A DNA stretch of 64,000 nucleotides from Sacculina carcini (taxonomy: Eukaryota > Arthropoda > Thecostraca > Sacculinidae), in contig OU696572.1 of assembly GCA_916048095.2 (NCBI GenBank), positions 7,467,454 to 7,531,453 on the forward strand, written 5' to 3'. The notes beneath the pieces are model-generated. The model ran no database searches. It was not told where the DNA came from and worked only from the letters and a program-made list of their open reading frames with translations. Shown piece after piece: positions 1-64,000 of the stretch. The position numbers and the translations under genes are program-made. How positions within the stretch are numbered: the stretch's first letter is position 1; every line of letters starts with the position of its first letter.

Positions 1-207
1 TATTGTCCAGTACACGTCACAGGCAGCGTACATCAATACTACCCGAACACAACTACCACATGTCAATGTCACACCACTAGCACACGCGCATACACACATT
101 CAGTCAGCACATACACACAGTCAGTCAGCACACACACACAGTTAGTGTAGCTGGGTCATAATCGCAGGAGCGCACTCCGTAACGCGTAGGGGAGCTAACT
201 CCCAACA
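1..207 (-). repeat. 3' LTR of RT-less element 1 (partial)
   Basis: This stretch matches 2623-2829 closely, with a few substitutions. Read on the minus strand it begins TGTTGGGAG at 207 and runs out of the window, so about 54 bp of the 261-bp LTR are missing. It contains short CA-rich, CAGTCAGT-like repeats. Confidence 0.9.
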
Positions 208-215
208 CCTCCCCC
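208..215 (-). promoter_or_regulatory. Polypurine tract of RT-less element 1
   Basis: On the minus strand the bases GGGGGAGG abut the 3' LTR. They lie 8 bases after the integrase stop codon (224-226), the expected place for the plus-strand primer. Confidence 0.75.
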
Positions 216-223
216 ATCAGAAC

Positions 224-1369
224 TCATATCTCCTCAATGAGTCTGGCTGGTCGGCGGCGTGTTCTCGCTGATCTTCTGAGGGCCGGCTCATCAGGAATTA
301 CCTGATCAGTAACGTCCGACTGGTCTCGTTTCGGAGAACTACCTCTCTCGGGTGATGCAGTCTTGCTATCGGCAGACGAAGCTGGCTCAGTGCCCAGGTG
401 TCCATTTTGCTGAGGCGGTTTTGCGTGAGCGAACCGTCGTCTGATGAAGCGTCTGTTGCGACATAATACTCTGCCGCTCGTCATTCGAATGAGGTATTTC
501 CGATTTGGATTTACCGCAACAATAACCCCGTACCGAGACCATTGCTTTGTAACGGGGTCTTGAACAGCAATTTGGTTGCCAATTGACAGTCCATGTAGAT
601 CACGCGATGTCTGATTGTAACGCCGAATCGTCGGAGATGGTGTGCTATCGGCCACGTCAGCGATGGTTTGCCACTTCTGGCTGAAGGCTCGTCGATGTGC
701 CGGGAGGCTGTCTTGTATTGGTCGTCCAAATAATACTTGAGCAGGAGAAAGTCCATTTGCTCCTGGTGTATTGCGATATTGCAATATAGCGCGCGTCCAC
801 TGCTCTCGATCCAAAGTTTTGCCGCGTCGGCACCAACACTTTACAATGATTTTCTTTAGGCTTTTCACACCAGCTTCCGCCCTCCCATTCGATTGAGGAT
901 AGTTGGGCGACGAATATCTCAGCTCCACATCCCAGCGTCGCAGAAAATCACGGAAGACGTTTGATGTGAATTGTGGCCCACCGTCTGAATACCACACATC
1001 TGGTACTCCGGCGAAACAAAACATGTCCTGCAGTATAGAAATCAATCGTCGAGTACTGCTATCGGTGCCCAGCTCTCCAATAGTTGGCCAACCAGAGAAG
1101 TGATCAACCACCACCAAAACGTGTTTCCCACCGTATTCCGCCAAGTCCGCTGACACGACTTGGAAAGGTCTTTCGGGAAGTGCGAATGTGCGAAGTGCGG
1201 TGATTTTTTTCAGCACTTTGGCATCAACATCGCTTGCTGGATGTGAGACCATCGCCTTTGAAGGTTCGCTAGCGACGGGATGTGCCTTCACAGTACCACT
1301 AGCGTCGATCCCGCACACTGTTTGTCTTCGATACTGTTCATGGAGGAAATGAAGAGCACGCGAGGTGCG
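224..1369 (-). pseudogene. pol: Integrase domain of RT-less element 1
   Basis: This is the C-terminal third of the polyprotein and codes a retroviral-type integrase core that would insert the cDNA in the nucleus. The catalytic triad is visible: the first Asp in VVSADLAEYGG, the second in YSDGGPQFTS, and the Glu in QSNGRAEAGVKSLK. A gypsy-type C-terminal region follows and the protein ends in an Arg-rich tail (RRSARTRRRPARLIEEI). It is in the same frame as the protease, separated by one TGA at 1370-1372. No HHCC zinc-binding domain or RNase H precedes it, so the deletion joint lies just upstream. Its close relative is the integrase at 22200-23176. Confidence 0.85.
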
Positions 1370-2041
1370 TCATGATAGAATGAGTCCTTGAACTCCAGGC
1401 AGCACATGAAAGACTTCTCGTGCGTTGTGTCGCCCGCAAGAGACGTTTCCTAAAAATGTTCCCAGAGTCTCCACTGCTGATTGATCGGCCAATTTCGGAC
1501 GATTATGAGCCTCAGCTGGAGTTAAATCAGCTGATGTCATGCTCAGTCGATGCAGTATATCGAGTCCAGCTACTGAAATATCAGCTCCGGAATCCGGGAG
1601 TGCCGATACTTTGATGGTCTTGTCGGTTTGTAACGTCACTGTCACCCGTGGTGCATGTTCAGCCGTCGTGCTGGCTATGATGCTCGTGACTTGCATCTGT
1701 GATACACTTTGCGATTGTGTCCTTAAACGCTGGCGACACACTTTCTGAAAATGACCTTTTTTCTTGCAAAAATTGCATGTGGCCTGTCGAGCGGGACTCT
1801 GAGTCATATCAAGATGCCACCTACCGCCACACCACGAACAAGTTTTATGGTGTGGAGTAGCCGAACCCGCTTTGCTGAATCGCTTGTATTTTATTTGAGC
1901 CACTTGGTGTCCAAGAATAGTCGATGCGTCGCGACTAGCGGCTTCCTGTGCTCTGAAAATTTCTATAGCATTTTGCAGAGAAAGATTCGGGACAGCACAC
2001 AGCTTCTGTACCGTAGAGGCGTCTTGTAGCCCCATTACAAT
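1370..2041 (-). pseudogene. pol: Gag knuckle and aspartic protease of RT-less element 1
   Basis: The segment starts just after an in-frame TGA in gag. It carries a nucleocapsid-type CCHC knuckle (CNFCKKKGHFQKVC) and then a retropepsin core with the active-site motif LPDSGADISVAG, where DSG replaces the commoner DTG. The protease would cut the gag-PR-IN polyprotein in the virus-like particle. Where RT would normally start, the frame meets a TGA and then runs directly into integrase. Upstream gag, protease and integrase are all in one frame, so the RT loss kept the frame open. Confidence 0.8.
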
Positions 2042-2569
2042 TCAGTCACGAATAAGTGATTCACGACAGCTGTTGCAAAACTTGCAACGCGTCGCCAAGT
2101 CTTTCAATGCTGTGCAAAAATCGTCGAAGCATTCTCCTTCTGCTTGCCTTCTGGCGTTGAAGTTGCGCCGTTCGATGACCTCATTGGTCTGCCCAACGAT
2201 GTATGCCTCCAGGCCGGCTATAATGGAGTTAACGTCATCAAATGCTGCATGTGGTAAGTCGAGGTTCTCCATGACCTTGATGGTGTCGTCTGAGAGACAA
2301 TATCTCAGTGCAGCCAACTGTATGGTCTTCGGTGTCGCTGTCAGGCCTGTTAACAATGCAAAATCGTCCCATCGCCGTCTCCAGGCTCGAAACGAGTGCT
2401 CTCTGTCCACTGAAATTTCTAATCTGTGTGGCTGGGTCGCTTTTGCCAACCACGAAAACGGCTCACCTTGTCGAGGGACCGGCACTGGCGGTTCATGCTG
2501 AGGCAATGCTTGATCAACAACGGAAAGCTCGTCCTTGAACTTCGTAGTTGATCCTGTCGGCTGCGCCAT
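2042..2569 (-). pseudogene. gag: Gag (capsid) segment of RT-less element 1
   Basis: The capsid-like part of gag is about 175 codons. It has the Trp/Arg-rich FRAWRRRWDDFALL region and the QAEGECFDDFCTALKDLA segment typical of Ty3-like gag, then a Cys-rich CKFCNSCRESLIRD stretch with a close match in element 2 (CNFCEVCKDNRLRD). The in-frame TGA at 2042-2044 replaces what is probably an Arg codon. The first ATG is at 2567-2569: its A is the last base of the LTR and its TG is the start of the primer site. A longer open frame extends upstream into the LTR but has no clear start. Confidence 0.8.
2558..2568 (-). promoter_or_regulatory. Primer-binding site of RT-less element 1
   Basis: Directly after the 5' LTR the minus strand reads TGGCGCAGCCG. 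The same 11 bases follow the 5' LTR of RT-less element 2 (20619-20629), so both families probably use the same tRNA primer. Confidence 0.75.
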
Positions 2570-2829
2570 GTTCTGATTTACCTTGCCCCACAAGAAACAC
2601 ACCCAGTAAAAGTACACACTGATATTGCCCAGTACACGTCACAGGCAGCGTACATCAATACTACCCGAACACACCTATCACATGTCAATGTCACACCACT
2701 AGCACACGCGCATACACACATTCAGTCAGCACATACACACAGTCAGTCAGCACATACATACAGTTAGTGTAGCTGGGTCATATTCGCAGGAGCGCACTCC
2801 GTAACGCGTAGGGGAGCTAACTCCCAACA
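2569..2829 (-). repeat. 5' LTR of RT-less element 1
   Basis: The 261-bp LTR begins TGTTGGGAG (2829) and ends CAGAACA (2569) on the minus strand, giving TG...CA ends, and is followed at once by the primer site. Its first 207 bp match bases 1-207. Bases 2830-2991 beyond it are AT-rich with nothing recognisable. Confidence 0.85.
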
Positions 2830-2991
2830 ATCATTCTATCGAATTATTTTTGGTAATAATTTACCAAAACCCACATACTACCAAGCGAAACATTATACGA
2901 ATTTAGGCATTGATTGAAAAAAATACAACGAATTCATAGAGTGATATCTGAACGAGACCAACGTTCTAACACTTAATCGAATGCTGAAATG

Positions 2992-3338
2992 CAGTGGTTA
3001 TTAACCCGTGGGTCAAGATTCAAGGCTGGGTCGCCAAGCAATTGTATTATATCGCTAAGTGGTCGTGTAAAATAGTTATATTTCCGCTAAAATATAATTA
3101 GATACTGAAATAATTCAGATACATGATGCATAGCCTTAAAATTCCTAGCAAACCATGGTTGAATTTTCATTATGATTTGATCTAATATATCTATGGCTGG
3201 TTAGATTGAATTTTGATTACAAACATAATCATTATATATAAATAAAACTCGTATATCATGTAGGCCTGGGTCGCATTGCTTGATTTACTGGATTGTCGTC
3301 AAAAAATGTGTCGCTGCCAAAAAAGGTAAAAACCGCTG
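2992..3338. mobile_element. Non-autonomous hAT-like element
   Basis: The ends read CAGTGGTTATTAACCC and, inverted, CAGCGGTTTTTACC. The flanks carry an 8-bp near-duplication, CTGAAATG at 2984-2991 and CTCAAATG at 3339-3346. An 8-bp TSD and CAG-type ends fit the hAT superfamily. There is no coding capacity. Arm B carries only the part equivalent to about 3078-3338. Confidence 0.75.
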
Positions 3339-3351
3339 CTCAAATGGGGTG

Positions 3352-3608
3352 CAGAGCCGTTGCGAGGAATTATGCCCCCCCCCCCGAAGGCAACACTTGG
3401 TGCCCCATTATAAATATATCATCAAATAATTAATGTATTTATTATACATAATCACATAATACAAGCTCAGGTGAAAACATCTGAGCAAAAAGGTAAAGGC
3501 TATACATGCTAAATATGATAAATTTTTATATCATGCGTCAAGCAACGGGCCCCTCAACATTCGGGGCCCCCCGGCCGGGGGGTACGGGGGGCGGCTGCTA
3601 CGGCTCTG
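3352..3608 (+). mobile_element. GC-rich hAT-like MITE, copy 1
   Basis: This 257-bp element has inverted ends CAGAGCCGTTGC and CAGAGCCGTAGC and a perfect 8-bp TSD ATGGGGTG (3344-3351, 3609-3616), as expected for hAT. Its interior has runs of C and a GGGGCCCCCCGGCC-rich block that can fold on itself. Other copies are at 11226-11396 and 57157-57413. The latter is the counterpart in arm B and shares the same TSD. The ORF inside it is not a gene. Confidence 0.9.
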
Positions 3609-3616
3609 ATGGGGTG

Positions 3617-4448
3617 TCTGTGTTTAGCGCACAATTAACTGAAAAAAATATACTAAGTGTGCTGTCAATGCTCGCGCGTGACTTGTGAATCTCAGATTGA
3701 TGAGGATTAATTGAGTTGGAAAATATTATGACGGTGACTAACTATGAAATGATGCAGAGATGAATATATGAGAAAAATACCGAAGTTAACATTACTGGCA
3801 ATAATAAATTACTGGCAATATTAAATTGCTGGACATGTTAAATTATCGACAATGATAAAAACTGAAAATCTTAAAAAATGGTAATATTACATTACGGACA
3901 ATATTAAAAACTGGAAATATTACATTTCTAATAATTATTAAATTTGCAAATTTTCTGAGATTTATTAAATTATTAAATTTCGGTTAATGTATTAAATTAC
4001 TGGCATTATTACATTTCCGAAAATATGAAAAATACCTGCAATATTAATTTGCTGACAATAAATAACATTGGGACGAATCGGAACGTTGTCAAACAGTTGG
4101 TTGACTATCTGGGCTCATTGATATCTCCATTGGACGCGATGTTCCGGAAGCAGTGTTTTTCATGGTCTCTATATTTTTAATTTTCTTTATGATATTCCAT
4201 TTTAATTGTATATTCCTAATGTTGTTAATGTTATTTATACATTCTTTTGTGGCTCGTTTTATGGTATGTTCTTTGTAGCATGTCGCAAATAGAGCTGCTA
4301 CCCTAAAACAACGACAGTAATGAACACCTGCTGTGGGTCTCTATTGGAATCACATTTGTGATAAAAGAGTGGATCACATACAAGATGTCCGATGAGATGA
4401 GTGGAGGAAAGGTGCATTAGATCAACTGAGAAAATTCATAATAAGCGC
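3617..4448. other. AT-rich non-coding tract with degenerate short repeats
   Basis: No gene is visible. Between about 3790 and 4045 a degenerate unit of roughly 18-20 bases (variants of ATTACTGGCAATATTAAA) recurs many times. The whole tract is repeated inverted at about 56320-57148. The end at 4448 is where LINE-A was inserted. Confidence 0.7.
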
Positions 4449-4522
4449 TGTATTATGACGACAGGATCTGTCGTCGGTGAGCGTCAGCGAAGCGATCGAC
4501 AGATCCTGTCGTCATAATACAG
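4448..4522 (+). other. Perfect 26-bp inverted repeat at the 5' end of LINE-A
   Basis: Bases 4448-4473 are the exact reverse complement of 4497-4522, with a 23-base loop. Transcribed, this would be a very stable hairpin at the extreme 5' end of the LINE RNA. It is absent from the empty site in arm B, so it belongs to the element. Confidence 0.85.
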
Positions 4523-4905
4523 CTGATCCTGCTTTCTGCTAACGCTGAGTGTTCCTTGAGTTAAATTTCAGTTGTTTTGTTTTATTATTATATTTGATGT
4601 AGCGTTATTTTGATTTTCCATTACTCGTTTTGTTGATTGATAATATTTGCCTTTTTAAAGGCGGATATTTTCTTCTTGCGAGCTCATTCATTTACTTCTA
4701 AGACTGTTTAAGTCAATGAATCTTTCTTTTGTTTCAGGTTATATATTTGAATTTATATATTTTGTTTCTGAATGTGATTGAGAATCAGGGTTCGCAGCCA
4801 TAGTTGCTCTGCAATCTTCCTGCTGAATTCTCTCATCACATTCTTTTTCGTCACTTTTCAGTTCAGTTTGTATATTATTTAATTTAATTTTGTCTATAAA
4901 TATAA

Positions 4906-5430
4906 GTGCTGTTCATGGATATATGTATTATTTTCTACCTCATGTCTGTTTTGTTGTTGTGGCGGGCTGAAAATTGTAGCCCCGCCCCGACGGCTAACGG
5001 CCGGTTTTTCCGTTTTCCGTCAGCGCCCAGCTCTTTCCTCGCACTGAGGTGCCAACTAATTCTGTGTTGCTCTCATACTCTGTCTTTGTTGTCGCCCATT
5101 GGACATTTTGCTTTGCGATATGTGTTTAACAATGAGCTCTCAATAAATTGTTCTCACATGTGTTTTCTAGTGTTTTTCTTGTTGTGTGTGTATTTGTGTG
5201 TATGTTTGCTTTGTATTGTGTGTGTTGTATGCTTGTTTTTTGTTGTGAGATTTCGTATGCATGTGTTATGTGTTGTGTTTTTGTGCTCGCATGCGTCGTG
5301 CATTATGTGTTTATTTGTATGTTTGCTTTGCGTTGTGTGTGTGCATTCTCACACCGTGGATTTGTCGTTTCTGCTGATGATGTGTGGCGATGTCGAAATG
5401 AATCCCGGTCCTGCTCAACCACAAAAATGA
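4906..5430 (+). CDS. LINE-A first ORF ending in a 2A-like peptide
   Basis: This ORF is up to 174 codons and strongly hydrophobic, rich in Cys, Val, Leu and Phe, especially from residue 85 onward. It ends with GDVEMNPGP (5386-5412), a full match to the 2A consensus in which the ribosome skips the bond between the last Gly and Pro. Motifs of this kind are known in animal RNA viruses and in some CR1-like and trypanosome LINEs. A stop TGA follows five codons after NPGP (PAQPQK precedes it). Then the endonuclease continues in the same frame. The true start is uncertain: 4906 is the first ATG of the frame. The hydrophobic part could be a signal- or membrane-type N-terminus, or low-complexity TG-rich DNA read by chance. 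The 2A motif itself is unlikely to be chance given its position. Confidence 0.7.
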   Translation: MLFMDICIIFYLMSVLLLWRAENCSPAPTANGRFFRFPSAPSSFLALRCQLILCCSHTLSLLSPIGHFALRYVFNNELSINCSHMCFLVFFLLCVYLCVCLLCIVCVVCLFFVVRFRMHVLCVVFLCSHASCIMCLFVCLLCVVCVHSHTVDLSFLLMMCGDVEMNPGPAQPQK

Positions 5431-6480
5431 TTTTCAAATATACTTTACGCCAACATCAGAGGCTTGTATAAGAACATCAGAGATTTGACAGCAGCCAGTC
5501 GCTCCAAGCACATCGTTATCTGTGCCGAAACGCTTGTGTCCGATTATCGGGAACAATCTGAGTTCTTGATGCCAGGTTTCAGTAAACCATTGCTAATCAA
5601 ACGTGACTCAAAAAACAGGCGGCGTGGCATGGCAGTGTACGTACGCAAAGGCTTTTCAGCTACGAGAATTACAGCGCACGACTGCACTTGTCATGAAGTT
5701 ATGCTGCTGCGTGTCAACACCGCCTTGATGAATTTTTTCATCTTTGGAGCCTACCGAAATCCAGACAGTAACGACTCTATCTACGAATGTCTCTTGTCAG
5801 CCATGTCAACAATTCAGGAGAAGGACACCAAGTCAGCATTTGTATTTGTGGGAGACATGAACGCCCATCACCGTGAGTGGCTCTTGTCGACACCTCCTAC
5901 AGACGCTCATGGTAGAGCAGCATATGATTTCTGCAATATTTCTGGCTGCTCCCAAATGGTGTCCGGTCCCACACATCAAGCGGGAAACTGTTTGGACTTG
6001 GTTATGACAGACGTCTCAGATATCGTGAGTGTAAACGTGGAAGCTCTAATAGGAAGGTCAGATCACTCGTCGCTGTCCGTGAAGTTGACATTGAGACAGA
6101 AGGTTTCTCCTTACACGATTTCAAGGCTCGTGCACATGAAGAACAATGTTGACTGGGTGAAGGTGAATGATGAATTGAAAGCAATTAAAGTTTCAAATCT
6201 GCAGCAGAAGGAATGCCCCATCGATGCATTGAACAAATACATTACCGATGTCATCTCAAGGAGAGTGCCTACTACAAAACTACGTTTTCGCTCTGATGAC
6301 AAAGCCTGGTTCACCACGAATGTCGCAGCGCACGTGAATCCAAACAGGAGGCTTACCACAAGTGGCTTCAATCACGCTCAGCCGATTCATGGAATATCTA
6401 CACTGAGGCCAGACGGCATGCTGAGCATGTGTATTCAGAAGCGGAAACACGTCACTCAAAGAAACTTGCTGAAAAACTAA
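5431..6480 (+). pseudogene. LINE-A AP endonuclease domain
   Basis: The APE-type endonuclease would nick the target DNA and prime reverse transcription. Visible landmarks are the N-terminal LYANIRGL, the CAETLV segment, FVGDMNAHH (the GDxN motif) and GRSDHSSLSV (the catalytic SDH motif). It is in the same frame as the preceding 2A ORF, separated only by TGA 5428-5430. Near 6430-6480 the frame changes and the protein continues in the frame of the next entry. That break, rather than the TGA, clearly disables this copy. Confidence 0.8.
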
Positions 6481-8214
6481 CATCTGCCAATGACGCCCAC
6501 AAATGGTGGTCAACGTTGAAATCGTCAGTGTTTGGACATGACCTGTCTGTCCCGCCTTTATTTTCAGCGAACGGTGAGCTCAAAAGCAACCCAACAGAGA
6601 AGGCAGAGCTGCTTATGGATTACTTCAATACCAAGCAATGTCAAGGGTCCATTCCGTCTGACGATTCATCTGTCCTCGCCCCGAAAATCAAAGGCATTGC
6701 TTTCCGATCAAAAGAAGTGGCGAATCTCATGAAAGACCTTGATGCCCACGGAGGAACAGACCCTCTGAATATGTTTCCGCTATTTTTCAAGAACACGGCA
6801 GATACTCTAGCTCCGAAGCTCAGTGCTCTTTTCAGGCGCTTGATGAAGACTGGTTCGTTTCCATCATGTTGGCGGATTGCTAATATCACGCCCATACCAA
6901 AAGGAACCAATTCAGCTGATGTTGCAAACTACCGGCCGATATCAATTACGCCGATTCTGTCCAAAATATTCGAGCACTTGATATCTTGCCGACTGTCCAA
7001 GTACCTGGAGAGCAACAATCTGCTGTCGGAAAACCAATTTGCATACCGCAAAAAAACTCAGCACGACCGACGCTCTGCTTACTATCACGCATGAGCTCCA
7101 GCAAGTGCTAGACAAATGCAGTGAAGCCTGGATTGTGCAGTTGGATTTCTCGGCAGCATTTGACCGTGTGAGCCACCAGGGCTTGTTACAAAAACTGAGA
7201 AACATTGGAGTCGGCGGCCGCTTGCTAAGTGTTTTGCATCAATTTCTCTCCAATCGCGTACAACGTGTTGCCATCGATGGAGCATACAGTGGCTGGCAGA
7301 ACATTGTGTCCGGTGTCCCGCAGGGAAGTGTGTTGGGTCCTATTTTGTTCAACATTTACACCGCTGACCTGTACACAACCACACGCAACCCTGTATATGG
7401 ATATGCTGATGATATCACCTTGATGGCTGTAATTTCATCTCCTTCGGACAGACCACAGGTGCGTCAAACAGTCAACGACGATCTCAGCAACGTTCTGAAG
7501 TGGTGTGAGAGGTGGAATATGATGCTGAACACTTCGAAATCTAAATGCTTGTTGGTTTCTAGGTCACGTACCGTTCAGCCTTCACATGGAGCTATCCTCA
7601 TAAATGACGCCCAACTCAGCGTGTGTGATGAGCTCAAAATATTGGGAGTACATGTAGACTCAAAGCTGACGTTTGAGAGTCACATTCGGAAGCTAGTTTG
7701 TTCGGCATCGCGGAAACTGGGAATTATAAGAAAGGCATATCGGATGTTCGGTAGCAGCACAATCTTAAAAAGTTGTTTTCGCTGTTTCATTTTGCCAATT
7801 CTGGAGTACTGCGCCCCCGTGTGGTCTTCTGCTGCGGATCGTCACCTCAATCTCATCAACAGAGTTGTTAGAACTTGCAAGTTCCTCTGTGGTGACTTGG
7901 CTCTTGGTGATCTTTGCCATCGTCGAAAGGTCAGCAGCGTGTGCATGCTGTACAAGATCAAGCACAACGACCATCATCCGATGAGCAAGTCAATTCCTGA
8001 TGATTTCGTGGCAGTAAGAAGCACACGGTTTACATCCAAACAGCATTCCCAGTGCATGGCTCCAATTCGTTGTCGTACAAAACAATTCCAACGTTGCTTT
8101 CTTCCGGCCACTGTGTCTACTTGGAACACGTTGAAGGTGGAGGCTTTCTCGCAGAACAATTTGAAGAAATTCAAGGCCAAAGTAAATGAAATGCTACTGA
8201 AAGAGCGGAATTGA
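6429..8214 (+). pseudogene. LINE-A reverse transcriptase and C-terminal region
   Basis: The RT is split into two frames, 6429-7094 and 7039-8214, by a frameshift near 7060. Motifs in order: ANYRPISITPILSK (fingers), WIVQLDFSAAFDRVSH (motif A), GVPQGSVLGPILF (motif B), YGYADDITLM (catalytic YADD), then KILGVHVDSKLTF and the CR1/Jockey-type thumb FILPILEYCAPVW. No RNase H or zinc knuckle follows. The stop is at 8212-8214. Together with the endonuclease this corresponds to an ORF2 of normal length for the CR1/L2 group. The clade is inferred from motif spacing only. Confidence 0.85.
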
Positions 8215-8939
8215 CTGTTGAGTCTTATTAATTGTATATTCATTCATATTTATTGTTAATATTCATGCTTATTGTTATTTATTTTCTATTTATTTATATT
8301 TGTTCTTATTTTACTCTCTATTTATTATTATTTATTATTGGTTGTTGTTATTTATTAAATTATACTTTTACTCAGTGTTGGCTGTTGTTGTTTATTGAAT
8401 CATATTTATTGTTGTAGCTGTTTATTGAATCATATTTATTGTTGTTGTTGTTTATTGAAACATATTTATTGTTATTGCTGTTTATTGAATCATATTTATT
8501 GTTGTTGTTGTTTATTGAATCATATTTATTGGTGTTTTTGTTTATTGAATCATATTTATTTGTGTTGTTGTTACTTATTGAATCATATTTATATTTATTG
8601 TTGCATGTTTCTTATTGAAGCATATTTATTGTTCTTGATTGTTATTTATTACTTATTTATTAATATTTATTCTTATTTATTGATGGCTGTTATTTACTGA
8701 ATCACATATTTATTGTTGATTGTTATTATTTATTGAGGAACGTGGGCGGAGTGACATTATGGATTGTTATCGGATGATGGTATATTATTTATTGTTATTT
8801 ATTTATTATTTTCTTTCCAACTCTCTTTCTAGACTTTTTTCTTTTCGAACTCTCTCTCTGAATCTTTTGGGCGCTTCCGGTACATGGGGCCACCTTAGGG
8901 TGGTAATAGTGCTTGCACTCATCCCATGCTACTGGATTT
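8215..8939 (+). repeat. LINE-A 3' region with a 30-bp minisatellite
   Basis: Between about 8385 and 8600 a 30-base unit (TTTATTGAATCATATTTATT plus a variable GTTGTTGTTG part) is repeated about seven times, with looser copies on either side from 8225 to 8760. The open frames across it translate to repeated LLNHIYCCC blocks and are by-products. From 8800 to 8939 comes unique 3' UTR. Confidence 0.85.
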
Positions 8940-8963
8940 GCCTGTAATTAATAATAATAATAA
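8940..8963 (+). repeat. LINE-A 3' terminal (TAA)n tail
   Basis: The element ends TGTAATTAATAATAATAA and passes straight into flank that is contiguous in arm B. Short microsatellite tails instead of poly(A) are usual for CR1/L2-type LINEs. Confidence 0.75.
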
Positions 8964-10051
8964 TATGGCATACACGTTGGCTAACGATAAACTCATCGGC
9001 TTTCTAGAAGTATTTGTTCCCAATCCTGTACGATGTCTAGCCATACTTGTCATTGAGTAAACAGCGAAGGCTGGTTTAGACACCGATAACTGACTTCGTA
9101 TATATTATATGTTCTATGTCGATTGGTAACACAAATAATCTGGACGACGGTCAATTGAGTGAATTACTCGGATACACAGACAGAAAAATAAGCGTACGAC
9201 CTCTAAAAAGGAAACCGCCTCCTTATTCGATCACGCGAGGTCTCTACTCTCTTGCAAACCAACTTTTCGTGCTTTATTTTTTGTATGTAGATGAGTGTGT
9301 GTGTGTGTGTATTTGGAATTTGTGTTCGTTCAGCATGTGATGCGTTGTATGGCTTGATGAAATGGTGGGATCTGATTGGACGAGAGACATATCGCACCAC
9401 TATAGCGCCTTCCAACCGGACCTTGATCAACGCTGCGTGTATTGACATGCACACACACACACCCGTAGCCTGTGCAGGCGCTATGATAGTTATGCTTGCA
9501 GTCCATACAGGATATTATGTGCTGAAAATGCATGTTTAAACGATGGAATGCATTGCTTCAACGCTGAAACGTTGTATGCTGAGACCAGAGCGTAGCAACC
9601 GAGTGATAAGGGGCCCTTGCCTCTCATGATATTAAAATTTATCATAAAGTAGCACATAATATTCCCCATCTTATTATACCGAGGGGTTGCTCGTAACTGC
9701 ATTTTCCCAATGTCCCACCTCATTATCAGTAGCGGCAACAGTATGTTTCCGTTGGGGGTATGAGGGTGACTAAGAAAAAAGATGCGGGGGCTTGGCGAAA
9801 CATAACTGTGTAACTGTGTGTATGTAAACTGTTGCTGTGTGTGAGTGTGCCTGTGTGCAAGTGTGAATAGTAAGCAAGTGTGTATGTGCGTTTGTGTGTG
9901 TGTGCCTGTGTGTGTGAATGTGTGTGTGTGTGTGTGTTTGTATGTGTGTGCGTGAGGAAGTGAGTCTGTGTAAGCGTGGTCGTGGCAAGTGTGCCCGCCT
10001 GGGGCCCACTCGCGTATTGTGTATTTTTCCTAGCGTTGTTACAGGAAAATT
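8964..10051. other. Non-coding part of arm A with CA/TG microsatellites
   Basis: No gene is supported. Simple repeats lie at about 9296-9311 (TG), 9450-9462 (CA) and 9880-9955 (TG). The ORFs over them are rich in Cys/Val or His/Thr and are artefacts. The stretch is present inverted at 54044-56305, interrupted there by a hAT-like element and a short LINE tail. Confidence 0.7.
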
Positions 10052-10465
10052 ACACGTAAAGTATATACGACAAATCCGAAAAGATACTCTTATAAGCGGG
10101 GTTCTCTTATATCGGGGCTTCTCATATCCGGTGTACACAACATATGGTATGTTGACTCCAGAACCGGAATTATAATCAGTTGTGTTTTAGCACTTGTGTT
10201 TTAGCAATCAGTTGTGTTTTAATTAATCGCTACGAACAACTACTACTTGTTCCAGTTTGAATTTTGTTTTCATATCGTGCGGACGTTATTAAGTCGATTG
10301 CGCAATTTTCCGTTAATTTTTCCGTTAGGCTATAATACTGAATTTGAAATTGTTTTAGGCCTGTTCATTTATCAGTTAGTGTGAGTGTATTTTTGTTGGA
10401 GTTGCTGTTTGAATGTCTTCAAACTGATTCTGGTGTTCGCTTGGTGAGTTTATCTGTGTGAAAGT
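10052..10465 (+). other. Junction and probable 5' UTR of LINE-C
   Basis: After arm A ends, the sequence is not found elsewhere in the window. From about 10175 there are three close copies of a CAGTTGTGTTTTAG-like phrase. The region leads to the first ATG of LINE-C at 10466. Where the LINE starts is not visible; about 10190 is a guess. Confidence 0.4.
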
Positions 10466-10930
10466 ATGGACAATGACACGGTGAAAATGCTGTTAACCTC
10501 GCAAAAGTCAGCATTCAAATATGCGATGGAAGCCATGGCAAATCAGCTCAATGGTAGAATCAAGTGTCTGGAGGACACCATGACATATTACAGGAGGAGT
10601 ATGGAATTCTCGCAAGCCGAGATTCTAGAGCACAAATTGATCATAAAGGATCTACAAAACAACGAAAAACTTCAACAAAAATCAATCACTGACTTGGAAA
10701 GAAAGATTGACTGACTCGAAAAACGAGCCAATAATTCGGAGGATCACAGCCGCCGCTTTAATGTGAGAATCTCTGGTCTGAAAGAAGAGGGCTTTGAGAC
10801 ATGGGAACAGACGACGGAATCGGTGAAGTCCTTGATGACCAAAAAGCTTGATATTGAAGACTGCCACATCGAGAATGCTTTTCGTGTTGGGAGGAGAGAA
10901 GGCACTATGATAATTTTGCATATTTCATAA
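10466..10930 (+). pseudogene. LINE-C ORF1 relic (coiled-coil protein)
   Basis: The ORF starts at ATG 10466 and codes a helical, heptad-rich N-terminus (about residues 10-82), then a TGA at 10712-10714. The frame continues with NSEDHSRRFNVRISGLKEEG and ENAFRVGRREGTMIILHIS, which resembles the RNA-binding core of L1/CR1-type ORF1 proteins. After that the sequence jumps to endonuclease, so the C-terminus of ORF1 and the start of ORF2 have been deleted. Such proteins bind the LINE RNA as a chaperone. Confidence 0.65.
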
Positions 10931-11180
10931 AAAATAGCTTAAGCGTAGATATAATAGCAGTTTGTGAGACATGGTTTGATTCTAGTACTCATTTCGATTT
11001 ATATAATTTAGAATCACATGAATTATTTAGATTAAATCGAAATAATAAAAGATCAGGTGGGGTTGCTTTATGCATACACAAAAAATATAATGCAGTTTCA
11101 GTTGAACACATGACAAAATCTATTTATAATTTATTTGAATGTTTAACGATCAAGATGAACACGGATATGAAATGTAAAAG

Positions 11181-11229
<49 letters not shown>

Positions 11230-11391
11230 GCCGTTGCGAGGAATTATGGGCCCCCCCCGAAGGCAACACTTGGGGCCCCCATTGTGAATATTGAATGCAT
11301 TTATTAGACACAATCACATAATACGTGAAGCAAAGGGGCCCCTCAACGTTCGGGGCCCCCCGGCCGGGGGTACGGGGGGCGGTTGCTACGG

Positions 11392-11475
<84 letters not shown>
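11181..11475. repeat. (TA)n microsatellite split by a MITE
   Basis: Alternating TA runs cover 11181-11225 and about 11397-11475. The GC-rich MITE lies between them, so the microsatellite existed at the insertion time and may have grown since. The ORFs reading YIYIYI are artefacts. Confidence 0.9.
11226..11396 (+). mobile_element. GC-rich hAT-like MITE, copy 2
   Basis: The 171-bp copy has ends CAGAGCCGTTGC and CAGAACCGTAGC and is shorter than the copies at 3352-3608 and 57157-57413 because of an internal deletion. It lies in (TA)n, so TATATATA on both sides would fit an 8-bp TSD but cannot be proved. Confidence 0.85.
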
Positions 11476-11477
<2 letters not shown>

Positions 11478-12112
11478 CTGTAGTTTACAGGACACCATCT
11501 TCCAATATAAATGATTTCACAGAGCACTTGAGCAACATCTTATCAACACATACATTTACAAACAATATAATTGCCGGGGACTTCAACATTGACATATCAA
11601 GATCTGAACAATATAATGCACAACATTTTATAAACACCATGCACAGTCTGGGCTATATTGCTTTAATAAAATCTCCCACTAGAGTAACAACTTCCAGCAC
11701 AACCGTCATAGATAATATATTCACAAATATCACTAGGCACAGTATAACTTCTGGCACAATTTCCTTTGACATAAGTGACCATTTACCAGTATACTGAAAT
11801 ATTAAAGATTTCATTAAGCCTCCTCCAGCTAACATATATACACTGAAAAGAATTATACAAGAACAATCTAAACAGGCATTTATTAATGAATTACAATTAG
11901 TTGATTGGAGCTGTATTGAGGCAGAGGATGTAAATGATTCGTTTGATAAGTTTCTGCATGTATACCAGACAATAGTAAATAAACACCTTCCACTAAGAAA
12001 ACTTCGTCATAAGGATAAAAAGTACTTGCCATGGTTGACAAAAGGATTGAATATATCATGTAGAAATAAAAACATTTTGTACAGAAAGTTCATCCGGAGT
12101 AAATTGGTGGGG

Positions 12113-12230
12113 GACCACAACAACAACAACAACAACAACAACAAAATACACAAGATACAGAAACAAACACTACACAAACACTACACTACACTACACAAAC
12201 AACAAACACTACACAAAATACAGAAACAAG
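12113..12230 (+). repeat. (CAA)n and ACACTACA-rich microsatellite in LINE-C
   Basis: About eight CAA units are followed by irregular ACTACACAAAC repeats inside the endonuclease-RT linker of LINE-C. They read as poly-Asn and Lys/His-rich peptide and probably arose by slippage after insertion. Confidence 0.8.
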
Positions 12231-12722
12231 CTCACCACTCTATTACGGGTAGCCAAACAAAATCACTACGCTGAAGTATTTTCAAAATGCAACAGCAACA
12301 TCAAACACACTTGGAAATATATTAGCGAAATAATTGGGAATCCAAAAGCCAGCAATAATTACCCTGCTAATTACCTCGTGTGCATTCGTTGAGTTCACAG
12401 AATACAATTTTTAGGTATCAAAGGGTTCTTGTTGTATAATGCGACTGGTTTGTGCATTTCGTCTCACAGTTTTGTGGAATTATCATTGGTTGAAAATTAA
12501 TCTTTCTGCTAGAGTCACTTGCACAATGCCTGAGTAGAGGTCTATACTGCTGCATGATATATTTATACTTGTCGTTGGCTTCGACGTTGGTTCTGGTTGA
12601 GTCTTGTTCTGGCTTAATCGTTGGTCTGTGACTCGTTGCTGCTGCTTTTTGCGTCCTTGGACTCGTTGCGGTGTAATTGCGTCATTCGTGCGGTGTTGCG
12701 GACATTTGGAGTAATACGAGCG

Positions 12723-13847
12723 ATGTCATGCGGCGATCAGGACAAATGCTACGTCTGCAAGTCCTCTAGTGGCGACTCCTCGAAGTGGATCGGTTGTTCC
12801 CTTTGCGACGGCTTGGCCCACATAAAATGCGCATCCCCTGTGGGCATCCGGGCTGAGATGATCAAACAGGTAAATTGGGTCTGCTAGCCATGCCTGACGA
12901 AGGCGAAATTCGCCCTTAACCTTTCCGACAGCGTGTCCAGTATGCGAGACCGTCTTGCGGGAGTTGAGTCGACACTCAACTCGATTCACTCATCGTCTGT
13001 TTCATCTGCACCGCTAGCGACAGAAAATCAACTAGCGAAACCCACTCACACCGTGGTTCTAAAATCCCGCGATAAATCGCCGGCTTGTCCGCGCAAGGTT
13101 GCTTCCGCTCTGTGCGATATTCCGATCAAGTCGTCCCGGCGTGCGGCCAATGGTGGCTTCGTCCTTCGTTGCTCCTCGTCTAGCGATGCGGCGCGTGCCC
13201 TTCACTGCGTACGCGAGGCCATTCCGCAGGTCGACGCTCATCTGCCCAGGGTTGCGTCATTTCGTCACAAGGTTACGGTAGCGAATATCCCTATGGGGTT
13301 GGAGCCATCTACTTTTGTCGATCACCTTCGCCGTAAAAACACTGTCCTTGCTGGGATACCCGATAGTGATTTGCGTCTCCTTTTTTTCACTGGCGTTAGG
13401 CACAACTCCCAACATGCGGTTCTGTCGGTGACTCCGTCGGCTCGCGCATCCCTTAAGTCCGTTGGTGACAGACTGTTCGTTGAGTTGTGCTCATGTCGCG
13501 TCTATCATCGCTTTTGGGTGGCCCGGTGTGCCCGCTGTGCTGGACTAGGCCACAATGAGGCCAAATATTCGCGTGCGAAAATTTGCGGCTATTGCGCTGG
13601 CTCTCATCGCTCTATCAACTGCGACCGCACAGCGCCGCCGAAGTACAATAACTGCGCAGTCTCTTCTCGCCCCCACTCGCACTCATCGTTGCTCTCGTCG
13701 TGTCCTTCGTTTGTCTCTGTTCGCGAATCTATTCGTTTGCGCACTGTCACTTCTGATGACCTCCTGTTCCATCCCTCGACTGCGGCTTCCTCCTCTCCAC
13801 CTTCCTCTCTTCCTTCTTCATCGTCCTCGCTTCAATCGTCCGCCTGA
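12723..13847 (+). pseudogene. LINE-B ORF1: PHD-type finger and CCHC protein
   Basis: The start ATG at 12723 gives MSCGDQDKCYVCKSS. Residues 9-56 form a PHD-like zinc finger (CYVC, CSLC, HIKC, WVC-PC), interrupted within its last CxxC pair by a TAG at 12885-12887. A central region follows (about residues 120-240), then two CCHC-type knuckles (CARCAGLGH and CGYCAGSHRSINC). Ser/Pro-rich low complexity leads to a TGA at 13845-13847. The protein would bind LINE RNA; PHD fingers are known in ORF1 of some CR1-group LINEs. The TAG makes this copy defective unless it is read through. The first knuckle has Tyr where a Cys is expected (NEAKYSRAKICGYC). Confidence 0.75.
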
Positions 13848-13850
13848 CTA
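13845..13850 (+). promoter_or_regulatory. UGA-CUA junction between LINE-B ORF1 and ORF2
   Basis: ORF1 stops at TGA, the next codon is CTA, and the same frame stays open without a stop to 16586. UGA followed by CUA is an established stop-codon readthrough context in alphaviruses and in some animal mRNAs. Use here is inferred. Confidence 0.5.
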
Positions 13851-16586
13851 CCTTCCCTTCCATCCGCACCGTCTTCCCGTTCCTCTGCCCCCTCGCCTTC
13901 CTTTCACCATTCTTCCAACTCCTCACCTGATCTTCAACCTGCTGCTTCTTTATGCTCTTCTTCATCTTTTTCTATCCGTTTCCTTAACATAAGATATTGT
14001 CGAAACAAATTCACCTACCTTAACCACCTTCTCTGCTTTCATGTCCTTTCAATACTCTACCTAGCCGAAACCTGGCTATTTGAGTCTGATATTCCATCTT
14101 TCATGGCTAACCTTCCTTCTAACTTTTCTTTTCTTCACAAATCTCGTTCTGATTCTAAATTCTCTGGTGGTGGAGTGGGCTGCATCTTTTCCAAATCTCT
14201 TCCAATATCTCTCTTATCTGATCCCATTCCTCCTCCTTCTTCTTTCGAATTTCTTCCACTCTGTATGTCATCCAGTCGCTCCTCTCATAAATTCTGTATT
14301 CTCGTTATCTACCGGCATAATCACCCCCGGTCTACTCCTCATTTCTTCTCTGAATTCTCCTCGCTCCTTGACGCTATAGTTTCTTCTTTCTCCAGCCGTT
14401 TCATTATCCTTGGTGACTTTAACTTTTGGGTTGACTGTCCCTCTCGCTCCTCCTTCGCATCGACTTTCAATCCTTCAAATCTTTCGACCTCTAATCCTCC
14501 ACTAGCATTCACACTTTTCAGAAATTTCAGGAATTTTTATCATCTTACGTTTCACAATCTTCTATCTAACCATTTCCCTTTGCATGTTCTTCACTCACTC
14601 CCTCCGTCTTCAATTTATCCCTTCTTATACTCCACTTTGTCTGATATCAATAACCTCATTTTTCCTCTCTCGTTCCGCTCTCACCGTCCTCGTGTATCTC
14701 CTTGGAGCTGTCCCTCTCTTACTTGTCTTAAGCGCCGTCTCCAGGCTTTGGAGCGTATCTGGCGACGCACTCGGCTCGCGGATGACTGGTCGGTCTTTTG
14801 CTCTGCTCGTTCTAACTATATTTCCTCCCTATCCTCTGCTAGGCAAGCTTACTACTCCTCACGCCTTTCCTCTCTATCTCGCTCTCCCAAAGCCCTCTGG
14901 AATATACTCAACTCTCTTTGCGGTCTCCGTCCTCCTTCTGCTAGTTCTTCTCTCACTGCTGACGAACTCTCTTCCTACTTCGTGAACAAAATTGAATCTG
15001 CGCAATCTAAAATCCCTCTCGGGAATGTCCATCTCTCTCGTACTACATCCCACTGCCAGCTTTCGTCTTTTTCTCAACTGGTCCTCTCCGACTTCCTTTC
15101 TCTTCTGTCCACATGTAAATTCGTTTCTTCTCCTGCTGATCCCATTAATTTCCGAGTTATTGTTCCATCCTTCAACTCCTTGATTCCTTACCTACTTCAC
15201 TTAGTCAACTCCTCTTTCTTCCACGGTGATTTTCTTGCCGACAAGCACGCCCATGTACATCCTATCCTCAAAAAACCTTCTCTAGATCCTTCTTTATGTA
15301 TTAACTATCGTCCCATCTCCCTCCTCAGCTTTTCCTCCAAACTCCTCGAATCTGCAATTTTCTCTCAGTTATCCCCTTATGTCTGCAATGCTCTTGATTC
15401 TCACCAATGCGGTTTCCGCCCTGGTCATTCTACTGAATCCGTTCTCATTTCTGTCTCCCAAGGTATTCTTTCCTCCTTCTCTTATCGTCATTCTGTTCTT
15501 CTAGTTCTACTTGATATGAGCTCTGCCTTTGACTTGGTTGATCATTCTATTCTCATCGATGACCTCCTCCATCTCGGTGTCTCGCATTCCGCTCTCTCAC
15601 TACTTCGTTCTTACTTGCATGGTCGCACTTTTTCTGTTAAGTTCAATTCCTCCGTTTCTACTGTGCTCCCTCTTAAGTCCGTTGTTCCTCAAGGCTCTAT
15701 TCTTGGTCCTCTCCTTTTCAATGTCTACATGTCTTCTCTTTGTCCCATCCTTAGGCGCTACTCCATTCCTTTCCATATTTATGCAGACGATATCCAATTA
15801 TATCTCCCTTGCTCTCTCTCGCATCCTAATATCTTTTCTGACGTACTTTCTGCTATCTCGACCTGGACCTCTTCACGTCGCCTACTCTTGAACACTTCTA
15901 AATCTGAATTTATCGCTCTTCATCCTCCTCGTATTGATCCTCCTTTCCCACCCTTGTCTCTTTCAGTGACTGTTAAAAATCTCGGTGTTATTTTTTTCTC
16001 TTCCCTTTCCTTCTCAACCAATATCCTTTCTACAGCTCGCACTTGTCGCTTGATTCTTCGCTCGCTTTATCCCATCCGTCCCTGTCTCGATCAGCCCTCT
16101 GCAATCAAGCTTATTAATTCTCTTATCTTCACCAGACTCGACTACTGCAGCTCACTCCACTTCAGCTGTCATAATTATTCTTTAAAAATTCTTCAGCGCG
16201 TAATGAATCAGTCCTGTCGTTTTGTTTTGCATCCTATCTTCTGTCGCCATACTTCTCCTTTTCTGTTTCAATTCCGTTGGCTTCCTATTAAATCGCGCAT
16301 TCACTTCAAAACCTGCTGCATAATATTCAAACTCTTACATGCTCCTAATCAATCTTTATATCTTTCTGATCTGCTCTCTCCCTCTTCTATCCCACTTCCC
16401 GTCATTCTGCTCCTCTATGCTGTCCTCGCGCCCTCAATGAATCTGCCTGGTCTTCTAAATCGTTCTCGTTCTACGGTCCTCGATTATATAACTCGCTCCC
16501 TTCTCATATCACCTCCTCGCTCACGTATCGATCTTTTACCTTTTCTCTACGTAAACATCTTGTCAAAATTTCCTTTGATCCCGTGA
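13848..16586 (+). CDS. LINE-B ORF2: AP endonuclease and reverse transcriptase
   Basis: The frame is open for about 912 codons after the ORF1 stop. Its first internal ATG is at 14103, but homology starts earlier (FLNIRYCRNKFTYLNHLL, about 13977), so translation must begin upstream of 14103 or continue from ORF1. The endonuclease shows YLAETWLFES and IILGDFNFWVD; the SDH region seems shortened (LLSNHFPLHV). RT motifs are INYRPISLLSFSSK, LVLLDMSSAFDLVDHS (A), SVVPQGSILGPLLF (B), HIYADDIQLY (YADD) and NLGVIFFSSLSF. The thumb TRLDYCSSLHFS and a C-terminal WLPIKSRIHFKTCCIIFKLL motif follow. The group is L2/CR1-like. Composition is remarkable, with Ser, Leu, Pro and Phe dominating because of C/T codons. 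Confidence 0.85.
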   Translation, partial: LPSLPSAPSSRSSAPSPSFHHSSNSSPDLQPAASLCSSSSFSIRFLNIRYCRNKFTYLNHLLCFHVLSILYLAETWLFESDIPSFMANLPSNFSFLHKSRSDSKFSGGGVGCIFSKSLPISLLSDPIPPPSSFEFLPLCMSSSRSSHKFCILVIYRHNHPRSTPHFFSEFSSLLDAIVSSFSSRFIILGDFNFWVDCPSRSSFASTFNPSNLSTSNPPLAFTLFRNFRNFYHLTFHNLLSNHFPLHVLHSLPPSSIYPFLYSTLSDINNLIFPLSFRSHRPRVSPWSCPSLTCLKRRLQALERIWRRTRLADDWSVFCSARSNYISSLSSARQAYYSSRLSSLSRSPKALWNILNSLCGLRPPSASSSLTADELSSYFVNKIESAQSKIPLGNVHLSRTTSHCQLSSFSQLVLSDFLSLLSTCKFVSSPADPINFRVIVPSFNSLIPYLLHLVNSSFFHGDFLADKHAHVHPILKKPSLDPSLCINYRPISLLSFSSKLLESAIFSQLSPYVCNALDSHQCGFRPGHSTESVLISVSQGILSSFSYRHSVLLVLLDMSSAFDLVDHSILIDDLLHLGVSHSALSLLRSYLHGRTFSVKFNSSVSTVLPLKSVVPQGSILGPLLFNVYMSSLCPILRRYSIPFHIYADDIQLYLPCSLSHPNIFSDVLSAISTWTSSRRLLLNTSKSEFIALHPPRIDPPFPPLSLSVTVKNLGVIFFSSLSFSTNILSTARTCRLILRSLYPIRPCLDQPSAIKLINSLIFTRLDYCSSLHFSCHNYSLKILQRVMNQSCRFVLHPIFCRHTSPFLFQFRWLPIKSRIHFKTCCIIFKLLHAPNQSLYLSDLLSPSSIPLPVILLLYAVLAPSMNLPGLLNRSRSTVLDYITRSLLISPPRSRIDLLPFLYVNILSKFPLIP

Positions 16587-16910
16587 CTCATTCCTTGACT
16601 CCTTTTGCCTCTCTCTGATATGTGTGTGGGCGCGAATGCATGTATGCTTGTGTTTACCTATGTTTTAGTCTAATTATGTTTATTGTACTCTGTTATTGTG
16701 TTCTTCAATCACCCTTCAATGTGTTCTTCTCATTGTGTAAATGTGTTCATTGTGTTATTTGAATCGTGTAATATTTATTCATTCATGTCTTCTTTTTATT
16801 GTTTCCGTAATAACTGTTTTAGCTTTGTCCGCTTGTACATACTGTTAAGCTGCTGCACGACCGTGTGTGACAGGCGCTATAACAAATACACTGAACTGAA
16901 CTGAACTGAA
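16587..16910 (+). repeat. LINE-B 3' UTR and (CTGAA)n tail
   Basis: The untranslated end includes GACAGGCGCTATAACAAATA (16869-16888) and closes with four CTGAA units. A GCGCTATA core just before a short tandem tail also occurs at about 54704-54711 and, inverted, at about 62785-62792. Confidence 0.75.
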
Positions 16911-16949
16911 CTGCTCTTTTTCATCAGGACAACAATAATGTCACTGATC
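16911..16949 (+). mobile_element. LINE-C segment 2
   Basis: Thirty-nine bases of LINE-C lie between LINE-B and the gypsy element. They code the start of a phrase (DNNNVT) that continues after the gypsy element at 35379 with DPMHIATKFNEYF. The last four bases, GATC, are the gypsy TSD. Confidence 0.75.
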
Positions 16950-17431
16950 TGTGGTGGTTTACTCTGGTTAAATCAATTTTACCACACACAACATAACATG
17001 AAACATATGAGACAAGGTTCGGACGCACAAGGGAGAGTGTATTCTCGTCCACACACAACATACTTGACGCCTCGGAACATTCTAGTATTTCTGCTTTGGT
17101 GTATCAATCAGCGATGGCGTCTATTGATGCAAATATATATAAACATTAAATATAAATCACATATAACAAATTAATCAGTAAGTTTACAATGAAATTAATT
17201 AACATGACATGAAATGTAATACAAATAGCAATAAACCGAAAATAGTGAATGCCTTGACGAAACAAGTAACAAATCTAAACGTCTTGATTTGAACGACATT
17301 CATTTGTCATTAACTGAAAATTAAACAAGCAAATACAAAGTAAAATACATAAATTATAATATTCATAAATATTGAATGAGGAATCAAAATGATCAAAAGA
17401 TTAATTAATAAAAGCATAGACAGACACTACA
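16950..17431 (-). repeat. 3' LTR of gypsy element 1
   Basis: The 482-bp LTR reads TGTGGTGG...GACACTACA on the plus strand, with TG/CA ends on either strand. The part from about 17320 matches the short 5' LTR at 35263-35378. It is AT-rich, and no coding is supported. Confidence 0.85.
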
Positions 17432-17445
17432 AGAACTCCCCCGCC
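17432..17445 (-). promoter_or_regulatory. Polypurine tract of gypsy element 1
   Basis: On the minus strand GGCGGGGGAG lies next to the 3' LTR, as expected for the plus-strand primer. Confidence 0.75.
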
Positions 17446-17897
17446 AGAAGCGGAGCTTCAGAAAAGTCGTGACCAGTAATGGAACAAGGTCATAACAACG
17501 AGGTCATGTGTGACCAGTAGAACACCAAACAACAATTAACACATTCACACAATAAACCCACGCATACTCACTTAACCACTCATACCGATACATTAACAAA
17601 TATACGACCATAATCTCTAATCACCATACTAACGGAGTATTATGTCTCACATAAATGACACATAATGCAATACAATGATGTTTCCGTATGTTGAAATTAC
17701 ATAGTCAAACTGCAACATACATTATACAGGCACAATAGCATTGGTACCTTCAAAACACGCATTGAAGAATGTATACATTTAGGACGACCTTGTCCGCAAT
17801 TATACAATACAATACGATATTCATGGAATTCAACACGCACAAGTAATGAGTGAAATGGGTGTAAATGTGTAAACTATCAAAAATAGTGATAATCAGA
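17446..17897 (-). other. 3' untranslated region of gypsy element 1
   Basis: About 450 bases between the pol stop and the purine tract. They are AT-rich and I see no gene or clear signal. Confidence 0.6.
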
Positions 17898-17957
17898 CTA
17901 CTTTTTGAACGTCACTTTACGGCCTGACCTGGTGGTGGTGGTGGTACGCTCAACCAG
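17898..17957 (-). pseudogene. pol: Last codons of gypsy element 1 pol
   Basis: On the minus strand this short piece reads as a run of Thr codons followed by RSGRKVTFKK and a TAG stop (17898-17900), a typical gypsy pol C-terminus. It is the displaced end of the integrase ORF at 31266-32275, cut off by errantivirus-1, which shares the TSD ACCAG at 17953-17957. Confidence 0.75.
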
Positions 17958-18638
17958 TATAACAAAGTTATAATCAGACCAGTTTTCTATCTGTCAGTTT
18001 ACTCAGTTTTCTTTCTCTCTCTCTTTCTCAGTTTACGTTCTCGTTCTTTCGCAGCTTGCTTGTGCAGCTGTCGTTAGGCTAATTTATGTGTTAGAGCAAC
18101 GCCAGTATACACGGCGCCTGGTATGTTTGGCTCTAGCGGAGTATGTGTGACAGTGATTAATGACCCTTTTTTGTACGTTTGACTTGGCTGATCATCTCGA
18201 GGCAACACGCCTGTGTACTGTCAAATCGCGTTTAGAAATAGCTTGTGTCCCGGTTGTGTAGTTCGAGCAGTTTGGCCAGCTGGCAATTGCTTGCGAAATA
18301 TGGTGCCAACGACGTGTGTTCGTAGGTATATAACCCGGGGTTTAATGAGAATAGGGGGGTACTTTGGCTGTGCTTGTTGGTGGATCAGTTAGTTGGTTGG
18401 ACTGTCGACGTGCGAGATAGGACTCACCACTCACTCAGGCAAGCCGTAATTAATTCATTAGATTTAAGAATAACTTTAACGTAGATTGACTGATTGCTGA
18501 AAATATACAATTCAACTTCGACTGGGTGATCATTATTTGTTATCGCGGAACACAACATCAAGAGGAACTATCAAGACTTCACGATCAGCCAAACGAAGAT
18601 CAACATAACAACATATTATTATTATCATCATCGTTACA
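17958..18638 (+). repeat. 5' LTR of errantivirus-1
   Basis: The 681-bp LTR starts TATAACAAAG and ends CATCGTTACA. It carries GGTATATAACCCGG (about 18326), a likely TATA box, and a pyrimidine-rich stretch near its start. Older versions of it occur inverted at 35722-42468 (split) and 52790-53487. Confidence 0.9.
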
Positions 18639-18640
18639 TT

Positions 18641-18656
18641 TGGTGCCGTGACCCGG
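18641..18656 (+). promoter_or_regulatory. Primer-binding site of errantivirus-1
   Basis: Two bases after the 5' LTR the sequence reads TGGTGCCGTGACCCGG, a typical tRNA-complementary primer site. A similar TGGTGCC phrase recurs at 18671. The leader up to 18824 has no gene; its counterpart is in the old copy at 52660-52789. Confidence 0.75.
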
Positions 18657-18824
18657 ATAGCTACTGATTGGTGCCATGACTCAGGATCTTTAATTGTGTT
18701 TATCTTCTCGGCATAGTCGAAACTCCGTCACTTCCACCGGTGGCTCAAAATTGTGAGGTGAGTGGTATCTTAATTTTCCTTAAGCCTTGCCTTTATCCAG
18801 AAGCATAATTAAGGTAAAGTAAAA

Positions 18825-19794
18825 ATGGATGAGAGATTTATTACAGCAGTAGGCATAATTGCTAATGAAATTACAACAGCAAATATAGTAAAGAATATCC
18901 ATCAATTTTCTGGAGAAAATCCTAGTCGATTTTATCAGTGGGCAACTGACATGGATAGTCAGGCTTTAACTGCACCTAATAATCAAATGCTAGATATAGC
19001 TATAAAAACCCTAGGAGGATCGGCAGGAAGATTTGCGCGAAGATTAATAGCAGATAATGAAAACATAACATGGTCATCACTCCGTACAGCCCTCAGGGAT
19101 AGGTATAGTGATTATACAAGTAATACGTGTGCACGAGAAAAGCTACGACATTGTAGACAACAAAAGGGTGAATTAATTCCTAATTACTCAGATAGATTAT
19201 TGGAATTAGGTCTAGAAGCATTCGACGACATTGATTCATCAGAGTCACAACAATCTTTAATTGAAGTGTTTGAGCGTGGGATATTAGACAATAGCATTGC
19301 ACGAGCATTGATAAGACAAAATTTTGATTCTTTACAACAAGCTACTGAATTTGCAATTGAAGCACAAAGAAACGAGCGAACATTTACTCTATTTAGAGGT
19401 AAACAAGTCGCAGAACCCATGGAAATCGGAGCAGTTCAATGTGAACAATCTGAAATGAGTAAGGATATTCAGAAGCTAACACAGTGCGTAATCGAACTAA
19501 GCAGACAAGTAAAGAATATAAATACTAGACCCGAGGATATCAGGCCACAGAGACATAACTTACAGCAATATCCGCAGCAATATCCGCAATGGACCACCAC
19601 CACCACCGATTAATAGATACTGGAACCAACAACCAAATCAGCAAAGAACAATGCCTCGAAGTTTCCAAGCTGCACAAAAATATTCATGGACCCCAGACGG
19701 ACAACCAATATGCCAACATTGTGGTAGAATCGGTCACACTAGACAACATTGCAGGGCTCGTATGATGCCAGCAAGAAATCAGTCGGAAAACTAA
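18825..19794 (+). pseudogene. gag: Gag of errantivirus-1 (one frameshift)
   Basis: The first ORF (18825-19613, ATG within AAAATGGATG) codes a 262-residue capsid-like protein with the NPSRFYQWATDM and YTSNTCAREKLRHCRQQKGE segments of Ty3-like gag. It ends in a poly-Thr reading of an (ACC)n run near 19592-19606. In the +1 frame the same DNA continues as a Pro run and reaches a nucleocapsid knuckle, CQHCGRIGHTRQHC (about 19711-19752), with a stop at 19792-19794. The shift therefore sits at the microsatellite. The knuckle frame and the protease frame overlap at 19749-19794 in a -1 relation, as expected for gag-pol frameshifting. Confidence 0.8.
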
Positions 19795-20425
19795 AGAAAA
19801 CCGCTATTGAAACTGGTCAGTATGTGGTTCAGACTTCTAAACCCAGTGAACATTTGGTTGGTAATATTAATATAAATAATAATACACCAATGTGTTATGC
19901 AAATATAGGAGGCAAGCGAATTTACATATTGATTGATACTGGGTGTGACGTAACAATAATATCAAAAGAAATTGTGATGAAATTAAATCAACTGCATAAA
20001 ATAATTCTCGACGATGCCGTACGCTTAACTAGTATTACTGGAACAAGATTAAAAAACGCTGGAACTATTAAATTACCCATCTGTCTTGCTAAATTTAATA
20101 CTGAATATGATTTTAGAGTGGTAGAGAACTTGAGGTATGATTGCATTCTAGGATCAGATTTCTTCCGCCAATTTAATGTACGACTGGACTTTGAAACATA
20201 CACGTTAAAAATACTAGGTAGTACAATACCGTTAGTGTCAAAGTCGGCTCTAAATGCACCAAATAAGCACTTGATAAGACTAAAAAATTCTGTAAAAATT
20301 GATCCTAGGACTTGTACAACTATATTTGACGCATATATCGAAAATTGGGATAATAGGTGTAATGAAATTGTGATAACACCGGATCATAAGTTATATCCGT
20401 TCAATATGGAGCCATTGCTACATGT
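19749..20425 (+). pseudogene. pol: Protease part of errantivirus-1 pol, split by a nested element
   Basis: The aspartic protease shows the active-site motif ILIDTGCDVTII and the second strand DCILGSDFFRQFNVRLDF. It would process gag and pol in the particle. The ORF is cut at 20425 by the RT-less element 2 and continues in the same frame at 23393. The insert plus one TSD copy is 2967 bases, a multiple of three. The last residues before the break are therefore native to errantivirus pol; the apparent continuation to 20450 is LTR sequence. Confidence 0.85.
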
Positions 20426-20618
20426 TGTATGGTGGTTGGCAACTCTGTGATTTGCCACGATGTAGATGTTGGTGGCGAGGGGGAGACGAGAGGGGAGTGT
20501 GTTTTCGGATGTTTCGGGGTTGGTGACTAATTGTTTGTTCTGGTTATTTTGATGTTTCGTGTGGAAGATAAACACCGTATTGTCATCCGTCTTTATTATA
20601 AAAGTGTATGACAACACA
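20426..20618 (+). repeat. 5' LTR of RT-less element 2
   Basis: The 193-bp LTR is TGTATGGTGG...GACAACACA, base-for-base the same as 23195-23387 by eye. A TTTATTATAAAA stretch near its 3' end (about 20592-20603) could be a TATA box. Confidence 0.93.
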
Positions 20619-20629
20619 TGGCGCAGCCG
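20619..20629 (+). promoter_or_regulatory. Primer-binding site of RT-less element 2
   Basis: TGGCGCAGCCG directly abuts the 5' LTR and is identical to the primer site of RT-less element 1. Confidence 0.85.
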
Positions 20630-20693
20630 CTTGTGAAGTAACGTTGTATATTTGTTGTTGTTTGTGGGGATTATTTCTGCTTGTTTGGATTGA

Positions 20694-21026
20694 GTGATTA
20701 TTATGGAACAACAAGTAGAAAAACTGTCTCAATTGGTGTCACAATTGATTGAAAATTCTGTCCAGCGAGAAGCCACTGTAGACAGACTCATGCACGCAGT
20801 GTCACAACAAACTGGTCCAAACCAAAACGCGGACGTTTACAGAGAGCAAAGCCGCCCTGTAAAAGTGCCATCGAACCCTGTTCCGGTGCTACAGTCTGAC
20901 GCGTCTTTAATGGATTTTGACACATGGCGATACAAATTCAACGGTCAAATCCGGTTGGCGTGTCCGGTTGGCGTGGCGATCAACTGCCTGTCAAAGAACA
21001 GCAGGCCGTGCTTCACGCCGCCGTAG
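20694..21026 (+). CDS. gag: N-terminal gag ORF of RT-less element 2
   Basis: This 110-codon ORF starts at 20694 (a second ATG is at 20703) and contains a helical N-terminus (EQQVEKLSQLVSQLIEN) and FDTWRYKFNGQIRL, the start of the Ty3-like capsid region. The homologous region continues in the -1 frame from about 20960, in the long ORF. The overlap contains a near-perfect tandem copy of a 13-base unit (CCGGTTGGCGTGT). The split could be a recent frameshift or a genuine frameshift arrangement. A mid-capsid position argues for a lesion. Confidence 0.6.
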   Translation: MIIMEQQVEKLSQLVSQLIENSVQREATVDRLMHAVSQQTGPNQNADVYREQSRPVKVPSNPVPVLQSDASLMDFDTWRYKFNGQIRLACPVGVAINCLSKNSRPCFTPP

Positions 21027-23176
21027 ATGAAGATTGGAGCCGTATTTTGCGTTTCAGCTTGAATATCACTGACGAAACATGTCTCAGTGAGTGTGTCGAC
21101 CAAATGGAATCACATCTCAGGTCACAGAGAAACGTGGTGCTCGATCGCCGCGATTTTTACCTCAGAAAACAACAGACAGGGGAAAGTTTTGATAATTTTG
21201 TATGTGCTGCCAGAGAAATTATGTCTTTTTGTAATTTTTGTGAAGTCTGCAAAGACAATAGACTGCGTGACAAAGTCATTATGGGTAGCAATGACTCCCA
21301 GGCATTGCACCGCATGCTGCAAGAAAAACACCCCGATCTTGGCAAAGTTATAGATATATGCCGGTCATCAGAAAACGCATCTGTGAACTCATCTGCTATC
21401 GAGCGTCAAGAAGCACCATGTCGAGCAGTTAAACATGCTGTAAAAAGAGATGTGAGTGCAAGTGACAAGGGTATGACGTCACACACGTGTCAGCGTTGTG
21501 GATATCCGTACGCGGGTAACCATGATTGTCCCGCGATTGGCCGGTCTTGTAACACATGCGGTAAAACCGGACATTTTGCTAGTATGTGTCGGTCGAAACA
21601 AAAACCTGCTGGCAAAGGCCGTAATAAAAATCAACAGGCTCGTGTTGCCAGTGTGAGAAACGACGACCAAACGATACGTCGCATCACCGTGGCGGATATC
21701 AGAAAAGGAGCGACCAAACGAAAGGCGCCCGCGGTGTCGATTTCAGTAGCTGTAGAAGGCAAGAGTGCAGTGGATGTAAAGTGGATCGCTGATACCGGCG
21801 CGGAAGTGAGCGTCATCAACGCGGCTACTGCTCGGAAGGTTGGCCTGGATTGTCATAAGTTGACTGCGTGTCAGGACCGCCTCTGTTCTGCCAATGGTAG
21901 CCGTCTGAATTGCCTCGGCACATGCAGTGCTGTACTCACACTGGGAGATGCTTCATGTCGCACCAAACTTTATGTGGTGCCAGCCGCTACGGACTCACTG
22001 CTTTCGTGGTGCGATGCTGTGGATCTGGACATCATACACAAAACGTTTCCACAGCAGCTCACAATGGCACGTGTTTCTGTGAAACATGAGAACATGGCCG
22101 ATTCCATCAGTGTTCCTGCGAGTACTGAAAGTTCCTGCGGTCGCGAAGACGCAGAAAATCGCAGCGAACGACCGCCCTGGACATCAAATATGCGAAACGA
22201 CGATAAGCCGGCTAGAATTTTTGAAAGCGTGTCGTCGGACTATTTCCAGTATGGTGGCCGGACGTACCTAGTGTATGTGGACAGACTCTCCAATTGGCCT
22301 CTCGTTGTGGAGTGCCCCCGAAGTGACGCCACCTCCCGGCACCTGATTAGAACTCTGCGACAGCTTTTTGCTTTGTATGGCGTCCCAAATCGCCTGCGAA
22401 GCGATGGGGGACCACAGTTTATGGCGCGCAGAACAAAGATGTTTTTGCAGCGATGGCATGTCGAACATTCAGTCAGCAGTCCGGAGTTCCCGCAAAGTAA
22501 CGGACATGCAGAGTCTGCCGTGAAGCGCATCAAACGCCTGCTCCAGAAAGCGTCGACCAACGGAAATCTGGACGATGATGCCGTGACAGAAGGTCTTCTG
22601 GAGATGCGGAATTCTCGCGGTCGAGATGGACGGTCGCCGGCCCAAATCGTCTTCGGGCACCCGATGCGATCGTCTGTTCCGGCGCACTCGTCATCATACG
22701 CCCCCGAGTGGCAGCGCAAAGCTGATGTCTACGACGCAGTGGGGGAGGAGGAGCAGCGTAAGGCGGAGACGAGGTACAACGTGACTGCGCGTACTCTGTC
22801 ACGTCTTCCTGTAGGTAGTTCGGTGTACATCCAAGACCAGACGTCTCAACGTTGGGACCGACGAGGCGTGATTGTCGGCTCCAACGGACACCGTAGCTAC
22901 ACTCTTCGCATGCCGAGTGGACGGATCACGCGAAGGAATCGTCGACACTTGCTGTTGGACATGAGAGCCGATGCAAGTGAGTTAGAGCGTGGTGACCAAC
23001 AGCGACCGCAGCCAAACAGTCCTCCACCAGTGTTCGATAACAGTGAACCAGCAAGTGACTCACATCAGCAAGCCGATCGATGTCGTCGGACTGAAGAGGA
23101 CGGTTGCCCGCCGTTGCGGCGCTCGACACGACGACGGCGCGCACCGACTCGTTTACGGGATTATGTGCTTAATTAG
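20924..23176 (+). CDS. Gag-protease-integrase polyprotein of RT-less element 2
   Basis: The open frame is 750 codons. Approximate order: capsid part to residue 150 (QQTGESFDNFVCAAREIM); a Cys/His region and knuckle near 187-225 (CQRCGYPYAGNHDC, CNTCGKTGHFASMC); protease near 285-365 with active site WIADTGAEVSVI; integrase core near 430-560 with Asp in VSSDYFQYGG, Asp in RSDGGPQF and Glu in SNGHAESAVKRI. Then comes a gypsy-type C-terminal domain and an Arg-rich tail RRSTRRRRAPTRL. Protease passes to integrase within about 65 residues with no RT, RNase H or HHCC domain. All catalytic residues of protease and integrase are present. Codons are more GC-rich than in the surrounding errantivirus. 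Confidence 0.88.
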   Translation: MAIQIQRSNPVGVSGWRGDQLPVKEQQAVLHAAVDEDWSRILRFSLNITDETCLSECVDQMESHLRSQRNVVLDRRDFYLRKQQTGESFDNFVCAAREIMSFCNFCEVCKDNRLRDKVIMGSNDSQALHRMLQEKHPDLGKVIDICRSSENASVNSSAIERQEAPCRAVKHAVKRDVSASDKGMTSHTCQRCGYPYAGNHDCPAIGRSCNTCGKTGHFASMCRSKQKPAGKGRNKNQQARVASVRNDDQTIRRITVADIRKGATKRKAPAVSISVAVEGKSAVDVKWIADTGAEVSVINAATARKVGLDCHKLTACQDRLCSANGSRLNCLGTCSAVLTLGDASCRTKLYVVPAATDSLLSWCDAVDLDIIHKTFPQQLTMARVSVKHENMADSISVPASTESSCGREDAENRSERPPWTSNMRNDDKPARIFESVSSDYFQYGGRTYLVYVDRLSNWPLVVECPRSDATSRHLIRTLRQLFALYGVPNRLRSDGGPQFMARRTKMFLQRWHVEHSVSSPEFPQSNGHAESAVKRIKRLLQKASTNGNLDDDAVTEGLLEMRNSRGRDGRSPAQIVFGHPMRSSVPAHSSSYAPEWQRKADVYDAVGEEEQRKAETRYNVTARTLSRLPVGSSVYIQDQTSQRWDRRGVIVGSNGHRSYTLRMPSGRITRRNRRHLLLDMRADASELERGDQQRPQPNSPPPVFDNSEPASDSHQQADRCRRTEEDGCPPLRRSTRRRRAPTRLRDYVLN

Positions 23177-23180
23177 TTAG

Positions 23181-23194
23181 AAACTAGGGGGAGG
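23181..23194 (+). promoter_or_regulatory. Polypurine tract of RT-less element 2
   Basis: AAACTAGGGGGAGG lies between the polyprotein stop and the 3' LTR. Confidence 0.85.
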
Positions 23195-23387
23195 TGTATG
23201 GTGGTTGGCAACTCTGTGATTTGCCACGATGTAGATGTTGGTGGCGAGGGGGAGACGAGAGGGGAGTGTGTTTTCGGATGTTTCGGGGTTGGTGACTAAT
23301 TGTTTGTTCTGGTTATTTTGATGTTTCGTGTGGAAGATAAACACCGTATTGTCATCCGTCTTTATTATAAAAGTGTATGACAACACA
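23195..23387 (+). repeat. 3' LTR of RT-less element 2
   Basis: Identical to 20426-20618, followed by the TSD CATGT at 23388-23392. The ORF drawn across this LTR into the downstream RT gives a false N-terminus to the errantivirus RT. Confidence 0.93.
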
Positions 23388-23392
23388 CATGT

Positions 23393-24257
23393 GAAGCAAA
23401 CAGTGACAAGTATCACGAATAATTGTCTGTCCATTTCCTTTGTTAATTATTCCACTCGCCGACTGAGCTTACCAGCTAATCAAGTAATTGGTTATGGAGA
23501 ACCAACGCAAAATTTCAATGTAGCAGAGGTGAAGCAGGGCAGGGAATGTAAAACAGATGAAAGACAGGAAGTAAATATGAATCATTTGACTGCTACACAG
23601 AAAGAGAAAATTGTTCAATTGTTAGAACAAAATATAGATATATTTGCTAAATCAAACATGGATTTGGGAAAAACTGACCTAATGGAAATTAAAATAGAGA
23701 CGGAAGATAACGCCGAACCCATCAAACAACAACCGTACCGATTACCGTATAGCCAGCGACAATTTGTAGAGGAACATTTGAACGAATTATTGAAGGCTAA
23801 TCTAATTAAGCCATCCCAATCACCCTGGGCATCACCAATTGTATTAGTGTCAAAGAAAGATGAATCACTCAGATTATGTGTTGATTATAGGAAACTGAAC
23901 AGGGTCACAAAGAAAAGTGGGTATCCATTGCCCAGGGTCGATGATATATTAGCATCTCTCGGAGGATCAAAGTATTTCACTTCACTAGATTTAAAATCAG
24001 GATATTGGCAGATTCCCGTACACAAGGATTCAATTCCAAAGACAGCATTTACTTGTTTCTTAGGGAGTTTTGAGTGGAATTATATGCCGTTTGGACTTGC
24101 TTGCGCACCATCGGTGTTTTCAGAACTGATGAATACTGTACTACACGGAATACAGTATAAATTTTGTATTGCTTATATGGACGATATAATAATATTCTCA
24201 AGATCATTCGAGGAACATTTGGAGCACTTGAAAATTGTATTTGAACGGCCAGGTTGA
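23393..24257 (+). pseudogene. pol: Reverse transcriptase of errantivirus-1 pol (first part)
   Basis: Pol resumes after the nested element. Motifs in order: DIFAKSNMDLGKTDL, the SQSPWASPIVLVSKKDESL fingers, RLCVDYRKLNRVT, FTSLDLKSGYWQIPV (catalytic Asp), MPFGLACAPSVF and CIAYMDDIIIFS (YMDD). At 24235-24300 the phrase GAACGGCCAGGTTG-like is repeated three times in tandem, which breaks the frame in the RT thumb; the downstream protein continues in the next frame. RT copies the genomic RNA in the particle. Confidence 0.85.
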
Positions 24258-27012
24258 AAGGTTTGAACGGCCAGGTTGGCTCAAAACGGCCAGGTTGAAA
24301 TTAAAGCAGTCAAAGTGTGAATTTTTACGCCCGGAAATTAATTATTTAGGACACGTAGTGTCACCCAGTGGTATTAAACCGGATCCTAACAAAGTTATAG
24401 CACTGAATAAGTTACAAACTCCAAGAACAGTAAAAGACATTCGTTCATTTATCGGATTAGCCAGTTATTACAGAAGATTCATATCAAAATTTGCGGAAAT
24501 TAGCAAACCATTAACATCCTTAACACGGAAACATGCACGCTTTGAATGGTCAATTGAGTGTCAAAAAGCGTTTGACCAATTGAAAATAGCTCTCGCAGAA
24601 TCGCCAATACTAAATTACCCAGACATGAACAAGCCATTCTAATTATACACGGACGCTTCAGATGTTGGAATAGGCAGTGCATTAGTACAAGAAACAGATA
24701 ATGGACAAGAAAGGGTGATTCAGTTTCTGTCACATCAGCTATCTAACTCACAGATGAACTGGCCGATAATCGAGAAAGAGGCTTATACCATTGTGTACTC
24801 TTGTCAGAAATTTCGACCATATTTGTATGGAGCTAAATTCACCGTATATTGTGATCATAAGCCGTTGCAACATCTTTTTACATCTGAAATGAGGAACCCA
24901 CGCATACAACGATGGGCTATCATGCTGGACGAATATAAATGTAATGTCGAATATATTCCAGGTTCAAAGAATATTGTTGCAGACGCTCTATCAAGATTGC
25001 CGACAGAAGAAACTGAAGTAAACCTCATTGATTCTGATACTTACGCAGGGGCACAATTGAGTAGTACAATAGAGGCATGCCCAGAAAATAAAGATATTGA
25101 GGATAACTGTGAAGAAATTATCAGAAGCTCGAACAATCTTATAAATTTACAAAGAGAAGACAAATATTTTGCAGCCATAATTACAATACTTAATGATAAA
25201 AGTAAAGAATGCAACTTACGACCAACAAAAGTGAAATCATTTGTAATGCATTATGAATTATTATATCACATATCAGACCCCGACCATTGTAACAAACATC
25301 CCGGCATGCAGTTGTGCGTTCCATCACTTTTCAGACCATTATTAATGAAGGAATCCCATGACGGATACTTAGGTGGACACTTTGGAATTGATAAAACGTA
25401 TACAAAAATACGATCACGATATTTCTGGCCCGACATGTATAAGGATGTAGTTCAGTATGTCACAAAGTGCGTTCAATGTAATATGAGAAAACTCCACAAA
25501 CAAAAACCACCTATGCAAGACATGCAAATCCCTCATTATCCCTTTGAGATTATTTAAATTGATTGTTGCGGTCCATTCCCTTTGAGTTATGCTGAAAATA
25601 AGTTCATAATAAATATTGTTGATCATTTTTCCGGATTCCCCGAATCCTTCCCAGTACCAGACAAGTCTGCAGATCAAATATGTAGAATTTTAATTGAAGA
25701 TATTATTCCCCGTCATTCCTGTCCCCGTGTCAGTGATAATGGATCAGAATTTTGCAATGAGGTGATCAATCAATTGAATATGTTCTGCAATATCAAGCAT
25801 ATCCGAACATCTGTATACCACCCTCAAGCCAATGCTAAAGTAGAGCGTTACCATCGAGTTCAGAATGATTTTCTAGCAAAAACAGTTGATGTATCTCAAC
25901 GTGATTGGGACAAGAAAATTCCATCACTATTGGCTGCATATCGCACAGCAGAACATGAAACTACTCGTTTGTCACCATTTTTTGTATTATATGGCAGAGA
26001 ACCAGTTATGCCAATGGAAACCATATTAACACCAAAATATCGTTATTATGGAGAGGACTATTTATCCACCATGTTGGTAAACATGAATCAAACATTTCAT
26101 CACGTTCGACACCACTTGGTGTTAGGTCATGAAAAGAATCGCCAATATTATGATAAAAAAACAAAGCCAATCAATTTAAAAACAGGAGACCCTGTTTACT
26201 TCAGAAATCCTTCCAATGCTTCGACTAATAAATTATCGCTCCGATGGGATCCTAATTATCGAATAATACAGTTTATAAGTCCCGTTTCATGTTTGATTAA
26301 AAATCAAGTGAACGGAGAAACACATAAAACACATGTAGAGAACCTACGACTTAGGAATGAGGCTTCAGTATGGAAACAATATAATACTAAACCTGAACAT
26401 TTGCATAAAAAGTATCGGGAATTTCAGCGGTCATATATACCAATAAGTACACGAATCACCAGACAAAATGCTCCAAATGAAACAGCCTTACAACCTACAA
26501 AAGAAGATTCAGTAGACAATATGCCACTAGCGGAGAGACTAAGATTAGCACGCGAACAGAGGGACATTGTTGAAGACACGGAGGTTGCGCCGCCAACAAT
26601 CACAAACGCTAAACGCTCATCAGAGATTAATGAAACGATTAATAAGAAAAAGAGAGTTGAATGGAAAAGAAAAACAAGTTCGTCTGAAGATGAGGAACAA
26701 AACAAGCGAATGAGAATGACTAATGAATTAGAGGTTGGTATAAATACAGTGGATTTCATACAAGAAAATGAGAGTAAATGCGGTGTTATAAAATACGAAA
26801 CGGATATAGAGGAAGGTTCCATAGAATTCACTGATGGATGTATGAATGCATTAAATATTGAGCAACAGGGTAATGTACGAGGCACACATGGTGTCAAGAG
26901 AACAGGCTTGTGTCAACCGTCTAACGGTGAAAATACACAAGATATTAGGTTAAAAGCATTTAACATGCTACTGAATCAACAAGCGGAGTTATTGAAGCAA
27001 TTGCTTTGTTGA
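24258..27012 (+). pseudogene. pol: RT thumb, RNase H and integrase of errantivirus-1 pol
   Basis: One frame carries the rest of pol with two TAA stops (24640-24642 and 25555-25557). RT connection: YLGHVVSPSGIKPD and IRSFIGLASYYRRFI. RNase H: LYTDASDVGIG, YTIVYSCQKFRPYL and DALSRLP. Integrase: HHCC domain (HDGYLGGHFGIDKT, CVQCNMRK), then the core with Asp in IDCCGPF, Asp in VSDNGSEFCN and Glu in ANAKVERYHR. The C-terminal extension of about 200 residues is charged, with NKKKRVEWKRK, a possible nuclear localisation signal. Without the TAAs the frame is complete. Confidence 0.85.
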
Positions 27013-27248
27013 CTAGGTCGGTTAGTTGAAACTGGAGGCATACACAGGAGTATGCTACGACCTCAATTAACGGCCAATAAAGTAGATTGTGACTAACACA
27101 GATAATGTACAAACAGTGTTCAGTAAGACTATAACGTGTCATGGGGCCAAATTATTCTGTATGAATATACAATAAATTATTAAAGTCGCGTAAACAAATG
27201 ATTCATACATTAATAACATACACTTGAACCGAGATAAGTAATTCTTCA
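27013..27248 (+). other. Pol-env spacer of errantivirus-1
   Basis: This 236-bp spacer contains an inverted repeat around CATACACAGGAGTATG (27041-27056). The same stretch is recognisable inverted in the old copy near 44150-44200. It may hold the splice acceptor for env mRNA, but no site stands out. Confidence 0.5.
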
Positions 27249-29180
27249 ATGTTGTATTATGTTAATAGGAAGATGCTTCTACGAATGCTGCTACCTCTAC
27301 TGGTTTATTTCCCTATTATGGAGGCAAATCCTATTTTCCTCCCACGTGGTAAAATACTCCCATCTTTTTCTTCCTGGATGCTACATGTGCCTTTTAGTTT
27401 CAGAGTAATAAAAGAAGATCTGCAGAATCTAATAAATAAAACTCATGAGTTGGACTTAAAAGAAAAGATATGGTCAAGTCAATGGCATGCAAAAATCTAT
27501 ACGCATTGTTATCACTTGTGTAATATGTTAGAAGCAGTTGAAACAAATATCAACATACTCAAGTACGAAACAGCACTAGCACAAACTGAATTAACAGAAC
27601 TATTAGATCCCTCTATCGGAACTAGAAAAAGAAGGACAGCAGTATTGCCATTTGTGGGAAATATAATGTCGACATTATTTGGAACAGCTACTGATTCAAC
27701 CATAAATGAGATATTGAATAGAATAGTTGAATTGGAGTCAAAACAAGGGGAAATGCTGCATTTGTCCGATAAATCGTTAACTATTCTAAACAATGTAACC
27801 ACAGCCACACAAGGGAATAGAAAGGCCATCAACAAACTCATTAATTACATAAATATAATAGGAGACAAACTAATTGAGCTAAACCACACTCAGTCTAATC
27901 GTATGGAGTCTCATCAGGTCTATCAACAGATTCTAAGTGCATTCAACCAATTATTCAACTCCTTCCAAGACCTTCGTTTAGTGATTAAACAAGTTAAATT
28001 AGAAATATCGTTAGCTCAGGCAGGTATTCTCCCCAGATCATTGCTTCCAGCTACCACGTATAAAAATACGCTGCGATCAATCAGCACTAAATTGCCCAGG
28101 ACCATTAGTCTTCCATTCGATATCAGCAGCACGGCTGATATTTACTCCTTAGTGCAATGTTCTCTAACTATGACACGCAGCAAAGGAGAAATAGATGGCT
28201 TCCTACTACACATTCATATACCTCTTTTAAATTATGCCATAGCTTATGATACTTATGAAGTGGTTGAGATACCCAAGCCAATTCAGTTTGAAAATAAGCT
28301 AATGACTATTTCTACAGTGGTTCCTGATCACACTTTCTTAGCCATATCACCAGATTTAACGCAATATGCTATAATTCAAGATCCAACGATAAACATGTTT
28401 TTGGCTAGTAAAGTACCATTTTATCCGTTTAAAGGGGCATTTTATAACACGGCTCATTCAAAACCTTGCCTGGTAACATTGTTCCTAAACCATACGCCTA
28501 ATGTGGATAATAAATGTACTCAAATAATTCGAAATATATCTGACACGTACACAAGTGCACACCATGTTGTAGAAGGACATTGGGTATTAATTCACTCCCC
28601 AAATATAACTTTGAAAATCGAATGTGGTAATAGTTCATTTACAAAACGATTAATTAACAAAGTAATTTCACATGTTAAAATGGAAGAAGGATGTTCAGCT
28701 AGCACTCTTGATGTAAAGTTACCTAGATACTATGCTCGTTCAACAACCATTCAAGTACAGAATGCCACACAACATATAATAAATAATATAGGAAATCCAA
28801 ATTTGGTTTACCTACATATAAATACTAATAAAGAACAATTACAGGACCATTTGAAGTCTCTGGACAATATTCCTGATGAAGGAATAACCATAAAACAAAT
28901 GAAACAACAAGTCAAACAATTACAGAACTATAAATCTCATAAATTATACACACAAACCGGATTTCCCATCCTATTCACAATGGTAGGCATATTAGTTCTG
29001 TTCGCAGTTATTGTTAAGTGCTATAAACAAAATAATCAATTACCTCCTATACTACCGTCAAATATTCAAATCCCCACTGTTTCACAACCTATCCTGGCAT
29101 CAAATCCCACTGCCACACCAGTGCAAAACGAGCCACAGGGAAGAAGTACTCGTGCTTTCGGCCTGAAAAGTCACGAATAA
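27249..29180 (+). CDS. env: Env of errantivirus-1 (F-protein type fusion glycoprotein)
   Basis: The ORF is intact, 643 codons. It has a hydrophobic signal-like N-terminus (residues 8-22), a furin-type RKRR site at 126-129 followed by a fusion-peptide-like stretch (AVLPFVGNIMSTLFG), a long helical region with heptads (about 145-260), several NxS/T glycosylation motifs, a transmembrane segment near 572-592 and a cytoplasmic tail. This layout matches the insect errantivirus and baculovirus F family of envelope proteins, which fuse membranes. The ORF is undamaged although pol is broken. It could be made from a spliced RNA. Confidence 0.85.
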   Translation: MLYYVNRKMLLRMLLPLLVYFPIMEANPIFLPRGKILPSFSSWMLHVPFSFRVIKEDLQNLINKTHELDLKEKIWSSQWHAKIYTHCYHLCNMLEAVETNINILKYETALAQTELTELLDPSIGTRKRRTAVLPFVGNIMSTLFGTATDSTINEILNRIVELESKQGEMLHLSDKSLTILNNVTTATQGNRKAINKLINYINIIGDKLIELNHTQSNRMESHQVYQQILSAFNQLFNSFQDLRLVIKQVKLEISLAQAGILPRSLLPATTYKNTLRSISTKLPRTISLPFDISSTADIYSLVQCSLTMTRSKGEIDGFLLHIHIPLLNYAIAYDTYEVVEIPKPIQFENKLMTISTVVPDHTFLAISPDLTQYAIIQDPTINMFLASKVPFYPFKGAFYNTAHSKPCLVTLFLNHTPNVDNKCTQIIRNISDTYTSAHHVVEGHWVLIHSPNITLKIECGNSSFTKRLINKVISHVKMEEGCSASTLDVKLPRYYARSTTIQVQNATQHIINNIGNPNLVYLHINTNKEQLQDHLKSLDNIPDEGITIKQMKQQVKQLQNYKSHKLYTQTGFPILFTMVGILVLFAVIVKCYKQNNQLPPILPSNIQIPTVSQPILASNPTATPVQNEPQGRSTRAFGLKSHE

Positions 29181-29228
29181 CTCAACTACTGAATGCTGCA
29201 TCAACAGGACCGAATAATTTAGTACAAA

Positions 29229-29624
29229 ATGATCAACGGAATATCTTCCATCTTGCCGGAGGTAATAATTACAAGAATGCCACGACACAACTTCGGAATC
29301 CAACGCATCCTCGCCAGCCGTCACAACCAAGGGGTCTTAGAGGTGTTGGTGGACTGGGAGAACTGGTCATCCTACAACGCGACCTGGGAACCATTATACA
29401 ACCTGCCTATCGGTGTACTACTCCAATACCAGCTGGAGATCTCCCCGTCTGTGACTGACAACTCGCTAATACAGCGCTGGGGCCCACAAGGACCACTGGT
29501 CCACGACATAACAAAGTGGGCATTTACCAACACGAGCCCCGACGTCGACAACACTTCAATGAACGACCCGACGGACTACAATATAGATGGGGGCGCGTGC
29601 CACTCGAAGACGGCCGAATGGTAG
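29229..29624 (+). CDS. Chromodomain-like ORF downstream of env
   Basis: This 131-codon ORF begins at ATG 29229, 48 bases after the env stop. Residues 22-60 look like a chromodomain: NFGIQRILASR, then VLEVLVDWENW and ATWEPLYNL. F22, W43 and W46 occupy the positions of the aromatic cage that reads methylated lysine in HP1-type domains. The rest (61-131) is polar and unrecognised. In chromoviruses this domain is fused to the integrase C-terminus. A separate ORF after env is a different arrangement. The 3' part overlaps the next ORF in another frame. Function is inferred: it might tether the element or its particle to chromatin. It could also be a decayed capture. Confidence 0.7.
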   Translation: MINGISSILPEVIITRMPRHNFGIQRILASRHNQGVLEVLVDWENWSSYNATWEPLYNLPIGVLLQYQLEISPSVTDNSLIQRWGPQGPLVHDITKWAFTNTSPDVDNTSMNDPTDYNIDGGACHSKTAEW

Positions 29625-29800
29625 TCTATGATGTCAACAACGGGCTGCCGCGGGCGCTGGTTCACGCCGCCGACGAAAACGACCAGAGAGAGCATGGACG
29701 CCGGGTTGAAAGAATATACCCTGCCGGTATACCTTTGTTACCCGACATAATCCCTGAACAACATCGTCAACCTGGATCAAGACGGGGGCGTCGACGATAA
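29516..29800 (+). CDS. Overlapping Arg-rich ORF after the chromodomain ORF
   Basis: This 94-codon frame overlaps the end of the chromodomain ORF by 109 bases. It has no ATG near its start (the first codon shown is GTG). Internal phrases QHEPRRRQHF, RWGRVPLEDGRM and ERIYPAGIPLLPDII have recognisable counterparts, in one frame, in the old inverted copy (43318-43600: RWGRVIMEDGW, VYPAGIRLLLNVI, then an Arg/Gly-rich end). Conservation at the protein level suggests a real product. It may be the C-terminal half of the chromodomain protein reached by a frameshift. No family is recognised. Confidence 0.5.
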   Translation: MGIYQHEPRRRQHFNERPDGLQYRWGRVPLEDGRMVVYDVNNGLPRALVHAADENDQREHGRRVERIYPAGIPLLPDIIPEQHRQPGSRRGRRR

Positions 29801-30584
29801 GACCATTTTCACCAACACCTTGACACACTTCCCCTGTTTCCCTTATCAGCTTGTGTTGTGCAATCATTAATTTAATACGTGTGGTATGTGTAGTTGTGGT
29901 GGAATATAGTATTGTGTTGTTTCAATGTTACGGTGTAAACGATAGCTGATCTTGTGTCAAACAGGCACATGCGTTAATGTACATGTTTGCGTGTGTGTGT
30001 TCGTTTATAGAAAAATCTTCACACGTATATGATAGGACAATTTGAATGTATAGATCACAAAATAACTCGTGAATGATTCTAGCTAATAAATTTTAATGAA
30101 AATGTAAAGATAACTGGTCTGAATAATTATAAAACATCACTCGTAAGCTGTCGAGTATTTTGGGCTAATAATGAACGCTGGAGCTGTCAGTTATTGATGA
30201 TGCAGGAATACCACAAAAATATTGGGATGAGGCAAACATCGACAAAAGACAGTTAATGTGCCAGAATTCACCAGCAATTGACTGGTGACACAGGATGTTC
30301 CTGTGCTTTATGTACGGCCCTGTCGACTCGATGTGACAGTTGATTATTACAGACGCACAATACTGTATGCACTTACTCATGGAGTATGTGTGTATGGTGA
30401 GAAATGGCGCTGTATAATCACTGATCAGAATTATGCCTCAGTCCTACCCTGATGTGGAAACCCGGCAAATAATGATTGGCAGTCTGCTATAATGGCAACT
30501 ATCACGATTCAGTAGAGCCGTTGGCTTTGATGGCCGTGATTGTGTCTAGTGTTCACATTCGTTTAAAAGACCTCGCAGCTGTGA
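29801..30584 (+). other. 3' untranslated region of errantivirus-1
   Basis: About 780 bases with no supported gene. Large parts match the inverse of 42469-43317, with many differences. No G-run purine tract abuts the LTR; the bases just before it are CGCAGCTGTGA. Confidence 0.7.
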
Positions 30585-31265
30585 TATAACAAAGTTATAA
30601 TCAGACCAGTTTTCTATCTGTCAGTTTACTCAGTTTTCTTTCTCTCTCTCTTTCTCAGTTTACGTTCTCGTTCTTTCGCAGCTTGCTTGTGCAGCTGTCG
30701 TTAGGCTAATTTATGTGTTAGAGCAACGCCAGTATACACGGCGCCTGGTATGTTTGGCTCTAGCGGAGTATGTGTGACAGTGATTAATGACCCTTTTTTG
30801 TACGTTTGACTTGGCTGATCATCTCGAGGCAACACGCCTGTGTACTGTCAAATCGCGTTTAGAAATAGCTTGTGTCCCGGTTGTGTAGTTCGAGCAGTTT
30901 GGCCAGCTGGCAATTGCTTGCGAAATATGGTGCCAACGACGTGTGTTCTTAGGTATATAACCCGGGGTTTAATGAGAATAGGGGGGTACTTTGGCTGTGC
31001 TTGTTGGTGGATCAGTTAGTTGGTTGGACTGTCGACGTGCGAGATAGGACTCACCACTCACTCAGGCAAGCCGTAATTAATTCATTAGATTTAAGAATAA
31101 CTTTAACGTAGATTGACTGATTGCTGAAAATATACAATTCAACTTCGACTGGGTGATCATTATTTGTTATCGCGGAACACAACATCAAGAGGAACTATCA
31201 AGACTTCACGATCAGCCAAACGAAGATCAACATAACAACATATTATTATTATCATCATCGTTACA
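30585..31265 (+). repeat. 3' LTR of errantivirus-1
   Basis: The 681-bp copy is almost identical to 17958-18638. It is followed by the TSD ACCAG (31266-31270). The minus-strand ORF that crosses it is gypsy integrase running into LTR by chance. Confidence 0.9.
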
Positions 31266-32275
31266 ACCAGCGATGTACGTGGAGCGGGAATTGGAGGTGA
31301 TGGCGACACAGCGGCTCTGCGTGACGACTTCTGCAAGGTGGCCGTATTTGTGATTACAGCCGGCTTCAGTCGGTCGATGGAGACTGTATCCGATCCTCCG
31401 GCAGGTAAAGCGATCACAAATACTTTGGGTGATCTGGAAACCACACGGAATGGCCCACGGTATGGTGCTTCAAGGGGCCGGCGGACTCTGTCCACGCGCA
31501 CCCATACCTGTTCGCAGGTCATGAGTTGTGATGGAACGTATGATGCTGGTGTACAGTGGGACGTGCCAGAAGACATGGTGTAAAAATCCATCTCGCACAT
31601 CTTTTTCGCCAGCTCTGAGACAAATTCATGCTGCGTCTTGATAGTCATTGTGTCACCAGTCGGCATGCGAGGGCACAACAAGTATCCACCAGTAACGGCA
31701 GTGAACGGAGACACATGTGACTCAGCTGGAAGCAATTTGATGCCCAGCATTACTACTGGAATTGCAGAAAGCCAGCACTGCCGCCGAGCCATGATGGCGG
31801 TTTTTATGACCCGGTGTAGTCGCTCCACGAGTCCATTGGATTGTGGTCGGTATGCTGTTGTTCTGACGCGGTGAAACCCGACCACTTGAGACAATTCATT
31901 AAACAGTTTCGATTCGAATTGACGTCCTCTATCTGTCACCACGTAGAGTGGGACACCGAATCTCGAAATCCAATGAGCAAAGAATGCTTCGGCGACGGAC
32001 GCGGCGGTAATGTCGGTCAGTGGAATGGTCTCTTGCCAACGACTGGCTCTGTCAATGCAGGTCAGGATATATCGATACGGTGTTGCGAACGGATGATTGC
32101 GCGTTACGGCTGGTGTCAATGGTCCAACCAGGTCCAGATGCACACATTCAAAACGCGCACTGGGCACATCAAAATCAGCTAGCGGTGACTTGGTATGTCT
32201 AGTGACCTTGGCTTGCTGACAGGCGACGCAGGCCCGGACCCAATTTTTTATGTCGCGATCGATGTGCGGCCACAC
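31266..32275 (-). pseudogene. pol: Integrase of gypsy element 1
   Basis: On the minus strand this is the integrase end of pol. It starts near the zinc domain (CVACQQAKVTRHTKSP) and has the core triad: Asp in HLDLVGPLTP, Asp in VTDRGRQFES and Glu in SNGLVERLHRVIK. The C-terminal region is PYRGPFRVVSR. The ORF is broken near its end by errantivirus-1, and the last codons lie at 17898-17957. At 32276 the frame is separated from RNase H by a stop codon. The zinc-domain histidines precede this point. Confidence 0.85.
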
Positions 32276-32893
32276 TTAACGAGACTTAATCAGCCTGATG
32301 CTGCCGTGAATCCCAGGATGGCTCAGATTGTGCAATTGCATGAACACAGGATGCCTACATTTTTCAGGCAAATATGGCTTTGGGTGTGGCGTAGAAGTGT
32401 CACACAACAGTGGTACATCTCCGGACATTTTGAAAGCACTAAGTGCTGTGCCAGCAGTTTGTGTTTCTGCATCGTTTGCTTGTGCACGAGCAATGGCTGG
32501 CAGGTCATAGACGTCCAGCCTGACAGCATTCACACTGCGTGACAGACAGTCTGCGATCGCGTTATCCGCTCGACGAATGTGTTGTACATCCGACACATAT
32601 TCAGTTATATACGACCAGTGCCTCTGCTGACGGTCAGATTTGGCCAAATGTGGACTGGTGTAGGCCGAAACCAGCGGCTTGTGGTCAGTCAGCAGAGTCA
32701 CCGATCGACCTTCTAGGAAGTGCCGAAAGTGTACTACAGCGTAATATGCCGCCAGTAACTCGTGATCATATACAGAGTATTTACGCTGGGTGGCAGATAA
32801 TTTTTTTGAAAACAATGATATCGGTTGTGCGACACTCTCAACCATTTGATGCAGCGCAGCGCCGACGGCAACAGAAGAACTGTCGGTTACCAG
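32276..32893 (-). pseudogene. pol: RNase H and integrase zinc-finger start of gypsy element 1
   Basis: Read on the minus strand: QPISLFSKKLSATQRKYSVY, DHELLAAYYAVVHFRHFLEG, VTLLTDHKPLVSAYT and AIADCLSRS. These are the usual Ty3-type RNase H and connection motifs. Then comes HNLSHPGIHGSIRLIKSR, the HH part of the integrase zinc finger. A frameshift links it to the RT segment near 32845-32894. Confidence 0.8.
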
Positions 32894-33801
32894 CTACAGA
32901 TGCTGGCAACTTGGACTTGGATGAGGCAGTACACATGCATCCATCAGCGATTGTTTAGCGGCCTCAAACGCTACAGTTTCTGCTTCATTAAGCTCAATGT
33001 GCTTGGCGTTGGGCTGCAGTCTAGTGCGCTCAGATAGAGGATGAATAATATCCGCGAACTTCGGCACAAGGCGAAAGGTAAAAATTGCAAATCCAAGAAA
33101 TCGACGAAGAGAAGCTGAATCACATGGTTGTGGAAAATCGCGAATAGCGGAAGGCTTATCTTCAGGTGGCTGTACTCCATCAGCTGTGATCTTGTGCCCG
33201 AGAAAGTCAACGCTTTTCTGGAAAAAGGCACACTTCTCTATTGATAGACGCACACCATATTTATCTAATATGTCAAACACGGCTGCTAAGTCACGTGTGT
33301 GCTGCTCCTCGTCGGCCGAAAACACCAGTATATCATCGAGGTAGACAAATGTACAGCGAAGGTGAGACAAAATGGTGTTCATCATGCGTTGAAACGTTGC
33401 TTCAGCATTTCGAAGACCCATGGGCATAAATGCGTACTCATAGAGACAAAGGGAGTGACAACTGCAGTTTTGGCGATGTCAGACTCACTCATGGGAACCT
33501 GATGGTACGCTTGTAGAAGGTCCACTTTAGAAAACACACGCATACCGTGCAGATGCGCCGACAGATCCTGGACATGTGGTAGCGGGTATCTGTCGGGCAC
33601 TGTCTCCACGTTCAGCGCGATAATCACCTGTGATGCGCCATTCACCAGGTCTTTTCTTAGCCACCATGTGCAGTGGAGAAGCCCACGGTGAATTGGAACG
33701 GCGGACAATGCCGGACTGCAGCATGGATTCAAACGCATCTGTGGCGGCTTTTTCCTTGTCAGATGATAGACGGCGTGGGCGGGCGAACACGGGCGCCGCA
33801 C
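32894..33801 (-). pseudogene. pol: Reverse transcriptase of gypsy element 1
   Basis: RT spans two minus-strand frames. 33382-33801 has DRYPLPHVQDLSAHLHG and FSKVDLLQAYHQVPM (catalytic Asp). 32894-33427 has MPMGLRNAEATFQRMM, FVYLDDILVFS (YLDD) and FLGHKITADGVQP. The frameshift is near 33400-33430. RT priming and copying would occur in the particle. Relics of the fingers are upstream in 33527-34186. Confidence 0.85.
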
Positions 33802-34384
33802 TGCCAGTGTCGATGGTGTGCTGCACAGGCATGGTGGATGCTGTGTGAGATTGAGACATCAACAAACCGGGTCGCTGGGTCAACAAAGACCGCGCGGGCG
33901 CCGGGAGTTGACTATCGTCGTTCACAACCAGTCCAACAGTTTGCTCAGTACTTATTTTTGCAGGAACGCATAATGATGTAACACTGTCACGGAGACATCT
34001 TTGGTGACAATCTACCACGAGCTTAAAATGGCTGAGAAAATCGTGTCCCAGCAAGATGAAACTGACGCGATGACGCTGATGACGCGATGCACGATGAACA
34101 CGGTGGAACTGCGTCAGAGACAATAGAACTCCAGGTAAACTTTCGACGCAATTTGTGGAGAACAATATCCAAACGGACTTCACCATGCACCAACATGGGC
34201 TGGCCGTTGGCTGCTGATATGCGTATCGATGTTGGTTGTAGCATCAGCATGTTCACTGCGTTCCGGGGTATAATAGACACGCCGGCACCAGTGTCGACTA
34301 TGAAATTCAGCCATTTGTCGTTGATACGGGCTGCGACTCTTAGAAGCGGCAGGCCATATGGTGCAGCTACCATGACCTGCCGCT
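33802..34384 (-). pseudogene. pol: Protease and RT fingers of gypsy element 1
   Basis: The minus-strand protease (34023-34373) has NFIVDTGAGVSIIP as active site. After a frame change (33527-34186) come FILLGHDFLSHFKLVVDC, the protease end, and then HTIDTGSAAPVFARPRRLS and SGIVRRSNSPWASPLHMV, the start of RT. At least two frameshifts separate the parts. Confidence 0.8.
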
Positions 34385-35188
34385 CTAGTTTTCCGCCGAA
34401 GTGAAAACACTTGAGCGGTTGACCGGCGAAGACGACGAGCTCCTGGAGATCGGCTGGATGTCCAAGCTTGGCGACTTATTCGTCCATTGACACCATGGTT
34501 TACATGTCCGCGTGGCTGCGCCGTAAAATATGTGGCCACGACCGATCTTAGGCCACTGATTGTCATGGAATGGTTGAAGACCACGATGTCGATTGGCTGC
34601 TGTTGTCCAGTAGTTCCTGCGTTCTCGACGACGACGACCCGGCTGCATTGCAGTAGACGTGGAGGGTGCGGCGAGACACTGTGACTGCGTGAGTGGCATC
34701 AACTCATCTGCCAGTTTCCTTAATTGGACCAGTGGCGTTTCTTTTTGCGCTGCAAGTACAGGTCCAATCGATGCTGGTAACGCCTGAGTGAATTTATGGC
34801 GTACCAGGTCTTCTGTGACATTCACTCTCCGCGCTCGTGACAATAGCTCACCCAGGTACAATGACGGTTTTTCTGTCATTACCGTGGTAGATATGAGCTC
34901 GTCAAACAACTCTGCCTTCGACCTTTCAAATGTTTGAAGTACCTCTTCTTTCAGCCCAGAATATGACTGCTTACTGATTGTCGTAGGAACAATCTTACCT
35001 ACGACGTTGGGAGGAATAGCAGCAATGACGTGAAAAAACTTTGTGGACTCAACCGTGATATTTGCAAGACGAAATTGTGCTTCCATGATGGTAAACCATC
35101 CCTCTATAAAACTCTCCATGAACGGCGTTGGTTTGATACCAATTCCATTCACAGAAGAAGCGCACATAGTTGTATCATCGGTAGACAT
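34385..35188 (-). CDS. gag: Gag-like protein of gypsy element 1
   Basis: A 267-codon minus-strand ORF starting MSTDDTTMCAS. It has the FIEGWFTIMEAQFRLANITVE, AAIPPNVVGKI and YSGLKEEVLQTFERS phrases found in gag of many invertebrate gypsy elements that have a small, knuckle-poor gag, followed by LPASIGPVLAAQ and an Arg-rich segment. It packages the RNA. The C-terminal part after residue 190 is Arg/Ser-rich and perhaps shifted. The start is close to the primer site. Confidence 0.75.
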   Translation of the reverse strand: MSTDDTTMCASSVNGIGIKPTPFMESFIEGWFTIMEAQFRLANITVESTKFFHVIAAIPPNVVGKIVPTTISKQSYSGLKEEVLQTFERSKAELFDELISTTVMTEKPSLYLGELLSRARRVNVTEDLVRHKFTQALPASIGPVLAAQKETPLVQLRKLADELMPLTQSQCLAAPSTSTAMQPGRRRRERRNYWTTAANRHRGLQPFHDNQWPKIGRGHIFYGAATRTCKPWCQWTNKSPSLDIQPISRSSSSSPVNRSSVFTSAEN

Positions 35189-35240
35189 ATTGCCAAATCT
35201 AAATATGCAGAATAATATATAAAAATGCAGTATTCAAAAC

Positions 35241-35254
35241 GAAGGGGTCACCAA
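35241..35254 (-). promoter_or_regulatory. Primer-binding site of gypsy element 1
   Basis: On the minus strand TTGGTGACCCCTTC follows the 5' LTR, and TGGTGACCCC is a usual gypsy primer site. Confidence 0.8.
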
Positions 35255-35378
35255 TGTGGTGGAAAAATTAAACAAGCAAATATATAGTAGAATACATAAA
35301 TTATAATATTTATAAATATTGAATGAGGAATGAAAATGATCAAAAGATTAATTAATAAAAGCATAGACAGACTCTACA
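35255..35378 (-). repeat. 5' LTR of gypsy element 1, internally deleted
   Basis: Only 124 bp remain of an LTR that is 482 bp at 16950-17431. The first eight bases TGTGGTGG are followed directly by the part equivalent to 17318-17431. Both ends and the TSD are intact, so the loss is internal. Confidence 0.8.
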
Positions 35379-35721
35379 GATCCAATGCATATTGCCACTA
35401 AATTCAATGAGTACTTTATAAATATAAGTCAAATACTCAAGAAAGATGTAAAATATAGAGAGTACCAAAATTTGTTATCCAGAGAATATCGTGACAGTAT
35501 GTTTCTAGAGCCCATAAGCAAAAGTGAAATTTTAATTATATTGATATTATATAATTATATGCAGATACCGCTCTACAATATAATTAGGGCATGTGAAAGC
35601 AAATTCTCAGATGATATTTACGGTTTAAACATGCAACTGATAAAATTCTCAAGTATATACATTTTAGAACCATTACGTTACATATTCAATCAATCTTTCC
35701 AAGTAGGGACATTTCCCAAAG
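35379..35721 (+). mobile_element. LINE-C segment 3 (endonuclease-RT linker)
   Basis: The LINE-C frame continues with MHIATKFNEYFINISQILKK, SREYRDSMFLEPISKSEI, YGLNMQLIKFSSIYILEPL and FNQSFQVGTFPKV, the segment just before RT finger motifs. At 35722 it is interrupted by the old errantivirus copy; the frame picks up at 53493 with KTAKICPVHKTGE. The open frame begins at 35385. Confidence 0.8.
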
Positions 35722-35995
35722 TGTAACGGTAGCAATAATATGTTGAGATATTGATCTTCGTTCGGCTGATCGTGAAGTCTTGATAGTACCTCTTGATGTT
35801 GTGGCCCGCGATAACAAGTAATAGTCACCCAGTCATCTTTTAATTGTGTATTTTCAGCAACCAGTCAATCTACCTTAAAGCTATTCATAAATCTAATGAA
35901 ATCCAGAACCTAATACCCTAATGATGAATTATTAATGGTGAGTCCTACATCGCAAGTCGCTAGTCCAAGCCAAACTAAACCAACTCCCACCAACA
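35722..35995 (-). repeat. 3' LTR of errantivirus-2, outer part
   Basis: Starts TGTAACGGTAG on the plus strand and parallels 52790-53050. It is interrupted by the Tx1-type LINE at the phrase AACTCCCACCAACA (35982-35995), which is repeated at 42024-42037. Confidence 0.85.
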
Positions 35996-36121
35996 TTCGT
36001 GTGTGAACCGTGGTTGTGGTCGGACGTGCTTATGCGACCATAGTTTCAGTGTAACAACGCGCCCAGTAATATTCCAGTGTAGTGAACAACAGTAGTGTGT
36101 TTATAAATTGACCTTGAGCTC

Positions 36122-36985
36122 ATGATCATGAGTTCGAGCGAGGATTGTGACGAACGCTCGAGTGAAACAGCTAGTGCTGCGAACAAGCAACTCACGCTGA
36201 CGGCAATGAAAAGCATAGTTGCGGTGTCAAGCAAAACAAGTGCAAAAAAGCGAAAAAGGAGCAAAAAATCACCACAGCAACCGTCAAAGCAAGCTGAGTT
36301 GACTGTCGACGGAGAAACCGGAAAGCTCGAAAACCTGATCCGATCATCCACCCAACTGATAGTAGAAAAATTCGAAACAAAATTTGACTACATGGCTTGG
36401 CGAATGGAAATGCTGGAAAGCGAGCTGCACGATAAAGATGAAAAAATAGCTGAATTAGAGCGACAGTTACGGACAAGCCAGGAAGAAAACTCGGCTCTAA
36501 AAAGAAGTACAGAACAACTCGAATATCGAGCAAATGCTTCAACGCTGATATTGACGTCCGAACAGTTCGGAGATCGACAGCCCGCTGAAACATACCAACA
36601 ACTCGAGGAAACGATTCTAGACAGCTTAAAGGAATCACTACCGGAAATTGTTCTGAAAAAGGAAGATTTCAAGGAAGTCAAAAGATTGTACGGAAAAAAT
36701 AAAGTTCTTTGCGAGTTCACCCGAGTGGGAACAAAGAAGATGATATATGAAATGCGTTTCATGCAAGCCCAGCGAGGAGCGAGTCGACCGCGGATCTACA
36801 TGAACGAACTGCTCACACAACGAAACCGACAGATCTTCAACAACCTACTGCAGTTGAGAAGAGAAAAACGACTGTACACTGTGTTCACCAGAAACGGAGT
36901 CGCATACTGCAAAGTTACGAAAGAGTCAAACGCGGTGAGAATCCCCGATGAAAGTAAGTTGACCGAGCTTATTGCGAGCATATAA
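36122..36985 (+). CDS. ORF1 of the Tx1-type LINE
   Basis: A 287-residue intact ORF starting at ATG 36122 (another ATG is at 36128). The N-terminus is Ser/Lys-rich (SAKKRKRSKKSPQQPSK) and could localise to the nucleus. Residues 85-140 are a coiled coil (MEMLESELHDKDEKIAELER). The C-terminal half (about 160-285) includes KRLYGKNKVLCEFTRVGTKK and RPRIYMNELLTQRNRQIFNN, a pattern seen in the ORF1 of several Tx1/L1-like elements. It is an RNA-binding chaperone by analogy. No zinc knuckle is visible. Confidence 0.7.
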   Translation: MIMSSSEDCDERSSETASAANKQLTLTAMKSIVAVSSKTSAKKRKRSKKSPQQPSKQAELTVDGETGKLENLIRSSTQLIVEKFETKFDYMAWRMEMLESELHDKDEKIAELERQLRTSQEENSALKRSTEQLEYRANASTLILTSEQFGDRQPAETYQQLEETILDSLKESLPEIVLKKEDFKEVKRLYGKNKVLCEFTRVGTKKMIYEMRFMQAQRGASRPRIYMNELLTQRNRQIFNNLLQLRREKRLYTVFTRNGVAYCKVTKESNAVRIPDESKLTELIASI

Positions 36986-37732
36986 GCACAGATAACGATA
37001 GAAAGTTCTGCATTTAGCAGCATAATATAATCCTTGAGTAATAATATAGCATAAACCGTCCAATGCACCGACTAAGATTGCATAGCTGAACATTCGTTGA
37101 CAGTACAGGCATCGTATACTCCTGGATATATCAGTTGCAAAATGTAACTGCAGCAAGGCATAGAATTGGAGAAATACGCATATTCGCAACACATCCATAG
37201 TCATATAATATCAAAGTAAGTGACGGTTGGTATCTAGTTGTTCACTACAATACTCCTCAATGCACAAGTGATAGACAGTCGGGCGCGATGTTTTTGCTGA
37301 TACCACGCACGAACTAGCCATAACCATTCTTAACTTCACTTCTACACTACATATACTTCCTGACACACGCACTTACATGACACTATACACGTACACCAAC
37401 ACACACCTGTACATCGACAACACAAGCGCACCCAGACACCTCAAGCAGATCATTACACGTCGACAACTGGAGCACATGGGCATACCCATACACCTTACAA
37501 ACGAAGGTACACTCAGGCACCTCACACACACAGAAAAAATCAGAAATCTGGCACACATGGTTACGCACAAATACCTGGAGGCGAAATTTTTCATTCGAAC
37601 TGTCATTTTTCCCCGTTATCAATCTACAATATCGGCACCCTTAGCGCAGTTTAAAAAGTTTTGTTCGGCAAAGTTTATTGTTGAAATAGTCAAAAAGAAA
37701 TGATCAGGTCCAACAGCAACACGTTAAATATT
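36986..37732 (+). other. ORF1-ORF2 spacer of the Tx1-type LINE
   Basis: A 747-bp spacer. An open frame at 37377-37703 (108 codons, His/Thr-rich start, then YLEAKFFIRTVIFPRYQS and a Lys-rich end) stops 29 bases before the ORF2 ATG. I cannot say if it is coding. Confidence 0.4.
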
Positions 37733-38769
37733 ATGTCAATGAACTGTAGAGGACTGGGCGAAGTAAAGAAAAGACGAGATGTTATAAATTATTTGAAGAC
37801 AAAAAAAAAGACAACAACGTAGTATTTTTACAAGATACCCATATGACAAAGGAAAAGATACCGTTGTTCAACTCAATATGGAATGGAAGCTGTTACCATT
37901 CGATTAGTGACAAATTCCCCAACAGTAGAGGCGTTGTCATCTGTTTAAACAAGAACTTTTCACATACGCAGCTGGAATACGAGACTTCCAGCACAGGGAA
38001 TTTTGTATACGTGAAAATATTAGTCGATAAAGAGTCGTACGCCCTGATCAATATTTACGGCACAAACGAGGATTCACCTACGTTTTTCCAAACAATAGAC
38101 GAACTGTGCAAATGTTCACATGCTGATCATATAATCATTGCCGGTGATTTTAATTTCACGATGAACCAGTCCAAAGATGCTCTGCACTACAAAAAGGAAC
38201 ACAACTTGAAAGCGAAATACGTATTCAAGCAAACCGCAAATAATCACGGCCTGATTGATATTTGGAGAAACTTGCATGACGACGAAAATGTGTATACATG
38301 GTTCAAGAAAACACCGTTAAAATGTAGCCGACTTGATATGTTTTTTATTAGCGACCACTTAGCAAACAGAGTGGAAAGTTGTGAAATCTTTCCGGTCTAT
38401 AGAACTGATCATTCAATGGTAAAACTTAAAATAGCAACGTACGTAAACAGAGGGCCCGGTTTATGGAAATTCAACGACTCACTCTTAGACGATGACGAAT
38501 ACGTGAAGAGAATAAATGCTTGCATTGTAGAGACAATTAATATGTACAACACACAAAAAAGAGTGTTAGAATTGAAGCAGCTGGACGTGGACAACTTGAG
38601 AGTTAACATTAGTATGGAGCTGCTGTATGAAACCTTACTGCTAATGATTCGCGGGGAAACAATCAGTTACAGCTCTCACAGAAAAAGAATCCTGAAACTA
38701 GAGTTGGCCAAACTGGAAGATGATATAAATGATCAACAGGCAAAATTCAACGTTTCAAAAAGTCCCTAG
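37733..38769 (+). pseudogene. ORF2 endonuclease of the Tx1-type LINE
   Basis: ORF2 starts at ATG 37733 with MSMNCRGLGEVKKRRDVINY, a standard L1-type endonuclease start, but shifts frame in an A-run near 37800-37810. It continues at 37843 in another frame with TYGTNEDSPTF-like and IIIAGDFNFTMN (GDFN motif), CSRLDMFFIS and YRTDHSMVKL (the SDH-type motif as TDH). It ends in a TAG at 38767-38769 while the frame continues. Confidence 0.8.
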
Positions 38770-41500
38770 GATTTTGCTCGAGTAGAAGAGGCAAAACAAA
38801 GACTGGAGCTGAAACGTGAAAAAATTGTACAGGGGCTGATAATCAGATCAAAGTGTAACTGGCATGAACAAGGTGAAAAAAGCACAAAGTATTTTTTAAC
38901 ATTAGAAAAAAGAAACGCCATCAGAAAGTCAATAACATATTTGCATCACGAAGGGGAAAAAGTAAGTGAACAAGCTTTAATATTGAAATTGATGGGCGAC
39001 AAAATAAAGTTAACATACAAAGCAGCGGCGACAACACCAATAGATCCACGAGATATGCAAGCTTTACGAAAAATCACAAGGGAGCAAGCAGTTCGCTTAG
39101 AACAACAAATTACGCTCGAAGAACTCAAAGCCACAATGTCAAGAATGAAAAGCGGTAAATCACCAGGACCAAATGGTTTTACTATAGGTTTCTTTAAAAA
39201 ATTCTGGGACCCAATCGGCCATATCTTACTTAAAGCGTTCAAAGAAACACAGTTAAGAGGTGAATTAATACGATCACATAATGAGGCATCAATAACCATG
39301 ATTCCTAAGAGTGGTACCACGGGCCACCAGATTAAAGATTGGCGTCCAATCTCCTTATTGAACGTAGACTTCAAGATTTTATCAAGGGCGATTGCCGAAA
39401 GGATCAAACAAGTAATTCCAGGGTTGATCAGTCAAACACAAACTGCATATATCCGAGGGAGAAACATCGCTGAAAACTCCAGATTGGTATTTGACCTCAT
39501 CCACCATTGTCACAAAAACCAAATTGCGGCCGTAATCCTGGCAGCGGATTTCCAATCGGCATTTGATACAGTATCGTGGACGTATATGGAAAATATTCTA
39601 GAAGCACATAACTTTGGGCCTTTGTTTAGAAGTCTTATCAATTTATTCTATTTCAACAAGCGAAATTACTCCAGGATAGGCATGAACGGATATATAGGTG
39701 ATAAAATATTCCTAGAACGCGGAATTAAACAAGGTGATCCTATATCTGGCTATTTGTTCAACCTCGCAGTAGAATTAATTGCTGTCAGGCTTGCAAAAGC
39801 AAGTGACGTCCGAGGAATCAAAATACACGATCAATTTGAAATAAAAATATCACAATATGCTGACGATACTGTTCTATTTCTCGAAGGTGACGCCCAAAAT
39901 ATTGAAAATGCAACAAACGAACTGGTGAAATTTGCAGAGATGTCTTTCTCAAACTGAATCAAGCAAAAACCAAGCTGCTTGCCCTTGGTGGTTATGCTCC
40001 AGTTACCCCAACCGGAAGCAACAATTGGGTAGAAGAGCTGAAAATACTAGGAATACACTACACCGCGGACAATATGAGAATAAGAGAAAACTATACGAGA
40101 GTCATGAAAAGTGCAGAGTTAGAGCTGGCGATGTGGTGCAAGAGAAATTTGACGCCAATAGGAAGAATAACGATAATAAAAGCACTTATCATATCCAAAT
40201 TTGTGCATTTGTTCAATTCCATTCCAAGTTTAAGCAAGAAAAAACTGAAAAAATTGTCAAGTATTCTGTTCAAATTTGTATGGAACAATAAGACAGATAA
40301 AATTAAGCGGAGACAACTTATTCAGAACTACAGCGAAGACGGATTATGTATGATCGACATCGTAGCTTTCATGCGCAGCATAAAGGCTCGATGGATAAGT
40401 AAACTGGCGAACGAAACAGACGGACTCTGGACTAGCTTAGCTAGGCTAAGCATTCCAGACGTCGGCGATTTAGTGAATTACGGAACACAAAAATTGAAAA
40501 AAATTGAAAACAAAATAACAAACGAGTTTTGGAAGGACGTTATAATAGCCTGGCGATATTTTATCGAAAACTCCAGTCAGGAAGACAGCACCATCATCTG
40601 TGAAAGTTTATGGTACTCCGATTATACGAAATATAAAAGCCGTAAAATTCACAAATGGGATAACGCAGGAATTCGCTTTATAGGCGATATAATAAACACA
40701 GAAGAAGCAAGAGCTTTAACGCTTGAGGAAATGCAGAATAAATTCAATATAAAAATTGATTCTCTCAATTACACTGGCCTTCTAAAAGGAATTGATAAAA
40801 TAGAATCTGTACTGAAGCATTCGAGTCATTACATTCAACCCAACATTCCCTATCCAGGGTGGATGATAAGAAATACGAGAAAATTCAATCCATTTGCATA
40901 TAAAAACATGATTTCATATATAACGAATAATTCACAAGTGGAATTGGGGAGAACGAAAAAAAATGGATAGAAAATATTGGCCACTACAGAGCAGGAAGTA
41001 TAAACACCATTAAATCAGTGACAAATTCCACACACTTGCAATACTTCAACTACAAAATCACTCAAAGAATCATCCACACAAACAAAACCGCATATTTGAT
41101 CGGCATGACAAAATCACACACATGCACGTTCTGCAAAACACACACAGAAACGATATTGCACCTTTTCTGGAGCTGCCACGTTACAAGAAAATTTATACAA
41201 GAAATGAACACACACGTATTGGAGCCACTAGGTTTCCAAGTGAAAAACGAGAAAAAATGGTTTTTCCCGGTTGAAAGGAACTTAGAAACATTGATAATTA
41301 CTGTCGCGAAAAGATGCATTTATACTTCACGTTATATCGACGCGAAGCCGCATATAAAAGCACTAATAGTGTCAATTATGAACGAATACGAAATTGGTCA
41401 GACATGCCGCAAACAACTACCCGATAGAGCCAAGCATGAAATATGGAGGATATGGGAGCAGAAACAGAACGAGATAACGTGTCACTTCAATATATCGTAA
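38770..41500 (+). pseudogene. ORF2 reverse transcriptase and C-terminus of the Tx1-type LINE
   Basis: After the TAG the frame continues with CNWHEQGEKSTKYFLTLEKR, a Tx1/L1 hallmark. RT motifs: MKSGKSPGPNGFTIGFFKKF, DWRPISLLNVDFKILSRAIA, ILAADFQSAFDTVSW (A), ERGIKQGDPISGYLF (B), ISQYADDTVLFLEG (YADD). Breaks follow near 39945 and 40970. The C-terminal domain (41018-41500) has CTFCKTHTETILHLFWSC, the CxxC...HxxxxC knuckle-like motif of L1/Tx1 ORF2. The 3' UTR is 41501-42011 with no gene. Confidence 0.85.
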
Positions 41501-42011
41501 TAGTGGCGAGTCATGAAATACGAGCGGCAGAGTGACAAGCTTTGACGTGACGGACTCGCGTATATGATGATCTGTTCACTTGGATGATACCTGTAACGTC
41601 CGCACACCGGTATATGTGCAGTTGATGTTAAAGAATTTGGCGCGTTCTGTTGAAGAGTGGGCGCGCTCAATGGATCATTTTACACAATTTCTGGAGAATT
41701 TGTTGAATTGTCGTTCATTGTATAACTTGTACCGTACCGCTCATTGTATAGCTACAACGCAAACATTAGACACTATACGGGCAAACGTAATGCCGTCCAC
41801 TAGTGTGATTCACTGAAATGTTCCCGATGCGAGTAGTTTGTGCTGGTGCCTCGATTGAGTTGTTTTGCGTTTCAATGTTTCAGCCAAAATGTACAGTGGT
41901 TGTTAAATTTACGGGTGCTAACTGAATTGATGGGTGTGTGTGTGCATGTAAAGGCAAAATGTATCTGTCTGTATTTATTATATGTGCGTGGTGATTGTCA
42001 ATACACTTCTG

Positions 42012-42025
42012 AAAAAAAAAAAAAA
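42012..42025 (+). repeat. Poly(A) tail of the Tx1-type LINE
   Basis: Fourteen As, of which the last two may belong to the TSD. They lie directly before the second copy of the target sequence. Confidence 0.85.
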
Positions 42026-42468
42026 CTCCCACCAACAAGCACACCACAAGCACCGCCCAAGCCAAGCCTCCCCAATTCTTAGTAACCCTGGTTATATATA
42101 TACCCACGAACACATGTTTTTGGCATCATATACCACAATCAATGCCAGCTGGCCAAACCGCTCGAACTACACAACCGGGACACAAGCTATTTCTAAACGC
42201 GATCTGACAGTACACAGGCGTGTTGCCTCGAGATGATCAGCCAAGTCAGACGTACAAATAAAAGGTCATTAATTACTGTCACACATACTTCACTCATGCC
42301 AAACATATCAGGCGCCGTGTAATACTGGCGTCGCTCTAACACATAAATTAGCCTAACGACAGCTGCACAAGCAAGCCGCGAAAGAACGCGAAAGTAAACT
42401 GAGAGAAAGAGAGAGAAAACCGAGTAGACTGATAGATAGAAAACTGGTCTGATTATAACTTTGTTATA
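42024..42468 (-). repeat. 3' LTR of errantivirus-2, inner part
   Basis: Continues the LTR after the LINE and ends GTTATA at 42468. It is close to 53046-53487 and more diverged from errantivirus-1 LTRs, with several substitutions and small indels. Confidence 0.85.
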
Positions 42469-43317
42469 TCACAGCTGCGAGGTCTTTTAAACGAATGTGA
42501 ACACTGGACACAATCACGGCCATCAAAGCCAACGGCTCTACTGAATCGTGATAGTTGCAATTATAGCAAACTGCTAGTCATTATTTGCAGAGTTTCCACA
42601 TCAGGGTAGGACTGAGGCATAATTCTGATCAGTGATTATACAGCGTCATTTCTCACCATACACACATACTCCATAAGTATGTGCATACAGCATTATGCGT
42701 CCGTAATAATCAACTGTCACAACGAGTCGACAGGGCCGTACATAACACAGGAACGTCCTGTGTCACCAGCCAATTACTGGTGAATTTTGGCACATTAACT
42801 GTCCTTTTTCGATGTTTGCCTCATCCCAATATTTTTGTGGTATCCCTACCGCATTAATAACTGACAGCTCCAGCATCCATTATTAGCCCAAAATACTCGA
42901 CAGCTTTACGAGTGATGTTTTAGAATTATTCAGACCAGTAATCTTTACATTTTCGCTGACAAATTATCAGCTATAACCCTAACTAGTCATTACAACCCAT
43001 TTGACCTAAATTTTCAAGTGTGTATATCAAAATACTTAAACATACAATTATACAATGAAATACAATTCTAGATTAGCGCATGTCTATGTCTATCGCATAC
43101 ATTAATCGCAACTAACACAGTAACTTAAAATCTAGAACAACACGAATCTATATCTCACAAATCTACATGAGAAACTAACTTAGTTGTAATTTACACACGG
43201 TTATGGACATAAGGTTACGGTTACCTGGCTATAAAATTAACACAATTAATTCTAACTAGATCAGCACATTATACATATAAAATGAGCGATATATCGTGTT
43301 AATAAAACCATTTATCG
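42469..43317 (-). other. 3' UTR of errantivirus-2
   Basis: Inverse of the errantivirus-1 3' UTR (29801-30584) over much of its length, with differences. No gene. Confidence 0.7.
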
Positions 43318-43640
43318 CCGACCACGAACGCGTCCACGGCTCGATCCAATCAGGCGGTGTTGAATCACATTAAGCAGAAGACGTATACCGGCAGGGTATA
43401 CTGTGTCGACTCTTAGTCCACGCGCTGCTTCACCAGTCATCCAGCTGCTGTCGTCCTTGTGTTCAAACACCTGGAGCACTTCGCTGTCAATAGCGTTGAT
43501 TTATATCCAACCGTCTTCCATGATTACTCGTCCCCATCTTTATCGCAGTTGTCTTTCAGGTTGATGGGTCAACCGCTGGTGTTGTCTCGGCTCGTGTTGA
43601 TGATGATTTCGGCAATGAATTATCTCAGTCCGCGAATTGT
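43318..43640 (-). pseudogene. Relic of the second 3' ORF in errantivirus-2
   Basis: On the minus strand phrases RWGRVIMEDGW and VYPAGIRLLLNVI with an Arg/Gly-rich end match the ORF at 29516-29800. At least one stop interrupts. No clear chromodomain is seen upstream; 43640-44050 is degenerate and I recognise nothing in it. Confidence 0.55.
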
Positions 43641-44049
43641 TTTCGTTTTCGTTATTAGTAGACTGTCAGCTCAGCACACGGTTGATCAGGTGGTTCAGCA
43701 CACTGTTGACTCAATCTCGCCTCTTCAGACCGAAAATTGGACAATTCTCGCCAGTGACTCATTGTTCTGTGTCGGTGTGGTAGCAGGATTGAGACAGGGA
43801 ATTGAATGAAAAACGCATGCAATGTCCACTTGGAAATACGAAACTAATTTACAACAAGGTAGGAAAACAGGTCTACATCCATGAGAGAAAAATAGACAAT
43901 TAATAGGAGCAATATCCAGAGCCGTTTTACTTGTAATCATTATGAAATATTATTGTATATATATATTTTGATTAAACCCAATTTCACTTTATTATTGTTA
44001 AGTTAACATATATTTTTCTAGTTTTAAGAATATATTTCTCACACCTACA

Positions 44050-44402
44050 GATTATTGTTGTTTCGTCTGTTGTAACTTTGAGTGCACACATACTTCTGTG
44101 TATATTCTCCATGATAATTACAATCTACTTTATTGGTTGTTAATTGATGTCGTAGCATACTTCTGTGTATGCCTCCAGTTTCAACTAACCGACTTAGTCA
44201 ACAAAGTAATTGCTTCAATAACTCAGCTTGTTTATTAAGTAGCATGTTAAATGCTTTCAACTAAATGTCTTATTTATTTTCACAGTTAGACGGTTGACAC
44301 AAGCCTTTTCTCTTGACACCATTTGTGCCTCGTACATTATCTTGTTTCTCAATATTAATCACATTCATATATCCATCAGTGAAGTCCATCAGACAGTATC
44401 AG
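44050..44402 (-). pseudogene. pol: Pol C-terminus and pol-env spacer relic of errantivirus-2
   Basis: The inverse of about 26830-27060 of errantivirus-1 is recognisable, including the CATAC...GTATG inverted repeat and the codons around the pol stop. Env is missing beside it. The BEL element cuts it at 44403, with TSD ATCAG at 44398-44402. Confidence 0.65.
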
Positions 44403-45207
44403 TGTCACGCTCCGCGCGTGTAGAACTGACGCTTTCAAGCGTCCAGCATATTGGCGCTAGAGACTCGGGGTTTCAACCTTTATTGACTCGCTCCACATAC
44501 ATACACACACGTGCATGTGAAATCAGACGAAGCAAATTATCCTCGACATCCAACAACGGGCAGAGTGAGGAGGAAGAACGTAGAAGGTAGAAGGTTTAAA
44601 CCTGCGTGCAAAATACAAAAATAGCAAGGCTAAACACACACAACGTATTTCTGTTTATACAATAATGAATATCCACGATCCAGAACGTTACATGCTAGCA
44701 GCAAGTAGAAACACAAGAAAAACATATAATATTATTGACATGCACTCACGCGTTCCGAGCGTCGCCAATCTTTCGGCTTAGCCGAGAAACAGAATCGTTC
44801 AGCACGAGCTGAGCATACACACCGAGTACTGAGCCCTACACATTATACACAATGGCTACCACTGGTTCACTTTGCCTCGAGGTCATTCACACCCGATCGA
44901 GACAAAGAGAGTCATCTTACAAGAAAGCATACATACGCGCATACATACAGGCACGCATCCCCGTGCACACAAGTGCAGACGTACATACACACGGGCACGC
45001 GTCTCCGTGTACACAAAGTGCATACGCGCATACAACGATGTGCAAACACTCTTCCAAGAGCATGCACATGCATACACACGCGCATGCATACAAATATGAA
45101 CGCATATGCATACATATATGCATACATATACGCATATATACATATATGCATACATATACGCAACCCACAATAAAATAAATTTCGCCTCGATAGATCGAAG
45201 CGAAACA
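44403..45207 (-). repeat. 3' LTR of the BEL/Pao element
   Basis: 805 bp, TGTCACGCTCC...AAGCGAAACA on the plus strand. It contains GCATACATACATATGCATAC-like simple repeats. Predicted ORFs across it (for example 44852-45178) occur identically in the other LTR and are not genes. Confidence 0.92.
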
Positions 45208-45375
45208 CTCCCCGCCGACAAATTATACATCGAGAATCAACGTATTCACGCCAAATATCGATTGAATATAGCAAGAACAACATATATCGAACATTAAACA
45301 TTCAGCATCAACATCGTAGCATCTATGCCCATACATCGACATACGATTCCTTACCCATACAATGACAGTAAACAA
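45208..45375 (-). other. 3' untranslated region and purine tract of the BEL/Pao element
   Basis: On the minus strand CGGCGGGGAG (45208-45217) abuts the LTR and is the probable polypurine tract. The remaining bases between it and the stop hold nothing recognisable. Confidence 0.7.
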
Positions 45376-48300
45376 TCATTCATCAATAGGAACAATGACA
45401 ATCAATCGTTGTATTGGTCTCACAACTTTTATACGTTTTAGATTATCGTCCTGTTCTTTGTGAGATAAAGTATACTCCACCTCTGCTTTTCTCACCTTCC
45501 CGCTTTCGTCGGGGTACACCTCAGTGACAATTGCCAATTTCCATGTTCCTCTCAGCATATTTACGTCCTGTATTAGGACGACGTCGCCAATCATGACGTT
45601 GCGCTTCTCCGTGTGCCATCTCTTTCTAATGAGCAACGAAGGGAAAAAATATCTGATCCATCTCTTCCAAAAATCATCTGTGATTTTTTGCACCAGATGA
45701 AATCTCATTCTGGGGTTGGGATGAGGATCCAATACGCCAGGAGGGACTTTGCGTGTTGTCCTCCCCAACAATAGATTATTCGGTGACAAATAATTGCCAT
45801 CACTCGGGTCAGTTGGTTTATGACCGATAGGACGCTCATTCAATAGGTTAGCAACTTCGAACATCACTGTTTGGAGTTCGGGGAAAGTTAGTATTTGCTG
45901 TCCAACTACGAAACTGAGAGCGCGTTTTACTGATTTGATTAATGCTTCAGCGCACCCATTGTACCATGGAGAGTCTGGAGGCGAAAATATCCACTGAATT
46001 TTCGTGTCATCTCCGAAGTCAGCAACATCATTTGATTTTATGGCTTCATGAACCTCTTTCAACTGTTTATCTGCAGCAGTTAACTGCGTGCCACAATCCG
46101 AATATATCTTGATCGGAAATCCCCTCAATGAAACGAATCTTCTCAACACCATGAGAAATCCGCTGGCAGAATAATCAGTTGCAAGATCGATATGCACTGC
46201 TCTACACAACATACACGTGAAAATTACACCGTACACTTTACCTCGGGATCTTTTATTGACCTCCCCTCGCGTAATGAAAGGCCCAAATAAATCAAGATTG
46301 ACATACGACCATGCTGGTGCCGGTTTTAATCTCTCAATAGGCAGGTCTGCCATTACTTGCGCTTCTGTTAATCCTCTCAGACGTTTGCATATCACGCAGG
46401 CGCGACAGATCCTTTTAGCTAGTTTGCTCACACCACATATCCAAAACTCAAGCCTCGATTTGGCTACCGTTGTACAAACTCCACAATGACTTAGAGTGTG
46501 CACATAGTTCACGTACAACTCAGAAAATAGGTGATCAGATGACAACAGTGACAACATCTTATTGTCTGAACTACATGCCATGTGTTTCCTAGCTCGACCT
46601 CCAACCACAATAATCCCATTTTCCTCGCGGGGACACAAGTTTGCGTGTTTATGCATTACATCACCCATTTTTGCTTGCACAGATTTAACCCATAAAGCTT
46701 TAGCCTCTGTGATTAATGCTTGCGTTGGTAGTGACTTAGCATTAGCAAAAGATGGCTTTGTTCTCCGTTTGAAAACTGACAAAACACGAGCGGTTACTCT
46801 TAACAACTTGATATAACTGGAAAATCGATTCACAACGATACAGTTCTCAACACTGCTCGTCTGAACAGTAACCGTCATACAGTGTTTAATTCGTTCTGGC
46901 ATTTCACCTCTGTATGTTCTCCGCTTTGTTGGCCATTCACCTTTAGGCTGATAAACAAATTGTGGCCCATTTTGCCATACACTCTCGCTGTGGAGCTCTC
47001 TAGGCAGTTTGGGACGTGTAACCCAATCAGCAACGTTATTGTCGCCGTCTACCCAATACCACTGCTCTGGTTTTGTGAGGGATTGTATCTCTCCAATTCT
47101 CACAGCGACGAATGAATTGAATCCGTATGATTCCTTTTGTATCATAGCCCGCACTATTTCAGAGTCAGTTATCATGAAAACTTGAGAGAAAACAAAGCGC
47201 GTCTCATTTTCGATGAAGCTCTTTAGGCGAGCTGCTAGCACGGCCGCACACAACTCCAATCTCACAATAGTCTGAGCCTTCATAGGAGAAATTCGGTTTT
47301 TAGCCACAATCAAGCGACAAAACACGCCTGTCTCGGTCTGCCATCGAATATATGCACACGCACCGTAAGCGTCTGAGGACCCGTCACAAAATACGATCAA
47401 GTCTGCGTTACCAAGTGCATTGGCTGGTTTCAAGCTTCTGGGAAAACATAGATTTCGCATCTCTGAAACATCGGCGAAAAATGCATACCACATGCCATTC
47501 AGGGATGCATCAAATGGTTCATCCCATAAAAGTGGGTGCCCATTAGCTACAATGGATTTTCTCATGAGAATTTTCGCCCCAAGAGTGAACGGAGTCCCTA
47601 ATCCAAGAGGATCATAGATGGAATTCACCTGGGACAAAGCAATACGACGTGTAAGAATTTGCCCCGATCGGTTTTGTGAGTCCAACACATCGTCACTGAC
47701 ACACACATATTTGCAGTTTACATTAAATGTAAAAGCATCTTCATCTTTCATCCACTTAATTCCTAAAACCTTTTCTGCACTGCCCTCCTCGAGAAAATTC
47801 ACTTTGGAAGCACACTCGTTTTGTGATTCACCGACAGTCCATTTCTTTATTTCAAATCCTCCCTCCTTTAGGATTTCATCAACTTCGCCGGATACTTTTA
47901 CCGCTTCCGTCTTTGACGGGAAACTGTCCATTATGTCATCCACATAGATGTTCCTCAGAATGACCTGCGCAGCTTGATTAAGCTCTGGTGGGGCCATTTG
48001 AGCTGTTTTACGCAGAGCAGCTATTGCGATAGTGCCTGCCGGACGATCACCAAATGACACGCGTGTCATCACATATGTCGTGGGTTCGACGTCCTGCTGC
48101 ATTCTACGCCACAAAAAACGGTGTGTGTGCTGATCGCGCAGAGGTATTCTAATTGCGTGATACATCTTACTGATGTCGCCAATGAGAAAACATGGATTTT
48201 CTCTAAAGCGGATGATCACTCCCAACAGGTTATTAATTAGATCTGGACCCTTCGCCCAATAGTCATTCAGCACGTGCCCTTTAAAACTGGCCGAACTGTT

Positions 48301-50532
48301 AAAAACAATTCTACAGGGGGTGGTGCCCGAACACGGCTTTAGCACTGCGTGATGACCTATATAATGAATAGGACCCACGTAACTATTTAACTCATCAGAC
48401 GTACATACTCTTGCCACATCACGACTGACCATATCTTCAATTTGACTATCGTATAGTTGAGCTACATCCGGGGTTTTCATCAATCTTTTCTCCAGTGACT
48501 TTAGACACCCGAGTGCTACCACCTTGTTGTTTGGCAGGTCGTTGGGATCTTTTACCCATGGGTAACTCGCAACCCAGTGCCCCTCGAATTTTATGCCACT
48601 CTCGATAAGAGCTAACTCTCTCTCTTCCTTTAGGGTGTAATCTTTCCCACCCGCAGGACACTTTCCGCACCTGCAGCCCCCACATTTCGGAGTGCAGCTT
48701 ACGCCCATTGACTCAATATCAAAAAACTCTCTAACACTCAACAAAGCGTGATTGGATTGACATCTAATCTGCTCAACGTGCGACACATCTTCTCGAATGG
48801 TGGGATGTGTACCACCGAGACAGGAACCAAACACATTTCGCATGAGAAGCAAATTTCCCACTGCCCTGTGGGTCACGGGGTGTAAAGCAGCGTAATTGAA
48901 GCCTATTAGCACGTCGATCTCGCCGTAAGGACGGAACAGCAAATCGGGTGTACTCCCAAACAAGTTTCTTGCCTCAGCCATAACGCCGGAATCACATCTT
49001 ACAATCGCACTCGAAATTTTTTCGATACCGTAAACATCAAAATAATAGACTCCTCCATTCATGTCCCTGAGTGGCAAACAATATTTTTCGGAAGAAATGT
49101 TCTCCGTAATGCCCCCCACTTTGGTGATCTGCATTCGTGTTCTGACACCATTGAGATTTAGTCGTTTTGCTTGGTTGAATGTTATGAGACTGACTGTTGA
49201 GCCGCTATCCCACAACACATTAACTCGACTGTATTTTTGAGAAACAGTCGGCAATCTCATCACCTGCAGGAGACATGTGTTTTCACTGTGTGATTGATCG
49301 GAAGGATCACTCGAGACAGCCTGTGCAACTGTATGCACTTTGACATCAGTCATTTGAAACGCATCATGCAGCAATTCATGATGAGATTGTTCACAATTCT
49401 GAACGCTGCACTTAACCTTTCTCCTGCAATTTCGTGACAAGTGATTTAGGCCCAGACATGACAAACAGGCTTTCTTGTCTTTGACTAACCTTAGTCGATC
49501 ATCGGCTGTCATTTGCAGGAACCTTCTACAGTCGCTAACACCATGGGTGGTTGTGTTATGCAACCAGCAACGCTGTGGCTGAATATTTGGCCCATTGGTT
49601 CTTGCATTACTGACATGAATTGTCTCCCTGTTAGTCAACTGTGGAGCACTACGCAACTTGTGGGAATTATACTCGATTGCCCTTTTATGTTGTAGAATAA
49701 ATTTCAGAAGAGCTGGAAATTTGTCATACTTATTTACAGGAGAATCATCGCGAGTAATTTCAATTGCCCAGTTCGCCCTTAACTCTGAAGGTAATTTGGC
49801 TTCCAGAACGCTGACTGTGCTTGAATTGGAAATTTCGTTTTCGAGATTGGCTTTGCAAAGGTCATTATGCCCCCTCTCTATAATGTTAGCAAATTGCACA
49901 AAATCTTCAGGCTTTTTGATGTGGAATCTGCTGATTTCTGTAATGACATGTTCAACAAGCTTGCTTGGATCCCCAAATTCATTGTCCAATCTGTCCCACA
50001 TTGACTGCACATCATCTATGCTCCGAACGATATTTAGGGCATGCCCTCTCAAACAGGATCGTAACACATAGGCTGCGGAATCTCCTTGCAACTGTTTCAT
50101 TACATGACTGGTGAAGTCAGTCTTGAAACGCGGGTACTCCCTAATGCTACCCGAAAACACTGGCAGCGCCAAACGTGGCAGTTTCAACTGAACTTGATCA
50201 ATTTTTTCATCTTTGGGGGAACACTGAACAGTTCGAGCCTCACGTTCGCTAAACTGTATTACAGATCGTCTGATGTTATGGAATACGTCTTCCAGACTCG
50301 CTATCCATTCACTCTCGAGGTAATCATCGTATTCACTCAGTGAAATGACATAACTTTCGTGCTTGCTCTGCACTTCTGACCACAAACTTCTGAGGTCTTC
50401 AAACATTTCGTCAATTAACCTCAGTGAATCTTTACCTGTCTCACACTTCAGCTGCTCCTCAATCTTAGAAGCCAACCGAGTAAATCTGCCCTTGGAAATC
50501 GCTCTGCTTGTTTTCAAAGATCTTGCCTCCAT
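45376..50532 (-). CDS. BEL/Pao Gag-Pol polyprotein (1718 residues)
   Basis: A complete polyprotein with ATG at 50530-50532. Approximate order: gag-like coiled region (1-105) and DUF1759-type capsid region (LPRLALPVFSGSIREYPRFK, about 117); Cys/His knuckles (CLSCLGLNHLSRNC, about 350-390); protease with VLWDSGSTVSLI (about 444); a Cys cluster CGGCRCGKCPAGGKDYTLKE before RT, usual in this family; RT with LIGDISKMYHAI and NIYVDDIMDS (YVDD, about 860); RNase H with VFCDGSSDAYGAC (about 1047). Integrase follows, with a zinc finger (CRACVICKRL, about 1385) and a core with Asp in NLDLFGPF, Asp in YSDCGTQL and Glu in NGCAEALIKSVK. A DUF5641-like C-terminus ends with IGDVVLIQDVNMLRGTWKLA. Length is normal for BEL. 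No break is seen. Confidence 0.93.
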   Translation of the reverse strand: MEARSLKTSRAISKGRFTRLASKIEEQLKCETGKDSLRLIDEMFEDLRSLWSEVQSKHESYVISLSEYDDYLESEWIASLEDVFHNIRRSVIQFSEREARTVQCSPKDEKIDQVQLKLPRLALPVFSGSIREYPRFKTDFTSHVMKQLQGDSAAYVLRSCLRGHALNIVRSIDDVQSMWDRLDNEFGDPSKLVEHVITEISRFHIKKPEDFVQFANIIERGHNDLCKANLENEISNSSTVSVLEAKLPSELRANWAIEITRDDSPVNKYDKFPALLKFILQHKRAIEYNSHKLRSAPQLTNRETIHVSNARTNGPNIQPQRCWLHNTTTHGVSDCRRFLQMTADDRLRLVKDKKACLSCLGLNHLSRNCRRKVKCSVQNCEQSHHELLHDAFQMTDVKVHTVAQAVSSDPSDQSHSENTCLLQVMRLPTVSQKYSRVNVLWDSGSTVSLITFNQAKRLNLNGVRTRMQITKVGGITENISSEKYCLPLRDMNGGVYYFDVYGIEKISSAIVRCDSGVMAEARNLFGSTPDLLFRPYGEIDVLIGFNYAALHPVTHRAVGNLLLMRNVFGSCLGGTHPTIREDVSHVEQIRCQSNHALLSVREFFDIESMGVSCTPKCGGCRCGKCPAGGKDYTLKEERELALIESGIKFEGHWVASYPWVKDPNDLPNNKVVALGCLKSLEKRLMKTPDVAQLYDSQIEDMVSRDVARVCTSDELNSYVGPIHYIGHHAVLKPCSGTTPCRIVFNSSASFKGHVLNDYWAKGPDLINNLLGVIIRFRENPCFLIGDISKMYHAIRIPLRDQHTHRFLWRRMQQDVEPTTYVMTRVSFGDRPAGTIAIAALRKTAQMAPPELNQAAQVILRNIYVDDIMDSFPSKTEAVKVSGEVDEILKEGGFEIKKWTVGESQNECASKVNFLEEGSAEKVLGIKWMKDEDAFTFNVNCKYVCVSDDVLDSQNRSGQILTRRIALSQVNSIYDPLGLGTPFTLGAKILMRKSIVANGHPLLWDEPFDASLNGMWYAFFADVSEMRNLCFPRSLKPANALGNADLIVFCDGSSDAYGACAYIRWQTETGVFCRLIVAKNRISPMKAQTIVRLELCAAVLAARLKSFIENETRFVFSQVFMITDSEIVRAMIQKESYGFNSFVAVRIGEIQSLTKPEQWYWVDGDNNVADWVTRPKLPRELHSESVWQNGPQFVYQPKGEWPTKRRTYRGEMPERIKHCMTVTVQTSSVENCIVVNRFSSYIKLLRVTARVLSVFKRRTKPSFANAKSLPTQALITEAKALWVKSVQAKMGDVMHKHANLCPREENGIIVVGGRARKHMACSSDNKMLSLLSSDHLFSELYVNYVHTLSHCGVCTTVAKSRLEFWICGVSKLAKRICRACVICKRLRGLTEAQVMADLPIERLKPAPAWSYVNLDLFGPFITRGEVNKRSRGKVYGVIFTCMLCRAVHIDLATDYSASGFLMVLRRFVSLRGFPIKIYSDCGTQLTAADKQLKEVHEAIKSNDVADFGDDTKIQWIFSPPDSPWYNGCAEALIKSVKRALSFVVGQQILTFPELQTVMFEVANLLNERPIGHKPTDPSDGNYLSPNNLLLGRTTRKVPPGVLDPHPNPRMRFHLVQKITDDFWKRWIRYFFPSLLIRKRWHTEKRNVMIGDVVLIQDVNMLRGTWKLAIVTEVYPDESGKVRKAEVEYTLSHKEQDDNLKRIKVVRPIQRLIVIVPIDE

Positions 50533-50879
50533 AATTGCGAAATACTCATGAAAGTTGTGAGATCAGACAAGCATAAACAACAAACGAATAAATGTTAACC
50601 TAATATCACTTCCATAGCGATAATTCCTCTTTGAAATATACAAAGGTAAACGAGATGGTACACAAACAAAATATTTCACAATACCGAAACCCGAAGCGTA
50701 CGACACCGGATGAACAGATGCACCAAGATGAATTACACTCAGTCACCGCTGTCGAGCCGATATAGTCATGCCAGTCATCACGACCACCACAGCAATGTTG
50801 ACCGACAGCAACAGGACCACGTCCCCGGCCAGAGGATGACGCGTATAAATACCGCGCCCCAAGACGGATCGCGTTTAAA
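50533..50879 (-). other. 5' leader of the BEL/Pao element
   Basis: 347 bases between 5' LTR and ATG. The first bases after the LTR are TTTAAACGCGATCC on the minus strand; no canonical TGG-type primer site is visible there, so the primer tRNA is unclear. Confidence 0.6.
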
Positions 50880-51684
50880 TGTCACGCTCCGCGCGTGTAG
50901 AACTGACGCTTTCAAGCGTCCAGCATATTGGCGCTAGAGACTCGGGGTTTCAACCTTTATTGACTCGCTCCACATACATACACACACGTGCATGTGAAAT
51001 CAGACGAAGCAAATTATCCTCGACATCCAACAACGGGCAGAGTGAGGAGGAAGAACGTAGAAGGTAGAAGGTTTAAACCTGCGTGCAAAATACAAAAATA
51101 GCAAGGCTAAACACACACAACGTATTTCTGTTTATACAATAATGAATATCCACGATCCAGAACGTTACATGCTAGCAGCAAGTAGAAACACAAGAAAAAC
51201 ATATAATATTATTGACATGCACTCACGCGTTCCGAGCGTCGCCAATCTTTCGGCTTAGCCGAGAAACAGAATCGTTCAGCACGAGCTGAGCATACACACC
51301 GAGTACTGAGCCCTACACATTATACACAATGGCTACCACTGGTTCACTTTGCCTCGAGGTCATTCACACCCGATCGAGACAAAGAGAGTCATCTTACAAG
51401 AAAGCATACATACGCGCATACATACAGGCACGCATCCCCGTGCACACAAGTGCAGACGTACATACACACGGGCACGCGTCTCCGTGTACACAAAGTGCAT
51501 ACGCGCATACAACGATGTGCAAACACTCTTCCAAGAGCATGCACATGCATACACACGCGCATGCATACAAATATGAACGCATATGCATACATATATGCAT
51601 ACATATACGCATATATACATATATGCATACATATACGCAACCCACAATAAAATAAATTTCGCCTCGATAGATCGAAGCGAAACA
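50880..51684 (-). repeat. 5' LTR of the BEL/Pao element
   Basis: 805 bp, identical by eye to 44403-45207; followed by TSD ATCAG at 51685-51689. Confidence 0.92.
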
Positions 51685-52239
51685 ATCAGTCATCAGTCAT
51701 CCATCAGTCAGCATCAGTCATCAGTCATCCATCAGTGTGAAACTTTCCTCGATATCCGTTTCGTATTATATAACACCTTACACTCTCATTTTCTGGTATG
51801 AAATCCACAGTGTCTACACCAGCATCTACTTCATCTGGTCATTTAGTCATATAGTCATCAGTCATTTAGTTATTTAGTCATCATTCATTTATATATTTAG
51901 TCATCTGCGGCGTATCGTGCCCTGACGTTCCCATGCATATTATATGCGCTGCTATACATACTTTAAACGTATGTTCTTAAATATCTGTCACTTTTGACAG
52001 ATAGTTTTACATTTCATTTCAAATATTTCAACATCTCGTCCTCATTAAAAAAAATATTTGTCAGTGATTGTCTTCTCATATTTCTCAGTCGTATATAGTA
52101 CATGGTTTGACATAAAAATTAAAATAGCAAAGTCCAATTGTACACCATAATAATTATGCAAATAATTAAACAGATCCCAGCCTAATATCCAACTGTCCTT
52201 TAATTTCGTGTCCTCTAATAGTATATTTAGTGTCAAAAT
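51685..52239 (-). other. Degenerate internal region of errantivirus-2
   Basis: 51690-51760 contains expanded CATCAGTCATCCATCAGT repeats at the place where errantivirus-1 has a single ATCCATCAGTGAA phrase. 51738-51850 matches the pol C-terminal extension in inverse. 51840-51905 has TCATTTAGT-type repeats. From 51910 to 52239 I recognise nothing clear. Confidence 0.55.
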
Positions 52240-52510
52240 TCACAAAAGACACCGATCATTTAATAAGTGCAATATTGTTTAATCTTGTCACCTTTATACT
52301 AGTCAAGCGCATTCTACAAGACATGCAACTTAGTTTCTTCACGCAATATTTCGATATTATTCATACATCACACCCAGCATCTACTAAAATATTGATTGGA
52401 GGTCCTCCTATATTTACATAACATATTGATTTTTTAACATTAGCAGCAAAATTAGTTCTGGGTTTTGCTTTCTGAAACACATACTGACCTTATTCAATAG
52501 TGGTTTTCGT
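52240..52510 (-). pseudogene. pol: Protease relic of errantivirus-2
   Basis: On the minus strand the phrase GGTCAGTATGTGTTTCAG and a reading YVNIGGPPINILVDAGCDV correspond to the errantivirus-1 protease near 19815-19960. The active-site Thr is replaced (DAG instead of DTG) and stops follow. RT is deleted beside it. Confidence 0.65.
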
Positions 52511-52789
52511 TAATTTTTTCATACTTGTTTTTTACGGAATTTTCTTATCTATATTTGCTGCGGTTGTACCATTAACTATAATACCTATGGTTAAAATTCA
52601 TACTTTATCCATATATAGTTTATATATTTCCTAATTTTATTCTGAGTAAGGCTCTGGATTCTGACTAGACTTAAGGAAAATGGAGATACCACTCACCTCA
52701 CAGTTCATTGAGCCACCGGTGGAAGTGACCGAGTTTCGACTATGCCGAGAAGATAACCACAATTAAAGATCCTGAGTCAAGGCACCAAA
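52511..52789 (-). other. Leader and primer-site region of errantivirus-2
   Basis: 52660-52789 is the inverse of 18640-18800 in errantivirus-1, including the CCACCGGTGG phrase and the TGGTGCC primer-site start read here as GGCACCAAA. Gag is deleted between it and the protease relic. Confidence 0.7.
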
Positions 52790-53487
52790 TGTAACGGTAG
52801 TGATATGTTGAGATATTGATCTTCGTTCGGCTGATCGTGAAGTCTTGATAGTTCCTCTTGATGTTGTGTTCCGCGATAACAAGTAATAGTCACCCAGTCG
52901 TCTTTTAATTGTGTATTTTCAGCAACCAGTCAATATACCTTAAAGCTATTCATAAATCTTATGAAATCCAGAACCTAATACCCTAATGATGAATTATTAA
53001 TGGTGAGTCCTACATCGCAATTCGCTAGTCCAAGCCAAACTAAACGAACTCCCACCAACAAGCACAGCACAAGCACCGCCCAAGCCAAGCCTCCCTAATT
53101 CTTAGTAACCCTGGATTATATACCCACGAACACATGTTGTTGGCATCATATACCACAATCAATGCCAGCTGGCCAAACCGCTCGAACTACACAACCGGGA
53201 CACAAGCTATTTCTAAACGCGATCTGACAGTACACAGGCGTGTTGCCTCGAGATGATCAGCCAAGTCAGACGTACAAAAAAGGGTCATTAATTACTGTCA
53301 CACATACTTCACTCGTGCCAAACATATCAGGCGCCGTGTAATACTGGCGTCGCTCTAACACATAAATTAGCCTAACGACAGCTGCACAAGCAAGCCGCGA
53401 AAGAACGCGAAAGTAAACTGAGAGAAAGAGAGAGAAAACCGAGTAAACTGATAGATAAAAAACTGGTCTGATTATAACCTTGTTATA
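52790..53487 (-). repeat. 5' LTR of errantivirus-2
   Basis: 698 bp, TGTAACGGTAG...TTGTTATA on the plus strand, followed by the TSD CAAAG. It contains the uninterrupted target of the Tx1-type LINE (about 53046-53060). Confidence 0.87.
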
Positions 53488-54043
53488 CAAAGGCATGAAA
53501 ACGGCAAAAATATGCCCAGTACACAAAACAGGAGAAAACACACAATTTTCTAATTACAGACCTATATCTCCACCACCTCAATTCTCGAAAATATTAGAAA
53601 AGTGTTTTTTGAAGAGACTGGACAATTATATTGAGAAACACACGATCATTAATCACGGGCAGTATGGGTTCCAAACTAATAAAAGAGTTAATCATGCAGT
53701 ACTAGATTCTCAAAATCTTATCACAGATTCATTAGATAAAAAATTGACAACTATCGGTATTTTCATTGACCTTAAGAAGGCATTTGATAGGGTTGACCAC
53801 GATCTGCTCTTGAAAAAATTGTTTGCTTATGGGATAAGGGGGAAGGCACATCAATGGTTACAAAGCTATCTAGAGTCAAGGACACAAACCGTTTCTTTTG
53901 ATAATTATTTTTCTGAACCAGGGAACGTACAGTATGGAGTACCTGAAGGCTCAGTGCTGGGTCCCAAACTTTTTCTTTTATTCATCAATTATTTATATGA
54001 CTATTTAAAACAAAGTAAATTTGTTTTCTTTGCTGGTGACACG
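53488..54043 (+). pseudogene. LINE-C segment 4 (reverse transcriptase, first half)
   Basis: LINE-C resumes as KTAKICPVHKTGENTQFSNY, RPIS, FSKILEKCFLKRLDNYIEK, GQYGFQTNKRVNHAVLDSQN, IGIFIDLKKAFDRVDHDLLL (motif A), YGVPEGSVLGPKLF (motif B) and VFFAGDTN, where FAGD stands in place of the catalytic FADD. One frame is open throughout. Arm B starts at 54044 within this catalytic motif; the second half of RT is at 62062. Confidence 0.85.
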
Positions 54044-54633
54044 AATTTTCCTGTAACAACGCTAGGAAAAAATACACAATACGCGAGTGGGCCCCAGGCG
54101 GGCACACTTGCCACGACCACGCTTACACAGACTCACTTCCTCACACACACACACATACAAACACACACACACACACACACTCACACACACAGGCACACAC
54201 ACACAAACGCACATACACACTTGCTTACTATTCACACTTGCACACAGGCACACTCACACACAGCAACAGTTTACATACACACAGTTACACAGTTATGTTT
54301 CGCCAAGCCCCCGCATCTTTTTTCCTAGTCACCCTCATACCCCCAACGGAAGCATACTGTTGTCGCTACTGATAATGAGGTGGGACATTGGGAAAATGCA
54401 GTTACGAGCAGCCCCTCGGTATATTAAGATGGGGAATATTATGTGCTACTTTATGATAAATTTTAATATCATGAGAGGCAAGGGCCCCTTATCACTCGGT
54501 TGCTACGCTCTGGTCTCAGCATAAAACGTTTCAGCGTTGAAGCAATGCATTCCATCGTTTAAACATGCATTTTCAGCACATAATATCCTGTATGGACTGC
54601 AAGCATAACTATCATAGCGCCTGCACAGGCTAC

Positions 54634-54673
<40 letters not shown>

Positions 54674-54674
54674 G

Positions 54675-54742
54675 CAGCGCCCTAGAGACCCTCTAGGTGT
54701 AGGGCGCTATATAAATATCTACCTAATGTAATGTAATGTAAT
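54675..54742 (+). mobile_element. Extremely short LINE/SINE 3' end
   Basis: About 68 bases, present in arm B only. They form a small hairpin (GCGCCCTA...TAGGGCGC), then GGGCGCTATATAAATATC and an (AATGT)n tail, inside a TG microsatellite. This resembles a 5'-truncated copy of an L2/CR1-type LINE or a SINE sharing its end. Confidence 0.65.
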
Positions 54743-54807
54743 GTGTGTGTGTGTGCATGTCAATACACGCAGCGTTGATCAAGGTCCGAGTGGAAGGCGC
54801 TATATAG

Positions 54808-55832
54808 CAGGATTTGAAAAAAAACAGGTTTTTAAATAATAAAAAAACATGTTTTTTTAGAAAAAAACAAAAAAACATTGTTTTTTTTGTTTATTTGGTT
54901 TTTTACACTTTGCACACACAAATCAAAAAAAGGATTTTACCATGCTATTTAGTACATAGCTAAACATATATTAGTACCACTTACCAAGAGTTTTGTAAAT
55001 ATTTAAAAAAGATAAAAATAGTATCATAAAAATGTACACACAGGATCTTGAATTTCACCTTGTAGCATCTATAGGCAACGGAAGTTTTAAACCGCTTCCA
55101 ATTGCGAAAGCAGTCGATTGTAAACACCCACATATGTTTGCAAAGTCCAATCCATATACCCAGTGGTCATATTTATGAAAATCTAGTGACTAAAAATCGT
55201 TTTTTCCATGGAGGTTAATTCATGTTTGTTTTCAGAGTAAACACAGTTTTTTAAACTCAGAGGTTTCTGAAAATAGTGTTTTTAATAGAAACTCAATTGT
55301 TTTGTCGTAAATATTTAGGATTTCTCATAAATACCAACTACAATGTTTCCCCAGCAAAAACCAAAAATGCTAATAAAAATGTTTCCCATATCGTGCAAAC
55401 CCCTAAAATCATGCCAAAAAAGTACTATTTATGAAGACTTAAAACTGTATTAATGAACTCATTTACTAATTCTGAAAATATTTGATCATTCCTATATGAG
55501 AAAAATCATTTCTGTCCAAAAAATTTTTTTCCAAAAAAACATGTTTTTTTATATAAAAAAACCACTTGGTTTCAACCAAACAAACCCTGGTTTAAACCAA
55601 ACAAACCCTGCTTAAAATCATGTCAAAAAGTAATATTTATGAAGATTTAAAACTGCATTAATGAACTCTTTTACTAATTCAAAAAATATTTTATCATTCC
55701 TATATGAGAAAAATCATTTCTGTCAAAAAAACAATTTTGAAAAAAAACATGTTTTTTAAAAAAAAAACACTTGGTTTAAACCATGGTTTAAACCATGGTT
55801 TAAACCAAATGGTTTAAACCAAACTAACCCTG
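54808..55832. mobile_element. 1-kb non-autonomous hAT-like element
   Basis: A 1025-bp element with a perfect 8-bp TSD CTATATAG (54800-54807, 55833-55840) that arm A lacks. Ends are CAGGATTTG and, inverted, CAGGGTTAG. The interior has many A-runs joined to T-runs around ACATGT and repeated GGTTTAAACC palindromes, and two similar blocks (about 55380-55520 and 55620-55750). No ORF is supported. Confidence 0.82.
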
Positions 55833-57156
55833 CTATATAGTATAGTGTATAGTGTATAGTATATAGTGGTGCGATATGTCTCTCGTCCAATCAGATCCCA
55901 CCATTTCATCAAGCCATACAACGCATCACATGTTGAACGAACACAAATTCCAAATACACACACACACACACACACACACACATCTACATACAAAAAATAA
56001 AGCACGAAAAGTTGGTTTGCAAGAGAGTAGAGACCTCGCGTGATCGAATAAGGAGGCGGTTTCCTTTTTAGAGGTCGTACGCTGATTTTTCTGTCTGTGT
56101 ATCCGAGTAATTCACTTAATTGACCCTCGTCCAGATTATTTGTGTTACCAATCGACATAGAACATATAATATATACGAGGTCAGTTATCGGAGTCTAAAC
56201 CAGCCTTCGCTGTTTACTCAATGACAAGTATGTCTAGACATCGTACAGGATTGGGAACGAATACTTCTAGAAGGCCGATGAGTTTATCGTTAGCCAACGT
56301 GTATGCCATACAACGCTTATTATGAATTTTCTCAGTTGATCTAATGCACCTTTCCTCCACTCATCTCATCGGACATCTTGTTTGTGATCCACTCTTTTAT
56401 CACAAATGTGATTCCAATAGAGACCCACAGCAGGTGTTCATTACTGTCGTTGTTTTAGGGTAGCAGCTCTATTTGCGACATGCTACAAAGAACAGACCAT
56501 AAAACGAGCCACAAAAGAATGTATAAATAACATTAACAACATTAGGAATATACATTAAGAATGGAAAATCATTAAGAAAATTAAAAATATAGAGACCATG
56601 AAAAACACTGCGTCCGGAACATCGCGTCCAATGGAGATATCAATGAGCCCAGATAGTCAACCAACTGTTTGACAACGTTCCGATTCGTCCCAATGTTATT
56701 TATTGCCAGCAAATTAATATTGCCAGTATTTTTCATATTTTCGGAAATGTAATAATGCCAGTAATTGAATACATTAACCGAAATTTAATAATTTAATAAA
56801 TCTAAGAAAATTCGCTAATTTAATAATTATTAGAAATGTAATATTTCCAGTTTTTGATATTGCCCGTAATGTAATATTACCATTTTTTAAGATTTTCAGT
56901 TTTTATCATTGTCGATAATTTAACATGTCCAGCAATTTAATATTGCCAGTAATTTATTATTGCCAGTAATGTTAACTTCGGTATTTTTCTCATATTCATA
57001 TTCATCTCTGCTTCATTTCATAGTTAGTCACCGTCATAATATTTTCCAACTCAATTAATCCTCATCAATCTGAGATTCACAAGTCACGCGCGAGCATTGA
57101 CAGCACACTTAGTATATTTTTTTCAGTTAATTGTGCGCTAAACACAGACACCCCAT

Positions 57157-57413
57157 CAGAGCCGTAGCAGCCGCCCCCCGTACCCCCCGGCCGGGGGCCC
57201 CGAATGTTGAGGGCCCCGTTGCTTCACGCATGATATAAAAATTGATCATATCTAGCATGTATAGCCTTTACCTTTTTGCTCAGATGTTTTCACCTGAGCT
57301 TGTATTATGTTATTATGTATAATAAATACATTAATTATTTGGTGATTTATTTATAATGAGGCACCAAGTGATGCCTTCGGGGGGGGGGGGCATAATTCCT
57401 CGCAACGGCTCTG
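57157..57413 (-). mobile_element. GC-rich hAT-like MITE, copy 3 (arm B)
   Basis: A 257-bp counterpart of 3352-3608 in inverse, flanked by CACCCCAT (57149-57156, 57414-57421), the complement of the TSD in arm A. It was therefore present before the arm was duplicated. Confidence 0.9.
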
Positions 57414-57594
57414 CACCCCATTTGAGCAGCGGTTATTACCTCTTTTTGGCAGCGACACATTTTTTTGACGACAATCCAGTAAATCAAGCAATGTGACCCA
57501 ATCCTACATGATATACAAGTTATATCTATATATAATCATTATGTTTGTAATCAAAATTCAATTTAACCAACCATGGGTTTATTTGATCAAATCA

Positions 57595-57969
57595 TGTATT
57601 TGAATGTAAGCACGAAAAATAAAAGAGAACAAGAAAGCACAATTCCACACGTTCACACCGCAACACAATGCACTAAATACTACTCTCTCCACCGAACAAC
57701 ACTAAACCACTGCACAAACACCACACTCTCACTTCACCAGTAACGCACTGCCCAACATGCACGAGCGACCGTTGACTCAGGGCGGATACCACCCGCGCAT
57801 GCATGCACTCATAGCTCGCGCTTATGCAACGCAGCTACCTCCGCGCGTGCATACAACAACGTACACAAAAATCACACTCCCACGTACGCACACAAATACA
57901 CATGCACGCACACACAATTATATATAGTACAAAATACAATACCATGCAATACACAATAAACACAATACA
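57595..57969 (-). repeat. 3' LTR of LTR element 3
   Basis: 375 bp, TGTATTTGAATG...AACACAATACA on the plus strand. Differs from the other LTR at a few sites (for example near 57628, 57642 and 57748). Bases 57970-57979 (TATCCCCCTGA) are the adjacent purine tract on the minus strand. Confidence 0.9.
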
Positions 57970-57992
57970 TATCCCCCTGATTCTAAGAATCA

Positions 57993-58736
57993 CTATGCCC
58001 GAATAGAATTATACACAACATAATCATTGAACCGCGCCGGACGCTGGCTCTGTCGCTGTGGTCGCGTCTGCTGCTGACCGCTACTCGCCGGATCAGTCCC
58101 GGCAGTCCTCTCGCCGTACACCATGACGGCAGGCTCGCCATCGTCCGTCACGTCACCGCTCGCCTCGTCCAATGAGTTCGTGCCGCCACCGTTCTCCGTC
58201 TCCGCCCGTGGTCTGACATCACCCACGTGCCTGTTGATGCCATCGACGGCGACAACGAGGTCTGACACGACACTTGTGACGGTACCCCTGCGACCGACAG
58301 CATCACAACGATCTCCGCGCTGCTTCACCCAGACAGGATCGCCAACCTCATAATCGCAGCCACGAACAGATGTGCTGCGCTGTCGCGGGAGTTCATCACG
58401 CATTCGCACTCTGTATTGATACACACCATCAACAGGTCTGCGACCGGCGTCATCGCTCGGCGTCAAATTGTGCAGCATCACAGCGTCTCTCACACTGCAC
58501 TGTTTCCTCGCAACAATGGTCTTCACTGTCCGATGCGACCTCTCCGCTATGCCGTTTCCTTCTGGGCGAAAAGCACACCGATATCGAATGTTCACGCCCC
58601 AACGTTCCATCGCCCGCACAAAAACCTGTCCACGAAAAGATGTGTCGTTGTCCAGAAGTATCTCATTTGGGGGTCCACGCTCACTAAAAATGTCATCGAA
58701 AATGTCCGCCACTTCATCGCTGCTGCGAGTGCGAAC
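57993..58736 (-). pseudogene. pol: Integrase core (second part) of LTR element 3
   Basis: In the same frame as the upstream pol but after a TAG at 58737-58739. It contains DNDTSFRGQVF (second catalytic Asp) and PEGNGIAERSHRTVKTIV (Glu), then a C-terminal region with GCDYEVGDPVWVKQRGDR and VGRRGTVTSVVSDLVVAVDG, ending SQRPARFNDYVVYN. The stop is close to the purine tract. The first catalytic Asp lies upstream of the TAG. Confidence 0.82.
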
Positions 58737-60074
58737 CTAGCGCCAGAGAGAAAACCTCGAAGGACCACAATCGATGACAGACACATACAACAAATCACGC
58801 ACATGCACAAAATCTGCTGCCAGTCGGTGCCAGTTTTGATTCACGCTCAGATTCCCGTGTCTCCATTTCACTGAGGCCGGACAAATCGAATTGCAGATGT
58901 CACACGACCTCACAACATCTGCGACTTCCCGCTTGCTCACGTAAAGCTTTTTCCTCCGGCAAAAGTACCGCGTCCGGTGGATGCCCGGATGTCCGGCGTC
59001 GTGGTGAATCTGCCTGATGCGAGAACGCACGTCAGTCGGTTCAGCACCTGCGGCACACACTGATTTGTCCTGTTTCAACCAGTGACCAGGCACACGAGTC
59101 AGGAAATCTGCTTTATTCCTCTCAGACGTCACCTTCATTACTTCAACAGTCAAGTTGTACTCGTCCAACAATCCACCAATGATCTCTAGTCGGCGCCTGA
59201 TCAACAACTCACTACAGGCAGCTGTCCTGACACGTTCTTTTGCCGTTAGAAGTCCTCTGAGCCATAAATGCACCGTGGATGAATCTGTGAAAACCCGAAT
59301 TTTTCGAAATTTGAGCTTAATCGCCAGGCCAAGCCCCTTTATCACGGCCTCTAGCTCACTAAGGTTTATGTGGTGGCTGTCCCTTCTCAACCAGCAAGCA
59401 TCTTCCACTGTCTCGCCATTTACCTCAACCGACGCAACAATGGCAATGTTGCTAGCGTCCACCCATACATTCGCCAAATCATCATCGATCTTCCACACGC
59501 CTCTCACGGGATCGCTATGCTGTAGTCTCGACATTACTTCGCTCACATGACTCTGGAGTGCCGAGTCACAAATCGGCTCGTCCCAGCTGCTTGTAGCTTC
59601 GGATGCAAGTCGCTTGATGTACGAAGCGGCAACTCGCAACCAGCCACCGACAGGATAATGCGACACCAAAGTACTGCACAAAGAAAACACGACTCGTCTC
59701 GTGAGCTGTTGCGGACACTCACCCACAGCATTGTCCCTTTTCCACATCAACTTGCCAGACTCTGATGAAAACACGTGCAAGCCGAGCACACGTGTTCCGT
59801 CAGAGAGCTTTTGAATCTCCTTCGATTCAAGACCGTACTTGGCAAAGTGCTCCTTCACTGCTTCGGGTGACACAATGTTTCCATCAATGAGGACATCGTC
59901 AACATATGCCGATGTACCACGCCTTATCTGGTCGTTTTGTGCCATCACCGAGTCAACCACCGTATGCATGATCATGGGCGTCTCACTCAACCCGAATCCA
60001 AGCCTGGTCAAGCAGTACAGCACACCATTGAACTTCACCGTCTGGAAAGGCCACAACGAACTGTCCACTGATAT
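58737..60074 (-). pseudogene. pol: RT palm, RNase H and integrase N-terminus of LTR element 3
   Basis: Continues after the TAG at 60075-60077. RT: FQTVKFNGVLYCLTRLGFGL and SAYVDDVLIDG (YVDD). RNase H: VWVDASNIAIVASVEV, HHINLSELEAVIKGLGLA and FTDSSTVHLWLRG, with DFLTRVPGHW at its end. Integrase: HHDAGHPGIHRTRYF and SCDICNSICPA (HHCC), then HRLAADFVHV with the first core Asp. It stops at TAG 58737-58739 in the middle of the integrase core. The YVDD and the RNase H residues are intact. Confidence 0.85.
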
Positions 60075-60950
60075 CTACAGGTAGGCTTTCTTGAGGTCCA
60101 TGATAAACACATTGTCTCCCTTCATCCGCCATTCCCTCAGCTTCTCATTGCATATGTCAGCATCTGCAGAACGAGTGTCAATGTGTTTATTTAATTCTCG
60201 GAAATCAAGGACCGGTCTCACTTTGTTCTTGTTCTTTTGAGTCACCGCCATCAGAGGAATTAAACAGCGAGCAGGCCCATGTACACTCTCATCATAGGGA
60301 GTCAACCATTTGTTGCTGATCCACTCATTGATCTCTCTGTCAAATGCCTCCTTGGCGTGTTGCTTCACATGATATTGTGCAGTTTCGTTTGTCAAACGCT
60401 GCGGCTCGTGGTCGTCAAGCCACTTCCACTTGCAAGTCCACATGTTTTTCACTGCATCAAACTGTGCCTCATGCCCAGGTTTTGACTCAACAATATCACC
60501 AGCCGCAGCACAGTATGCGGCCTTGGCACTCACTTGAAAACGCACCCTACCGTCAGCACTTACACAAACACCCCCCAGCGCTGATATGGCGTTCATTCCC
60601 AGAATCGCATCATATCCCATCGGCTTGTGCTGCACAACAAGGGCTTTCACCACAGCTGACTGTTCCTCGACACTCACACAACATTCACCAACACCCGAAC
60701 AGTCAAAGCTCATGCCACCCAGAGTATTCACATGAGTCGTTACTGGTGTCCATGTTTTACAAACACCACTCCACACAATACAGCGAGAACATCCGGTATC
60801 AACAAGCACATAAGACTCACGTTGATCAATGAACACAGTGACTGAAGGAAGCGCCTCATTGCTCACTGAGGAGAGGGTGCTGGCGCTGACGAGCCCTCTC
60901 CTTCCTCGTTTCCCTGGCAGTCCCTCGCCATGTGACCCAATTTGGAACAA
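60075..60950 (-). pseudogene. pol: Protease and RT fingers of LTR element 3
   Basis: The pol frame overlaps the end of gag by 88 bases in the -1 relation. Protease: SYVLVDTGCSRCIVWSG (DTG) and YDAILGMNAISALGG. RT: EWISNKWLTPYDESVHGPAR, LIPLMAVTQKNKNKVRPVLD, FRELNKHID and FIMDLKKAYL with the first catalytic Asp. The TAG follows at once (60075-60077), where a Gln codon is usual after the AYL motif, so a C-to-T change is likely. Confidence 0.85.
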
Positions 60951-61564
60951 TTATAACATCGTATCCGAGATTTCCTTTTGGGGCACTCTCTACTCAAATG
61001 ACCAGTCTGATTGCAAGTATAGCATTTTCGGGGTGAAAGCGACCCGGCATTGGCGGCTAGACAGTTTGGCGGGTTTTTTGTCGTTTGCAGCACCATGCGA
61101 GTTCTGCTCGTAATATCACTCAGCGACAGAGACTCTGACACTGTGCTTGCACGAATACTGGTCGCCACGTGATCGGGTAGGCCATTTACAAATGCACATA
61201 TCAGCAGATTATCGGATACGCCACCAAATGAAACTGCAAGCTTTTTCAAACCTGCTAAATATACGTCAGGCGACTCACCTTCTTGCAGACGACGACTGGT
61301 GAACAGAGCGTATGCACGGAATCTGTCCACTCCAAACGCCGAGAACAAAGCGCTGCGAGTCCCTTTCGCACAACGGCGAAGTTCATCCGGCAGTTGGGAC
61401 CACACAATAAACGCGCCTTTTGAGAGACGTAATGGCACTACGCTCATCACATCGACGCCTTTGAGCTGACACATCATCTCCGTGCGAGTCCACCATTCCA
61501 CAATGTCACTCTGACCATCAAATTCTGGTATCACGCGAGCGTCGAAACCACATGAAGACTCCAT
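60863..61564 (-). CDS. gag: Gag of LTR element 3
   Basis: A 233-codon ORF from ATG 61562-61564, 22 bases after the 5' LTR; the longer frame upstream lies in the LTR. It has FDARVIPEFDGQSDIVEWWT, LPDELRRCAKGTRSALFSAF and RLQEGESPDVYLAGLKKLA (capsid), then two knuckles, CYTCNQTGHLSRECPKRK and CYNCSKLGHMARDC. It packages RNA and forms the particle. The stop lies in the pol overlap, so -1 frameshifting would make gag-pol. Confidence 0.88.
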   Translation of the reverse strand: MESSCGFDARVIPEFDGQSDIVEWWTRTEMMCQLKGVDVMSVVPLRLSKGAFIVWSQLPDELRRCAKGTRSALFSAFGVDRFRAYALFTSRRLQEGESPDVYLAGLKKLAVSFGGVSDNLLICAFVNGLPDHVATSIRASTVSESLSLSDITSRTRMVLQTTKNPPNCLAANAGSLSPRKCYTCNQTGHLSRECPKRKSRIRCYNCSKLGHMARDCQGNEEGEGSSAPAPSPQ

Positions 61565-61586
61565 TTTTCGGAAGGGCCGGTTAGCT

Positions 61587-61961
61587 TGTATTTGAATGTA
61601 AGCACGAAAAATAAAAAAGAACAAGAAAGCACAATTCCACACGATCACACCGCAACACAATGCACTAAATACTACTCTCTCCACCGAACAACACTAAACC
61701 ACTGCACAAACACCACACTCTCACTTCACCAGTAACCCACTGCCCAACATGCACGAGCGACCGTTGACTCAGGGCGGATACCACCCGCGCATGCATGCAC
61801 TCATAGCTCGCGCTTATGCAACGCAGCTACCTCCGCGCGTGCATACAACAACGTACACAAAAATCACACTCCCACGTACGCACACAAATACACATGCACG
61901 CACACACAATTATATATAGTACAAAATACAATACCATGCAATACACAATAAACACAATACA
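61587..61961 (-). repeat. 5' LTR of LTR element 3
   Basis: 375 bp, then TSD AATCA. The minus-strand bases just after the LTR are AGCTAACCGGCCCTTCC, without the usual TGG start, so the primer is unclear. Confidence 0.9.
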
Positions 61962-62061
61962 AATCATAATGAAAATTCAACCATGGCTTGCTAGAAATTT
62001 TAAGGCTATGCATCATGTATCAGAATTATTACAGTATCTAATTATATTTTTGCGGAAAAAT

Positions 62062-62735
62062 AATTATTTGTATAAATGTTGGGGACCTGGAGAATATAAT
62101 GAATAGTGAACTAGAGAGACTAAGTTGGTGGCTTGATATGAACAAATTGTTATTAAATATTGATAAAACAAATTATATTGTGTTTGCTAAGCGATAATCA
62201 AATGATTTCGACATTAAAATTAGAAATAGGCAAATAAAAAGATTAGCGCATACAAAGTTCCTTGGGGTAATATTTGAGGAAAATATTTCATGGAAAAAAC
62301 ATATCAAGTGGCTTGAAACACAAAACTCCAAATTTTCGTTTATGTTAACAAAGATTAGACCACTCATTACTCAAAAAACATACTTGCTACTGTATAATTG
62401 CTTGGTGAAATCCCAGCTGGGATATTGTATTGAAACTTGGGTATCCACATATTCATCTAACCTTCAGGCATTATTCAAGCTGCAAAAAGAATGATAAGAT
62501 TGATTGAATATAAATCTCAAAATGAAAGCACTAAACCAATGTTTAAGGAGTTTAAAATTCTCGAAAATCTAAGAGACCTAAACATCTCAGTTTTCTCTTA
62601 TCAAACTTTTCACAACAAACTCCCAAGCAATCTTCAATGTTTATTTCAGATCAATAGTCGACATCGGGATAAATTTTTGATATCATCTAATAGAACACAT
62701 TACATGCAATTTTGTTTTCACAATGTAGGAGCAGG
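62062..62735 (+). pseudogene. LINE-C segment 5 (RT second half and C-terminus)
   Basis: LINE-C continues after arm B: LSWWLDMNKLLLNIDKTNYI, KFLGVIFEENISWKKHIK and YNCLVKSQLGYCIETWVSTY, then NLRDLNISVFSYQTFHNKLP and NRTHYMQFCFHNVGAGMWN. These are the RT thumb and C-terminal motifs that belong after the FADD box at 54030. A stop and frame changes occur near 62195 and 62490. It is cut at 62736 by LINE-D. Confidence 0.82.
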
Positions 62736-63445
62736 CATGTGGAATACAACAACAACAACAACAACAACACATGTATTTCATATAGCGCTCTAATTATCAT
62801 AGGCGCGAGGAACGGCTAGTTATAAAATGTATACAATGTGGAATTAACAAAACAGTATCGCATAAACAAAGATATAAGCAGCGATATACTATGAAGGAAC
62901 AATTGAAAATAACTATGGATAAAAAAATAAAAAAATCAAACAGATATTCACACAATATAATTATTCATCAGAGGAGACACCGAGAAGATATGTACAAAGA
63001 GAAGTGGAAAAAGACCTGTAAGAGAGAGAAGATCGAATTTTAAGAGGAAGTTCATTGAACAAACGAGGTCCAGAGAAAAAAAGAGATTTCGAAGACCAGG
63101 TGGAGTCGTTGAGAGCACGGGGACAGAAGAGACTACGTGATAGTGAGCGGCCCGGACGATCAGAAACAGTAAGAAGAGAACGGAGATAAGGAGGAGCAGA
63201 GTCGGAGTGGATGATCTTGAAGATGATGCAGCAAACCTTGTGATAGATTCGCTGCCGTGCAGGAAGCCATCCAAGTTGGCGGATGAATTTCGAGGTGGGA
63301 GTTCTCGGTGGAAGAAGAAAAACAAAACGGCAAGATTGGTTAATAATTTTCTGAAGCGAGCGTATATTTTTACAAGAAACATGAAGATAAAGAGAGTTAC
63401 AATAGTCTAACCTGGAGAAAATTAAGTGATCAAAAAGACATTCGT
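62736..63445 (-). mobile_element. LINE-D: 5'-truncated L2/CR1-like LINE (minus strand)
   Basis: The 3' end is at 62736-62762 as (TTG)n on the minus strand, preceded by AGAGCGCTATATGAAATACA. Upstream the minus strand codes RT C-terminal pieces: SRLDYCNSLYLHVSCKNIRS, LQKIINQSCRF, WLPARQRIYHKVCCIIFKII, SDSAPPYLRSLLTVSDR and LFNELPLKIRSSLSYRSFST. Like LINE-B it is pyrimidine-rich on its coding strand. It is truncated just before the thumb motif. Confidence 0.75.
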
Positions 63446-63749
63446 GCCGAACTCAATATAATGTGCAACGAATGTTTCTTGCTGTAAACAAAAACAAATA
63501 CAATTGACATTGAACAAATACATAATACAATTGAGAAAACACTTGGTTGTCTGCACGCGCAACACTTACTTGAAACAATACAATTGAAGAACGCAGACAC
63601 ACTTACGTGGAAAAGCACCATACACATACCAAGCCAGTTGGTGGCTATACGGGTGTAACTGTGTCCGCATCGGCTAGATGGCGCCACTGACACCAGATCA
63701 CCAGGCCACCAACACCGTTCAAGGTTAACGAACCTGTTGCCTTTCTGCA
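63446..63749 (-). repeat. LTR (3') of a gypsy element running off the right edge
   Basis: The LTR end CA at 63748-63749 abuts a purine tract. Its other end is uncertain (TG candidates near 63428 and 63462). No second copy is in the window, so this is inferred from the purine tract and pol end. Confidence 0.6.
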
Positions 63750-64000
63750 CATCCCCCCGAGTTTCGATGTCGGGTTCGACTTCGAAACTCCATGCCAGTA
63801 ACGTAGTCCTTCAAGTATGCTGGTGTTCGTCGGGCTCTGCGTGGCCTTGCCTGTGGAGACGATGCCTGTGGACTCGTGGGAACGATGCTTGGAGACGCCG
63901 TCGGAGTGAATACTCGTGGGGATTCTTTGGCGGGAGGCGGTATGGGTGCGGACTCTTCCGGAACATGAACAGACGTGTCAGGAATGGGCTGTGTAGTCGC
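63750..64000 (-). pseudogene. pol: Pol C-terminus and purine tract of a gypsy element at the right edge
   Basis: The purine tract is CTCGGGGGGATG on the minus strand (63750-63761). Upstream the frame is open and Pro/Ser-rich, ending ARPRRARRTPAYLKDYVTG and an Arg-rich tail, like the pol ends at 224-300 and 23100-23176. Only the last 80 or so codons are in the window, so the rest of the element is unknown. Confidence 0.7.

Follow-up and report, generated by a model that had tools for sequence, protein, structure and literature searches.

An LTR retrotransposon at positions 20426 to 23387 of the window (the whole analyzed stretch of 64,000 nucleotides, from the genome of the barnacle Sacculina carcini) has its protease fused to integrase, without reverse transcriptase (RT), RNase H, and the HHCC domain. 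This organization raises the question of how such an element moves. From comparisons of its genomic copies, we consider it highly probable that it is an internally deleted, non-autonomous form mobilized by its full-length siblings, whose RNAs would be packaged together with its own and exchange sequence by template switching.

Structure and coding capacity of the element

The signals described in an earlier note on this DNA, namely identical 193-bp LTRs, a perfect CATGT target site duplication (TSD), a primer site, and a purine tract, were all confirmed, with no difference between the LTRs (Table 1). The protease-integrase fusion without RT, RNase H, and HHCC also held up, both in a Pfam search and in a comparison with sibling copies. 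The LTRs, primer site, and purine tract rule out a DNA transposon of the Ginger type. LARD and TRIM elements are defined by the lack of coding capacity between their LTRs, and the long coding frame between the LTRs rules out this assignment as well. The primer site presumably resembles the 3′ end of an animal tRNA-Ser. A tRNA pattern for this site was found at 401 places versus 293 in the reversed control, and no tRNA was found in three small stretches inspected for a match to the primer site.

TABLE 1 Features of the element, in window coordinates
Feature	Position	Strand	Remarks
5′ TSD CATGT	20421..20425	+	Read from sequence
5′ LTR	20426..20618	+	193 bp, 0 differences from 3′ LTR
Primer binding site TGGCGCAGCCG	20619..20629	+	Adjoins 5′ LTR; read from sequence
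gag	20703..21676	+	CCHC knuckle near 21545-21592; frame broken by 11-bp insertion
Aspartic protease (DTG)	21677..22189	+	In frame with end of gag
Deletion joint	22190..22192	+	1923 bp (641 codons; RT, RNase H, H2C2) absent by sibling comparison
Integrase core (rve) and C-terminal part	22193..23176	+	N-terminal zinc domain lacking; ends at stop codon
Polypurine tract AGGGGGAGG	23186..23194	+	Read from sequence
3′ LTR	23195..23387	+	193 bp
3′ TSD CATGT	23388..23392	+	

The open frame at 20921 to 23176 (751 codons) matches the aspartic protease and the rve integrase core in the Pfam search, while its CCHC knuckle scores just below the Pfam cut-off (20.2 versus 20.8 bits) and none of the RT, RNase H, and H2C2 families matched within the frame. 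Because gag opens in a different frame (at 20703) and the 11-bp insertion shifts the frame, the 751-codon frame lacks the start of Gag. None of the 13 other copies with sequence at this point has the insertion; an insertion near the same position in copy C1 is not the same one. The long frame is real, but the description of the element as complete was not confirmed for its coding capacity.

Copies of the joint and their full-length siblings

The earlier note had proposed looking for further copies with the same protease-integrase joint and for an autonomous relative with the same LTR or primer site; both exist in this assembly. A search of the 264-Mb genome recovered the exact joint at eight loci on seven contigs (reversed-pattern control, 0), which rules out a single-copy accident. 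A COX1 search for the species gave 0 matches. Both LTRs are kept at six of the eight loci. These six copies represent separate integrations, because their TSDs are all different and each is perfect. A perfect 5-bp TSD flanks every one of the 13 two-LTR copies. At locus L073, the end of the 5′ LTR and the primer site are deleted.

The LTRs within a copy differ at 0, 0, 2, 3, 6, and 10 of 193 positions in the short copies and at 3, 3, 8, and 6 positions in the full-length ones. Only two of the 13 two-LTR copies compared have no LTR differences; both are of the short form and one is the window element, so that the label "very young" is justified in relative terms. Short copy C9 (4.48 Mb) has diverged far beyond what its two LTRs would lead one to expect, and a simple history fails to explain it.

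Four full-length siblings (4873-4874 bp) carry RT at the position of the joint. Their LTRs are 94-99% identical to those of the window element, and their primer site is the same in all four. Pieces of one sibling, L067, match CCHC, Asp_protease_2, RVT_1, RT_RNaseH, Integrase_H2C2, and rve in this order, and its RT, RNase H, and H2C2 fall inside the block missing from the short form; no Pfam gag capsid family matched these pieces. The family is a low-copy Ty3/Gypsy-type LTR retrotransposon, which may belong to the Mag clade; one database protein hit is named K02A2.6-like. In a related family of the same genome, RNase H, H2C2, and integrase are present at all 13 loci read (of 22 listed), and RT is present in the stretch read for 12 of these 13.

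The deletion is in frame, and the microhomology at its joint is 1 nt. Judging from the copies compared, RT, RNase H, and HHCC were lost in a single event, an in-frame deletion of 1923 bp, as the shared joint and the shared substitutions beside it indicate; the resulting short form then multiplied.

Mixed flanks and the probable mobilization of the short form

Consistent differences between the short and full-length forms are confined to approximately 100 bp of the joint, and elsewhere variants are common to both. Site state and the short or full-length label are associated with a mean r2 of 0.364 at the 13 sites lying within 100 bp of the joint, which are linked and not independent, and of 0.061 at the 102 sites farther away (permutation P = 0.00001). 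Linkage peaks beside the joint, and none of 2628 rotations reached the observed linkage (rotations within 200 bp of the joint excluded). Left position 1740, 14 bp from the joint, separates the seven short copies from the seven other copies that have a letter there, without exception. All four combinations are seen at three of the 13 informative sites within this 100-bp range. In tree tests, one clade of short copies is rejected for each arm (left arm, p-AU = 0.0021; right arm, p-AU = 0.0007). The linkage and tree tests are carried by few copies, namely eight short, four full-length, and additional partial ones.

Such a pattern is the trace that would be expected from co-packaging with an RT-bearing relative, as the earlier note had supposed for a related Ty3 element. 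Another Ty3 family is not favored as the partner; full-length members of the same family are the likely one, because their LTRs and primer site match those of the short form. In our reading, a full-length ancestor lost RT, RNase H, and the HHCC domain through the in-frame deletion, and the resulting short RNA would still carry gag in full, along with the LTR ends, the primer site, and the purine tract. Because the same signals are retained, this RNA would be usable by the Gag-Pol of full-length siblings, which we infer packages, copies, and integrates it. Repeated co-packaging with full-length RNA would allow template switching, which, as the presumed cause of the mixing, would keep the short flanks mixed with full-length ones and only the surroundings of the joint distinct. 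Gag, protease, and an integrase core made by short copies may enter mixed particles, perhaps as a dispensable contribution.

A stronger role for these proteins, in which they are used in cis or by siblings and the short form is selected as a semi-autonomous partner, is possible, though it falls on the unlikely side. It would be in keeping with the joint being in frame, with shared substitutions (those in at least two copies) being poorer in amino acid changes than private ones, and with the absence of any coding-arm indel common to two short copies. Across all copies, shared substitutions number 53 N/40 S and private ones 380/132 (P = 0.001), and the corresponding numbers for changes shared by short copies only and private changes in short copies are 13/11 and 205/68 (P = 0.03); recombination confounds both comparisons. 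The comparison of N and S changes for protease and integrase, suggested in the earlier note, gave a divided outcome, likewise confounded by recombination: fewer amino acid changes among shared than private substitutions in the gag-protease arm (P = 0.0003), and no selection detected in the integrase arm (P = 0.36). However, the gag-protease constraint is no proof of selection on the short form, because recombination alone can pass on the constrained sequence of full-length parents. In addition, of the seven changes shared by short copies only that lie near the joint (within approximately 120 bp), six affect the protein sequence, and the frame is unbroken in only one of the seven short loci with frames listed (the eighth, on C29, is truncated). 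Because short copies share no coding indel, the frame breaks appear to be later than the spread of the short form.

The same evidence bears on the claim that the element supplies its own integrase, which we do not uphold. The integrase is incomplete in the short form, retaining the catalytic core and C-terminal part without H2C2, the frames are broken in both short copies whose LTRs are identical, and selection was not detected in the integrase arm. HHCC mutations are harmful to HIV in vivo (PMC2615046), which argues against a selected partner role. It is doubtful, on these sequences, that the short form provides a working integrase.

Gene conversion between chromosomal copies, instead of co-packaging, would leave the same mosaic, and one assembly cannot separate the two processes. 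We regard conversion as improbable, given that two mosaic copies have identical LTRs, hence little time has passed since their insertion, and that the eight short loci are spread over seven contigs; these arguments weigh against it rather than exclude it. Repeated origin of the same deletion, each time from a different full-length parent and with no short lineage arising, would agree with neither arm giving one short clade, but the 1-nt microhomology, the short-specific state 14 bp from the joint, and the linkage peak there make it very improbable. Finally, nothing was found in favor of an assembly or annotation artefact, whose probability is negligible given the recurrence of the joint over seven contigs and the six two-LTR copies with different TSDs.

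Comparable elements

IAP type I-delta-1 of mouse resembles the barnacle element in having a 1.9-kb gag-pol deletion that gives a fused frame (PMC7060167, PMC2674570). In IAP, a vertebrate endogenous retrovirus, the deletion affects gag and pol and the fusion protein is said to aid its own movement, whereas the barnacle element, of Ty3/Gypsy type, keeps gag and protease and loses RT, RNase H, and HHCC. The "semi-autonomous" wheat Gypsy element RLG_Sabrina_SA has a gag-protease frame without RT and is likewise thought to borrow another element's enzymes, but it has also lost integrase, its proposed partner is from another family, and it has thousands of copies (PMC9744471). RLG_Quinta of einkorn wheat, mobilized by RLG_Cereba, shares LTR ends and primer site with its partner and keeps gag, and template switching is proposed there too; it carries just gag and an unknown domain, and the pair is old and divergent, in contrast to the recent single-deletion derivative here (PMC11302176).

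Among Athila families without pol, coding copies are under selection and recombine with pol-bearing elements, but these plant elements keep Gag and Env (PMC2410132). The RNA of BARE2, a derivative in barley, is packaged in its sibling's particles; BARE2 cannot make Gag, and the barnacle element keeps Gag and lost RT (PMC3735527). Region-specific recombination keeps defective, non-autonomous pararetroviruses of grasses similar to their partners; they differ in being pararetroviruses and in that what is shared is noncoding regulatory sequence (PMC5491270). The earlier note stated that no named family is known to have this plan; close analogues exist in the open-access text searched.

In cereals, deleted LTR elements are known to partner with complete ones, in families whose copies number in the thousands. 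The system found here comprises approximately 20 loci, with one deletion, short and full-length siblings that form a dated series, and linkage that decays clearly with distance from the joint. It could therefore serve as a small natural archive of the way recombination may let a deleted retroelement keep pace with its helper. It also makes it possible to test whether an element with gag, protease, and integrase but no RT is a waste product or a plan that works.

A 973-amino-acid database protein (P0002, available as a protein record only) is 49% identical over 43% of the query. It too has Gag, protease, and the integrase core and is missing RT, RNase H, and a Pfam-recognizable H2C2, but its joints are not the same as that at 22190-22192, and, at the protein level, its loss of this block appears to be independent. 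Full-length relatives include P0048, from Amphibalanus, and a search for P0002 in viral contigs gave no match. We consider it unlikely that elements of one crustacean Ty3-type family repeatedly shed RT, keep gag, protease, and the integrase core, and are selected to live in this way. If true, helper-dependent elements would feed structural protein and integrase core into mixed particles, and the joint would stay distinct while the remaining sequence is continually renewed from the helper. Because they are gene models seen at the protein level only, we do not count as deletions the Petrolisthes proteins P0003-P0011, in which half an RT is joined straight to the region after RNase H, at the same place in all nine.

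Structure of the window element and copies of its family

The earlier note described an LTR element at window positions 20426-23387, and the expected structures are present there: identical LTRs, a target-site duplication (TSD), a primer site and a purine tract. The open frame has matches to an aspartic protease (PR) and an integrase (IN) core, as well as a zinc knuckle match a little below the curated cut-off. No match to reverse transcriptase (RT), RNase H or the integrase zinc domain is listed in this frame (20921-23176), in agreement with the claim of a protease-integrase frame devoid of them. The claim of complete coding, however, does not hold, as gag starts at 20703 in another frame and is disrupted by an 11-bp insertion, which is absent from all 13 other copies with sequence there. 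The copy on contig C1 has a 10-bp insertion near this site, but a different one. The window element is nested in a different Ty3-type element, which it splits between protease and RT. Further Ty3-type remnants lie on the minus strand of the window at 467-2392 (integrase and gag-like matches) and 32534-33585 (RT-RNase H matches).

Features of the window element, its surroundings and related loci (window positions, unless contigs or element coordinates are named)
Feature	Location	Description
Window element with its two LTRs	20426-23387	LTRs of 193 bp each, 0 differences
TSD of the window element		CATGT
Primer site		adjoins 5′ LTR directly
Purine tract		immediately 5′ of 3′ LTR
Open frame	20921-23176	751 codons
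Host element, upstream part	18813 to about 20425	gag from 18813, protease to about 20425
Host element, downstream part	23688-25479	RT, RNase H and H2C2 (HHCC zinc domain) matches
Joint-bearing loci	contigs C3 (window), C35, C19, C26, C9 (two), C29, C1	
L071 deletion	element coordinates 205-1361	entire gag and start of PR; one locus
L072 deletion	element coordinates 964-2050	end of gag to start of RT; one locus
L073 deletion	element coordinates 137-1070	end of 5′ LTR and most of gag; one locus
L079 deletion	from element coordinate 1463	from PR into 3′ LTR; one locus

In the genome assembly (G000; 264 Mb, 43 contigs, with the window on C3), the integrase arm plus joint as a query revealed at least 17 loci at 94% or more and at least 22 further loci at 68-69% (40 of 59 candidates scored); one extra row of this search covers only 91 bases of a locus already among the 17. 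The gag query gave at least 17 loci at 89% or more and at least 2 at 65-67% (19 of 19 candidates scored), and the RT query at least 10 (10 of 10 scored), all of these counts being lower bounds. We compared 20 stretches (all 17 integrase-arm loci and three more with an LTR), one of which was extended. Four copies are full-length (4873-4874 bp), and the pieces of one of them, L067, match CCHC, protease, RT, RNase H, H2C2 and integrase core, in this order. The genome holds RT-bearing relatives with the same LTRs and primer site, which the earlier note had proposed to look for. Beyond the four other internal deletions (see the table), L074 and L075 are old or truncated copies, L080 is complex, and at L077 an LTR stands with no internal sequence in the 300 bp examined on each side. 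Near element position 1227, L066 (on C26) carries a 94-bp insertion, apparently two extra copies of a 47-bp stretch, and 47 bp are absent from L074 at the same place.

The deletion joint and insertions of the short form

A pattern spanning the protease-integrase joint occurs at eight places in the assembly, the window included, while its reversed control occurs at none. The joint lacks 1923 bp (641 codons) that full-length copies carry there, and it shows one base of microhomology. The absent block holds every RT, RNase H and H2C2 match of L067; the H2C2 match stops 7 residues short of the end of its 160-residue piece, which ends at the joint. At the C29 locus, the right (integrase) arm has no further match soon after the joint. 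The C1 locus is rearranged: it has no complete 5′ LTR, and next to it lies a piece of the family's RT in inverted orientation.

Two LTRs are present in six of the eight joint-bearing loci, with six different perfect TSDs. TSDs are also perfect in 4/4 full-length copies and in the three examined of the four other deletions (13/13 overall, including the six short copies). The LTRs differ at 0, 0, 2, 3, 6 and 10 sites in short copies, at 3, 3, 8 and 6 in full-length copies, and at 2, 5 and 2 (the last over 136 sites) in the other deletions. The separate TSDs and these differences show that the short form constitutes a lineage with repeated insertions. Its insertions cover the period of the full-length ones and include the latest.

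Signs of recombination between short and full-length copies

Under simple descent from one deleted ancestor, short copies are expected to form one clade. Trees from which the surroundings of the joint were left out show no such clade in either arm. A forced short clade is rejected for the left (gag-PR) arm (7 short versus 5 full, omitting three partial copies and the short copy of C1; p-AU 0.0021) and for the right arm (6 short versus 8 others, omitting the short copy of C1, L074, L080 and, for want of a right arm, C29; p-AU 0.0007). Beside the joint, at left position 1740, a short-specific state is found in 7/7 short copies and in 0/7 others with a letter there; at position 1662, such a state is found in 6/8 short copies and none of the others. 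Among 115 informative biallelic sites, the 13 that lie within 100 bp of the joint have a mean r2 of 0.364 between site state and short/full label, against 0.061 for the 102 more distant ones, a significant contrast (sites permuted, p = 0.00001). Because neighbouring sites are linked, positions were also rotated, and none of 2628 rotations reached the observed value (rotations within 200 bp excluded). The best five of 49 200-bp linkage windows are those surrounding the joint. All four state-label combinations occur at 3/13 sites within 100 bp, 14/29 at 100-500 bp and 58/73 beyond.

The tree rejections and the joint-centred linkage indicate that the full-length backgrounds around this one deletion change. 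In retroelements, such changes are known to arise by template switching between co-packaged RNAs, and for wheat elements this cause has been proposed (PMC11302176). Gene conversion may also have placed the same deletion in changing backgrounds.

Two short copies deviate in opposite directions. L065 (C9, 4.48 Mb) combines 75 private coding changes with only 3 LTR differences versus about 12 expected (p = 0.003, uncorrected for ten copies tested), whereas the C26 copy has 10 versus 4.1 expected (p = 0.009). The excess divergence of L065 could reflect conversion of its LTRs or a long history missing from the sampled copies.

Coding constraint, integrase and related elements

The frame is unbroken in 1 of 7 short loci listed (C29 lies outside this list) and in 1 of 4 full-length copies. 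Coding-arm indels are never identical between two short copies. Private substitutions of short copies comprise 205 amino-acid-changing and 68 silent ones (ratio 3.0; about 2.5 expected without constraint). Across all copies, shared substitutions (53 changing, 40 silent) differ significantly from private ones (380/132; p = 0.001), which shows constraint during the family's active period. Of the selection on protease and integrase that the earlier note proposed to look for, constraint on the family is found in gag-PR (p = 0.0003) but not in IN (p = 0.36). Since full-length copies supply sequence to short ones, this constraint may be inherited from full-length parents rather than act on the short form. 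Near the joint (within about 120 bp), short copies alone share seven changes, six of which alter an amino acid.

The short-form integrase retains the catalytic core and C-terminal part without the zinc domain. HIV integrase functions as a multimer, singly inactive mutants can complement one another, and mutating HHCC is detrimental in vivo (PMC2615046). The short form thus probably needs its siblings to provide RT, RNase H and a whole integrase, its own contribution being supplementary at most.

Several kinds of non-autonomous LTR element that siblings mobilise are already known (gag only, gag-PR, no Gag, or nothing). As for the earlier note's remark on no named family with the gag-protease-integrase plan, text searches of open-access literature listed no paper that we recognised, judging by titles and abstract openings, as describing it as a multiplying form without RT; one may be on record in subscription papers or Repbase. 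As in the short form, IAP I-delta-1 has an internal deletion, and it shows that such a form can become the most active one (PMC7060167).

Among named relatives of the element, the nearest come from crustaceans (Palaemon, Petrolisthes, Amphibalanus). For HSP70 of this genome, the highest identity to a named entry among the 120 matches listed of 7957 is to the barnacle Pollicipes pollicipes (90%, whole query covered), and the genome is probably that of a barnacle-like crustacean. Protein searches took in only proteins 0.55-1.75× the query length, and polyproteins above 1314 residues are therefore absent from the first search. Compared piece by piece, 18 of 89 database proteins show gag and IN beside an incomplete RT or RNase H. 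The clear case, P0002 (973 aa), has gag, PR and IN core without RT, RNase H or Pfam H2C2, and its alignment to full-length P0047 runs to residue 560 and resumes at 1170. Because its joints differ from that of the window element, we read it as an independent loss of the RT block. Nine Petrolisthes cinctipes proteins (P0003-P0011) have a common joint at which the first half of RT leads into the region behind RNase H, and this joint may be a deletion or an annotated intron; since the records are gene models, this set is only suggestive. No RT-block loss was found in the 13 of 22 loci examined of a related, more numerous family of the same genome.

Elsewhere in the assembly, three copies of a related Ty3-type family (L027-L029, C30, 2.699-2.709 Mb) lie about 4.74 kb apart, resembling a tandem array. 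On C1, at 1.72-2.44 Mb, a short sequence, with no tRNA in the single piece examined, recurs many times over 0.7 Mb, often 10-15 kb apart, which suggests a large tandem array.
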